From Rhizophagus irregularis (taxonomy: Eukaryota > Glomeromycota > Glomeromycetes > Glomerales > Glomeraceae): DNA of 64,000 nt. The position numbers were made by a program, and so were the translations under genes. Positions 1-64,000 of the stretch are shown here, one piece after another (position 1 is the first letter of the stretch; each line of letters opens with the position of its first letter). The notes beneath the pieces were generated by a model, which was not told the origin of the DNA, did not search any database, and saw only the letters and a list, made by a program, of their open reading frames with translations. The stretch spans positions 682,001 to 746,000 of the forward strand of contig NC_089430.1 of NCBI RefSeq assembly GCF_026210795.1. The letters run 5' to 3'.

Positions 1-48
1 ATAATAAATTTTAGAGTAGAATATGAAATAATAAAAACTAAAGAATTT

Positions 49-339
49 ATGAAATTTTACAAAACTATTGAAGAATTAGATGACAAAGGAATAGAAGAAG
101 AGTTAAGAATATGGCATTATATGTATACAATAGAATGTCCAATGTGTAACAAAATAATATTAAAGAAAGAAGCAATAAAAGCGGTAGAATATAATAAAGA
201 ATTTATAGAAAGAATATGTAAAAGTTGTTATGAAAAAGAATTAGAAAATGTAGAAGATGAGAATGAATTAGATGATGAAACAGAAATAGAGAAAAAATTA
301 GAACAGTTAAAAAATCTAATCAAAATTTTAGAAATTTAA
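49..339 (+). pseudogene. Retroelement internal ORF fragment with a CxxC pair
   Basis: A 96-residue open frame that I do not recognise as a named domain. It has C-P-M-C at residues 31-34 and C-K-S-C at about 57-60, a possible zinc-binding pair, followed by a very acidic stretch. The frame is open upstream of the ATG to the window edge, so it is probably the end of a longer polyprotein. It lies in the same orientation as the integrase remnant 480 bp downstream, which suggests it belongs to the same Ty3/gypsy-like element. No reverse transcriptase or RNase H motif is visible in the part present. Function is not inferred. Confidence 0.4.
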
Positions 340-372
340 GTTTCTGATGGAGAATTATTAAGATTAATAAGT

Positions 373-804
373 ATGGGATATAGAGATGTTGATATATTAA
401 GTGCAGACTTTATAAGAAAATTTCAAGAATATAAAAATGAAACAGAAAAAGAAATAAGGAAAATATTAGATGAATATTTAAAGAAATTTGAAATTGAAGA
501 AAGTGAAGAAGAAGTTGAAAAAGAAAATGATGATACAAATGATTCAGAAAAGATTGGAGAAATATTAGATCCAGAAGAACATGAGATTTGGGAAGAAAAT
601 ACTGAAAGTTTTGATGAGAATGAATTTGAGAGCGAAAATGAAAATGTTATAAATACAGAAGGTTTTAGTTTAAGTCAAAATTCAGACTTGAATAATTCAT
701 TGAATATTGAAGATTCTGATAGTGAAAGTGAAATATCTGATTATAATTTACAAGATTTATTTCAAGAAAATTTATTATTAAACATGGCAACATACGTTAT
801 TTAA
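373..804 (+). pseudogene. Acidic ORF ending in a retroelement repeat
   Basis: A 143-residue open frame dominated by Glu, Asp, Asn and Ser with no recognisable domain. Its last residues (A-T-Y-V-I) and stop codon come from the first copy of a 49 bp repeat (785-833) that recurs next to the presumed 3' LTR at 2334-2382, so its present C-terminus was probably created by a rearrangement. It lies between the CxxC ORF and the integrase remnant, in the same orientation. It may be a piece of the polyprotein linker or a host fragment; I cannot tell which. Confidence 0.35.
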
Positions 805-833
805 TTTTAATATCCTATGGGTGGCGTGTCACA
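785..833 (+). repeat. 49 bp direct repeat, copy 1
   Basis: Matches 2334-2382 with a single difference (T at 822, C at 2371). It ends in TGTCACA. At the second copy that sequence begins TGTCACACCCC, which resembles an LTR start. Confidence 0.9.
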
Positions 834-1895
834 TTTTTGGTGCATGCTCCGAGAATTATCAGCACATTTTGGGATTCAAGCTACATATGAAAAAGTAAAA
901 GAAAAATATTGGTGGAAGAATATGAAACGAGATGTAGAAAAATATGTAAAAAGTTGTGATAATTGCCAAAGAAGAAATAATCCACAAGGGTTACATGAAT
1001 TACATCCAATAGAAGTAAAAGAACCTTTTCATATGATTGGGATAGATGTGATAGGACCATTACCAAGAACAGAAGAAGGAAATAAATATATAGTAGTAGC
1101 AATAGATTTCTTTACGAAATGGCCAGAAGCAAAAGCAATAAAAGAAGCGAATGCAAAAGAAATATCAAAATTCATTTATGAAGAAATAATTTGTCGACAT
1201 GGTCACATGGATGTCCAAAGAAAATACTTACAGATAATGGATCAGAATTTAATAATCAATTAACTAAAAATCTTACCAAAAAATTTAATGTTCAACATAA
1301 ATTCTCAACTCCTTATCACCCTAAAACAAATGGATTAGTAGAACAATTTAATAAAACATTAATAGAATCATTGGCAAAATTAGTAAAAGAAAAATTAACG
1401 ATATATAGAAATAGAGAATATGAAGATAAAAATTGGGATCAAAGAATAGCACCAATATTGTTTGCATATAGAAGTAAAATACAGAAATCAAGTAAAATGA
1501 CACCATTTTATTTGACTTATGGAAGAAGAGTAATAATACCAAATGATGAAGAAGTTAAAGGAATTACAATGATTAAAAGAATAGAACATATAATAGAAGA
1601 ATTACCAATAAAAAGACATGAAGCAAAGAAGAATATTGAAAAAGCACAAGAACAACAAAAGAAATATCATGACAAAATTGGAAAACAAAAACAAAATTTT
1701 CAAATAGGAGATAAAGTATTATACTTTGATGCAGCAAAATACAAAACACATACAGGAAAACTAGAAGAAAAATGGAAGGGACCATATTATATACATGAAG
1801 TAATAATAAATGAATCGTACAAAATTAAAGAATTAAATGGAAGAATTTTAAGAAGACCACTCAGTGAATGGAGAATTATTAAAAGAATACTTTGA
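817..1895 (+). pseudogene. Ty3/gypsy-type integrase, frameshifted
   Basis: Two overlapping frames together encode most of a retroviral-type integrase. The first (817-1263) has the zinc-binding tail C-D-N-C-Q-R and the start of the rve core, with the first catalytic Asp in G-I-D-V-I-G-P-L and then F-T-K-W-P-E-A. The second (from ~1211 to 1895) continues with L-T-D-N-G-S-E-F (second Asp), Y-H-P-K-T-N-G-L-V-E (catalytic Glu) and the C-terminal domain with G-D-K-V-L and K-W-K-G-P-Y. The frames are separated by an 8 bp tandem duplication: ACATGG occurs at 1197-1202 and again at 1205-1210, and removing 8 bp restores the frame. The N-terminal HHCC region is cut by the rearranged repeat at 785-833. 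The copy is therefore dead. Integrases of this type insert the element cDNA into the host genome. Confidence 0.88.
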
Positions 1896-1959
1896 TAGAG
1901 AAATATTTGAACCATATATAATAATATAATATGTTTGAGACCCGAATTCAATTCTTAAT

Positions 1960-2100
1960 TTATGGGACATAAATTTTTCAAGAGGAGGATAAATGTAATA
2001 ACCGAAAACACAATAAAATAGAATAAGGATAAATAATTAGCCGAAGGATAAATAATTAACTGATGGGTAAATAATTAGTCAATAAAATTATATTTATAGT
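1960..2100 (+). repeat. Short degenerate repeats and purine-rich stretch after integrase
   Basis: Several near-copies of GGATAAATAATTA follow a purine run AGAGGAGGAT at 1981-1990. The position between integrase and presumed LTR would suit a polypurine tract, but this is inference. Confidence 0.35.
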
Positions 2101-2333
2101 TTAGTTTAGTGTAACGAGATAGTCATATGATAATAGATCTTCAAATTTTATTAGAAAAGATAGTAAATATTAGAAATATTTTTTTTAAAATATATAAATA
2201 CAAGTGGATTTCGATAGGAAATTCAGTAGTCAATTTTTGGCTCAATAAAAATAATATTAAAATATTAATTATTAAAATTTATTCAAATATGAATATACTC
2301 ATTTATAGATATTATTCGAACTCAACACGTCGG

Positions 2334-2382
2334 TGGCAACATACGTTATTTAATTTTAATATCCTATGGGCGGCGTGTCACA
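2334..2382 (+). repeat. 49 bp direct repeat, copy 2, abutting a probable LTR start
   Basis: Second copy of the 785-833 repeat. From 2376 it reads TGTCACACCCC, a common 5' end for fungal gypsy LTRs. The far LTR edge is not identifiable because no second LTR copy is in the window. Confidence 0.6.
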
Positions 2383-4361
2383 CCCCATATTACCATATAC
2401 TTATTTATATATTTACTTGGAGCTACGCCAATATCGGTGTATAGCAGATCAATTCTATGAAGAAATTGTTTTTTTTCCATACAGAGTAAGTTATAAAAAT
2501 AATGAAAAAAACTTCCAAAGAGATTGTAGAAATCATTCAAAATTTTTCATAAAGAAATTCTTTGTCCAACGTGAATAAATTATAAATAATTAAACTTCCT
2601 GCGTAAAAAACATAAAAAAATTTTTGCAATTCTTATCAAAAAAGTTTTTTTATCAACAATGAATGGTCGTAAGAACTGGTCATTAGCGCCATATCATAGT
2701 ATCATACCAATATTAAGCATAATAACATAATGATTTCATTAGAAATCTAATTATATTTTGGCCAAAAAATGATTAAACGATTTAATTTTTTTTATTTGAT
2801 AAAATTATATTTGTTACAATTTACTATAATCATTTGATTTTTAGGAATTGTTTTTAAATCTAAATTGTAGTGTAGCGATACTACAATCGATTTATTTTTT
2901 TAAAAATTTCTTTTTTGTGGGCAAAATACACATACCAATATATCAACTTTTTTTTATACGTTTTTAAAATCTAAATTTGTAGTGTAGCAATAAAGTTGTT
3001 ATACTACAAACGATTTAATTTTTTTAAATTCTTGCTTAAATTTGTATTATTTAATTTTCATTTTTTTTCAAAATATTCCGTCATATCATTACACTTCATT
3101 TGTCACACATGCTTGAATTATTTTTTTTCCATCAGTTATACTTCGCATACTTCATATTTCGATCACGTTACCAAATTGGTTTGAATTAATTTGTGACTTT
3201 TACCCTTTTGTTCTTCAATCATTTTTTAGGATAAGTTAGTCTTAAATTTTATTTGGCTCATTTATTTATTTTACTTTTATTTTTATTTTTATTTTATTAA
3301 TTAATAAATTACAAGTTTTGAGCAGAATTTTAACATATGAGAAACTTTGAAGTGAAATTTTCAGCTGAAATGAGTGTGACGCTGTTTTTAGATTTTTATA
3401 TTATTTTCTGTTTTTACAAAACATTCAACAGTTCATTAGATTCGAGTTGAAAAGGTAAGTTTTAGATTTTTGAGAGGTTATCTTTTTTTTTAATTAACTT
3501 ATTTTTAGGGATGAAGAAATGGTGCTATTGCTTAAGATAATGTACATTGACTTTATTTTTTGCAATATTATCTAATAAAAGGGTTATCTTTAATACGAAA
3601 AACTATTGTATTTTGCAATGTATAAAAAAAAAAAAAAGTTTGGTTATTTTCATTCTCAATAATTTTTGTATTAACTATGAAAAATAAAGAAACATTTTCA
3701 AACCATTTAGAATTGTTTTAACGAGATCAAATTTCTAATTTTCTTTAATGGACCACGTCAAATTGTCAGAAGAATCAATAATATTCCTGATATTTTTTCC
3801 TTAAAATTATTTACAGAATCCATCCATTATTCGTTTTTGAACAATTATTTTGTATTCACACTTAAAATAAATGTTCAGATTTTTAAACCCTATAAAAAAT
3901 ATGATATCGTATTTTAGTATGCAATAATTATTACTACTTTAGATGGAACACAAATAGCATAGGACTTCTAAGTTCAACACAAAATCATCATGCAACATTC
4001 ATCCAAGGTCAATGATCTTTGTTTTGAACATTATAAAATTTCACTTTAAATTATTGGCTAAAAATGAAAAAAATTGTCCATTCATTCTTTGTAAATGAGT
4101 AAATGAAGAAACATAATAAAAGATTTATTGATTTATTATTTTAATAAAAACGATCCTTTATAGAAGGAAAAAAAGGTTAATTATTTATGTATCTATTTGA
4201 ACTTAAAATATTTTGTCGTAAATATACTCATTCACTACATCGTGTTACATACTAGGAACATAAATTATAGTTCAGGATACATGTGACTGCGATTATCTGA
4301 AATGGAAATAAACAAAGCAAAAGTGTACGTAATTCAGAGAATCATTCAAAAAAAGGAAATG
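2383..4361. other. Non-coding AT-rich stretch
   Basis: No convincing gene. Two related motifs built on TTGTAGTGTAGC with ACTACAA downstream occur near 2863-2895 and 2980-3015, with a relative at 11637. A possible isolated intron (donor GTAAGT near 3453, TTTTTAG near 3510) precedes no long ORF. Confidence 0.5.
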
Positions 4362-4369
4362 GTTGAAAG
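4362..4369 (+). repeat. Target-site duplication, left (GTTGAAAG)
   Basis: Eight-base flank identical to 6173-6180, next to the left terminus of the hAT-like element. Confidence 0.85.
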
Positions 4370-6172
4370 TAGTGCTCCGAAAAAAATCTGATCTGATCTG
4401 GGATCCGCAGATTTGATCCGAGCCAGATCGGTTCGGTTTTCAAAATTTTGATCCATAGATCAGATCGGATTTAAAAAAAATCTGATCTGATCAGATTCAG
4501 ATCGGATCAGATCAAACACGAGAAAATCTGATCTGATCTGAACAGATTTCGGATCAGATTTTTTTTTTAAATTTTTAAAAAAAATTCATTTTTTTTTTAA
4601 AAACCCTTTCCTGGATGAACGGACGCCGGACGACCAAGATTTAAAAGAACTAACTAGGTAAGTTCATTTCTTTTTTTTTGTTATTTTTACTTGAGGGAAC
4701 TTAATTAACGGTTCCCTTCTTTTTATTAGGAAGCCTGGACGAACGAAGCCTAACGACCAGGATTTAAAAAAAAAAGAACGAACCTATGGTGAGTTCGTTC
4801 TTTTTTTAAGTTTTTTTTTTATTTTTACTTAAGGGAACGTAATTAACGTTCCCTTTCTTTTTTTTAGGAAACCTGGACGTGGACGAAGCCATTAACGACC
4901 AGGATTTAAAAAGAACGAACTATGGTAAGTTCATTTCTTTTTTTAAGTTTTTTTTTTTAATTTACTTAAGGGAACGTAATTAACGTTCCCTTTCTTTTTT
5001 TTTTAGGAAACCTAGACGTGGACGAAGCCATTAATGTCCAGGATTTAAAAAAAGAACGAACTATGGTAAGTTCATTTCTTTTTTTAAGTTTTTTTTTTTA
5101 TTTTTACTTAAGGGAACGTAATTAACGTTCCCTTTCTTTTTTTTAGGAAACCTGGACGTGGACGAAGCCATTAATGACCAGGATTTAAAAAAAGAACGAA
5201 CTATGGTAAGTTCATTTCTTTTTTTAAGTTTTTTTTTTTATTTTTACTTAAGGGAACGTAATTAACATTCCCTTTCTTTTTTTTTAGAAAACCTGGACGT
5301 GGACGAAGTCGTTAATGACCAGGATTTAAAAAAAGAATGAACTATGGTAAGTTCGTTTCTTTTTTAAGTTTTTTTTTTTAATTTACTTAAGGGAACATAA
5401 TTAACGTTCCCTTTCTTTTTTTTTTAGGAAACCTGGACGTGGACGAAGCCATTAACGACCAGGATTTAAAAAAAGAACGAACTATGGTAAGTTCATTTCT
5501 TTTTTTAAGTTTTTTTTTTTAATTTACTTAAGGAAACGTAATTAACGTTCCCTTTCTTTTTTTAGGAAACCTGGACGTGGACGAAGCCATTAACGACCAG
5601 GATTTAAAAAGAACGAACTATGGTAAGTTCATTTCTTTTTTTAAGTTTTTTTTTTTATTTTTACTTAAGGGAACATAATTAACGTTCCCTTTCTTTTTTT
5701 TTAGGAAACCTGGACGAACGAAGTCGTTAAGACGTTAACGACCAGGATTTAAAAAAAAAGAACGAACTATGGTAAGTTTGTTTCTTTTTTTAGGTTTTTT
5801 TTTATTTTTACTTAAGGGAACGTAATTAACGTTCCCTTTCTTTTATTTTTAGGAAACCTGGACGCGAGACGAAGCTGAACGACCAGGATTTAAAAGAACG
5901 AACTATGGTAAGTTCGTTTTTTTATTTTTTATTTTATTTTTTTTTACTTTAAGGAACGTAATTAACGTTCCCTTTCCTTTTTTAGTACAAGGACCAGATC
6001 CGAACCAGATTCGGATCAGATTCAAATCGGATTCAAATGGATCCGAACCAGATTCGGATCAAATTGAACCAGATCTGATCAGATTCGGATCAGATCAGAT
6101 CTATTAAAATAAAAATCAGATCGGATCAGATTTAAGCTAAATCCGGTCTGAACCGATCTGTTAGGAGCACTA
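4370..6172. mobile_element. hAT-like non-autonomous element with internal tandem array
   Basis: A 1,803 bp element bounded by inverted termini TAGTGCTCC and GGAGCACTA and flanked by an 8 bp duplication GTTGAAAG. An 8 bp duplication and a T/CAG start are hallmarks of the hAT superfamily. Subterminal regions (4380-4560 and 5985-6155) are dense in short motifs of the GATCTGATC and GATCCGAACCAGAT type in both orientations, as expected for transposase-binding repeats. No transposase ORF is present, so it depends on another copy. The interior (4607-5985) is a tandem array described separately. Left and right termini differ at a few bases, so the insertion is not brand new. Confidence 0.85.
4607..5985 (+). 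repeat. Tandem array, ~135 bp units with splice-like ends and three hairpins
   Basis: About ten units. Each reads TTTTTAG, then a 55-67 nt block starting GAAACCTGGACG and ending ACTATG, then GTAAGTTC, a T-rich stretch, GGGAACGTAATTAACGTTCCC-type palindrome, and the next TTTTTAG. Block lengths measured from AG to GT are 59, 57, 59, 59, 59, 59, 59, 57, 67 and 55. They are mostly not multiples of three, and joined blocks hit stops, so a coding role is unlikely. Three nested inverted repeats recur in each unit: CCTGG...CCAGG, AAAGAACGAAC...GTTCGTTCTTT, and GGGAACGT...ACGTTCCC. Confidence 0.9.
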
Positions 6173-6180
6173 GTTGAAAG
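6173..6180 (+). repeat. Target-site duplication, right (GTTGAAAG)
   Basis: Matches 4362-4369 exactly. Confidence 0.85.
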
Positions 6181-7022
6181 TGATGCAAAAATTTTAACGC
6201 CCATCTCTACAAAAAAAAATTTATTTATTTATTTATTTATTTATTTTTGCCTTTCACTAAAAGGTCTGAAAATTATTTACTGCTACACTAGTGGCGTGAT
6301 TATTTTATGAAGAATTTAACTTGGGAATTTTTTCTATACAGAAATTCTTGGTATGGAATGAATAAAATATAAATAATTAAAAAAAAAATTCTTACTTTCA
6401 AAACTTTTGTAATCTCTTTTCAAAAAAAGTATTTTTTTGTTGTCAATTTTATTATTAAGAACTAGAATATGCGATTTGCCAGGAGACTTCGTCCCCCAAA
6501 TATAACATTTATAATTAAAAAAATTCTTTGATATAAATAAATTGAATTGTATGTAAAATCACTAAAATATTACTGAATAATAAAATTTATTATAATTAGA
6601 TCCTATAAAAAATCATGTTTTTAATAAGGTTTTATACAATTTTTTCTTAAAAATAATATTTCTAATCTATATAGGAATACAGAAAATGCACAATTCCATA
6701 TTACAAAATGCATCATTTGCATGATTTGACCATAATTTATGCTGAATTTATATTGATTTGATCACAGAAATTACATACTTTAAGCATAGAATTTACATGA
6801 TTTGGTTAATGAATTTACTACTTAAATTACAATTATTAATATTAGTTGCATTTATATGAATTTGATTTTAATAATATTTTATTAAATTATTAAATCAAAT
6901 ATAAAAATAAAAAAAAATCCTTAGTATCAATGTGATTATAATTAGCCAATAATATAAATTAATTCTTATGATTTAAAATAATGATGTAAGTTGTAATAAG
7001 TATTTTAAAGTTAATACAGCTA
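6181..7022. other. Non-coding AT-rich stretch
   Basis: No gene seen. Contains a short TTTA microsatellite near 6218-6246. Confidence 0.5.
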
Positions 7023-8707
7023 CAAAAAAATGAAATCTTATAAAAATTAATATTCAAGTAGAATCAACCCGCCTGAACAACTTTCAATTAATAAATAAAG
7101 TTGATTTCATTTGTCCAAAGTAGATATATTACGCTCTAAATTAAAAAAAAAACAGAAAAGAGAGTTAATATCATTAAGAAAAATGCAATTTTCTTTAAGC
7201 ACTACACCTACATTCATGAAAATTAATATTCAAGTGGTTTCAACCCACCTGAACAATTTTTAATTAATAAATGAAGTTGATTTCATTTGTCCAAAATAGA
7301 GATATTACGCTCTAAATTAAAAAAAAAACAGAAAAGAGAGTTAATATCATCAAGAAAATGCAATTTTCTCTAAGTACTACACCTACATTCATGAAAATTA
7401 ATATTCAAGTAGAATCAACCCACCTGAACAACATTCAATTAATAAATAAAGTTGATTTCATTTGTCCAAAGTGGATATATTACGCTCTAAATTAAAAAAA
7501 CAGAAAAGATAAAGAGTTAATATCATCAAGAAAAATGCAATCTTCTTTAAGCACTACACCTATATTCATGAAAATTAATATTCAAGTAGAATCAACCCAC
7601 CCGAACAACTTTCAATTAATAAATGAAGTTGATTTCATTTGTCCAAAGTGGAGATATTACGCTCTAAATTCAAAAAAAAACAGAAAAGAGAGTTAATATC
7701 ATCAAGAAAAATGCAATCTTCTCTAAGCACTACATCTACATTTATGAAAATTAATATTCAAGTGCTTTTAACCCACCTGAACAACATTCAATTAATAAAT
7801 AAAGTTGATTTCATTTGTCCAAAGTGGATATATTACGCTCTAAATTAAAAAAACAGAAAAGATAAAGAGTTAATATCATCAAGAAAAATGCAATCTTCTC
7901 TAAGCACTACACCTATATTCATGAAAATTAATATTCAAGTAGAATCAACCCACCCGAACAACTTTCAATTAATAAATGAAGTTGATTTTATTTGTCCAAA
8001 GTGGAGATATTACGCTCTAAATTAAAAAAAAATAGAAAAGAGAGTTAATATCATCAAGAAAAATGCAATCTTCTCTAAGCACTATACCTATGTTCGTGAA
8101 AATTAATATTCAAGCAGAATCAACCCACCTGAACAACTTTCAATTAATAAATGAGGTTGATTTCATTTGTCCAAAGTGGAGATATTACGCTCTAATTAAA
8201 AAAAAAACAGAAAAAAGAGATATCATCAAGAAAAATGCAATCTTCTCTAAGTACTACATCTATATTCATGAAAATTAATATTCAAGCAGAATCAACCCAC
8301 CTGAACAACTTTCAATTAATAAATGAAGTTGATTTCATTTGTCCAAAGTGGAGATATTACGCTCTAAATTAAAAAAACAGAAAAGAGAGTTAATATCATC
8401 AAGAAAAATGCAATCTTCTCTAAGCACTACACCTATATTCATGAAAATTAATATTCAAGTAGAATCAACCCACCTGAACAACTTTCAATTAATAAATGAA
8501 GTTGATTTCATTTGTCCAAAGTGGAGATATTACGCTCTAAATTCAAAAAAAAACAGAAAAGAGAGTTAATATCATCAAGAAAAATGCAATCTTCTCTAAG
8601 CACTACATCTACATTCATGAAAATTAATATTCAAGTGCTTTTAACCCACCTGAACAACTTTCAATTAATAAATAAAGTTGATTTCATTTGTCCAAAGTGG
8701 AGATTAT
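7023..8707 (+). repeat. Satellite, ten copies of a ~175 bp unit
   Basis: Ten head-to-tail copies, each containing ATTAATATTCAAG, a segment like CAACCCACCTGAACAAC, then TTGATTTCATTTGTCC and ATATTACGCTCTAAATT. Unit starts are 171-178 bp apart. The copies create several short open frames that share peptides such as F-I-C-P-K-W-R-Y-Y-A-L, but the unit length is not a constant multiple of three, so the frame drifts. I regard the ORFs as by-products. The array ends abruptly inside a unit at ~8707. Confidence 0.93.
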
Positions 8708-8960
8708 AGTGTGTTTGGAAAAAGAAGTTTAATTTAAAAAAATTTTATATAAAAAAAAATGTAATATAAAAATTAAGAACTGAGTTGACAAAAATTTGAA
8801 ATAACATGAATTTTAAATTAATTCTTTCATTAATTATAAATTCAAGTAGTTTAAAAATAAAAATAGTAAAAAAAAATATTTTTTATGAAATATCACAGTA
8901 TTTTTTAAAAGAAATACACTTATAATTTTAGTTTGTAATTATGTAATATCCAAATATTTA

Positions 8961-9407
8961 TTGCCGTTTTCAGAAATGTTGACATTAGAATGTCGATCAT
9001 TTCTATAAATCGAACACACCGAACACACACTGAACACGGCAATTAAAATTAAAAAAAAACAAATTTTCCTTTAAAAAAAGCAAAATTAAAACTTTAGTAA
9101 TATATTTTTAGGTAGTGTGCATAAAAAAATGTATAAAAATTATATTATTTGCATATATGTATTCACTTGTATTTGCTTGTATTTGCCAATGTTCGGTGTG
9201 TTTGGTGTGTTCGTTTGTGTTCGGTGTGTGTTCGGTACAAATTTTCATATTTTCAATTTTATTCATATCTAAAAAGTGACAAAAATAGTTTTTATATAAA
9301 GTTATGCATGAATACTTCAAGTTTGCATAATTTTTTGTATGTGTTCACGGTGTGTTCAGTATAAAATGGTCAAAATTTCAGATTGTCAACATTTCTGAAA
9401 ATGGCAA
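8961..9407. mobile_element. Inverted-repeat MITE, probable TA duplication
   Basis: The ends are inverted copies: TTGCCGTTTTCAGAAATG on the left and, on the other strand, TTGCCATTTTCAGAAATG on the right, with the match running to TTGACA. The element is flanked by TA (8959-8960 and 9408-9409), as for Tc1/mariner-type insertions. Internal GAACACACCGAACACAC-type motifs near 9010 face TTCGGTGTG-type motifs near 9190 and 9340. No coding capacity. Confidence 0.7.
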
Positions 9408-9409
9408 TA

Positions 9410-10700
9410 ATCTTACAAATAGAAAAAAATGTAAAAAAAATTTTATGATGTTTTTATAAAAAAAGAAAAAATTTTAAATTTTGAAAAAAAATTTCGTCTA
9501 ACACTTTTTTAATTGATTATCACAAGATCTGCATGATCATCTATACGTTTTTAATTTTTTTAACTTTATTTATTTCTTAAATAAGGGGGACCTCGTCCCA
9601 CAAGCATATCATTTGTTCATATATGCCAATTTTTGGAATTAGCACTTTTTGATTCTAAAAAACAAACTTTACCAAATTACTGGTTGCACAAAATAATAAT
9701 CTATGAATAAAATTGTTAATCATATTTTTTTTAATACACCATTATTAAAATTTAAATAATCATTATAAAATTCTTGGAACAAAATTGCAAATAACTTGAT
9801 GTCTATGTAAGATAAATGGATGAATTTATATTCATCCAAAAGAGAAAATTAAGACCTATCTAATGAATCTAAAAACAAATGAATTGATTCACTGGTTGCT
9901 GAGCAAATGCATTCAATATATATTTTTTTTTAATTTTTATCTTTGATTGTTGATATCACCATGCCTAGTAATGCTAAAATAAAGTACATTCTTACCTTTC
10001 AAATGAGTTTAAAATTATTTGATTAGCATATGTGAATGGCAAGATATTAATGAACTTGTTAATTGCATAAACTGACATAAAGTTATCATTTCTTATCAAA
10101 AAAAAATTTAGAATCTTATTAACTTAAAAAAAATAAAAAATCTTATATTATAGCTTATATTTTTAATATTTTATATAAAAAAAAGTAGGGAACTGAAGTT
10201 AAAACAAATAAAAAATAATTTTTTCTTATGAATAATAATTTTTTTTTTACTTACTGTTTAAAATAACCACTTTATATATTTATTAATTTTTTTTAACAAA
10301 AAAGTGATTGAAAAGTGATTGAAAAAAAGAATTGGTTATTATCTTTATTTTTGAATATAATAAAAAAAATTTTTTTATTTTCTGATAAATTTGGATTATC
10401 TGAACATATAACACATATTTAATTTAGGTTTATAAAAGTTAAATCGATAAAATTTTATGAAAAATTTAATTTTGGGTTAACTTTACTAACTGAAAGTTTC
10501 TTGAAGTTAAATCAGATGACCTTTGATTAAATATGTATTAAATTTTTTGTGAAGTTTAAAAATTGATAAGTATTGAATAAAAAGTAAAATAATTCTACAA
10601 AAAATAATATAGCATTGAACAATACAATGAGCAATTCTTGAGTGAATAATGTTCAGTAAATGTCAATAATCAGTAAATAATATTATTTTGCGTATTGTTT
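9410..10700. other. Non-coding AT-rich stretch
   Basis: I see no gene, RNA or clear repeat here. Confidence 0.5.
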
Positions 10701-10930
10701 AAAGCTCCTGGCCAAATGGTTCCAATTTTTATTTTTTTTGATAATGTGTCAAAATAACTCACCATCTATCGATGCTAAAATGATGATTTTGGCATCATTT
10801 GAAAGCTCTCAATAAGAGGATTCTAATGAGCTCTTAATCGTCTTTCTACGATCACTGGATGGTGAGTTATTACGTGAAAACGATTCTGACCAATTAAAAA
10901 AAATTGAAAATTGGAACTGTTCGGAGCTTT
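10701..10930. mobile_element. Foldback element
   Basis: Termini AAAGCTCC and GGAGCTTT are inverted, and the match extends inward through GGTTCCAATTTT on the left and its complement on the right. A second nested inverted repeat, AATAACTCACCATC against GATGGTGAGTTATT, lies inside, so most of the 230 bp can fold on itself. No clear target-site duplication was found. Confidence 0.65.
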
Positions 10931-13900
10931 TTTATTATTCAATGTTTTAATCATTGAAATGATCAACGCACTAGTATTATTGGTTTAATTTTTAATATAA
11001 AAATTATATTGTAATGGATAAAATAATTAAAACAATACAATATATCATTTTTATTTAATAAATTTTAGTAAAAACTTCATTATTTAATTAAATGTTAATT
11101 AAATTTAATTGTTTTTTCATTTTTTAATTTTTTTTTAATTTTTTTTATTTATCTCTTTGACGATGATCAAAGAAAAAAGATGATCAACAAAATTTTTTTT
11201 TACAAAAGTTTATTATTTGATAATTAAACTTAACAAGCAATAAGAGTATCACAGAAGTGCCCAATTTATGATTTTATTCTAATGATGTCAAAAGAAGCAA
11301 TATTTGCATATAGCAATATTTTTTGAAATATTAGCATTAAATAATGTATTACTATTGAAATTGCGAATATGCATATGCATATGCTGTTGCAATTGCATAT
11401 GCATATTTATATATATATAAATTTGAATTCTAAAGTTCACGTTGCACACTTCCAAATTTCTGAAAAAATACTTGAAGATCACACAACAAATACCAAATTA
11501 AGCGAAAAAGTACATTTATTTGGAAAGTGATCATCAATAACTATCACATTAAAAGTATACTATCGCGAATGACTTTCTTACAACATAAATCTTTCGTAAT
11601 TTCTGTTAATCGATACTCTCAAAAGATTGACGAATTTGTAGCGTAGCGATAAGTTGTCAAACGATTTTTTTTTAGTGGACGATATCATATTCGGTACACC
11701 TTACATTCATTAATTTATCGTTAAATAATTGCAAAGAAGAAATAAAATCGCATTAAAATTTCGATATACTCGATTAAATACGGCACATAATTAATTTTTT
11801 GAAACGAAACACACATTTTTTTTTTATACAACTATACTTTATTATGACTTCATATTATTTTAATTAATCAAATGTAAGATATAGTATAACTAATCAATTC
11901 GATCACATGACTATTAATTAAGATTTCTATTAAGGTTAATAACGTTAGGAATAGGGATTAAATTTTTAAATTTTGTTACTCAATGAGTAACCTATTTATT
12001 TATGTAATTTTTTTTAAATGTATCAGTATTACATGTACTAATAATAATGTAATAATAACTTACATTACAGTATAATATTTTTTTTTAATAATAAATCACA
12101 TAAAGACTTTTCTGAAGTATGCTTGTTATGAGATTTACCAAAATAACTCTTGGTTGTACCCACAGCTTCACACATCTTTTGTCAGGAAAAGGATAAAAAA
12201 ATAAAATTGAGTTATATTATCACATGAATATAAAAACTTTTAATTTGTATAAAAAACAATAATCATTTTTTAATTTGTAGAACAAGCTGCAAATACGCCT
12301 TTAAAAATTAATAAATTGTCAATTAAACTATTGAATCAAGATCGTAGATTGTTAAATAGTAACGTTGTATGATTATATTACAGAAAAAATTACTGTGTGT
12401 GTGAAATTAAAAGACCATAACAGAATGTACCATAAATTACTTGACGTATTGCATAAATTAATCTTGATAGAAATTAATAAGGCCATTCTATTAAAGAATT
12501 TTGTTTATTTTTTTTATTTGAGATGCGGGTTTTTTTCCATTTAAATTCCGCGAATATGTAACATATATATGAGGATCAAATTGCGGAATATTTTGTTATT
12601 TGGAATTACCGAAATGGCAGAATATTGTGATCCAACTTTTTGCCAATCATGTAACGGATTCTACGATACCCGGATAAAATTTTCTCTTTTATTAACAGTT
12701 AAGAAAATTTTTGTTTTTTCAAATAGTAATGCAGACATTAACTCATTTTTTGAACGCTTGATATCTAGTTTCTCTGCATCAAGATGGGCAGAGAAAGATA
12801 ATTAAAACAATTTTAAAAAGAAAATATATTGTAATTAAGATTTTTATGTTTGTACTTGCATATTACATTCGCCCATACAACAAAATTCCAACCTTAATAC
12901 CATTAACCTAATTCTAAAGATTCAGAATATAAATCTGGATACCATTTTTCTGGACGACGGCCGTGATGCTATATAAGTTCACAATACTTTAATGATAAAA
13001 ACAATTTTTAAACATCTATTTCATGGAAACAAACTAATTTCACGCAATTTTTAAAGATTAAAATTAACCATCTTGTTTCACAAGATTTATGGAAATATTT
13101 TTTTGCTCTTGATAACTTCCATCTCCTAGTTAATTGTAACTAATTTTAACTAATTGTAAAATTTTTACAAAATTTCGACAATAAAAGTGGAAAATATAAT
13201 ATGGTAAGCACGATATCTGGTATTTCATAACTAATGTATAATATTCTAATTCAGGATCTTTTGCAAAACTATAAATTATAATAAGATGAAAACACTGTTT
13301 ATACAAATATTATCACAATACATATCATATAATGAAAAAATTGTTAATTCATACACTGCAAAATTACCTATATTTATTAATTAAAATTTTTCATTTCAAA
13401 ACTAAATTATTGAATATGACCCCTACTCTCGCCATACTCTTTCACTTTCAAAAATCAAATTTGAAGTGTCCAACCCCTAATACTTCAAAATATAATAATA
13501 AATAATACATTCCTTAACATTACATAGTTAAATATTTTCTGGATGCTGCACAATTATAAGCCAGTCATCAAACGAAGAATAAGGAGAATAAAACAAAAAA
13601 AAAAAAGTTCATAAAAACTGTACAATTCTGCTCTATTAAATAAATAAAAAGATACATTTAAACTATATCTTCAGGAGTTTAACCCGTGCTTTCTAAAAAA
13701 ATATTTGGTAATTTAGATGAAAAAATGTGAGGAATAATAAATTCAGTATATACATAAATCAGTGCTTTTTTAGCCATACCCCTCATTTAGCCTTTAGGAA
13801 ATATCCAGTTAGGAAGTGAGAAATCAGCTGATTAGTTAATTTTAAAAATAAATATTAAAATTTGTACATATACAATCTAAAAGTTATTCCAATATTTTAT

Positions 13901-15948
13901 CATACATCATATTAAGTGTAATTGGATAAACCTTCTGAAAAAATGTGCAGCTGACTCAGGATATTTTTGAAAAATCCAGATGAAAAGAGGAGGTAACATG
14001 TTCACCTCTTCCTATTTTTTTTCAAATTCCTAATAGAGCAGAAGTCTGGATTGCTATTGTATAATTTCTTAATACAAATAACTAATAGTTGTCCAGTTTC
14101 TGATTTATGAAAATCTATAATTAAATGAAAAAGATTAAAAAGAAAATTAAAGAAATCATAAAAAAGTAAGTTGATGGCCTCGTTAAAAAATGTTTAAGCA
14201 AAGAACCAAAAAGAAACCCAGTAAGAAACTATACAGACCTGCTGCATGGTGAAAGGCTCGAGTTGTAATAGACCTGAAAAATATGAAGATAAGCCATTTT
14301 TTTATATTGACAGCAAATAAATAAAATAGACCTGAGATTTTTAATTTTTGTACAAATAAATAGCGTATTGTCCTCAAATTCTGATTGGTTTAGCTTATGA
14401 AAGTTGGCGTAGACATTATAATTATATAATTATTAACCAAACGCGTCAATTAATCAATTACCATCAAAAGCTATAGGTTATCATAGTTATCCATTATCAA
14501 AATATCATGCATTTTTAGATAATCTGTTAAAAGTCAGGCTAGTCAGCTTGTCATGAATTAATTCTACTATATTATGTAATTAAAAGTATTGTAAGCGATA
14601 TATTTAGCAATATCATAACCCATGTGATGATTAACAGTCAATTTTTACACAAATTCCAAAGTAGTCGGACAATTTGTTCACATAATCTGGCTATGTTCTT
14701 TTTTTTTGAAAAAAAAGTGAACTTACAGAAAGTTATTACTACCAACTTAATTCATTTTATCTCTTTGTAAATTATAATTAGAAATTTTAGAGCTGCGACA
14801 CCACATTACTGTACAATATAATAGATGGAAATTTTTACTATATTAGCCTATTCACAAAATTAGCTACGATTCTAAACACTTATTTCTCAAACATTCATAT
14901 CATTATTTAAAAAAGTTATTGAAGAAACTTTCAAATGAAGTTTAAAAAAATCGTTAAATTATTAGATGGTAATCCTTTTGATTTTTCAATATATCTTACG
15001 AATCTTTGTATTCTTTTTGTGCAAATATCATCTTTAATATATTATTTAAAATTGAAAATAATGTTAGTCTACAATTATCGTAATAATAATCTTTGCGTAT
15101 GATTAATTTAGATTATTTTAATAGTTTATTTTTCTACGATTATTCATTTAATAAACAAATATCACATGATTGACTATCAACATGTTTGAAATTTAACGAT
15201 TGGCTACAAATAAAATGAAGAGAGGTGTGATCAACATCTAAAAAACTTTAACTGATTAGAAACTGTTTAACCAAGGACCTTAATTAATTAATCGATTAAT
15301 ATTAAAAAATATTATAAATTCTTTTTTGGCTGCAGATTGTACCTATTTATTTTTACTCATATAATTAGTTGTATAAAGCCATATTTAATTAATTTTATTA
15401 TTAAAACATTAATAAAAAATCCGTTTGTTAAAATTTGAGTTTTGGAGAATATGTGACCGAAATTTCATCATTTCTGGTTGCATTATTAATTTTAATAAAT
15501 TGACCGATTTTTGAGATGCCCTAACTGGCTAACCATCTTAATCATCTATTAATGTTAATCAGTTCAAACCTCTAAAATAAAAAGCCAATACTTACTATCA
15601 TAAAGAATATTATCGAAGAATAATATTTTATTTCGCAATAATCCACAACTTATTTAGAACCATCCTTACATAATGTACATACAAAGATACTTTATTAAGC
15701 CACATTTATTACATGAACTTCTAGTGGGTGTATTCTACTGTAATAAAGACGTCATAGAAAAGTAATTTTACATCAAACTTAATTATTACTTATTAATACA
15801 ATTGGAATATTAATAGTTAGTTTATTTATTACTTCTTTTTTTGATAATTTTTTCAAATATGAATAATAAATAATAATAAAACAAGAATAAAATTTATATC
15901 TGATGTTATTTTTATATACTAAATATTTACATAAAAGTAAAATAAGTT
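10931..15948. other. Long intergenic stretch
   Basis: About 5 kb with no convincing gene. A palindromic cluster of ATGCAT units lies at 11366-11406. A 78-codon open frame at 12569-12805 has no recognisable motif and is not supported. The rest is AT-rich with frequent stops in all frames. Confidence 0.5.
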
Positions 15949-17581
15949 TTAATTTCCTCCATCTATAACAAAAAAATAGTTTAATTAAATTTAATAGATA
16001 AAAAAATCACATGCAAAGAAATTACCTTTAGAATTAATATCAAGTTTAGTAAAATCCATTTTTAAGGAATCTGTAAAATAAAGGAATAATTATTACTCTA
16101 AATAGAATTAAATAATTATTTTAATTAAAGTTACCTGAATATTCTAAATCAGTATTGTCTGCATTTTTGGGTTCTGGAAGATTTTTAAAATCCAAAAGAC
16201 TACTTGTATAAACTGCTTGAGGGTGTGTTGTATATAAGAGATTACTAGTAGATGATAATGGTGGTTGATCCATTGAAGATGACAAGTTTTTATTAATATC
16301 ATCTGTTTCTTTAACTTGCCTATAAATTACAGAATCCACTTTACTACTATTAATAGCAGCCCATAAACCATAAAATAACCTAGATAATTCATATGCATTA
16401 GGTCGTTTTAAAGGGTCTGCATTCCAACATTGATTAATAGTATCAAAAATTAATTGAGGAATTTTATAATTGGACTTTGGCCTCAACCCCTTGCAAATTT
16501 TCATTGCTAAAAATTCATCATGAGCTATATCATAATAAGGTGGGAAACCTGTACAAATTTCATATGCAATAATTCCATATCCATAAATATCACTTGCTTG
16601 TGTATATTCTTTTCCTCTTAAAACTTCTGGTGCTACATAAGGTAATACTCCATATATTTTTTTATTACTATTTTGAGAGAATCCGACATTTGCTGGTTGA
16701 CATAGTCCCAAATCAGTAATATAAGCTTGGCCAATAAAGTTACTTAATATATTCCCACAATGAAAATCATGATGAATTAAACCTTCATGATGAATATCTT
16801 TAAGACCATTTGCAACACTTTGTAAAATCATCAATTTTTGGCTCCAATTCAGTGAAATGAAATAGTTATTCAAATGTTGTCTTAAACTACCATCTTTTAA
16901 TTGCATCACCATCATAAAATTATTTGTTTTTGGATCTTTTGTAATACCAAAACAACAAACTGTCCAACCAGAATGATATACTAAAATATTTGATTCAACC
17001 TTAAAATAAAATTATACTAGTTAGTTTAACATTTATAAAGGATAATGAAGATTCATAAGAAAATATCTTACTTCTTTTAAAAAATCTGCTGTAATACCTT
17101 GTGAATTATATAAACATTTTAAAGCAACTTTTGTCTCACCATTTCTTTTCCACTGATTATTATCATAATTCCATCTCAAAATATTTCCATCTTTCCAAAC
17201 TGCTTTAAAAGTAGTTCCAAATCCTCCTTTTGCTAAATATTCAACATCTTCAAATTTATCATATTCAATCCACTCTATGATATGCCTTGGATCTTTAGCT
17301 TTCAATTGTGCTTTTTTAATAAATTCATCAACGTCATGATTTCCACTTGTCCAATTTTTGAAATTTTGTTTAAAATGCTGTAAAATACATGGCCAACAAA
17401 CACAATAACCAGTATTAGGCTGCTTACATTCTTTACATAAACCAAATACTTTATAAAGTTCTTTTAATTCTTTGTCTGTTATTAGTTTATCGATTAACGA
17501 TTCTTGTTCTTCGGTCAAATTATGATTGTCAAAATCTTTTATTTGTTCAAATACATCATCACTTAGTTTAATTTCAGCCAT
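15949..17581 (-). CDS. TKL-like protein kinase, CxxC N-terminus, four exons
   Basis: Proposed exons are 17581-17072, 16999-16135, 16070-16026 and 15962-15949 (477 residues). All junctions are GT-AG and in phase. Start: the second Met (M-A-E-I-K) fits the relatives better than the upstream one. C-K-E-C (49-52) and C-V-C-W-P-C (60-65) suggest a small zinc-binding module, followed by N-W-T-S-G-N (76-81). The kinase domain starts near 104: glycine loop G-G-F-G (119-122), V-A-L-K with Lys145, catalytic loop I-H-H-D-F-H-C-G-N (Asp248), D-L-G (266-268) in place of DFG, A-P-E (293-295) and C-W-N-A-D-P-x-x-R-P. The HRD arginine is replaced by His. Such kinases phosphorylate Ser/Thr or Tyr on protein substrates; the substrate here is unknown. 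The C-terminal tail carries the family motif Y-T-S-S-L-L-D-F-K-N-L-P-E-P. Short phase-1 tail exons resemble those of the kinase at 55.4-57.7 kb. Confidence 0.88.
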
Positions 17582-17762
17582 TTTAATAAATAATTTATTA
17601 AACAAAAAAAAAGAAAGGAAAGAAAAAAGAAATAGTGGTTAAACGTTGCAATGATGTCGAGATCGGCAACAAATTATCAAAAAGACTATTAAAATACTAA
17701 AATACACAGAAACTCTAATCTTGATCGGCAATTAATTTATTCAATTTTGGCAATTGTGGCTT

Positions 17763-17770
17763 TTTATATA
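17763..17770 (-). promoter_or_regulatory. Possible TATA box of the 15.9-17.6 kb kinase
   Basis: TATATAAA on the minus strand, about 180 bases upstream of the proposed ATG at 17581. Position is plausible but AT-rich DNA makes chance matches common. Confidence 0.3.
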
Positions 17771-18600
17771 AATTCCCATAATAGGCAACGTGAGTTTAAG
17801 TTAAACTTTTACGAATGTTGAATATTACTAACCAAAATAGAATTTGAAAATTTGAGAAAGAATTCGTTAGTTTCTGTGGAATTGATATCGTATTAACAAA
17901 ATCCGAAAATAATTTATGGAGAATTGCGAATAATAATATATCTTTATAATATATATATAGTATATATATATTAAAACAAAATTATTTTGAAATATTTACA
18001 AAATCTTGTTTTTGACTTCAAATTTTCACTAAATTTTCATTTGAAAATAATTAATAAATAAATAAAATCACATCTTTAATAAAAATGTGAAATTTTAATA
18101 TTTAATAAATTCATAAATTATTGATAGACCTTTATTTAGAATATATCATATAATTTGAGCTTCAGGTTTGTAATAATAAATTGCATTTTATTAGTACTTA
18201 TCCCAGTTTTTTATTGGCTAAATTCCAGATCACATGATATAGAATCAGCTCAGAAAATTGAAACAAAATCATGTGATTGTCGAGTATCAGCACCATATGT
18301 AGATTATGAAATTACATAATATAATTTTAAAAATTATGGTAATGATGTAAAAGTTTATTCTACATGATCACCACTTTAGATGTAACAGATGTAACTGATC
18401 ATTTCCAAGTTGGTTTTAACAAAAAAAGTGCGAATTAAGAAAATGTTTTTTTCATGATTTTTGCTGTGTAACAATGAGGCTTGATGATTCATGATTGACA
18501 CACATTTCAGATATATGTGCAAAATTTGTTGTTGTACATAATGCTTGTACTTATGATCAACACTTTTGCGCATAATGCATTTTGCATAAATATTATTACC
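17771..18600. other. Intergenic, likely shared upstream region of two divergent kinase genes
   Basis: No ORF worth calling. It separates the minus-strand kinase from the plus-strand gene starting at 18705. The octamer CACATGAT or its complement appears near 18230 and 18268 and also near 15168, which might be a shared site. Confidence 0.4.
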
Positions 18601-18704
18601 ATATATATATACTTATAAAGGTGTTTAATAATAAAAAAAAAGAAAAAAAGAATATTTACATTATCTTTTCCAGTCAGAAAGAATTTTAATATAATTGTAT
18701 AGTA

Positions 18705-18920
18705 ATGGATGATAAAGGTAATAATCAATATATAATATAAACATTTAATACAATTAGAATTCTAATATTTTTAAACAAATTTACAATATAATAAAACTAG
18801 TTTCTAGTAATATTGAATTTGAAGGAAGCAGTACTAAAGAATTTGAAGGAAATAGCTCTAAGGAATTCAAAGAAAGTGGCTTTGAAGAATTTGCAAAAAG
18901 CAGTACCAAGGAATCTAAAG
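18705..18920 (+). CDS. N-terminal exons of the array-linked kinase gene
   Basis: Two exons are proposed. The first is 18705-18717 (M-D-D-K plus one base), ending at GTAATA. The second is 18801-18920, after the acceptor AAAACTAG, entering and leaving in phase 1. The second exon encodes a Ser/Glu/Lys-rich segment with an imperfect repeat of the type S-S-T-K-E-F-E-G-N-S-S-K-E-F, with no stop. A TATA-like run lies at 18601-18610. The donor at 18921 (GTATAT) is followed by the microexon array and, at 26868, by the kinase exon. Linking these pieces into one gene is inference; the exon could instead belong to a short separate transcript. A second donor (GTAAAA) is available after A-G-C-A-T near 18931. 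Confidence 0.5.
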
Positions 18921-19907
18921 GTATATTAAGCATGTAAAAATATTAAGTTTTTATATTTAAATACTATCTATAATAATTATATCTTATATAATATACAAAT
19001 ATAGCTCGTAAGTTAATATAGGTTATCTTATAACTGAATAATAATGGAATTACTTATCATTTTTATCACATTTCATGTAATTAAATAATTCATTTAATGG
19101 TTTAGTTGGTAAGTTATTAGTTATTTAAGTTATTAATTCTTTATTTTGTTATTTTGCATAATATTCAAATAACTAAATTGAGTAAATTCTTTATTTAATT
19201 AACTATTTAATAATTAATTGTGTTACAGAAGGTAAGTTACAATATCATATTTATTTGTTTAATATTTATATAACTTAACTAATTATATTCTTAATTTAAA
19301 TAACTAGATTGTAAGTGATATATTTATTTACAGTAATTACTTTTATATTATATTTATATTTAACTAATACAGTAATTAATTAATAATACTAGGGTGTAAG
19401 TTATAGAATACTTACATTTCTATTATTTAAATTAACTAAATTAACTAAATTCTTTATTTAAAAAATTATTTTGTAATTTCTTTAGTTGGTAAGTTATAAG
19501 TTATTTATTCATAATAATTACATATAATTTAAACTAACTAAATTTTTTATTTAAACAGATCGTAAGTTATAATTTATTTATTTAATTCTATTATTACTTA
19601 TTGTTATAATATTTTACATATAATTTAAACTAACTAAATTCTTTATTTAATAAATTATTTAATAATATAGATAGTAAGTTATTTAATTCTTGTTATAATA
19701 TTTAAATGTAATTTAAATTAACTAAATTCTTTAATTAAAAAATTATTTTCTAATTTCTTTTAGTTGGTAAGTTATAAGTTATTTATTTAATTCTATCATA
19801 ACTCATTGTTGTGATATGTACATATAATTTAAACTCACTAAATTCATTATTTAAAAAATTATTTAATAATATAGGGAGTAAGTTATTTATTTAATTCTAT
19901 TATTACT

Positions 19908-20292
19908 AAGGATGCTCATTGGTCCTAAAAGATCATGGTCTTACAGTCTTACACCTTGAAAAGACAAACCAGTCCATCTTGGTGTAGGACTGTGGTCTTT
20001 CAGCCCTATATCACATACAATAAGACCATCAGTATTTTTAAGAACCACAGTCTTTTTAAGACTGATCAGTTTTTTTTGCTTTTTTTTTTTGCAAACAAAA
20101 AAATTTTTTGAGCTTTAAATTTAATATAAAATCATTTATTATGAGAAGACCAGTATGAGGACTGGTCAGTCCTCAGGACCAGTCCTACTGCACACAAAAA
20201 AATGCAAAACCGTGGTCTGGTCCTACAAGTCCTGGGACTGACCAGTCTAGGGTTGAGTAGGACCAGTAGGACCAATGATCATCCTTATTAGT
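19908..20292. mobile_element. hAT-like MITE inside the microexon array
   Basis: A 385 bp insertion with inverted ends AAGGATGCTCATTGGTCCTA (left) and, on the other strand, AAGGATGATCATTGGTCCTA (right). The flanking TTATTACT at 19900-19907 and 20293-20300 matches a single copy in neighbouring array units, so an 8 bp duplication is well supported. The interior is rich in GGTCCTA and GACCAGT motifs in both orientations. No ORF. Confidence 0.82.
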
Positions 20293-23200
20293 TATTACTT
20301 ATTGTTATAATATTTGCACATAATTTAAACTAACTAATTTCTTTATTTAAAAAATTATTTAATAATATAGAGAGTAAGTTTTTTATTTAATTCTATTATT
20401 AACAATTGTTATAGTATTTACATATAATTTAAACTGACTAAATTCTTTATTTAAAAAATTATTTAATAATACAGGGAGTAAGTTATTTATTTAATTCTAT
20501 TATTACTTATCATTATAATATTTGCATAAAATTTAAACTAACTAAATTCTTTATTTAAAAAATTATTTAATAATATAGAGAGTAAGTTATTTATTTAATT
20601 CTATTATTACTTATTGTTATAATATTTACATATAATTTAAACTAACTTATTTCTTTATTTAAAAAATTATTTAATAATATAGGGCGTAAGTTATTTATTT
20701 AATTCTATTATTATTGTTATAATATTTACATATAATTTAAACTAACTAATTTCTTTATTTAAAAAATTATTAAATAATATAGAGCGTAAGTTATTTATTT
20801 AATTCTATTATTACTTATTGTTATAATATTTATATATAATTTAAACTAACTAAATTCTTTATTTAAAAAATTATTTAATAATATAGAGAGTAGTAAGTTA
20901 TTTATTAAATTCTATTAATATATTATTTTAATTTAACTATTACATATAATTTAATTAGACTAACTATAATATTTACATATAATTTAAACTAACTAATTCT
21001 TTATTTAAAAAATTGTTTAATAATATAGAGAGTAGTAAGTTATTCATTAAATTCTATTATTATATTATTTTAATTTAAATATTACATATAATTAGACTAA
21101 CTATAATATTTACATATAATTAAACTAACTAAATTCTTTATTTAAATAGATTGTAAGTTATAAGTTATTTCTTTAATACTATTATTCCTTATTGTCATAA
21201 TATCCACATAGAAATTTAAACTAACTAAATTCCTTATTTAAAAAATTATTTTGTAATTTCTTTTAGTTGGTAAGTTATAAGTTATTTATATAATTTGATT
21301 ATAACTCATTGTTATAATATTTACATATAATTTAAACTATCTAAATTCTTTATCTAAAAATATTATTTTATAATATAGGAAGTAAGTTATTTATTTAATT
21401 CCATTATTACTTATTATTACAATATTTCATATAATTTAAACTAATTAAATTCTTATATGATTTTGCTATTGCTTATTGTTATGATATTTACATATATTTA
21501 AACTAACTAAATTCTTTATCTAAAAATTTATTTAATAATATAGGGAGTAAGTTATTTATTTAATTCTATTATTACTTATTGTTATAATATTTTATATAAT
21601 TCAAACTAACTAAATTCTTTATTTAAATAGATTGTAAGTTATAAGTTATTTATTTAATTCTATTATTACTTATTGTTATAATATTTGCACATAATTTAAA
21701 CTAACAAAAATTCGTTATTCAAAAAATTATTTTGTAATTTCTTTTAGTTGGTAAGTTATAAGCTATTTATTTAATTTTATTATTACTTTTTGTTATAATA
21801 TTTATATGTAATTTAAACTAACTAAATTCTTTATTTAAAAAATTATAGAAAGTAAGTTATTTACTTAATTCTATTATTAACTATTGTTATAATATTTAAC
21901 TAAATTTTTTATTTAAAAAATCATTTAACAATATATTTACTTGTACTATTATTACTTATTGTTATAATATTACATATAATTTAAACTATCTAAATTCTTT
22001 ATTTAAATAGATCGTAAGTTATAAATTTTCATTTAATCCTATTACTATTACTTATTGTTACAATATTTACATATTAAAAAAATATTTTGTAATTTGTTTT
22101 AGTTGGTAAGTTATAAATTATTTACTTAATTCTATTTTATAATGTTTACAAATAATTTAAACTAAATAAATTCTTTATTTAAATAGATCGTAAGTTATAT
22201 TTAATTCTTGTAATATTTTACATATTATTTAAACTAACTAAATTCTATTTAAAAATTATTTAATAATATAGAGAGTAAGTTTTTATTTAATTCTGTTATT
22301 ACTTATTGTTACAATATTTATATATAATTTAAACTAATTAAATTCTTTATTTAAAAAATTATTTTGTAATTTCTTTTAGTTAGTAAGTTATAAGTTATTT
22401 ATATAATTCTATTATTACTTATTGTTATAATATTTACAAATAATTTAAACTAACTAAATTCTTTATTTAAAAAATTATTTTGTAATTTCTTTTAGTTAGT
22501 AAGTTATAAGTTATTTATTTAATTCTATTATTATTTATTGTTATAATATTTACATATAATTTAAACTTACTAAATTCTATTATTTAATAGATCGTAAGTT
22601 AAAGTTATTTATTTTAATTCTATTAATACTTATTGTTATAATATTTACATATATCTAAACTAACTATAATATTTACTATGTATAATTTAAATTAATTATA
22701 ATATTTACATATAATTTAAACTAACTAAATTCTTTATTTAAATAGATTGTATGTTATAAGTTATTTATTTAATTCTATTATTACTTATTGTTATAATATT
22801 TAATATGATTTAAAACTAACTAAATTCTTTATTTAAAAAATTATTTTATAATTTCTTTTAGTTGGTAAGTTATAAGTTATTTGTATAATTTTATTATTAC
22901 TTATTGTTATAATAATTACATACTATTTAAACTAACTAAATCTTTATTTAAAAAATTATTTAATAATATAGGGAGTAAGTTATTTATATAATTCTATTAT
23001 TACTTATTATTATAATATTTACATATAATTTAAACTAACTAAATTTTTTATTTAAATAGATCGTAAGCTATAAGTTATCATTATATAATTCTATTATTAC
23101 TTATTTGTTATATAATTTAAACTAACTAAATTTTTTATTTAAAAAATTATTTTGTAATTTCTTTTAGTTGGTAAGTTATAAGTTATTTATTTAATTCTAT

Positions 23201-24843
23201 TATTACTTATTGTCATAATATTTACATATAATTTAAACTAATTATATTCTTTATTTAAATAGATCGTAAGTTATAAGTCATTTATTTAAATCTATTATTA
23301 CTTATTGTTACATTATTTACACATAATTTTAAAAAATTATTTTGTAATTTCTTTAGTTGGTAAGTTATTAGTTATTTATTTAATTCAATTATTACTTATT
23401 GCTATGATATTTATACTATATAATTTAAACTAACTAAATTCTTTATTTAATAATATAGAGAGTAAGTTATTTATTTAATTCTATTATTATTTATTGTTAA
23501 TATTTACATGTAATTCAAACTAACTAAATTCTTTATTTAAAAAAATTATTTAATAATATAGGGAGTAAGTTATTTATTTAATTCTATTGTTACTTATTGC
23601 TATAGTATTTACATATAATTTAAACTAAATAAATTCTTTATTTTTATTTAAAAAATTATTTTGTAATTTCTTTTAGTTGGTAAGTTATAAGTTATTTATA
23701 TAATTCTATTATTACTTATCATTATAATATTTACATATAATTTAAACTAACCAAATTCTTTATTTAAAAAATTATTCATTTAGTTGGTAATTTATAAGTT
23801 ATTTATTTAATTCTATTATTTACTTATTGTTATAATATTTACGAATAATTTAAACTATAATATTTATACATAATTTTAACTAATTTTAATATTTTATATA
23901 TGATTTAAACTAACTAAATTCTTTAATTAAATAGATCGTAAGTTAAAGTTATTTATTTTAATTCTATTAATACTTATTGTTATAATATTTATATATAATT
24001 TTAAACTAACTAAATGCTTTATTTAAAAAATTATTTAATGATATAGGGGGTAAGTTATTTATTTAATTCTATTGTTGTTATAATATTTACATATAATTTA
24101 AACTAACTAAATTCTTTATTTAAATAGATCGTAAGTTATAAGTTATTATATAATTCTATTATCACTTATTGTTATAATGTTTACATATAATTTAAATTAA
24201 CTAATCCTTTATTTAAAAATATTTAATTATATAGAGAGTAAGTTATTTATTTTATTATATTATTATTTATTGTTATAATACTTAAACTAACTATAACAGA
24301 TAATATTTACATATAATTTAAACTAACTATAATATTTATACATAATTTTAACTAATTTTAATATTTTATATATAATTTAAACTAACTAAATTCTTTAATT
24401 AAATAGATCGTAAGTTAAAGTTATTTATTTTAATTCTATTAATACTTATTGTTATAATATTTACATGTAATTTAAACTAACTAAATTCTTTATTTAAATA
24501 GATCGTAAGTTCTAAGTTATTATTTAATTCTATTATTACTAATTGTTATAATGTTATCATATAATTTAAACTAACTAAATTCTTTATTATATTTAATAAT
24601 ATAGGAAGTATGTTATTTATTTAATTCTATTGTTACTTATCATTATAATATTTATATATCATTTAAACTAACTAAATTCTTTATTTAAAAAAATTATTTT
24701 GTAATTTCTTTTAGCGGGTAAGTTATAAGTTATTCATTTAATTCTGTTATTATTTATTATTATAATATTTACATGTAATTTAAACTAATTTAATTCTTTA
24801 TTTAAATAGATGGTAAGTTATAAGTTATTATATAATTCTATTA

Positions 24844-24975
24844 CCGTATTTTGCGGTAAGTAAGCACCCCGAAAATAAGCACCCCGGCCAGAATTATGGC
24901 GATTTTGGCCAAAATTATGAGGATCTTGGACGGCATTAAGTGCAAAAGGGGATGCTTATATACCACAAAATATGG
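24844..24975. mobile_element. 132 bp TA-flanked MITE inside the array
   Basis: Inverted ends CCGTATTTTGCGGTA and, on the other strand, CCATATTTTGTGGTA, with AAGCACCCC-type sequence just inside both. Flanked by TA at 24842-24843 and 24976-24977. Excision in silico restores the array consensus CTATTATTACTTATTG. Tc1/mariner-type by target preference. Confidence 0.85.
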
Positions 24976-26251
24976 TATTACTTATTGCTATAATGGTTAC
25001 ATATAATTTAAATTGACTAAATTCTTTATTTAAAAACTTATTTCATAGCTAGTAAGTTATTTATTTATAATTCTATTATTACTTATTGTTATTATATTTA
25101 CATATAATTTAAACTAACTAAATGCTTTATTTAAAAAATTATTAAATAATATAGGGAGTAAGTTATTTATTTAATTCTATTATTACTTATTGTTATAATA
25201 TTTACATATGATTTAAACTAACTAAATTCTTTAATTAAATAGATCGTAAGTTAAAGTTATTTATTTTAATTCTATTAGTACTTATTGTTATAATATTTAT
25301 ATATAATTTTAAACTAAATTATTTAAAAAATTATTTAATGATATAGGGGGTAAGTTATTTATTTAATTCTATTGTTGTTATAATATTTACATATAATTTA
25401 AACTAACTAAATTCTTTATTTGAATAGATCGTAAGTTATAAGTTATTATATAATTCTATTATCACTTATTGTTATAATGTTTACATATAATTTAAATTAA
25501 CTAATCCTTTATTTAAAAATATTTAATTATATAGAGAGTAAGTTATTTATTTTATTATATTATTATTTATTGTTATAATACTTAAACTAACTATAACAGA
25601 TAATATTTACATATAATTTAAACTAACTAAATTCTTTATTTAAATAGATCGTAAGTTATAAGTTATTATATAATTCTATTATCACTTATTGTTATAATGT
25701 TTACATATAATTTAAACTAACTAAATCCTTTATTTAAAAATATTTAATTATATAGGGAGTAAGTTATTTATTTTATTATATTATTATTTATTGTTATAAT
25801 ATTTAAACTAACTATAACAGATAATATTTACATATAATTTAAACTAACAATAATATTTGTACATAATTTTAACTAATTTTTAATATTTATATATAATTTA
25901 AACTAACTAAATTCTTTAATTAAATAGATGGTAAGTTATGTTATTTATTTAATTCTATTATTACTTATTGTTATAGCATTTACATATAATTTAAACTAAC
26001 TAAAATTCTTTATTTAAATAGATTGTAAGTTATAAGTTATTTATTTAATTCTTGTTGTAATATTTATATATATTTTGACTGACTAAATTCTTTATTTAAA
26101 TAGATTGTAAGTTATAAGTTATTTATTTAATTCTATTATTACTTATTGTTGCAATATTTATATATAATTTTGACCGACTAAATTCTTTATTTAAATAGAT
26201 TGTAAGTTATAAGTTATTTATTTAATTCTATTATTACTTATTTTTATAATA

Positions 26252-26435
26252 CAGTGACACCTTTCTAAGTGCACTCCCTTTGGTATTATAATAAAAAATA
26301 GTAGAATGTGCAGTGTGCATTTATAGAAAGTAAAATATTAAGAGCTCTAATAAGTTGGTACCAGTCCCACTGCACTTAAAGAGAATTTGTATAGTACATG
26401 CACTTATAGAGGGTGCACTTATAGAGGTGTCACTG
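26252..26435. mobile_element. 184 bp mariner/pogo-type MITE inside the array
   Basis: Ends CAGTGACACCTTTCTAAG and, on the other strand, CAGTGACACCTCTATAAG. Several TATAAGTGCA-type motifs repeat inside. Flanked by TA at 26250-26251 and 26436-26437, and removal restores TTATAATATTTACAT of the array. Non-coding. Confidence 0.87.
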
Positions 26436-26867
26436 TATTTACATATAATTTAAACTAACTAAATTTTTTATTTAAATAGATTGTAAGTTCTAAGTTATTT
26501 ATTTAATTCTAATATTACTTATTGTTATAATATTTACATATTGATATAATTTGGGCTAACTAAATTTTTTATTTATAAAAATTATTTAATAATATAGCTT
26601 GTAAGTTATTTGTTGTTTTTATTATTATATATTTATAAATATTTATTTGTTAATTGAATTCTATTCATATAAAATTTCTGTTACTTTAGTTGGTAAGTTG
26701 TGAAATATAGGCTATTATCATATATATTTATATGCAAAACTAAACATATATTATAATTAATTTCTATTTAAATTTTAGAGTAAGTAGTGTTGATTTTAAT
26801 CTTAAATTTAGTGTAATTTTTAATATAACTTTAATAATTATTTTAATTGTTTAATATATATATATAG

Positions 26868-28065
26868 ATATGGAAAAAGTGGAAATACAATTATAGATAA
26901 TTTTATTTTAGAAAAAAAGTTAAAATGGATTCCCTACGATGAATTTAAAGATGTTAAATATCTTGATAAAGGAGGATTTGGTACTATATACAAAGCTATT
27001 TGGTATTATAATCATAAAGAAGTAATTCTTAAGTGTCATAATAATTTAAATGAAAATTTAAATGAATTTTTAAATGAAGTATGATAATATATTATTTATT
27101 TTTTAATTTGAATTATAATTTATTTATACTAATATATTATCACTTTTTTATAGTGGGAATATCATGAAAGTTGTTTAAATTCACATGATATTATTTATTT
27201 TTATGGGTTTACAAAAGATCCAGATACTTTAAAATATATGGTAGTAATGGATTATGCAAATAAAGGTAATTTAAGAAGAAACTTAACAAGAATAATCAAA
27301 AGTGGTTGGTATCAAAAATTATATATGTTATTTGGAATTATTTCTGGACTTAATGATATACATGAACAAAATCTTATCCATTGTGACTTTCATGATGGCA
27401 ATATTTTAAGACATAGTGAAAAAAAAATTTATATTAGTGATTTAGGATTATGTAAACCTGTAAAATCATTTTTGAAAGAATATAAGATTTATGGTGTTAT
27501 ACCATTTATGGCACCAGAAGTTTTAAGAGGCAAACCTTATACTCCAGCTAGTGATATATATAGTCTTTCTATGATTATGTGGGAATTTACATCTGGGACA
27601 CCTCCATTTAATAATAGAGCACATGATTTACAACTTAGTTTAAGTATTTGTGAAGGTGAACGTCCTGAAATTATTGAAGATACTCCACAATGTTATGTAG
27701 ATTTGATGAAAAAATGTTGGAATGAAAACCCATCAAAAAGGCCATCTTCTAAAAAAGTGTTAAATATTATTAAAAAATGGATTTCTCTTTCTGATAATGT
27801 CAAAATTGAAGATATTAATGAAGAATTAAAATGCAATATTATGGAATTTATAAATGCACCAATTGGGCATAACAATAATCTTGCTACTGAATCTCACCCA
27901 CAGGCATATTATACAAGTCGCTTACTTAGTTTTACTAGTAAACAGTTAAATGAAATTCTCAAAAGTAGAGATTTGCAAGTTTATTATTCAAGTCGATCTA
28001 TTAGTGAAAAAGTGAATGAAATTCTTGAAAGTGAAGATTTACAAGCTAGTGTAAAAAGTGAATAA
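26868..28065 (+). CDS. TKL-like protein kinase domain exons downstream of the array
   Basis: Exons 26868-27078 and 27154-28065 (donor GTATGA, acceptor TTTATAG, phase 0). The first begins after TATATAG and must be entered in phase 2. It starts Y-G-K-S-G-N-T-I-I-D-N-F, a degenerate form of the N-W-T-S-G-N-D-D-I-D motif of the relatives, then W-I-P-Y-D-E-F and the glycine loop G-G-F-G. V-I-L-K supplies the ATP lysine. The catalytic loop is I-H-C-D-F-H-D-G-N (HRD arginine replaced by Cys), then D-L-G-L-C, A-P-E-V-L-R-G and C-W-N-E-N-P-x-x-R-P. The tail contains a duplicated block: N-E-I-L-K-S-R-D-L-Q and N-E-I-L-E-S-E-D-L-Q. The CxxC module of the sister genes is absent from these exons. No ATG suits a separate start before the glycine loop, so the real N-terminus must lie upstream, through the array or in it. 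Confidence 0.82.
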
Positions 28066-28540
28066 AATGCTACCAGTAAGTAAAGATTAGTATATAAAAA
28101 GAATTAATTTTGCAATTATTTATGTAAAATTAATTTTATTTATTTAATTATTTAGATATTAAAACTGATAAAAAATAACTAGTAAATATTGGTGTTTATA
28201 AGAATTTATAGTTTTTTTATAAGTGATATTTGATGTCATGCATTTAACAGAAATTATTGTTTAGATTTATTTAAACACTAAAGCTAGAGTACTAGTAAAA
28301 TATTTTACAATATTCTTAGTTTGTAATTTAAATAATTCCTTTTTTTATATCTTATTCATATATGTATTTTCTTTTTTTTGAATTATTTAAACACTAAGGC
28401 TAGAGTAGTAAAATTTTACAAATTTCTTAGTTTGTAATTTAAATAAATCTTTTTTTTTAGCTTTCCAATTATTAAATATAACTAGAAATGTGTCTAATAC
28501 CAGGGACTCCATCCCTGGACAACCTTGTCAGTAATGTCAA
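28066..28540 (+). repeat. Non-coding tail with a ~95 bp direct duplication
   Basis: The segment near 28261-28345 (TTTAAACACTAAAGCTAGAG ... TTAGTTTGTAATTTAAATAA) recurs near 28385-28452 with small changes. No gene. Confidence 0.6.
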
Positions 28541-28824
28541 CCCTATAAAAAAAGAAAATTCGGAATTTGTCCTGAAAAGTATGGAAAATGTCCGGAAATT
28601 TTCCATGCGTCCGGAAAACATTCGGAAACGGTCATGTTTTGGAACATTTTCCGGACGCTCGATTCTGGACAAATTCTGGAGTGTCAAGAAAATGTCTGGA
28701 ATTTGTGCGTCCGGAAAATGTTCCAAAACGTGACCGTTTCCGAATGTTTTCCGGACGCACGGAAAATTTCCGGACATTTTCCATACTTTTCAGGACAAAT
28801 TCCGAATTTTCTTTTTTTATAGGG
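28541..28824. mobile_element. Near-perfect palindromic MITE, CCCTATAAAA ends
   Basis: 284 bp with inverted arms of about 118 bp that differ at only two positions, separated by a loop of about 45 bp. Ends are CCCTATAAAAAAAG and its complement. The arms are packed with TGTCCGGAAA-type motifs. The near identity implies a young insertion or strong hairpin repair. A clear target-site duplication is not visible (possibly only CAA). All open frames here are artefacts of the palindrome. Confidence 0.88.
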
Positions 28825-29798
28825 CAATAATTTAATGTGTAATTGTTATTTGTTTAATTAAAATATAATATAATGATAGTAAAATTAAAAGTGAAAATAA
28901 AAGAAAATAAAATAAAAATGTAATAAATAAAATAAAAAGTGAAAAATAAAAAAATAGATTAAAAAAATAAAAAAAAATTTTACATTAATTTAATTGATAT
29001 TTCCCAATTTTGGGAACTTAGTGTAGAAGGATCAATTGGATAAAAAATAGTCATGTTAAATGTTTGTATCAAATCATTTTCATTTAATCTTGTTATACAG
29101 TTGCAGAACCAATAAAGAAATTTATTGCAGTAGATTCTTTATAATTTAAAATATATAAAATTATGGAAAGTTAAGTTGGTATTTTTGTTTATAGATAAAA
29201 AAATAATACAAATATTTTTTTAATAACCCTTATATAAGTTTTGTTTATTGAAATAGTTGGGAAATTTTATTTTATTATGTGTGAAAATATCTAAATTTTA
29301 TGGGAAATTTTTTAACATTTGAAATATTTATGTGAAGTTATATTTTGTATTTTATTTTTATTTTTATTTTTATTTAACAGTAATAGTTAGTGGGTACATA
29401 TTTTGTATTTTATTTTTATTTTTTATTTTTATTTTTATTTTTATTAATGGGCTCCAGTTAGAAACCTAACATGGACATGATTATAAGTAGAAAATTACAT
29501 ATAAGTCAAAATTGACAAAAATACTAACTAAACTACACGCAAAAATAATCTACTCAAACCGGTGGGCAATTAACCAATTAACAGAAAGAAGGTACAATGT
29601 GAAGATACTAAAATTAGACCCTATGACACAAAAATCCAGATAACGCCACTGCCCACTGCCTCCCATACTCTCACCTAAATAAACTAAGCTTTAGTAAGTT
29701 GAAGCCCATACCCCGCAGATTATCAGACCGAAACTGCCAGCCCCTGGTTGATAAAAATCCCCACACTGGTCGATAAAAACAAATTCTCCAAGTGACTA

Positions 29799-30135
29799 CC
29801 CTATAAAAAAGGATTGTCCGGAAAGCATCTACAAAAATGTCCAGAAAATGTCCTGGTATATTTGAATGTGTCCAGAAAATGACCATTTTTCGTCCTAAAA
29901 AATAATCACATCATCCATTCACAAGTTTTTAAATGTCCAGAATATGTACATAAAATTATTAATTGTCCGGAATATGTACAGAATTTTTTTTTAAAAAAAA
30001 AAATTATTAATTTTCTAATACGGAAAATGTCCAGAATTTGTATAGAATTTTTTTTAAAAAAAAAATTGCTGTTTTTCTATACAGAAAATGTCCGGAATAT
30101 GTACAGATTTTTTTAAAAAAAAAAGATTTGCTATG
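29799..30135. mobile_element. Degenerate relative of the CCCTATAAAA / TCCGG family
   Basis: Starts CCCTATAAAAAAGG and repeats TGTCCGGAATATGTACAGA-type units at least four times, separated by long T and A runs. The right end is not identifiable, so this is a fragment or a nested remnant. Confidence 0.55.
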
Positions 30136-30239
30136 GATTGGAATTTTATTAAAATACAATGGAAGGGATGAACTGATTCACACAAGACCACGAGACAAAA
30201 GCCATTATTGGTTTGAAGGATAGGGTAGATGAATAAGAG

Positions 30240-31500
30240 GTAACATTCAGGTATAAACCACGTACAATAGGCAGAATGTACTTAAATATTTTTTTGTATT
30301 AGCTCAGAGCGAAGTTAACCTAATAAATAAAATAAATAAAATCAGTAGCTGCGCAGTTCTATATTAGTAAAATTATTATAATTTTATAATTTACAAATCA
30401 CAATGGTAGTAAAATTAAATTATCAACGTATGTCCCAATTGTCACATGTAATAGGGATGGGAACGACTTTACCTTGGTTCTACGAGTCAGATCAAGTTCA
30501 AAAACTGGTTTGGAGTAGAGTTTGGATCTGATGTTGTATAATTTATTACATTAAATCATCTAAATAAAATAAATTAACTTGATCATTATTATTTTTTAAA
30601 TTTTTAGAAAAAATAATTATTTTTTTCGAATTATCTGTTCGTTTAATTATTCAAATAAAAATTTATTATGGAATTTATCATTATCAATAATTGCTTGTTA
30701 TTTACAATATTAGTATTATAAATTGTTATTATTAATTGTTCGCTATTGCTATTTGCCACTACAAAATTCTGATTTAAGTTTTCATATGTAGCTAGACTTA
30801 AAAAAAAAAATAAAAAGATTGGTCATCATAGGGATGATCATTTTTTTCATTTTTTTATGACATCTTATTTATTTATTTTTAAACACAACACAATAATATA
30901 AATTGTAGATAAAGGTATACTTTATTGTAAAACAATTTCTAGGCAGATTTAATAAATTTGTGAGATTCCACATGAAAACCACAAAATTAACACAAATACA
31001 AAAGAAATTTTAACATTGTTATTTCAGATCTGGAGATCTACTTCACTAAATACTATAAGTCTATCCTGCTTATATATTGTATTGAGATTAAAGATTGAAC
31101 GAAGGTCTGCAACTCTGCATAAAACTAAAGTAAAATTAAATATTTAACAAAACAGGTGGTCAGATGATTTTTGCACTAATGAATCATGTGTCAATTTTTG
31201 AAGATCATTTGTTAGGGTATTTTCTGACGTGCTTGAATAATACGGGTCAGATTTGGTGATAGGTATCATAAGAAGGAAAAGGGTCTTGAGGTATCCACTA
31301 GACAATATTCTTTGAAGTTAGCATTCGTGTGTAATTTCTTCTTTTCTGGATAAATCTTATCAGAACGTGGGAGTTTTTGAGCAAAAATAATTTTTGCTAA
31401 TCATCTTTGTAAATTTTTAAGAAATGTTGATAATAAATTTTTTAAAGCTGATGAGGGAGCTATCGGTCTATTTGCACTGCAGCATTGTGCTAAACCTGAT
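30240..31500. other. Non-coding AT-rich stretch
   Basis: No gene recognised. Ordinary AT-rich DNA with A and T runs. Confidence 0.45.
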
Positions 31501-32437
31501 CTAAAACTTCACACCTAAAAGACAAAGAAAAAAAAATTAAAAAAAAAAATTAAAAAAATGAAAAAATAAGGGAAAAAGTTTCAAAATGAAAAAAGATTTA
31601 GTGCTTACAGTGTACAGTAGTATCACATCCAATAAGTACGTCTCATCCAATCTGAATCTAAAGACTTAAAAAGAAAGGAGTATAAAAAAGGAATAAAAAA
31701 TGAAAAAAAGAGATATATAGCACTTACATAATGCCACAACATCATACAGAATCCAATCTAGCTCTTCTTGAACCTAAAAGAAGAAAACTAAAGAAAGAAA
31801 GTTAATAAAAAGTATTAATTAAAATAATCAAATAAAGGAAAAATTCACAATGAAAAAAAAAGAACCCAGCACTTACTATAGTACCGCAGCAGTAGGTGCA
31901 CAATCTGATCCAAGCCCTCCTCTCCCGAATCTAAATTAGAAAAATAATAAAGGAAAAATATTAGTAAATATAAACAAAAAGAATGAATGAATGAAACAGG
32001 AAAAAAGAGTGAAAAAAAGAAATTAATTCTTACTGTTGCATTACGCTGAAACTTCTGAATCTAAGGTAAAAAGATATTAATAAATAATAATAATAAAAAT
32101 TTATTTTGAAACGAAAAAGAAATGAGAATTGACACTTACCATTGTATTATTCCATCTGACCTATGAGTTCCCGATCTCAGGAGATGAAAAGAAAAAAAAT
32201 TATTGGCAAATTAATAAAAAAAAAAGAAAAACTTTTCAAAAAATATTTGGAACTTACTGTGGCACTGCAACCACACGCTGAAACCTATCCAAGACTTCCT
32301 GATCTTAAAAGAAGAAAATGAAGGAAAGAAAAAAATTGAAAAAATTTAATAAAAAAAAATTAGTGAAAATCAAAAAAAAAATAAATAAATCAAAAAAAAA
32401 ACAAATAAAAAAAGAATCTGATGCCTACTATGGTACT

Positions 32438-32638
32438 ATTCCTATAAAAAATTTTTATCCGAATATTTCCATTCTTTCTCTGTGTCTTCTATAAAAAATT
32501 CTGTGAAAATGATACATTCACGGATATCTGTATTAGCGAGATGAAAATTTCCATGATTTAAGGCTATAAATTCCATGAAAATGATACATTCATGGAAAAA
32601 CATGGAAAGATAAAACACAGATCATATTTTTTACAGGG
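32438..32638. mobile_element. 201 bp MITE with 9 bp target duplication
   Basis: Inserted in the minus-strand array. TATGGTACT at 32429-32437 is repeated at 32639-32647, and a single copy is present in other array units. Ends ATTCCTATAAAAAAT and, on the other strand, CCCTGTAAAAAAT are loosely inverted and resemble the CCCTATAAAA family. A 9 bp duplication suggests a Mutator-like mechanism. Confidence 0.72.
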
Positions 32639-32846
32639 TATGGTACTGCAACATCAATCCGAACTCAAACTGATCCTAAAAGAAGGAAAATAAAGAAAAA
32701 AATTTAATAAAAAAAATAGTAAAATAAAAATTAATAAAAAAAAAGAAAAAAAAAAGAATCTAACACTTACTATGGTACTGCAACATCAAGTTAAAACTGT
32801 TCCAAGGCTTTCTGATCATAAAAGAAGAAAAATAAAGGAAAGAAAT

Positions 32847-33143
32847 AGGACCCCGGATATCTCCAAAACAGGTCATAAGTCACACTTTCGGCAGATTGGC
32901 ACATTTTTCAGGGGCTCAAAAAATCGTTTTTTGTAAATATCTCGGCATCCAGTGGTCCAATTTTGATGAACTTTTTTTTAAATTGTAGAGCTAAATGAGG
33001 GCTACAAAATAAAAAAAAGTTCATTAAAATTGAATTACTGGATGCTGAGATATTTACAAAAAACGATTTTTTGAGTTTCAGCAAAAAGGGGTGTTTTTGG
33101 CCAAAAGTCCATTATGACCTTTATATTAGATATCCGGGGTCCT
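32847..33143. mobile_element. 297 bp foldback element with 8 bp target duplication
   Basis: Ends AGGACCCCGGATATCT and its exact complement. AAAGAAAT flanks both sides (32839-32846 and 33144-33151). Most of the interior is also inverted: AAATCGTTTTTTGTAAATAT on the left answers ATATTTACAAAAAACGATTT on the right. No ORF. Confidence 0.85.
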
Positions 33144-33240
33144 AAAGAAATAAATAGAAAAAAATTTAATAAAAAAAATAGTGAAAAATAAATAATAATA
33201 AAAGAAATGAAAAAGAAACTGGGCACTTACTATAGCATAA

Positions 33241-33875
33241 AAAATAATGATTGTTTTATTGTGTTTAAGCCCAAGTCATGTTCTAACATCATCACCATGA
33301 ATATTACGTCAAGTAAAGAAAATAAGAGTTATATCTATTAAATATAATTTATATCATTAATTGCATATAAATACATTATCATTATGAAAAGTGTGTAATT
33401 ATATCTAATAGATCATAGAATAAAAAACATTAAAATGATACATACTTCTGCTACTACAGCATCACCACCACCTACTTCACAATCTTTTCAACATGGATTC
33501 CAATTTGTTATATTGATATGATGAATGGGATTTAAATAACCAAATTCCCTCAATTTAAGATCCACTCAACATAAAGCTGATTCCTAAAAAAAAAATCCCT
33601 AAACATTAAGTAATTAAAAAATAATAATAATAAAAGAGTTCCAAATTTCAGAAGTTATTTAAAAAAGAAAAAATTCACGCTGATGCTTCATCTTTATTAA
33701 ATTTTTTTTGCCAAGTAGTACAAATATAAACCTCCCTTCTTGTGATACATATCGGATATCAATATTTTAATCAGGAGATTAAGTTGATCATGCTCTGTCG
33801 CTCAGTGTAAAAATATCTTTGAATTTAACACACTTTTATAAATAAAATTCCCTTTTTTAATTTTTCAATTTTATA
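33241..33875. other. Upstream region of the transposase pseudogene
   Basis: No gene. No clear CACTA-type terminal repeat could be found here. Confidence 0.4.
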
Positions 33876-36800
33876 ATGTCAGAAAAAGTATTGTGTAAAT
33901 GTTTTATTTGTAAAGCAAAAAACCCTGAATTAGGCGGTAAGTATCATACCTTTCCAACTGTAAAAAAGCATAGAAAAAAAGAACTTGAATGGATAAAAAA
34001 TACAAATATGAATAGCCAAAGTATTGAAGTAAGGTGAGTTTTTTCAGTTTAATACTAAGTAAACTAAAAACTTAACTAATTTTTATTTATATTAATAAAA
34101 GTGATAGGGGCGATAATATACAATTTCAAGATTTTTATCAAAATACTGATTTAACTATGGATGAGTTTCATGATAAATTATTACAAGATAATAATTTAAA
34201 TAATGATAATGACTTACAAGATTTAAGTGACAATGATAACTCGCTAGATGATAACAATTATGATAACTTAGAGGATTATGAAAATTCAAGTGATGGTAGC
34301 TTAAAGGATTATGAAAATTCAAGTGATGGTAGCTTAGAGGATTATGAAAATTCAAGCAATGGTAGCTTAGAGGATTATGAAAATTCAAGCAATGGTAGCT
34401 TGCAAGATGATTATTATATGCAAGAATTAGATCAAGAATATAATAATTATGATGCACAAGAAACATCATTTACGGACGACTTAAATAATAGTAAGCTTTG
34501 ATTTATATCTTTATATTATATTTAAATAATAGCTTATATAGTATTGCTAACGAAATTTCAACTTATATAGATGACTTCAAATTAAATATATCTCAAGACT
34601 TGGCACAAGCATTACGACTTTTTGAAATTAAAGTTCGATGCAATTTAACTGATAACGCATTGAATCAGATCATGAGAGCAAGCAATATTTCAATCAGTAT
34701 TTATCAAATAAAAAAAACATTAAAAAAATTGGTAAATACTGAACCACAGTGGATTGATATGTGTATTAATTCCTGTTGTGCATATACAGGACAATTTGAG
34801 AATGAAATGCTATGTCCTTATTGCAATAAATCTAGGTATGATCAAAAAAAAACCGCGTTACCAATTTGCGTGTTTTTCCCTTATAAAGCATTTAAAAATA
34901 CAATATGAGAATCCAAATTGTGCAAATGAGTTACGTTATCAATATATATACATAACATGTAATGGATTTGGCGAAGATGGTAAAATAGGAGATGTATTTG
35001 ATGGAAAATGTTATTTAGATCTTTTGAAAATAGGATAAATTCAAGATGAGCATGATATTGCTTTAACTGGCTCTGTAGATGGTTATCAGATCTTTCGTCA
35101 AAAAACTGAAACTTGCTGGATATTATTATTTATCAATGCAAATCTTTCACCAGAAAAATGGGTACTTAAGGAAAATTTATTAATTACATCAATAATTCCT
35201 GGACCAAAGGAGCCAAAAGATTTTAACTCATTCATGAATCCAATAGTTGATGAACTTAAGGAATTAGCCAGTTAAGTTTTATTTACAATTATAATTATTA
35301 TAATGTAATTAAATAATTAAACTATTTTTAATTAAAATCTTTTATCTTATAAAGGAGGTACTGACTGTATAGATGGCAATACCAAGAATCATTTTATTTT
35401 AAAAGCACATGTTTTGTCATGGTCGGGTGATACACCTGGCCTGACAAAACTAAAGTGTTTTACTGGCCATAATTCATATAAGGGATGTCGCTATTGTAAT
35501 ATTAAAGGAATCTGTGTAAAACATGTATACTTTTCTACCATTCCTCCGATAGGATCCAATAATTTAATGAGCTACGATGCAAATAATTTACCCTTAAGAT
35601 CACATGAAGAATATGAAAAAATAATACGAAATTTAAATTGTATAATAACACAACAAGCAATTGAATCTTTACAACGAAATTATGGTAAGTTTTTATTAAT
35701 CTATTATAATAAATATACTATCTAATAATAATATATATTAACTATAATATCAGGAATAAAAAATCAAAGTATATTATATGATCTACCTTCAATCAAATTT
35801 CCATCTTCTTTTGCATTAGATATAATGCACCTAATGTTTGAAAATGTTGCAAAATATATGGTTAAGCATTGGTTTGGTGTATTTTTCAAAAATGTTGGCG
35901 AAAATAGTAATAAACCATATATACTTAATAAAACTATATGGACCGAAATTGGAAATCTAATGCATACAGCTCGTAAAATGATTCCATCTTATCTTGGACG
36001 CCCACCTCGTAATATTACTCTTTATTATAATAGTTATAAGGCAGAAGAATGGATGGCCTGGATTATTATGTATTCCTTACCTTTGTTAAAAGATAAGCTT
36101 TCAATAAAATATTATGAAGGTTGGGCTTTATTTGTTAAAGCAGTTAGATTATGTAAAAAATTATGTTTATTTGAAGAAGATATATCAGAAATTAAAATTT
36201 TATTATTAAATTTTTATAAGCATTACGAAAAGTAAGTATACATTAATTTATTTAATTAATTTTTAAAAAAATTAATAATATTATTTAATGCAAAATATTT
36301 ATTATATTTCATTATAATATTTTAAATTAATATTTTTATTACTTTATTTTATTTGTAGAGAATATTATGGCGGTATTAAAGAAAATATCAGTGCAATAAA
36401 ACTTTGTTTTCATTACTTATTACATGTAACTGATAGTATTAGAAATACAGGTCCTTGTTGGGCCACTTGGCAATTTCCCATGGAGCGTATATGCGGAATG
36501 TTAATTCCATTGGCAAAATCATGTTTACATCCCTATAAAAATATTATTAATAACGTATATCTTATGGAATTATTTAACCATCTCCCTTATCATGAAATTT
36601 ATCAACATGTTTTTTTATCAAAATCATCTCCAAAGCAATATGCTCAGCATTTAATATATACTGATGAATATTATTTTGAAGAATTTTATTTTCCTACTAA
36701 AAAACATATTCTTTCACAAATTCAACTTAAAAAAATAAAAGAAAATTTATCAACATCATATAATAATATAACTGATTTAAATTTAAATGTAAGTACAGTT

Positions 36801-37547
36801 TGATTAAATATTATTATCATATTTTAATTTTCAACTATTTTTAAATATATTAACTATTAATTTATTTAGAGTTTACCAAAAGAAGGTATAATGTATGGAC
36901 GGATGTTAACCAAAAATAAATATTTTATTGGATCAAAATGGATTAATAAGAATAATGATTGGGCAAGAATTAATCATACTGTAAAAGTAAATATTCCAGT
37001 TTTATATATTATTGTAGTGTTTATTAATTATAATAAATTACAATATTTTTATTTTATATATTTTTTAGGTACAAATTGAAGTTGATAAATGGGCGAATTT
37101 CAAATATCGCGAATCTGAATTTGTAACAAAAACTTTTTATGGAATTATTGAATTCTTTTTTTTATATGAATTTAATGATCAAAAAAAAATGTTAGCGTAT
37201 ATTCAGTGGACAAAACCAGTTACTGAAGATAATGTAGGAGTATTATTATTTAGTGGATTTAGTTATTATGATTTTATAAGAGTATCAGCTATTGATTGTT
37301 GTGTTGGCTTTTTTCCATTAGGAAATAAATATTGTATTATAGATAGAGATAAGGATATAGCTGAAATTTCAAAAGATTAGTAATTTATTTTTTGTATTTT
37401 ATACATATAATAAATAATAAATTGCTAAACGTATTAGTCGTATTACCATCTGATAATTGGGATGATCTGCAACATATATATAAACCAGCCACTGGATATG
37501 TTGATCTTATACGTATGATGTGGGGTGGATCCGTGGATGTCACATAA
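33876..37547 (+). pseudogene. Tnp2/CACTA-like transposase gene, multi-exon, broken
   Basis: Exon 1 (33876-34033) begins M-S-E-K-V-L-C-K-C-F-I-C-K, a zinc-finger-like start, and joins in phase to 34102-34490, a very acidic exon. Later coding pieces show the Tnp2 (Transposase_21) pattern: L-R-Y-Q-Y-I-Y near 34930, a segment with D-I-A-L-T-G-S-V-D-G-Y-Q and I-I-P-G-P-K-E-P-K-D-F-N-S-F (35039-35272), then W-S-G-D-T-P-G-L-T-K with G-H-N-S-Y-K-G-C-R-Y-C (35350-35680), the exon from 35754 with A-L-D-I-M-H-L, and the late exon with C-W-A-T-W-Q-F-P-M-E-R-I-C-G (36360-36800). Further exons reach W-D-D-L-Q-H-I-Y-K and a stop at 37545-37547. Two lesions are visible: a frame change at an A9 run (34844-34852) and an in-frame TAA at 35036-35038. 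A KDZ/Plavaka affiliation is an alternative. Confidence 0.8.
34268..34399 (+). repeat. Four 33 bp coding repeats in the acidic exon
   Basis: Four in-frame copies of an 11-residue unit L-E-D-Y-E-N-S-S-D-G-S with conservative changes (K for E, N for D). The minus-strand open frame over them is a shadow. Confidence 0.9.
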
Positions 37548-37689
37548 ATCAGAATGTGCCACAGAATTGCATATAATTATTTTTTGCCACCACATTTTTT
37601 TATTACACAAAAAAAATCATTGGGCATTACGTTTAAATTAACCTGTATAAATTAATTTTAAATTGCTGATCTGAATTCTTTATAGCTAA

Positions 37690-38400
37690 GACCCGCTTGA
37701 TTAGCAAGTCATATTGTTATATATAATCCAATTCCGGTTAATGAAATTTTAATCGACCGATTTACATATTTTTTTTTCAATTTTATTTTTTTCATTTTTT
37801 TTAAACCTATTTTTAAAATTTTATCTTTTCTTCCGAACCAAATTACCAAATTGAATTCTTTCAGTTCCCTTTTTTTTAATTTTCTTTTTTTTTCTTGAAT
37901 CGATCTTTTACTTTCAGTTCTTTCTTTTTTTTAAAAGTTTCCTCTTTTCTCTTTTAAACCTTTTTCCTTGTTCTTTCCCTTTTTCTTTTCCTTTTTTTTA
38001 AAAAAAATTTTCATTTTTTTCCCTCTTTTTTTGGTTTGGTTTTTTTTCCAACCCGAGAATTTTATTGGTTTTTTTCCAAACTGAAATTTTTTTTATTGGT
38101 CTTTTAAGATCGATTTTTTTTTATATTATTATTTTTTTCAGTCTTTTTTTTAGACCGTATTATTAATTTATTTTAAAATTTTTTTTTTCAGTCTTTTTGG
38201 ACCAGATTATTGTTCTTTCTTTTCAGAATTTTTTTCGGTGCTTATTTTTTTTACAGATTCCTTTTTTTCTTTTCTTATCTTTTTTCTTTTCCCTCAAATT
38301 TTATTTTTATCTTTTTTTCAATTTTCTTCATTGTTATTTTTTTTTCTCAAATCACATTCTTAAACCATTTAGATTTGGATCGGTGATCAGATTGATAGCA
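37690..38400 (+). repeat. Polypyrimidine tract led by a dispersed motif
   Basis: The motif around 37706-37755, containing TTCCGGTTAATGAAATTTT, recurs at 62743-62790, again followed by several hundred bases of T-rich DNA with short C interruptions. The two regions are probably copies of one dispersed repeat. No coding potential. Confidence 0.6.
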
Positions 38401-38639
38401 CCATGGTAATTGCCTTTTTTCCGATTCTTATTATTATTATTAGTAATAATATTTTCCCTAATTATTTTTTAGGCTCAATATAAATAGACTGATGTATAAT
38501 TTACTTATTTATTTTTTGTAACAATAGATCGGTTTAGTAAATTCTATGGGAAATATTTTTTTCATGACAATAGATTGTTATAATTGAATTTTTTTTCATA
38601 TTACAATGATCAAGAAGAAAGAATCTAATAAAAAATGAA

Positions 38640-38995
38640 ATAATAATGGAGTAATGGAATGTAATGGAAGATGAAAGAGAGTAAAAAAGAGTAGTGAAAA
38701 GTGATAGGAAACAAAAAGGAGAAATATGGTATGATGGTAGATGAAGAGGAGTAATGGGAGATAAAAGGAGTGATGAGGAGAAGTGATAGGAGACGGAAAG
38801 GAGTGATGGAAAGATGAAGAGAAGTGATGGAAGACGAAAAGGAGTGATGGGAGACGAAGAGGAGTTATGAGAGATAAAAAGGAGTGATGGGAGACAAAAA
38901 GAAGTGATGGAAAGATGAAGAGGAGTGATGGGAGGTAAAAAGGAGTGATGGGAGACGAAGAGGAGTGACGAAAAGAAGTGATGGGAGACGTGTGT
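38640..38995 (+). repeat. Polypurine minisatellite
   Basis: About 350 bp of almost pure purine on the plus strand, built from variants of GGAGTGATGGGAGACGAA (about 18-24 bp period). Confidence 0.85.
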
Positions 38996-39009
38996 TATTA
39001 TTACTCTCT

Positions 39010-40735
39010 TTATTACTCTCTTACTTGATGGGCAAGTATCATTCCCGTCACAATGTGATGGGTTACACCTAGTTGAATCTAAAGTAATTCATAATACTCT
39101 TTTTTAGTAGTATTAATTAATTTTATTTATTGATAGAAGATACATTATTTAATTTTTTAAAATATTCATTAATTTTTTTTATTCTTTCTACACTTAAATT
39201 ATCCCATACTTTTTGCTTTACAAAGAAATCTAAGTAATTCATTCCTATAATAAAAGGAAAAGAGACGGTAAGTAATGTTCCTTACGAAAAATACAAAAAA
39301 AAAGATAATGAACTACTTAACTCAAAGAAGATGAATTGCTGTTTAAAAAGTTCATTCTAACCAGTTTCTATAAAGAAAAAAAGAAAAGGAGTGATTAGTA
39401 ACGTTCCTAAAAGAAAAATACCAAAAAAAAGATAAAGAAACACCATCTACCTCAGAAAAGGTGAAATTGCTGTTTCAAAAGTTCATTCTAACCAGTTCCT
39501 ATAATAAAAAAAAATGAATGGTTAAACATATTTCTAATTAAAGAACATAAAAAAAAGATAAACTTTCTGCATTTACCTAAAAGAAGTAAATTGATCATAT
39601 TTTTGAGTTGTGAAATGTTTTTATTATTCTTAGTTACCAGTAGAATATTAAAAAAAAAGCACTCAGATCGCAGATAATCAACCAATTCACATACTTCACA
39701 TGAGATGCATGAGCTTCAATCCGAGATACACAATGATTATCAAATAATAGTTTTTAATGAATATTTATTAATCTGAATAATATGTAGTTTACCGGCCAAA
39801 TAAAGAAGTACCAGTTCAGGGATGATCATAAGACTTTCAAGCTAAACTATATTAAGTTAATTTAATATCAAGCTAAGCTATATCAAGTTAATTTAATTTA
39901 AGTATCATTAAATAAGGAAATGTTCCCCATGATTGATATTAAACAAACAGTTAAAACTGATATACATGATATACATGATCAGAAAACTACGTAATTAACA
40001 TCTTTTTTATTATGTACTTTAGTGTGAGAATTTTCATTTCATGTGAAAAAAAATTCCACCCTTTTTTTTTATAAAAAATATATTGCACAAAAAAAAAAAG
40101 GTTTACTCCTATTTAAAAAAAATTCTCCCCTTACTTTAAACTTCGGAATTTCAAGTACAGTATGCAAGTTAAATTTTCCAAATAGAGTTCATGTGGAATG
40201 TAAAAATAAAAAAATATTGTTAAATAAAAGTTATTTAATAGTATAAAAATACATTTTTTATTAAATTTATTGCGTAAAATATTTTTTAATTTTAAACTTT
40301 CAGTTATAAATGTCCTTTATCAGATATCTGATTGATTACCAAATGAATAATTGATCGGTCCAATAACAGTTTAGCTTTATTTATTATTTTTATAAATGTA
40401 ATGTTATATTTTGTTTAAATACACAATAATTTTACTCTTTAAATGTCTATTTTTTTATGAAAATAAAAGTCAAAGATATCGCACACAAATGTTATTTACT
40501 AGATTGACATGCAGTAACTAATACCAGATGAATCTCTAGATTTACGATATTTACAGAAAAATAGCACGTTTAAAATGTATGAAAAAGGTTGATTGGACTG
40601 ATTGTATGTTGATTTTCTATAGGGAGTTTATTGTAAGATGTGGATTTATCAATATATTATAAATAGTATATAATTTTCTCAAACGCGAATGCAATTTTAT
40701 TCTCTAGATATTTTTTGCTCGCGTTTTTAAAAGTG
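39010..40735. other. Non-coding stretch
   Basis: No gene. Two similar segments of ~110 bp near 39245-39365 and 39370-39500 share a pattern of AAAAGGA...GTTCCT, then AAAAAAAGATAA..AA, and AAAGTTCATTCTAACCAGTT, so they are a tandem duplication. Confidence 0.5.
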
Positions 40736-42285
40736 ATGTCAAAATTAGTAAAAAAAAAATATACCCAACCTGAAACTCAATCTACGTTTATTAGTGATGG
40801 TCAAAGTATATTTATTTATTAATATATTATAATTTTAAATAATAATTTAATACTTTTATAATTTAATACTTTTATATATTAAAATTTAAAAAAAAATATT
40901 CATTAACAGCTACTAGTATACAAGACCTAAAAAATCAATTAGAAATTATGAATAAACAAAATAAAGATTTACTTAGACGGCTCAAGCAAAGTCAACAACA
41001 AAATCAAGATTCAACAGACGAAAATGTATGTGATTTGGTATAAAGTATAAATTACTTTATATAAAATAACTGATTTATTTAATTTGTAACAGCAATCAAG
41101 AAGATCTTCAATTGCTTCCGTTGAAGATATTGAATCTCAAAGTCATTTGAGTCCATGTACATCATTTTTAAATCAATCATCTATTATTCAATCTTCATTT
41201 AAGGATCAACCAGTCCAACCATCATTACCTATTGCAAAACCACGTGGTAATTTAGCTAAAAATGTTCGTAAAGCATTGAATTTAACAAGACGTGAATATC
41301 AAGGATATCGTGTAAGTTCTTATTTTATAATATTTTTACATTAATAATAATTAAATTGTTAATATATTTAAAATTAAACTATTATTAGGCTGATTTACGT
41401 GATTTGATCAATGGTATGTTAGATCGTGATAAGAAATGGTGTGACTAGGATATGAAAAAAATTTTAAGTCTTATCTATCTGGTAATTGCATTAAATTTGA
41501 TTCATTCAAATGATTTAATATTTTTATTTTATATGCTAATTCATATGTTATATTATTAGTTTAAACAAAAAAATCCCACTTTTCCTAATTGCGCTAACGA
41601 TTGGGCAATTAAGGAAATAATCCGTGCTATAATTAATAATAAACGTAAGTATTAATTTTTTTTATTTTACATCAATCTGCATTTATAATTTAATAATTAA
41701 TCATAATATCATGTATTGCTTTTGCATTTTTCTATCCAGGTGAATATTCACGAAATAAAAAGAATTATAAGGACCAAGAGCAAGATGATGAAATTGATGA
41801 AATGCAATCAGAAAAGCATATTCAGCAGGTATTTAATTGACCATTAAAAACTTTTTTACAATTATAATTCACATTAACCTTTTTTCTTTTAAAAAAAAAT
41901 TCTAGAATTCTGAGGATTTAGAAAATATGCATGATGAGATTGAGGTGATAACGATTAATGTTTTCTAAAAATTTGTGTGTTTTATAATAATATAAATATT
42001 AAATTAAATATTTTATAATTTTGAATTTTTAGCCTAATGAAGATGTGAATGAAAGAGGTAATAATTGTCATAATTTTTTAATGAATTAACGGTCTTTCTA
42101 ATGTATTTTACTTTGCAGATCAGAATTTTTGGCTGAGCGAAGAACCTGAGCATTTAATGAATGCTTACTTAATATTATATCCTGAAGCACAAGATGAATT
42201 AATTGACTTTTTGGCTGATAAGCGTGGAATTGGAGTAAAGCAACCTAAAGATAATCCAGGTCAAGGAGATATAATTATATATTGA
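40736..42285 (+). pseudogene. Multi-exon gene of unknown function with an internal stop
   Basis: Nine consecutive exons can be drawn with GT-AG borders and matching phases: 40736-40799, 40910-41025, 41093-41311, 41389-41481, 41560-41644, 41740-41828, 41906-41944, 42033-42057 and 42119-42285. I do not recognise the protein. Exon 2 looks like a coiled coil rich in Gln and Asn; exon 3 is Ser-rich and ends with basic K-A-L-N-L-T-R-R-E-Y-Q-G-Y-R; exon 5 has N-P-T-F-P-N-C-A-N-D-W-A; exons 6-8 are acidic. The frame is interrupted by TAG at 41446-41448, after which the same frame continues open to the next donor. So the gene is either recently disabled or ends early there. An alternative is that it is an accessory ORF of a transposon. 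Confidence 0.62.
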
Positions 42286-42560
42286 ATTTTAAGTCATTTC
42301 TAAATATAAAGCTAAATCAAGTAATTCTTAACAATTTAGTGTCTGATATGAAAGGTAAAAGGTCCATAGGTTTTATTCAAGACAAAAAAAGAATGAAAAG
42401 ATCAGACAATAATCAAAAACAAAAAAAGATTAGACGAGAGGGTGACAAAAATGATAACGATGCAAGCGATTTTTTTGAACAAAAATCTCGCAGATCAGCA
42501 ACAAAGAAGGTCATTGGTAGGTGTAGTAATTTTATTTTATTTCTACATTGCCTTAACTAA
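42286..42560 (+). pseudogene. Basic exon possibly belonging to the preceding gene
   Basis: Open frame containing a Lys/Arg-rich stretch (K-R-M-K-R-S-D-N-N-Q-K-Q-K-K-I-R-R) that resembles a nuclear localisation signal. It has no good start of its own. It may be joined to the preceding exon through the possible donor at 42260 (CCAG then GTCAAG). Weakly supported. Confidence 0.35.
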
Positions 42561-43017
42561 ATTCTCACATTTATAAATTTAATTTAAAGATTACAATGAA
42601 AATAAAAAAAAAACCCATAATAATTAAAATTTTAATACATCCTAAATGAAATTTCCGTTAACTAGAGTGAAGAAATGAGATTATTTTGATTTTTGGCTAA
42701 AAAACTTTCCTTGTAAATTTTTTTGGTAATCGAGAAATATTACTTTTTTTTCGTATGTAACCTGATTTTTACACATTAAATAAAGATTGATTTTTGGTGG
42801 TAAAATGCAGCAGACAGCTTTTTTACTTTTAACCGTCAACTGAATTATTATTTTAATAAAAATAGTTCCAAAATTATGGGCAATAAACATTAAATAAAAA
42901 AAAATAGACGCAATGCAAAAAAAATTTATTTACGAATTGCTTAATAGCGCCAAACTAGAAAACTTATTTCTATATAATTTAAAAATGAGTTTGATTGAGT
43001 AAAAACTCTTAGTTTTA

Positions 43018-43233
43018 TCAGTAATAGGAATAAATATTCTCCTTGGCAATTTGTGTGAACTCATTCCTTTCGCATACCCATACATGATCCCAGTCTTCCA
43101 CTTTTCTCTCACATCTTATGCATATATCACTCTCTATTTTATTAACGTTCCTTTTATTTAAGATTCTATACGTTGGCAATTCCTTTATAAGATTCTTTAT
43201 TTTATAAACTCTATCTTTTGAATCTTCTGAACG
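43018..43233 (-). pseudogene. LINE reverse-transcriptase C-terminal fragment, CCHC part
   Basis: Minus-strand frame encoding K-E-L-P-T-Y-R-I-L-N-K-R-N, then C-I-R-C with W-D-H-V-W-V-C, which fits the C-x2-C-x8-H-x3-C knuckle at the end of many non-LTR retrotransposon ORF2 proteins. Open from 43233 down to TGA at 43020-43018. It abuts a plus-strand frame that appears to be the continuation of the same protein, in the opposite orientation. Confidence 0.5.
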
Positions 43234-43505
43234 TCAAAGAAATTATAGAAAGATCAATAGTAGAATACGAAAAAATGTTAAAAATTCAAGAGAAGCATAC
43301 AGAATGTAATATTTTACGTGAAAATAATTTTAATTTTATACAGATTCTTAATCAACAATCAGAAATTTTATTAGGAAAAAGTAAAGATTGGAAGTTAATA
43401 AGAGGCGATTTTAATAACAGATTTAACAAGATTTCATCGAAAATAGAAGTTAAAAATTTAATTGATGATCTTTCAGTTATAGAGGATAATTTAATTTTTT
43501 ATTAA
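43218..43505 (+). pseudogene. LINE ORF2 tail fragment, downstream part
   Basis: Plus-strand frame with K-E-I-I-E-R-S-I-V-E-Y-E and later L-L-G-K-S-K-D-W-K-L-I-R-G-D-F-N-N-R-F. From memory of the general layout of this family, such a helical region follows the CCHC knuckle. It ends at a TAA near 43503. No start codon of its own is convincing. Identification is moderate because no reverse transcriptase core is present. Confidence 0.4.
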
Positions 43506-44325
43506 ATTTTCTTCTAAGTGTTTAAATAATTATGTAATCAATTAATATTATTGAATTGTTAATTAATAAACGCGTTACTAATTTTTTTTTAAAAAAAAAA
43601 AAATTTATTTATTTATTCTTTTTTTGCATGGTTAAATGCTTTATTTATTATCACAATTCTCTAAAAAATAATTGAAAGTAGATTTTTAACAAGGTTATTG
43701 ATCGATTTTATATTTCTATGACAATTTGTGATTTTTACAAAGATTTCAAAGGAAAGATCACGTAAATTCCAAGGACAAAAATGCATATTTTATTAAATAT
43801 TTTTAGTCTTACAAGGTCTTTACAAACCAACATGTTAAGAAAATAATGTAGAACGTAAATAATTTGTGTAACTATAGCAGATAGGATCATAGGAATTCCG
43901 TCATGCTAATAATTGGCCAATAAAAATTATTTTCAAAATTGTAAGTTAATCATGCACGTGTCATTGATAATACGTGTTATGATTGTTTTAAAAATAGTAA
44001 ATCACGAATTTACTATAAATATATAAATATATGGTTTTTTCAAAAGAAAAAAATAAAAAAATTTTTTCCTCTTTCTTTTATTTTCTTTTTGTTTTCAATA
44101 TTTACAATATTTACGAGCTCTTTTTCATCAATTTATAACAAAAAAAAATAGTAAAATTGAAAATATTATCGATAATATTGGTAACTTTTCTCTTATTTTA
44201 TCTCGCTCTTATTACTTTTTTTTACATATAAACATTACTAATTCTTGTTTTCACATTAAATACTAATATCTCTTTTTTTACACTATTTACACCAAAACTA
44301 ATACCTCTCATCATTTTACATTTAA
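43506..44325. other. Non-coding stretch
   Basis: No gene recognised; ordinary AT-rich DNA. Confidence 0.4.
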
Positions 44326-44530
44326 ATACTAATATTTCTCTATTTTTTTACATTTAAATACTAATATCTTAATTTTTTATGTTTAAATATTAATAATACT
44401 AATTATTTTTTTTTACATTTAAATACTAATATCTTAATTTTTTATGTTTAAATATTAATAATACTAATTATTTTTTTTTTTACATTTAAATACTAATATC
44501 TTTTATTAATTTTTTCACGTTTAAATATTA
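44326..44530 (+). repeat. Short tandem repeats around ACATTTAAATACTAATATC
   Basis: At least four copies of TTTACATTTAAATACTAATA alternating with ATGTTTAAATATTAATAATA. Confidence 0.8.
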
Positions 44531-44819
44531 CTAATAATAACTCTTTATTTCTTTTACATTTAAATACTACTACTAATACCGTATATCTCTTATTAATTTT
44601 ACATTTTAAATATTTAAATATTGCATATCACTTTTATTATTTAGATACTAAAAATATTTAGAAAATATAGCATATACCGTATAATGTTTATTAATGTAAT
44701 TTATATTTGATTTAATAAAGATTTATAATTTAAATTTCGAAATTCGAATGTAAATTTGATTTATAATCAATTCTAAATTTGGCTGCTAAATGCAAATTTG
44801 ACTTTTGACTGATATATAT

Positions 44820-45045
44820 TTATGAATCGGCTGGAATTAGTCGCAATTATCCTATAAATTCGGCTGCAATTATCTGATAAATTTTTAACTGACAAACCCG
44901 GCTGAAATTAACTGATAAATTCGGCTGAAATTGATTGATAAATTCAACTGAAATTGATTGAAAATTGATTGATAAACCCGGCTGAAATTAACTGATAAAC
45001 TCGGCTGAAATTGATTGATAAATTCGGCTGAAATTAACTGATAAA
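44820..45045 (+). repeat. ~24 bp tandem repeat, TTCGGCTGAAATTGATTGA
   Basis: About eight variants of TTCGGCTGAAATTAACTGATAAA in a row, with decay at the left edge. Confidence 0.85.
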
Positions 45046-45054
45046 TTTTGTAAA

Positions 45055-45334
45055 TGAGAAATCCGGATACTTTCCGGATAATGTTCTGAAAATGTCTGCA
45101 AAATGTCCCAAAAGTATCCCGATTTTCATATTGATTTTCCGTTGTTTAAAGTTTTGGACAAAATATGGACAAATACCGGACAAAAACTAAAACCAGTACA
45201 AATTCCGGACAAAATGAGTGTCCGGAAACGAGTGTGTTTTTGGAACATTTTCTGGACAAACATATGTCCGGAATTTGTATTGATTTATTCCGGACATTTT
45301 CTTTGACATTTTCCGGACATTTATTTTTTATAGG
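45055..45334. mobile_element. Truncated copy of the CCCTATAAAA / TCCGG family
   Basis: Repeats ATCCGGATACTTTCCGGA and TTCCGGACA motifs in both orientations and ends in TTTTTTATAGGG, the complement of the family terminus. The matching left terminus is missing. Confidence 0.6.
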
Positions 45335-46720
45335 GTAGGTTGTTTCAGTTTGTTGCTTTAGAGTCTTCTTTTTTTGTAGGTCAGTTTTGGATTTATTTTG
45401 TTGTTTTGGTTTCTTTTTCATCAGATGCTTCATAATTTTTTTCATTTATGTAGGTCAGACATTCTGGAGTTCTCTTTCTTTTTTTGTAGGAATGCTGACC
45501 TTTGGTGACTTGGACGATTGCAGATACTATATGAAGGGGGGGGGTTTTGTTTCCAATTAAGCTAGACATTCTTATGTTTCTTTTTTTGTTATTTGACTCC
45601 AAATGAACCTGAACTTATAGATAATTTTGGTTGCAATAGGTGGTTTTAATAAGGAGGGAATTTTCATAATGTATTTGTATTTTGTTTATTTTTTATTTTT
45701 TATTTAATTTAATAAAGTAAAATTAGATTTATGTAAATATAATTATAGTAAACTGTAATACAAATAGTAAATTCAGTGACCAAATCGTATAAATTTCGTG
45801 ATAAAATCAGTGATCAAATCATGTAAATTCCATATGAATTCCGTGCAAATTCCGTATCCAAACCACATTTTTAGTGATACGGAATTGTGCATTTTTCCGT
45901 ATCCTATTATGATACATTATTTCTAAGGAAAAAAATCGTATAAAAACTTTATAAAAAATGTATCCCAATTTTTTTATAGGGATATTTTATTGAAGAAAAT
46001 AAAGAAAGATAGAGTTAAATGACTGCACCAAAAAAAATATTTTATCATATTGTTATGCCCAGTTCTTGAATGCTTATAAAAATAAGCTTATATGTGTATA
46101 GTAAGCAGAAGGAATATTAATAAAATAAATGTTAATAAACGCGTATAAGCGTGCGTATTAAAACACTAATAAGTATATCACTGTCGATCAATTTACGAAG
46201 GTAACACAATAAAACAGATGAATCAAATGCGAATACGGTAATGCATACACTAGCATATACACTCAGACGCAAATATTGATTCACAATAGAACAAAACCTT
46301 AAAATAAACAATGAGATAACCTCTTTAATAAATGCTTTACAAAAATTCAAGACAAATTATCTGTTTTTACATTGATTTGGAACGCACATATTTATAACAA
46401 TAAAATCTATGCTAATCATGTTTAATATAATGTATAAATGCTACATGTTTAATAAGTGTTATATATTAAAAATATATTAAAACAATAAAAAGATATTATT
46501 GGGCGTTTTTTATAAAACTAGTAACGATTTTGTTAATCATTTGTTGATCATTTATTTTAAATTTATTATAAATTTTGTCACGAGATTTTCTATGGAAATC
46601 ATTTCTCAATTTGTTATTAAAACACCTGCTGAATTGCCTCGAAATTGAAAATCATTTCCCTTTTTATAAAAAAATTTCCTTTTTGGTAAAAAACTCTCAG
46701 ATTAATCTTATATAACTTTA
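45335..46720. other. Non-coding stretch with a possible MITE end
   Basis: No supported gene. Around 45774-45980 several CGTATAAATTTCG / CCGTATCC motifs precede TTTTTTTATAGGG at 45966-45978, which may be another remnant of the CCCTATAAAA-ended family. Confidence 0.4.
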
Positions 46721-46724
46721 TGTA

Positions 46725-46819
46725 AATGTCAATGACAATGTCAATGTCAGTGACAATGTCAATGTCAATGTCAATGTCAATGTCAATGTCAATGTCAATG
46801 TCAATGACACTGACAATGA
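46725..46819 (+). repeat. TGTCAA hexanucleotide microsatellite
   Basis: About fifteen copies of TGTCAA with TGACAA and CAGTGA variants at the edges. The minus-strand Ile-Asp repeat ORF here is its by-product. Confidence 0.95.
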
Positions 46820-47143
46820 AAAAAACTTCTAATGCCAACTTTTCGCAAAAACTCTTCCTGTGCCACTAAAAGTCCCTGTTAAATTGTTGCATCATTCAAT
46901 ATTTGTATAATTTCATTATTTTGTTGATCATTAAAATTTCATAAAATATTGCAAAAAAATAAAAAAATTGTAAAAAAAACGTTTCAGCGTTTTTTCATAT
47001 AATATTATTAAAAAAAATGCCAAAAACTTTTTTTTTTGCATTACTATTAAGAAAAAAACATTTTGGCATTTTTCCATATAAAATTATAAAAAAAATAACA
47101 CAAAAACGTTTTTTCTTCATTTTTTATTTTTTTAACAAAAAAT

Positions 47144-48690
47144 GTCAAGACTGACGTTTTTAATTAAAAAAAACCAATATTTTTTTGATTTTTAATCACA
47201 AAAATGTCAAGTCTGACGTTTTTAATTAAAAAATCATTTTTTTTGATTTTTTAATCACAAAAATGTCAAGTCTGACGTTTTTAATCAAAAAAATCATTTT
47301 TTTTGATTTTTTAATTACAAAAACGTCAAGTCTGACATTTTTAATTAAAAAAAACCAATATTTTTTTAATTTTTATTTTTTAATCACAAAAATGTCAAGT
47401 CTGACGTTTTTTAATTAAAAAATCATTTTTTTGATTTTTTAATAACAAAAACGTCAAGTCTGATGTTTTTAATCAAAAAAATCATTTTTTTTGATTTTTT
47501 AATTACAATAACGTCAAGTCTAACGTTTTTAATCAAAAAAATCATTTTTTTTTTGATTTTTTAATTACAAAAACATCAAGTCTGACATTTTTAATCAAAA
47601 AAATCATTTTTTTGATTTTTTAATTACAAAAACGTCAAGTCTGATGTTTTTAATTAAAAAAAACAATATTTTTTTGATTTTTAATTACAAAATGCCAACT
47701 GCCAAGTCTGACGTTTTTAATTAAAAAATCAATATTTTTTTGATTTTTAATCACAAAAACATCAAGTCTGACATTTTTAATTAAAAAAAACCAATATTTT
47801 TTTTGATTTTTAATCACAAAAACGTCAAGTCTGACGTTTTTAACTAAAAAAATCAATTTTTTTACAAAATTGTCAAATCTAACGTAAAAAATAATTTTTT
47901 GAATCATAAAAATGTCAAATCTGACGTTTTTAATTAAAAAATCATTTTTTTTTTATTTTTAATCACAAAATTGTCATGACTGACGTTTTTAACTAAAAAA
48001 ATCATTTTTTTTGATTTTTTAATTAAAAAACGTCAAGTCTGACGTTTTTTAACTAAAAAAATCATTTTTTTTGATTTTTTAATTAAAAAACGTCAAGTCT
48101 GACGTTTTTTAACTAAAAAAGTCATTTTTTTGATTTTTTAATTACAAAAACGTCAAGTCTGACGTTTTTTAACTAAAAAAGTCATTTTTTTGATTTTTTA
48201 ATTACAAAAATGTCAAGTCTGACGTTTTTTAACTAAAAAAGTCATTTTTTTGATTTTTTAATTACAAAAACGTCAAATCTGACGTTTTTAATTAAAAAAA
48301 TCATTTTTTTTATTTTTAATCACAAAAATGTCATGTCTGACGTTTTTTAACTAAAAAAGTCATTTTTTTTGATTTTTTAATTACAAAAACGTCAAGTCTG
48401 ACGTTTTTTAACTGAAAAAGTCATTTTTTTTTGATTTTTTAATTACAAAAACGTCAAGCCTGACGTTTTTTAACTAAAAAAATCATTTTTTTGATTTTTT
48501 AATTACAAAAACGTCAAGCCTGACATTTTTTAACTAAAAAAATCATTTTTTTGATTTTTTAATTACAAAAACGTCAAGCCTGACGTTTTTTAACTAAAAA
48601 AGTCATTTTTTTGATTTTTTAATTACAAAAACGTCAAGTCTGACGTTTTTAATAAAAAATCAATTTTTTTTATATTTAATTATAAAAACG
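47144..48690 (+). repeat. 60 bp hairpin satellite, about 25 copies
   Basis: Each unit contains ACGTCAAGTCTGACGT, a 6 bp inverted repeat with a 4-base loop, and a second inverted repeat AAAAATCA...TGATTTTT. Copies at 48030-48640 are nearly identical and lie about 60 bp apart; the left side is more diverged. Related but decayed AAACGTTT motifs precede it from 46975. Confidence 0.93.
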
Positions 48691-49490
48691 TTTGATGACC
48701 CGACCCAAAATTTTCGAGTCAATCTGACAGTATAATGATTATAACTCACTAATAATTACCAAGTTACTCTAGTTAAATATATGCTATATGTTCAAGGTTG
48801 CATATGTTAAACATATCGAACATTCGTAACATTTGCAACATTCGTAACATGATCATCGGTCACGATTATTCTATAATCAATCAAATATTTAACTGATCAC
48901 GTAATAGTGATGTGAAATTATTACTTTTTAAAATTTTATTTATGTTTTATAATTTTTAAACTTTTATTGAGTAGTCAATAAATACTCAATAATTTTAAGA
49001 GTCATGTGAGGGTATAAGTTTAGTATTAGTTATTGCTTATCCCATAATTATTGTTAACAAAAAAAAATATTATTAGTGGGTGAATGTCCCAACATCCAGT
49101 ATCACCCTAAAGACTGTGGATTAGGTATTTAATTAACTCAAAAAGTTACTTTAAGAAATTGACAATCTTGCGGATTCTTGCAGATGCATGATCAATCAAA
49201 AATCGATTAATCTTGATTGATCATGAGTGTGCAATTGATTTTTTAATCAATTTTGTAGTTCATTCAAACAAAAGAAGGATACTATTTGGTTTAAAATCAT
49301 TTTAACAATAATTTTTTGCATAAAAAAAACTCATTTATATTTATTCATCATATTACATAATATTCATATTACTAATTGGTAAATTGTGAGATCGTCCAAT
49401 TTAAGCAAAATTGATTGTTTATTTTATTTATTTTATGTCAAGCAGGAAATTGCCTACTGAGGCTATTACAATTCAAAAGAAGAGAAATAA
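48691..49490. other. Non-coding stretch
   Basis: No gene recognised. Confidence 0.4.
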
Positions 49491-49496
49491 GCACTA

Positions 49497-49703
49497 TAAT
49501 CCCCTGTCGCACTAAGTGTCACTCATGATCACCTTCATACTAATTTTAAAAAATTGCGAGTGATTAGCTGAGTTTATAAATGACCGGGAATCTTCGTTTA
49601 GTTATTTCCCGGTCTCATATATAGATAGCCGGGAAATTACTAATTTTAGTTTAAAATAATTAAAATAGTTAATATTTAATGAGTGACACGCTCCAGGGGA
49701 TTA
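49497..49703. mobile_element. Foldback element, TAATCCCCTG ends
   Basis: TAATCCCCTG at the left and CAGGGGATTA at the right, with GTGTCACTCAT and ATGAGTGACAC just inside each end. A nested inverted repeat GACCGGGAA...TTTCCCGGTC lies at its centre. No target duplication identified. Confidence 0.65.
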
Positions 49704-49706
49704 CCC

Positions 49707-49791
49707 ATTTATTTCCTGGGAAGGAAAACAATAGGGTTTTTTTCCCTTCGGGAAAAAAACCTATTATTTTCAACTCCCCATGAAATAAATA
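49707..49791. repeat. Strong hairpin
   Basis: AGGGTTTTTTTCCC and GGGAAAAAAACCT flank a TTC loop at about 49733-49763, inside a wider imperfect inverted repeat of ATTTATTTC and GAAATAAAT. Confidence 0.75.
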
Positions 49792-50180
49792 ATACTAACA
49801 GGAAATTATCACCCAAAGTCGATTCAAAATCGAAATCAGGCCCTCACTTGTGTTTGAAGAAAACCCAGTTTGAACCCTAATCCATCCGATGAGGAACAAA
49901 ACGAATGATAATGAAAAAAAAGGACCTAGCAGAACATAATAACAAATTATAAAAAGGAAGACTATATCGATAGAAACGACAGATTAGAGAAGTCAACAAC
50001 CAAAAAATAAAATAAATGGTTCATATTTTTTTTTCGGCCTGACGGCCGCCACCTGTAAATACTGTAAGAGGTGGAATGATTCACACTATTCTAAATTGTT
50101 TGTAGACGTAATATTGTCAATAAGATGTAGAAATACTACTATATAGTAAGGGGTAATTTGAGTTAAAAGACTCGCTATGA

Positions 50181-50722
50181 CTAACTAAAATTAAAAAGAA
50201 AATTTGGCGATTGTAGAAGGTCCGCTTCCAGGGATTCAAGAAGAGGTTCCGGAGAAGGACATAATCGTTTCAAGTCTATAGTGCTGTGTGAAAAATTTAA
50301 ATTGCGATTAGTAGCGACATTTCGCTTGTTAGGTCGTGCTTCAACTTCTTTCGTATCGTCCGATGTGGAGGAATCGGTATGGTTAAACGTATGACCAGCT
50401 TTCAATACTTGGCAAGCGTTAGGGAAGTGTTGTATAAAGTTGTTCATTTCTTTGTTTAATAAACGTTGGTGGCTAACTTTTTTCGTCTTTTTCGCTCTTT
50501 TTGCGAATGCGGTCATATTTGATGATAGTTGTCATTAAGTTTCATTAAATACTGTTCTTGTTGTTCGCGTCGTGTGAAACTTTTCACGTTCGTTCCATGG
50601 AAAGTTGCTTCGGCCTGTGCATCTCTTGCACGGGCTTCTCTTGAAGATTGTGTTGATGATAAATTATCTATACGTTCTTGTTCGGTGACCATATCAAGTT
50701 CATCTTCAAGTGATATAGGCAT
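50181..50722 (-). CDS. Two overlapping unrecognised ORFs in a GC-richer patch
   Basis: Minus-strand frame 50722-50513 encodes 69 residues starting M-P-I-S-L-E-D-E-L-D, rich in Glu, Arg and Gln with predicted helical character. It overlaps by four bases (ATGA) a 111-residue frame, 50516-50181, beginning M-T-A-F-A-K-R-A-K-K-T-K-K, basic at the N-terminus and Ser/Pro-rich later. They may be one ancestral ORF split by a frameshift. I recognise no domain. Base composition is clearly less AT-rich than the surroundings and codon use includes many GCN, CGN and ACG codons that the kinase genes avoid. Possible foreign or mobile origin; function unknown. Confidence 0.4.
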
Positions 50723-50793
50723 TTAAACGGGTCGAGGTAGTAGGCACTACAGGCTGGTTTGATTGTGGCAGAGGTGTCGTGATAGTTAACGGA

Positions 50794-51030
50794 TCATTTG
50801 AAACGGCTGCAACATACCGTACTGGTATAAGTGTTAGTATTCTTTTCGGTAACTTTCCCAGAGGGAGTAGCATTAACTTTTATTTTTCGAAATGCAAAGA
50901 ATGGGACCAGGTAGTTGTAGTCATTCGCGTCTGGTTCTGTAAAGGCTTTGGCGTATTTTAGGTGTTTGATCGGTTTGTTGACGTATTGTGATTTAAGAAA
51001 AAGAAATCTATTTTTTTTTAGCAGCGGCAA
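50794..51030 (-). CDS. Unrecognised 78-residue ORF, same patch
   Basis: Minus-strand frame beginning M-P-L-L-K-K-N-R-F-L-F-L. No domain is recognised. It lies just upstream of, and in the same orientation as, the 50722-50181 frames and shares their richer GC. It may be an upstream exon or a separate small gene. Confidence 0.3.
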   Translation of the reverse strand: MPLLKKNRFLFLKSQYVNKPIKHLKYAKAFTEPDANDYNYLVPFFAFRKIKVNATPSGKVTEKNTNTYTSTVCCSRFK

Positions 51031-51099
51031 AGTTGGTCTTCAAATGTAAGTGAAGTTTGGGTTTTGATTTATTAAGGACGAGCGCGAGCGAGCATAGCA

Positions 51100-52350
51100 G
51101 GCTTTCTATATTATCACGTAGATTTTGCCGATCATTTTCAATTTTATCACATATCGTTATGATGCATCATATTGATTCTTTTGAATAGTTCTACATAATA
51201 ATATATTCTCAAAATTTGCCAATGTTTTAATTTTATTATGTATTTTAAATATATTTATTTTTATTAAAAACCATTCATTATTGGTCAACTTTTATATGTA
51301 ATAATATTTAATTTAACATAATCTCTCGACTATTTTTAATATAAATGTCTTGGTAGATTAAAATTTTACATAATAAATATACCTCAAACTTTCCAATCTA
51401 TTAAATATCAATTTAGTATATCTGTGTATAAATTTTTATTAAAATTGGAAATAAAATAAGGGACTTTAATATGTACTGTTCGCTTAAAATTAAAATCAAA
51501 AATAATTCTTATAGCAAAATTGTAAATAATTTGACATACATGTACGCTAGAGACATGATTCTACATTTATTTGAAAGGGGAGAGTGAGGTCTATCCAGCG
51601 ATTAAAAATCACGTAAATTGAATCACTGGTTGATGAATAATTTCGTCCAACATATTAATTTCCAATTATTGAACTTAATCATCAATATCTCCACATGTAA
51701 TAATTTAATTTGAATGATCTTTAATTCTAAAATTAGTGTATATTTTCCTTTTCAAATAAATATAAATTGTTTATTTAGTATATACGAGAAATCAATGAAT
51801 ATAACTACAATCAAAACCCATTAAAAAATATAGATCATATTCCTTACTATAATAAAAAAAAAATCATAAGATTATTTTCATTTCATTTAAAAAATGTCAT
51901 TTAAGCTTTTAGTAGGATGAAATTGATGGAACATATGAAATAACTTCGTCCTAAAAGAAGAGTGAAAAAACATATATAATTAGTTTATTAAAAAAAGGAA
52001 AAAAATTACTCTGAAAATCCTATACCAAAAAACTCTCCCTTTATTCTGCAAAAATATTTGGTCAAAATATTTATCTTGTCGTTTTATTTACTTTAATAGA
52101 CCATTATAGAAGTAAACTTTTAAAAAATAACAAATTATAATTACTGTATATTGAATAAGAATAAATATAAATTAAATAAAAATAATTATAAAATATAATA
52201 TTACTATTTTATGCGAAACTTTAACATACTTGTAACTTCTGAATTACCTCTCCAATATTCAAATTATTTTGCGAGGTACTTAAAAAGAGTTTGCAGTATT
52301 GAAATATGCATGTAACTTTTGCTATTAAATTTTTTGTGGCGCTATTTAAT
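51100..52350. other. AT-rich non-coding stretch
   Basis: No gene seen; composition returns to background. Confidence 0.45.
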
Positions 52351-52372
52351 TAAGATAGTGAAAGTGAAGATA

Positions 52373-52579
52373 TCACGAATTTAAGTTTTGTGTAACATCA
52401 CGAGATCTAGCTAATAAAAATGCGTACACTTGTGTCAAACAATTACGTAATTCATAATTATGATACCTAACAGATTTTGCAATTTTATTTTTATATAACA
52501 TTTCGTTAAAATTATTTTTTTTAATGGAAAATGAAAGTGATCGGCAAAGTGATCGGCAAAGTGATAATATAGAAAGCAT
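52373..52579 (-). CDS. Unrecognised 68-residue ORF
   Basis: Minus-strand frame with a duplicated L-C-R-S encoded by a 12 bp direct repeat (GATCGGCAAAGT, about 52540-52563). Weak support; listed because it lies between two GC-richer ORF patches on the same strand. Confidence 0.2.
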   Translation of the reverse strand: MLSILSLCRSLCRSLSFSIKKNNFNEMLYKNKIAKSVRYHNYELRNCLTQVYAFLLARSRDVTQNLNS

Positions 52580-52778
52580 GCTATGTTGGACGAGCGTTGA
52601 AATCGTTTTTATTGCTTTTTCCGAGTATTCGGATTGGGGCTAGGCGAGAATCGAAATTTAATTATTTTTTTCGATACATAAGTCTATTTCCCAATTTTAA
52701 GATCGAGTTAGAGTCGCAGGCGTGAATCGACTCTTTATAGGAGATACCCAATCTATCTGAAGTGACATGTTTTTGTTG

Positions 52779-53081
52779 TCATAATATCCAACGGTGAAAT
52801 AGAAGATTAGCATGTGAAGATTTGTCGTTAATAAAGTCGTTGGTAGTGTCTTTCACAACTGTGGGATCAGCTGTTTTGATATTTTTGAACATCTGTTTTA
52901 AAAAAATTTTTTGATGATTGACGCAAGCGCGTCGGTATTGTAACATAACGAACGAGGTCGGATTCTTGCAACTTTTGTAAGAGAAGTTGAAAAAAGTTTT
53001 TGTGATAGTGTTGCGTTTGGCGTTACTTGAGCCACGTAATATTAACTGAGCGGCGCGTTCCAATAATTTTTTACGAATCAT
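52779..53081 (-). CDS. Unrecognised 100-residue basic ORF
   Basis: Minus-strand frame starting M-I-R-K-K-L-L-E-R-A-A-Q-L-I-L-R-G, basic and with no recognised domain. The frame stays open for about 38 codons after its TGA stop (52781-52779), down to about 52660, which may indicate a disabled longer protein. The stretch upstream to ~53410 also has open minus-strand frames rich in Arg and Ser. Composition is less AT-rich than flanking DNA, as at 50.2-51.0 kb. Confidence 0.35.
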   Translation of the reverse strand: MIRKKLLERAAQLILRGSSNAKRNTITKTFFNFSYKSCKNPTSFVMLQYRRACVNHQKIFLKQMFKNIKTADPTVVKDTTNDFINDKSSHANLLFHRWIL

Positions 53082-53449
53082 GTTGAAGTATTTTTGTTGA
53101 ATTCGGCGTGGCGTGGTATAACTCTTTGTAAGGAAAAAAAATGTGTTAACATACAGCTCAATTGGTATTTGTAATTCGGATACGAACTCGTGTTCTTATA
53201 ACTAGACGGGGTCGATTTCATATGATAGTCGTTGGTGTGTATCTTTAGATTAATATCTGATGACGATCAACTAATTCACTTCTCGATCGCCTGATCTTCT
53301 TGTAACCTGAACGTTTGGGTCTATCACGTGAAATTTTTTCAGGGAGACCTGAAGGGAGTTTTTTGTTTCCGAACATGAGAACGGTGATAATGAGGACGAC
53401 ATGTCTTTGTGATAATAACTAAAGAGGTATAAAAATATATATTATAAAG

Positions 53450-55035
53450 TAGGGGACGTACAGGCGACAATAGAAAGATAAATTTGAGGCGTTCGTAAAG
53501 GAATACTATATTAAAAGTATGTTTAAAAAGACTTTGTCGAGCTAGTCAACTGTATAATTTTATTAAAAGTTTAAAACTTTTACCATATGTATATACTATA
53601 AGATATGGAATGAAGTGTCGTATTCGCGAGTTGTTTGTGGTTTAATAAAAACAAACGAAAGCAAGTGATAGAAGACTATTTTTTAAAAATTTCTATTGCG
53701 CCATTTAATAAATTGAAAAATTGCGGAACAGAAAAATTGATCAAAAATCAAATTAATTTAATTAACGTTTTTATAACTCGTGATCGATCAATTAATTGAC
53801 CCAATCAATTACCAATCTATCTCGCTCAATTTGATTAAGAGCTGATTTCTCCAGCATAAATTCCTAACAATATTATCAAATTTTTTTTATTTGCCGAGCT
53901 GATAATCCTAAATTTTCCTTTTTTTTCAATAAATCAAAATAATTTAATTATTACAATACAAAATATTCGATAATTATTCACTTCAATGTTAACTAAAAAA
54001 TGGATGATAAAAATATTAAGTTTTTGACGAATTTGCTACAATGGATATACGGCTTTAACTTCTAATGTACTATCGAAGTTTTTAATTGTTTAAAGATAAA
54101 ATATTTAATTGATTTGCAACTTAACTAAGCAGTTAAAGGATTTGTGACTTTTTACGTCTTATTTTTTTGGGGTTAATTTATAGATAATCTGTGCATAAAA
54201 TCATAATATATGATAACTTTTTTTTTCTAAAAGCTAATGAAAAATTTTGATTTTATTTTGTGAATTGAAAATTTTTTTATTTGCGCATTTTCAAGTACGA
54301 CAATTTCTGCCAAGATTTATTCCTATGTGTAAGATTATTATCATTAACAATTTTAATTACAAATTTTTAAAATTAACTTTATTATAGTTAAAAGTCTAAT
54401 ATAAATTTAGCTAATAAAGTGACTTTAATTTGTACTATCATCGAAATATTAATCTTTTTTTCTTAATATAATAGAAGAATCGAAATCAGCATTAAAAAAT
54501 TTGAATAATTCAAATGGTACTAATTCATTAAAAGTTTATTACAATACTGTAATATTTACTAATAATAACTTAAAATTTATCAGATAACAAATTATAAGCT
54601 AAGAAATTTTATATATGAAATCTTATTATTCTAATCTTAAGTGTTGAATTTTTCGATATCTAAATGTTTTTGAAAAAATTTTTTATCATTTGCGATCGAA
54701 TATTAGGGTTATTGTGATTTTCATAAAAAAAAATGTTTCGTATACCATCATTAACTAAGGATCATGATAATTTTATTCTATTTGATATTATCTTTCTTAT
54801 AAGTATTGATTTTATGCTAAATTATAAAGAAACTTATAAGATGTTATTGTAAAAAATTTGACAATCCAACCTATTTATTATAAATAAATTTTTTTGTACA
54901 TAATATTTACGTCACTTCTTGTCATACTTTCATGAGGTTAAAGTCAACTTGTTGTAATAAATTCATGTATAACGAATGGAATAATCTGTCGTGATTTTAC
55001 CATAAATTTACGTTAAGGTATTTAATTTTCGCCAA
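53450..55035. other. AT-rich non-coding stretch
   Basis: No gene seen. Confidence 0.4.
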
Positions 55036-55041
55036 TATATG

Positions 55042-55202
55042 CCCAATAAATAGTTTTTGTATAAATTTATACCAAACGGGCTCATTGGCTCGAAATTAGC
55101 TCAAATTTATGCAAAAAATAATCCAAATTTAAGCCAATCTAGAGCCAATTATATATGGATGAGCCCATTTGGTACAAATTTATACAAAAACTATTTACTG
55201 GG
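55042..55202. mobile_element. 161 bp palindromic MITE
   Basis: Inverted ends of about 43 bp with three mismatches, beginning CCCAATAAATAGTTTTTG on the left and, on the other strand, CCCAGTAAATAGTTTTTG on the right. The flanking ATG on both sides could be a 3 bp target duplication. The 64-codon ORF across it is an artefact. Confidence 0.78.
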
Positions 55203-55386
55203 ATGGTATTATACATGTAATAATTTACATAAATTTATTAAAATTATTTAAATTACAAACTAAGAATTTTTGTAAAACATTTACTATTCTAGTCTTAGTG
55301 TATAAATAACCTAAATAAATAATAATAGATGGATAAATAAATGATAATAATTTAAAATATAAAAAAATATATTGTTAAAAGGCAAT

Positions 55387-57662
55387 TCAAAATCCATCTA
55401 AAGTTAAAAAATAACAAATTATAAATCAATTATTTGCTTTAAAAAGAAATTTAATTTATTTAAGAACTTACGATCAGGAATTTCCAGTTCATCTTGTTCT
55501 TCTGAATGAAGATTTGGATTATTATATACTTCGTCATCATCTATAAGAAAATAAACATAATTAAAATAGTATAAAAATTGTTTGTTATTACGTAAGATTT
55601 TCACCTACCATCGACATGTTGTTGAGTTATTTCCTTTTCATCATCTAAATTTTAAATGAAGGTCGCGTTAAATAACGAAATTGATATAGTAATTTTGTTC
55701 GTTAGTAATTAATTTACTTACTATTTGACTTTATTTGCAACTTTTTAAATAATTTAGATAATTTTTTATTACTATCTAAAAATTAAAATATAGATTTAAT
55801 ATATAAATCAATCTCTATTTGACAATAATTAAAATACATTACCTCTAAAAATAGTAATTACTTTTGATGATTTGCTATTTCGCTTATTTGATTTATTAAA
55901 ATCATTAACTAAAATAAATATCAATTATTAAACATCATTATGTAATAATTCAATGCTGTAATGTTAATAAATACTTACTATCGCGAGGAATGTTAAAATC
56001 ATACAATTTACTATGAAACACTATTAGTAGTAAAGTAATGTATTTTAAAAATTAAATTATTATAGTCACCAAAAAATGGTAAAAATTATTGTTTATATGG
56101 TTATACCTTCTTGTTCTTCTATTATAATAAAATGATAATATTAATAATGTATTTTAAAATAAATACATTCATTAATAAAATATTATAACTTATACCTTCT
56201 GTTGCATTTCTTGGTTCAGATAGATTTTCAAAGTTGTGAATTTTACTTGTAAATAATCTGCTATTCGTATAATTTTCTTCTACTTTATTCATTTCTAAAT
56301 TATCTATTTCTGATTTGAATAATTCATCTGACATATTTTGAAATTAATTTTATGCATTTTTCTCTCAAGTGCATTAACGTTGGGTCTTTTTAATGGATCA
56401 GCATCCCAACATTCTTTCATTAAATTTTTATATTCTAATGGAGTTCTTGGCACGATTTTTGGTCTTATACCGTTAATAATATTCATTACAATATCATTTT
56501 CATGTTCATATTTTATAAATGGTGTTTGTCCAGATGAAATTTCCCACATAAGAATTGCAATACTATAAATATCTGATGCAAAAGTATATTCTCTTCCAAC
56601 AATAACTTCGGGTGCTATGTAAGGAAGATTTCCATATATACTTGTTGAAGATTTATCAGCAGGTCCACAAAATCCAAGATCACTGATACACCACCGATCA
56701 TTAAATTGAGAATATAATATATTTCCAGAATGTAAATCTCTATGAATTGCTTTCTCATCATGAATATAACTAAGTGCAAGTATTACTTCATAAGTAATAT
56801 TAATTCTATCTTTCCATGTAAGTTGATTATGATTTTGTTGTAAATATTTTCTTAAATTTATATCCATTTTATTCATTACAAGCATATAATTTCCATTTGA
56901 TGGATTTTGCGTTAAACCATAACATCGAACAACATCCGCCCATTTATTACTTATAGTTAAATGTGATTTAGCCTAAAAAGCAGTAATTTGTAAAAATGCT
57001 CATATTAATATAAAACCTGCATAATTTTATACAATAAATTTAGAATATAATTATACAAACCTCTTCAAACCAACTTTGATTTGCATTTCTAAAGTTTTAA
57101 GTACTACTTCTGCCACCATGTTTTGCATTCCAGGTCTTTCAATTCTTTTTAATTGTTTTTTTTCAGAATCCCATTCATCATAACCTCCATTAATCCAATC
57201 TGCTGTATAAATTTCTGAGAATCCACCTTTTGTTAAATATTTTATATTTTCTAAATTACTATATGGGATCCATTCAACCACCATATTTGGCATAAGTGAT
57301 TCCATTTGACATTTCTGTATTAAATTATCAATATCATCATTCCCAGATGTCCAATTTGGAAAATTTTCTTGTAAATAATTTCGAACACAATATTCACAAT
57401 ATAATGTAGCTAAACATTCTTGGTTACAATTTTCACAAATTCTTTTTGTTCCTGAATTAAAAATAATTTTATTTCGATCATAAGTTTTAGTTAACCATCT
57501 TATTGCATAAGTATTTTCGTCATTTCTAAGAATTTTATCAGCAAGGACTGTTTGTTTTTGAAATTCAAATCGTTTGTGTATATCATCGTAAATATTAGTA
57601 TCTGTTAATGTTATTGCTCTATTAGTTGTTGCAGCAATTAATTCATATCGAAGAGTGGACAT
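55387..57662 (-). pseudogene. TKL-like protein kinase gene with two frameshifts and many small tail exons
   Basis: Exon 1 (57662-57061) carries C-E-N-C (76-79) and C-E-Y-C (89-92), N-W-T-S-G-N-D-D-I-D, W-I-P-Y, a glycine loop reading G-G-F-S (146-149, third Gly lost) and V-V-L-K (Lys189). Exon 2 (56972-56196) has I-H-R-D-L-H-S-G-N, D-L-G-F-C, A-P-E-V and C-W-D-A-D-P-x-x-R-P. Each exon is one base short of matching its neighbours: one base is missing near 57086-57090 and one in the A run at 56336-56339. After exon 2, at least seven short exons can be traced down to a TGA at 55389-55387, and all these introns are phase 1. One exon is only 12 nt, encoding an E-E-Q-E-type stretch; others encode K-L-Y-D-F-N-I-P-R-D and N-D-F-N-K-S-N-K-R. 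The gene is intact except for two single-base losses in or beside short homopolymers, which could also be assembly errors. Confidence 0.82.
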
Positions 57663-59220
57663 AATGTAATCAATAAGAAAGAAAGATATAATTATTTTAA
57701 GTTCGTTACTACGAGATAAATTAGTAAAATGCAAATTGTTGATCAAACTTCATGCCCACATAAATTTTGTGATCTTGAGGCGTAGTATTTTACGCCTCAT
57801 AATCAAAAAAAGAAAAATATTATCGTACTTCAGTTTCTAATTTTAATTTTATTTATTTATTTTTTTTCAGCAAATACAATTTGTGTTTAACAAATTTGAT
57901 ATACTTAATGAATAGATAATATTCAGTTCCTTGATTATATTGATTAATATTCAAATAATTTAGTAAACGAAAATCAATGATTGTTATTCAACAGATTATT
58001 AATTTGTAGTTATTTTTAAATCTTACTTAAAAAACAATATATTGTTGATGAACGGGACAATTTTTCTTTAGTTATTTTAAATTGAATTTATTTTAAATAA
58101 ATAACATGGTGAATAATGAACATGAAAGATTATTAAGTAATCATTCAACTTATTATTCTACTAAAAAAGTCTATATATTATAATGATAGGTTTGAATAAA
58201 ATATATATGGTTAGTAAAAAAAAAAAAATAAATGAAGAGATAATTACATCATTATGTGTGTTACTTTAACAATTTAGTATAAATAATGAATAGATCAGGC
58301 GTAGGGATTTTCATATTATGGCACGATTTTCATATAAATTCTTACGTATTTTATTTATCGATAATCTGTGAAGTCTAACTTTATTTTGCATAATCTGGCG
58401 TTTAGAATAGCCTCCATGTAAATAATTTGAATTGTGTAATAAGATTTTTATATCAAGAATGGTTACTCGTGAGATTTAGTACATCATTGTCAACCAGATA
58501 AAGAAAGCTTTTAAGATGAAGTTTGGATCATCTATCCATTTAGTTTGTGGGCTTGACCGAGATGAGCAAAACTTAAATGACAAGAATGGGCTCTATTAAT
58601 AACCGTAGACTGATATTATAATAACTAAACTATTGTACTACTAAACAATCAATGAATCGATAAATGAAACTTTTTATGGCAAAAATGGTTCATTTTACTA
58701 TATCGATGCCAATGCAATGTTAAATGTGTGAATTTTCTATCATTGTTGATTAAAGTACTTCATTTATAGCGAGAATGAACATGCATAAGCTATACTATTC
58801 TGAGATTTATAAAAGCAAGAGTATAAGCGTGACATATCTGCCGATCCGCAGAACGCATAGCATCGAATTATCACTTGCATTCTGCAGATCGGTTAATATA
58901 AATGCAACGTGACTGACTTTCAAAATTAAGGAAATAAAGAAATACATATACCATAAATGTCAGATAATTTTACAGAAGTTTTTAGAGAAGTTTTTAACTG
59001 ACATAATTCATAATTTTTTTTTTATATATTTATGGATTTACGACAATCAAGTGAACTAATTGATATTATCGGAATTGTGATTTTTTTTTTTAGGGTCGTT
59101 TATTGTAAATCGCCCTATTAAATGATTTATTACAGATTTACAGGGTGTGTTTTGTCCGAAAAATGTTGAGGTAATATACAGAAAATGTACCGAGAATGCC
59201 GAAAGAAAAAAAAATACACT
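57663..59220. other. Intergenic stretch
   Basis: No gene. An imperfect inverted repeat around CTGCCGATCCGCAGAACGCA and TGCATTCTGCAGATCGG lies at about 58838-58895. Confidence 0.4.
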
Positions 59221-59223
59221 ATA

Positions 59224-59569
59224 CAGTCAAACCGGCAAAAGTTCGGTATATATATAGTAGAAGCTCATGTAAGATTTAACAGTATAAATTATGTGAAATT
59301 TCAACCACGTGATCAAGTTCGGTATATGAAGAATTTTTTTTATATGCTTTATTATAAACGGTAAATCTTCTTTCCAGCTTCACATAAAATAAAATAAAAT
59401 AAATTATAAACGGTAAATCATAAAAGTTCGGTATACGTTATTTCGAGTTTATATGAAATTTGGTATATCGAGATTTTTTTAAATAATATGAACCCGGTTT
59501 TCAAAAAAAAGTTCGGTAAGTCAAGAGTTCGTTATATCGTGGGTTCGTTTATATATCGAGGTCAGACTG
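59224..59569. mobile_element. Mariner/pogo-type MITE
   Basis: 346 bp flanked by TA (59222-59223 and 59570-59571). The left end is CAGTCAAACCGGC and the right end, read on the other strand, is CAGTCTGACCTCGATATA. Several internal AAGTTCGGTATA motifs resemble terminal pieces. A second similar end, CAGTCAGACCGATAT, begins at 59574, suggesting two copies inserted side by side. No ORF. Confidence 0.72.
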
Positions 59570-59573
59570 TATA

Positions 59574-59790
59574 CAGTCAGACCGATATCCTATGTACTGA
59601 TAATTGCAAGTACCGATAAATTTTCCATGTTCTGTTTCACAACTAATAAAAAAACCTCGTTATACCAATATTATATATACTGTACTGTATTCCGATTTTT
59701 TTTATTTATTTTATCGAAACGTTTTTTAACGTTTTGAAATTTTACCGTTGTACCGATACTTTAAATTACACTGATATTAATTTGGACCAC
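59574..59790. mobile_element. Possible second, truncated mariner/pogo-type copy
   Basis: Starts CAGTCAGACCGATATCC directly after the preceding element and contains CCTCGTTATACCAAT, a terminal-like motif. The right end is not resolved. Confidence 0.35.
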
Positions 59791-60139
59791 ACTATAAATT
59801 TGGCCAGAGTTGAAATTATACCATAAATTGTTACCATTTCATGGTAAGGTTTTAGATAAAATTTTCTATAAATTGTACAATTGCATAATTAAGTCAGCCA
59901 ATAACTGAGCAAGAGAAATTTTAAACTTTTAATAAATCAATCAAATATAATAATAATAACTTTAATTTTCGATTATACTAATTTAATTTACATTTTGGTT
60001 TTGATTTAGTTTTTGGTGTCATTACCAACTATTTTGAGAAATAAAAGAAATAAAGAAAGTATTATTTAGAATCACATCAAATAAGGAAATCCTAATTTTA
60101 CTTGTTACCAAAATATTCATTTATATTTTGATTTAATAG

Positions 60140-60365
60140 TAAATTAATATAATAGATAGAAGATTATTCTTGCCATAAAAGTTTCCCCATTTTTAGTTGA
60201 TAATAATGATGTAAGAGTCACATTAGTCTCATTAGAATAAATTGATTTGATAGCTAGATAGATGATCCATACTTTCTAAACTTGTCACAAAAGTTTCCTT
60301 ATCTTGGTTTATAATGATGTAAATCTCATAAAAATAATCTCAATAACCATTCTTGCTATATAAAT
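60140..60365 (+). promoter_or_regulatory. Duplicated upstream block and TATA-like box of the 60.5 kb kinase
   Basis: Two related segments near 60170-60240 and 60283-60340 share AAAAGTTTCC, then TTATAATGATGTAA and CTCAT-type sequences. TATATAAA lies at 60357-60364, about 120 bases before the ATG at 60486. The role is inferred from position only. Confidence 0.35.
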
Positions 60366-60485
60366 TTTACAATTTTGTCGATCTAAAAACTTATAATACC
60401 ATTTTTTTTAATAAAAACCACGCATTAAATTCTTTATCGAATATTGATTGTTAAATCTACTCAAGTAATAATTATTATTTGTATC

Positions 60486-62151
60486 ATGGATCAATCAAAT
60501 ATAGAAGAACAAAAATATGGAAGATGTATAGGATGTAAACAAATAAGTACATCACTCTTATGTTATACTTGTGATTCACTTTTTAAAGAAAGAAAATCTG
60601 GAAAGTGTATAGTATGCAAACAAATAAAGCAAAAAGCTAAGGGAACAAGAACATGTCATACTTGTTATTCAACTTCTCTAGAACAAAAATATGGAAAGTG
60701 TATAGAATGCAAGCAAATAAATACTGGAATTGATTGGTGTCAAACTTGTAATTCAAAAAGATTTCAACAAAATTTTAACAATTGGACTAGTAATAATGAT
60801 GATATTGATAAATTTATTCAAAATATTCAGTTATCAGCAAGAAATAAATATCAATTATTAGAGTGGATACCCTATGATAGATTTTCTGAAGTTGTATATG
60901 TTGCAAAAGGAGGATTTGGCAAAGTATATAAAGCAATTTGGCAAGATGGCAAGATATCACATTGGGATGTGAGTAAAAATCAATGGGAAAGAAATAGTGT
61001 GCGTATGCACGTAGCTCTTAAAAGTTTAAATGACTCTCAGAACCTCAAATCACAATTTATCAAGGAGGTAACAAAATTGGGTTATTGAATTTTTTTTCGA
61101 AATATTTTTGTTTTGCAAATTATAATAAATTTTGATAATTTAGATTACGTCACAACTCAAAATAGTTGAAGATAGACCACTGAACCAATTTATTAGATGC
61201 TATGGAATAAGTCAAGACCCAAATACAAAAGAATATATCATGGTTATGAAATTTGCTGATTGGGGAGGTTTGCGAAATTATTTTGATAAGAAAGAAAAAT
61301 ATGAAAAGAAATCGCGTGAAGAAAATATCCTCTATTTGAAATTGAGACGTAAAATTATTGTTATGAATTGTATTGCAACTGGGCTTAAGAGAATTCATGT
61401 AAAAGGATTAATTCATAGAGATTTACATACCGGAAATATAGTATGTTTTAAAAGTATGATTTGTATAACTGATATGGGATTATGTAAACCAGCAAATTAT
61501 GAGGAATTAGAAAATTCAGAAAATAATGCGTATGGCGTTTTACCTTATGTAGCACCTGAGGTTTTAAGAGGAGAACATTATACACAAGCATCCGATATTT
61601 ATAGTTTTGGCATAATTATGTATGAGGCAATTTCGGAAATGCCTCCATATTATGATATTAATCATGATGAAGTTTTAGCAGTAGAGATCTGTAAAGGGTT
61701 AAGACCCAATTTTAATATTAAAGTACCACAATTAATCATTGAATTAATAAAGAAATGCTTAGATGCAAAACCATCAAATCGACCAAATGCAAAGGATCTT
61801 TCAAGAATTTTTAAAGAATTAATGATAGATTTTAATAGACGTAAACCAGAATTAATTAAACAAATTGAAGAAATAAGCAATAGTTTATCAGATTTACCTT
61901 CAATAAATAAAATGAATACGATGCATTCTGGAGCTATATATACAAGTAGATTACTTAGTTTTAAAAATCTTCCCGAACCGAAAAATTCTGATGATTATTA
62001 TGAATATTTTGATAATATAACAAGTATGAAATATTCAGGTATTTATAAAAAATCTTACCTTATTACTCATTCAATCTACTTATATAAACTAATATTTAAT
62101 AAATATTTTTATGTAATGACAGAATGTTTGGATTGTGAAGTTAAAGATTGA
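60486..62151 (+). CDS. TKL-like protein kinase with three CxxC pairs of pairs, three exons
   Basis: Exons 60486-61067, 61144-62038 and 62123-62151 (501 residues), GT-AG borders, phases 0 and 1. The ATG at 60486 is the first good start. The N-terminus holds three tandem modules, each with two CxxC pairs: C14/C17 with C26/C29, C41/C44 with C57/C60, and C72/C75 with C85/C88. Each is a likely small zinc ribbon, opened by G-K-C-I-x-C-K-Q-I. N-W-T-S-N-N-D-D-I-D follows. The kinase domain has G-G-F-G-K-V-Y (from 142), V-A-L-K (Lys179), I-H-R-D-L-H-T-G-N (285-287 HRD), D-M-G (304-306), A-P-E-V-L-R-G and a C-L-D-A-K-P-x-x-R-P end. Catalytic residues are complete, so it is probably active. Related kinases here have one module. 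The tail has Y-T-S-R-L-L-S-F-K-N-L-P-E-P and ends C-L-D-C-E-V-K-D. Confidence 0.9.
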
Positions 62152-62740
62152 AATAGAAATGTGTCATTTTATGTTCTTGGATTTTTGATGTGGTAGTCAC
62201 TTAGCACAATTATATAGTTTCTGTTTAACACGCACTGATTATGTGAACTTCTTTTTTTCATAAATAAAATCAATTTGTGATATGTTTATTAAAAATTATC
62301 ACCGATGAATTTTTAGTCAGTATAAACGTAGTAAATTCTAATTTTAAATGTGGAAATACTATTCGTAAAAAATCCAGATACCATGAAGAATAAAAGTATG
62401 AAGCATAAAGCATATAAAGTATATAAAATTACCATTAAGGACTAGGCCATGATTGGGCGAAATTCTTGGTTAATATGATTTTCTAGTTAAAATTGAAAAA
62501 ATTGAACTATATACAAATAAGTCATTTTGGTATTCTGCAATGGTCGCCCATGATCAGTTACCAGTCAGTCATAACTGGTAGTTAAGAACCTTTAACCAAT
62601 TACTGATCACTTTAGTTGACCATTTAACCGACCGTTTGACAACAAACTCTATAAATAATTTGAATTTGTGTAATATAGAAACGCGTGATATGTCCGTGCC
62701 TGATCTATTCCATAATTATTATAATTATTATGGCCTGTCT
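62152..62740. other. Downstream intergenic stretch
   Basis: No gene seen. A small cluster of GATCAGTTACCAGTCAGTC and TAACCAATTACTGATCAC-like sequences near 62550-62610 forms an imperfect inverted repeat. Confidence 0.4.
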
Positions 62741-62742
62741 GG

Positions 62743-63200
62743 TCATGTATACATTCTGATCCAGTTCCGGTTAATGAAATTTTGATTGGATATTATTTAT
62801 AATACTAACAATAATTTATTTATTTCTTTTTTTTTTTGATCAGCATGTTTTTTTTTTTAAACCGAATTCCTTTTTTTTTGTATTATTAATATTTTTTATT
62901 TTTTATTTTTTTTTTCAAACCCGACTTATTTTATTTATTTTTTTTTTCTTCAGTTTTTTTTTTATTTTTGGTTTTTTTCAATGCCAATAATAATTTTTTT
63001 CGATCAGGTTTTTGTTTTTTCAGTCACCGAATATAAATTTTTTAAAATTATTTTCTATTTATTTTCAATACTGGAAAATAATTTTTTTAATTTTTTATTT
63101 CAGTCTTTTTCAAATACCGAAAATAATTTTTTTTTAATTGGTTTTTTTTTATTTTTTTGATTTAAGCTGAAAAATTTAATTTTTTTTAATTTTAACTGAT
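62743..63200 (+). repeat. T-rich tract, second copy of the 37.7 kb dispersed repeat
   Basis: Begins with a segment containing TTCCGGTTAATGAAATTTT, shared with 37706-37755, and continues as long T runs with short interruptions. Confidence 0.6.
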
Positions 63201-64000
63201 CTTTTTCTTTTAATTATCGCAATATCAAATATATAATATTTAGTACAGTGGCTATCAAAAAATTAAGTTTGAATTGTGTAATGTGTAGTATGCTGCGTCA
63301 AATCTACTAATAGATCGGTAGAGAATGCCAATAATTTCTTCTATATCAACATGAGATCTTTTCTGGTGTTTTTAAGTTTCTTTATTGGGTTCTAGAAGTA
63401 CTATGTGGGTTAGACTTTCAATAGTATTAAAGAAATGTAGTAACATTCTTTTTTTTTTGTTTTTAGACTACTCATCACTGGAACATTCTATAGACTTGAA
63501 CGAACCTGCACTTAGGTACTGTATATAGAGGGATGTTGGGTATAGCAATAATATACTGCCATATTTAAATTTTTTTATGTAAATTTCATATGATGTATAC
63601 TGACATTTTTACTAAAATTAAACAATTTTGGAGCAATAGAAGCAACGGATGGCTGCCAGTAATTAACTAAAGTTAATTATTTTTTATTTTGTTTGATATT
63701 TTGGGATTGTCTCAGTTTATAATAGGTATTTGGCGTTTATTTTTTAAAAAACAATCAAAATAAATTAATTAAAATTTCTTTTTTTATTCTCGGGCTTTAA
63801 ACAAATGAAATCAGTTTATCTTTGAACTTAAATGACTAAGCATCAATTGTAATTTTGCTTAATATAACGATTTTATTACGAGCAAATTTTTAATAAATAA
63901 AAACTCGCTCTTGATTACTTACTTCTCTTTATTCTTTAGCAGTAGCAATGCAATAGCATCATCTTTATCATCTTTTAAATTAAATTATTTTGACGCGCTT
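63201..64000. other. AT-rich stretch to the window end
   Basis: No supported gene; ordinary AT-rich DNA. Confidence 0.4.

Follow-up and report, generated by a model that had tools for sequence, protein, structure and literature searches.

Putative arrays of one-codon exons ahead of kinase domains in Rhizophagus irregularis

Introduction

Very short exons have been described in several lineages. The micro-exon genes of Schistosoma mansoni encode secreted proteins and have exons of 6 to 81 bp (3 to 81 in the abstract), many of them 15 bp long, separated by introns of 0.1 to 5 kb (PMC10526429). In Drosophila, micro-Ex8 of homothorax is a single, alternatively used 3-nt exon with a donor of the GTAAGT or GTGAGT type nearby (PMC7392893). 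Exons of 1 nt are needed for the right frame in plant APC11 and VPS55, where a strong GTRAGT donor is kept (PMC8831610), and in Fusarium CYP621A (PMC12940212). Among filamentous fungi, a glucose-dependent microexon in Trichoderma virens Xlr2 is presented as the first functional one (PMC11121469). At the ratchet points of recursive splicing, acceptor and donor are directly juxtaposed, so that no exon is left (PMC8605326).

Here we analyze a kinase gene of Rhizophagus irregularis within a 64,000-nt stretch of genomic DNA (the window). Like the schistosome micro-exon genes, it presents a series of very short exons and belongs to an expanded family (PMC10526429); unlike them, it would contain runs of dozens of 3-nt exons, with introns of about 100 nt, a design that we find before a kinase or a GTPase domain. 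The exons are short and symmetric as in schistosomes, being triplets in series up to a last exon of 1 nt, but they measure 3 nt rather than mostly 6 to 81 bp, and the predicted product is a kinase by Pfam, compared to secreted proteins in schistosomes. The exon length matches that of homothorax micro-Ex8, which is one alternative exon in Drosophila, in contrast with the array here. Whereas the plant and Fusarium 1-nt exons occur singly in single genes, those considered here close an array at ~100 places. Xlr2 is likewise a microexon in a filamentous fungus, but the Trichoderma case is one exon and not an array. Ratchet points share with these arrays a close acceptor and donor within long transcribed stretches, but 3 nt separate the two sites here. 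Introner elements are mobile, near-identical introns inserted at scattered sites, whereas the units described here follow one another in tandem inside each gene. Isolated exons of 3 nt and 1 nt are therefore not new as such; runs of dozens would be of unusual extent, and the literature matches listed (preprints and most subscription journals lie outside their scope) include no report of 3-nt-exon arrays or of Rhizophagus microexons.

Results

Layout of the kinase gene in the window

The proposed gene has the following parts (window positions).

18705..18717, + strand: first coding exon, ATGGATGATAAAG, from the exon chain that starts at an ATG; phase 1 at its end
18801..18920, + strand: second coding exon, VSSNIEFEGSSTKEFEG...KESK, from the exon chain; phase 1 at its end, with a G and then GTATAT
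18921..26867, + strand: tandem array of intron-plus-triplet units, mostly ~80-118 bp, with 64 triplet exons, two 6-nt exons and one 1-nt exon
19005..19395, + strand: first five triplets, CTC 19005, TTG 19106, AAG 19229, ATT 19308 and GGT 19393
20887..20892, + strand: 6-nt exon AGAGTA, donor GTAAGT at 20893
21029..21034, + strand: 6-nt exon AGAGTA, donor GTAAGT at 21035
22749 and 24608 (GTATGT), 23063 (GTAAGC), 23787 (GTAATT): variant donors of the array
25380..25848, + strand: recently duplicated block of two units, period 221, 2.1 copies, 97% matches
26598..26600, + strand: triplet exon CTT
26690..26692, + strand: last triplet exon, TTG
26779..26779, + strand: 1-nt exon A; a Glu codon would span three exons (G of TTG, this A, first A of the kinase exon)
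26868..27078, + strand: kinase exon A, 211 nt (1 mod 3), Gly-rich loop GGFGTIY, no in-frame Met
27154..28065, + strand: kinase exon B, the remaining kinase domain through the stop codon; Pfam PF00069 and PF07714 on 27238-28062

Each unit of the array combines a short intron, with a mostly GTAAGT donor, usually a CTAAY branch site and a TAG or CAG acceptor, with exactly 3 nt. The first five triplets and the G that precedes them read ALEDW, in an order common to the paralogs. Read in phase 1, the triplets would encode a linker of ~68 residues (ALEDW...DYYYSF) that connects the kinase domain to an N-terminus that is acidic and rich in Ser; the mean Kyte-Doolittle value of the linker is -1.04 (hydrophilic), and that of the phase 0 reading would be +1.45. 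The Pfam matches over 27238-28062 score 106 and 105.1 bits for PF00069 and PF07714, respectively, above the curated cut-offs of 31.7 and 23.1, and a kinase model from R. irregularis DAOM 181602 matches the main exon of the gene at 99%.

Acceptor and donor are three nucleotides apart

Between 18900 and 26900, a YAG lies 3 nt before the donor in 64 units, 60 with GTAAGT and 4 with the variant donors. When every GTAAGT between 18600 and 28100 was considered (65 sites), the nearest YAG was at 3 nt in 60, at 6 nt in 2 and at 1 nt in 1; the 2 sites with no YAG near them are within an inserted element at 24856 and past the kinase stop codon. A sequence-only reading of the locus had described some 64 gaps of 3 nt, two of 6 nt and a last one of 1 nt, and this donor listing reproduces that account. 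The same regularity extends to paralogs. Across nine kinase arrays (the window, L039 and L042-L048; 299 GTAAGT), the nearest YAG is at 3 nt in 272, at 6 nt in 2, at 1 nt in 9, and at 7 or 11 nt in 2, with none near in 14; distances of 2, 4 or 5 nt are absent, and the 9 gap-1 sites are the terminal exons of the respective arrays. Homologous arrays lacking the multiple-of-three spacing, which the earlier reading had named as evidence against itself, were not seen in 8 + 7 paralog arrays or genome-wide.

In 306 parsed units, for which exons of 3 and 6 nt only were admitted, intron lengths fall into the three classes modulo 3 as 94/118/94, with 304 exons of 3 nt and 2 of 6 nt. When exon length was left free from 1 to 60 nt, nearly all array exons were still 3 nt long. 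The free parse of the window contained 9 exons of other lengths, of which, by eye, 5 are wholly within inserted elements and 1 reaches into an insert; the remaining 3 are ordinary array stretches, and 2 of these contain or end in a normal triplet site. Of 348 parsed exons, 274 are followed by GTAAGT, and of 306 units, 210 have CTAAY ahead of the acceptor. By contrast, another array in the window, with AG...GTAAGT gaps of 55-67 nt, does not follow the 3-nt rule (gap residues of 2, 2 and 4, with 8 of 10 donors pairable).

Measured from acceptor to donor, the lengths of 3, 6 and 1 nt lie within the bound used for microexons (at most 15 to 51 nt). A gap of 0, with YAG and donor juxtaposed as at recursive splice sites, is absent among array sites apart from one double option at 19232. 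Recursive splicing was rejected for this reason, the acceptor-donor gap not being zero.

The pattern recurs throughout the genome

We searched the 146.7-Mb genome (32 contigs) for these patterns, using the reversed pattern as a control. GTAAGT-N65-95-YAG-N3-GTAAGT occurs 3737 times, compared to 33 in the reversed control. With a gap of 4-5 nt the count (63 vs 116) is background, and with a gap of 1-2 nt it is 178 vs 100; 59 of the 100 listed places with the latter gap are terminal 1-nt exon sites. A terminal 1-nt exon motif like that of the window occurs at 107 places (100 of them listed), compared to 3 in the control. A relative of the window kinase, used as a query, gave 130 matching stretches, ~90 of them to the main exon.

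Of the 16 kinase arrays that we read, 12 belong to the 107 terminal-motif places and four (L042, L043, L048 and L060) lie outside the strict pattern. Most of the arrays read begin with the exons CTC, TTG or similar, a variable triplet, ATT and GGT, which in phase 1 give ALxDW or ALxNW, and most end with a T-ending triplet, TTG or TTA, and A. The first nine contain between 17 and 66 usable exons. Of the 14 arrays with a resolved end (those of L043 and L053 being left out of this count), 12 encode Phe immediately before the last Glu, L042 encodes Leu and L045 Val. As a separate observation, three ordinary kinase ORFs in the window contain NFxNWTSGN-like stretches whose Phe, by eye, aligns gap-free with this terminal Phe.

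The triplets and the final nucleotide connect two reading frames

Exon chains traced from a start codon make phase 1 available at the array in all 6 genes examined, in a search that admitted only internal exons beginning with TTT or TTA. For two of the six, the window gene and L046, a longer alternative giving phase 2 was also found. In 8 of 9 genes, phase 2 is required at kinase exon A, whose length is 1 mod 3. The exception is L043, in which an insertion breaks the kinase exon; in this gene no TTG exon was found ahead of the 1-nt exon, so that CTT-A would create a stop. Because entry is in phase 1 but the kinase exon needs phase 2, a transcript that omitted the whole array would have its kinase exon in the wrong frame. 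Since exon A of the window lacks an in-frame Met, a complete kinase domain needs an upstream start.

Both the exon chain and the frame of exon A agree with the sequence-only reading that the upstream exons end in phase 1 and that the kinase exon needs phase 2. Its further proposal, that the kinase frame can be reached only through the final 1-nt exon, holds in the predicted gene, in which the triplets would keep phase 1 and the single A would lead to phase 2. That each unit contributes one codon, read in phase 1, gains support from this frame and from the stop avoidance described below.

A dissimilar array precedes an AIG1-type GTPase domain

A second array is located at C1:1723.6-1731.4 kb, where the parse gives 66 exons of 3 nt and 63 of 68 introns are 86-129 nt long. 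By eye its unit is unlike the kinase unit, with GTAAGT, GTGAGT and GTAAAT donors and mostly CCAG acceptors. Its triplets give 3, 7 and 0 stops in phases 0, 1 and 2; in phase 2 the reading starts with a split ATG, continues as MDERLWEELEESLKGLLPP... and reaches a 931-aa coiled-coil ORF via a 26-nt exon. This ORF has an AIG1 domain (PF04548, 63.9 bits vs a cut-off of 27, residues 675-858 of L041:134-2926). Four intervals of the array probably hide a unit. Shuffling the order of its triplets yields an expectation of 0.7 stops, so the shuffle is powerless as a stop test for this array.

CAG-type triples occur at 19 places in the genome, compared to 0 in the control, and include C17:3901857, with a unit similar to that of the AIG1 array. 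When region 1-110 of the AIG1-array reading was used as a protein query, 0 of 279 candidates scored, no annotated protein resembling the reading, and the closest relative of the AIG1 domain, at C20, had no array in the 3.4 kb examined next to it.

Stop codons are avoided only between neighboring triplets

In phase 1, each junction codon takes its first base from the end of one triplet and its other two from the start of the following triplet, ~100 nt away in the DNA. Over 15 kinase arrays, neighboring junctions contain 0 stops among 478, with 18.5-19.6 expected; within-gene shuffles gave a mean of 19.6 stops and a minimum of 6 in 5000 trials. In phase 2 the same arrays contain 89 stops, compared to 75 expected. 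Because array units share ancestry, the junctions are not independent, which we partly met by counting distinct pairs: a T-ending first triplet is followed by AA, AG or GA in 0 of 57 distinct neighboring pairs, compared to 52 of 195 others (Fisher 2.6e-7), and no comparable avoidance is seen when the first triplet ends in A, C or G. Junctions formed by skipping carry 17 stops in 430 for skip-one (17.1 expected), 21 in 385 for skip-two (15.8 expected) and 21 in 346 for skip-three (14.4 expected). A repeat on 16 arrays with a regular expression only, with no parse or edits, found no stop at 364 neighboring junctions, where 14.8 were expected, and 9 at 279 skip-one junctions, where 11.3 were expected; per array, a neighboring stop occurred in 0 of 16 and a skip-one stop in 8 of 16.

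These counts retained the broken copy L043. Three long parse exons of the window were cut to their end triplet, as was one of L054 in the 15-array counts (neighbors, distinct pairs and skips), which also kept a TAA triplet of L048. A first count over nine arrays (335 exons), which was restricted to exons of 3 or 6 nt and left out this TAA triplet, contained one phase-1 stop, in L046 at a 198-nt interval that probably hides an unrecognized unit.

Since stops are absent between neighbors and at the chance rate at skips, selection appears to see triplets that are joined to their immediate neighbor and translated. We know of no other way to obtain such a stop pattern than consecutive splicing and translation. 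The sequence-only reading had rated the absence of stops as only mildly informative; with 0 of 478 against ~19 expected over 15 arrays, it becomes strong evidence. From stop avoidance and frame, we infer that the triplets are included in mature mRNA.

Alternative readings of the arrays

The same counts bear on whether variable subsets of triplets are chosen by alternative splicing, giving a very large linker repertoire. The sequence-only reading had proposed such free skipping and the combinatorial space that follows from it. Since only the last array exon has a length that is not a multiple of three, the others can be skipped with the frame kept, and the strong, identical splice sites could be mispaired. 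However, a selected repertoire should avoid stops at skip junctions as well as between neighbors, and skip-one, skip-two and skip-three junctions contain them at chance. Because skip-one and skip-two stops occur at the chance rate, selection appears to protect only the fully inclusive order. Free combinatorial skipping was thus rejected as a selected function, and we consider subset choice as a whole unlikely; skipping may still occur, with no mark of selected function on it.

The array could instead be a non-coding satellite within a single large intron, in which every copy has simply inherited the splice-like motif. The units do share ancestry, and large tandem arrays without a coding rule are present in the window (4672-5983). 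However, splicing across the array puts the kinase out of frame, the stop avoidance is specific to neighbors and to phase 1, and the dissimilar C1 array follows the 3-nt rule too. We rejected the satellite on the frame chain and the stop avoidance, and regard it as very improbable.

It is similarly hard to credit that splicing of the triplets is followed by reading in phase 0, or by reading in two phases that depend on the upstream exon. Of the 33 triplet sites that its locus has from the sixth exon on, a public gene model, P0029 (C11, L060), does include 29, in order and in phase 0, so an annotation pipeline has already strung such exons together, and there is only 1 phase-0 stop among 525 triplets. 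However, P0029 enters phase 0 only via a 23-nt exon in which some intron sequence is retained. Furthermore, the scarcity is not specific to stops, since TAT, TAC, TGT, TGC and TGG together have 3 occurrences, and avoidance relative to shuffled order is seen in phase 1 only, in a comparison that by its nature cannot test phase 0. Among the other 119 listed models, many start within the kinase (several with MDNFI...) or improvise the junction, and public models of the kinase family mostly do not have the one-codon-exon structure. Many N-termini in the public kinase models are probably incorrect.

That the arrays are relics, formerly coding but no longer spliced in this manner, with the kinase made from internal starts, would fit the public models starting inside the kinase exon and the broken paralog L043, but decay would have produced neighboring stops, which 0 of 16 arrays contain, and exon A of the window has no in-frame Met, leaving this reading exceedingly improbable.

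Discussion

We assign a probability of roughly 0.88 to the reading that the array in the window is coding sequence cut into one-codon exons, with all triplets joined in order in phase 1. What the genomic DNA itself shows is the spacing, the common order of the end exons, the continuity of the frame and the stop avoidance confined to neighbors; we infer splicing in the cell as drawn here, its recognition by intron definition and the use of the linker. It is also likely that codon-per-exon arrays form a distinct gene architecture, constitutively spliced in ~100 kinase genes (more than 3,700 strict adjacent exon pairs), which would have originated in, or spread to, an unrelated AIG1-type gene at least once more.

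Recognition by intron definition is usual in fungi. Exon definition can hardly apply to a 3-nt exon, and each short intron is therefore presumably recognized by itself and would be removed singly. The near-perfect donor may compensate for the missing pairing of the exon with U1; the 1-nt exons of plant VPS55 similarly retain GTRAGT (PMC8831610). All triplets would be joined in order in phase 1, and the 1-nt exon would bring in the kinase frame.

The arrays would grow and shrink by tandem duplication of whole units, each duplication adding one intron and one codon with the frame kept; the two-unit block at 25380-25848 is a recent instance. Because unit duplication keeps the frame, the linker could diversify among the many paralogs.

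If transcripts agree, these would be, to our knowledge, among the most finely divided coding sequences known. If true, the arrays are a stress test for the spliceosome, with 3-nt exons dozens in a row followed by a 1-nt exon, and unit duplication is a frame-safe way to lengthen a protein by one residue. Wrong N-termini in public models would affect kinase counts and expression studies in R. irregularis. The arrays would also illustrate a route to linker growth, one residue per duplicated intron, in a kinase family that is expanded in a plant symbiont.

Insertions and arrays

The following features were noted in addition to the array of proposed triplet exons upstream of the kinase exons.

Window ~19908-20287, 24845-24975, 26253-26440: three insertions in array introns, ends inverted by eye
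C1:2288500-2296500: L043, a paralog with an interrupted kinase exon
C17:3901857-3902605: CAG-NNN-GTAAGT array
Window 4672-5983: further tandem array, period ~140 bp, 9 copies
Window 16121-17605, (-): kinase ORF pair without an array
Window 56304-57746, (-): the same
Window 60444-62151, (+): the same

By eye, the three insertions appear MITE-like, and the triplet exons beside them are intact. Retrotransposon ORFs, integrase-like, occupy window 817-1895. In L043, the kinase exon is interrupted shortly past its start, a break that is perhaps recent; no stops in phase 1, the frame proposed for joined triplets, were found at 24 neighbouring junctions called by regular expression (0/24).

Units of the C17 array resemble those of the AIG1 gene, which carries the second, dissimilar triplet-exon array. 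The ~140-bp array served as a contrast to such arrays: its exon-like stretches (55-67 nt, bounded by TTTTTAG and GTAAGT) are not multiples of three in length. Window 47120-48691 holds another tandem array, of 60-bp period, that includes the near-palindrome ACGTCAAGTCTGACGT.

Sequences preceding the kinase domain

In all three array-free ORF pairs, NFxNWTS(G/N)N precedes the kinase domain. Among public gene models, P0104 has a linker rich in Met/Gly/Asn; P0114 carries KALKDGADDDHNIEQRFGKSGN upstream of its kinase, a stretch that seems reminiscent of the phase-1 array start ALxDW.
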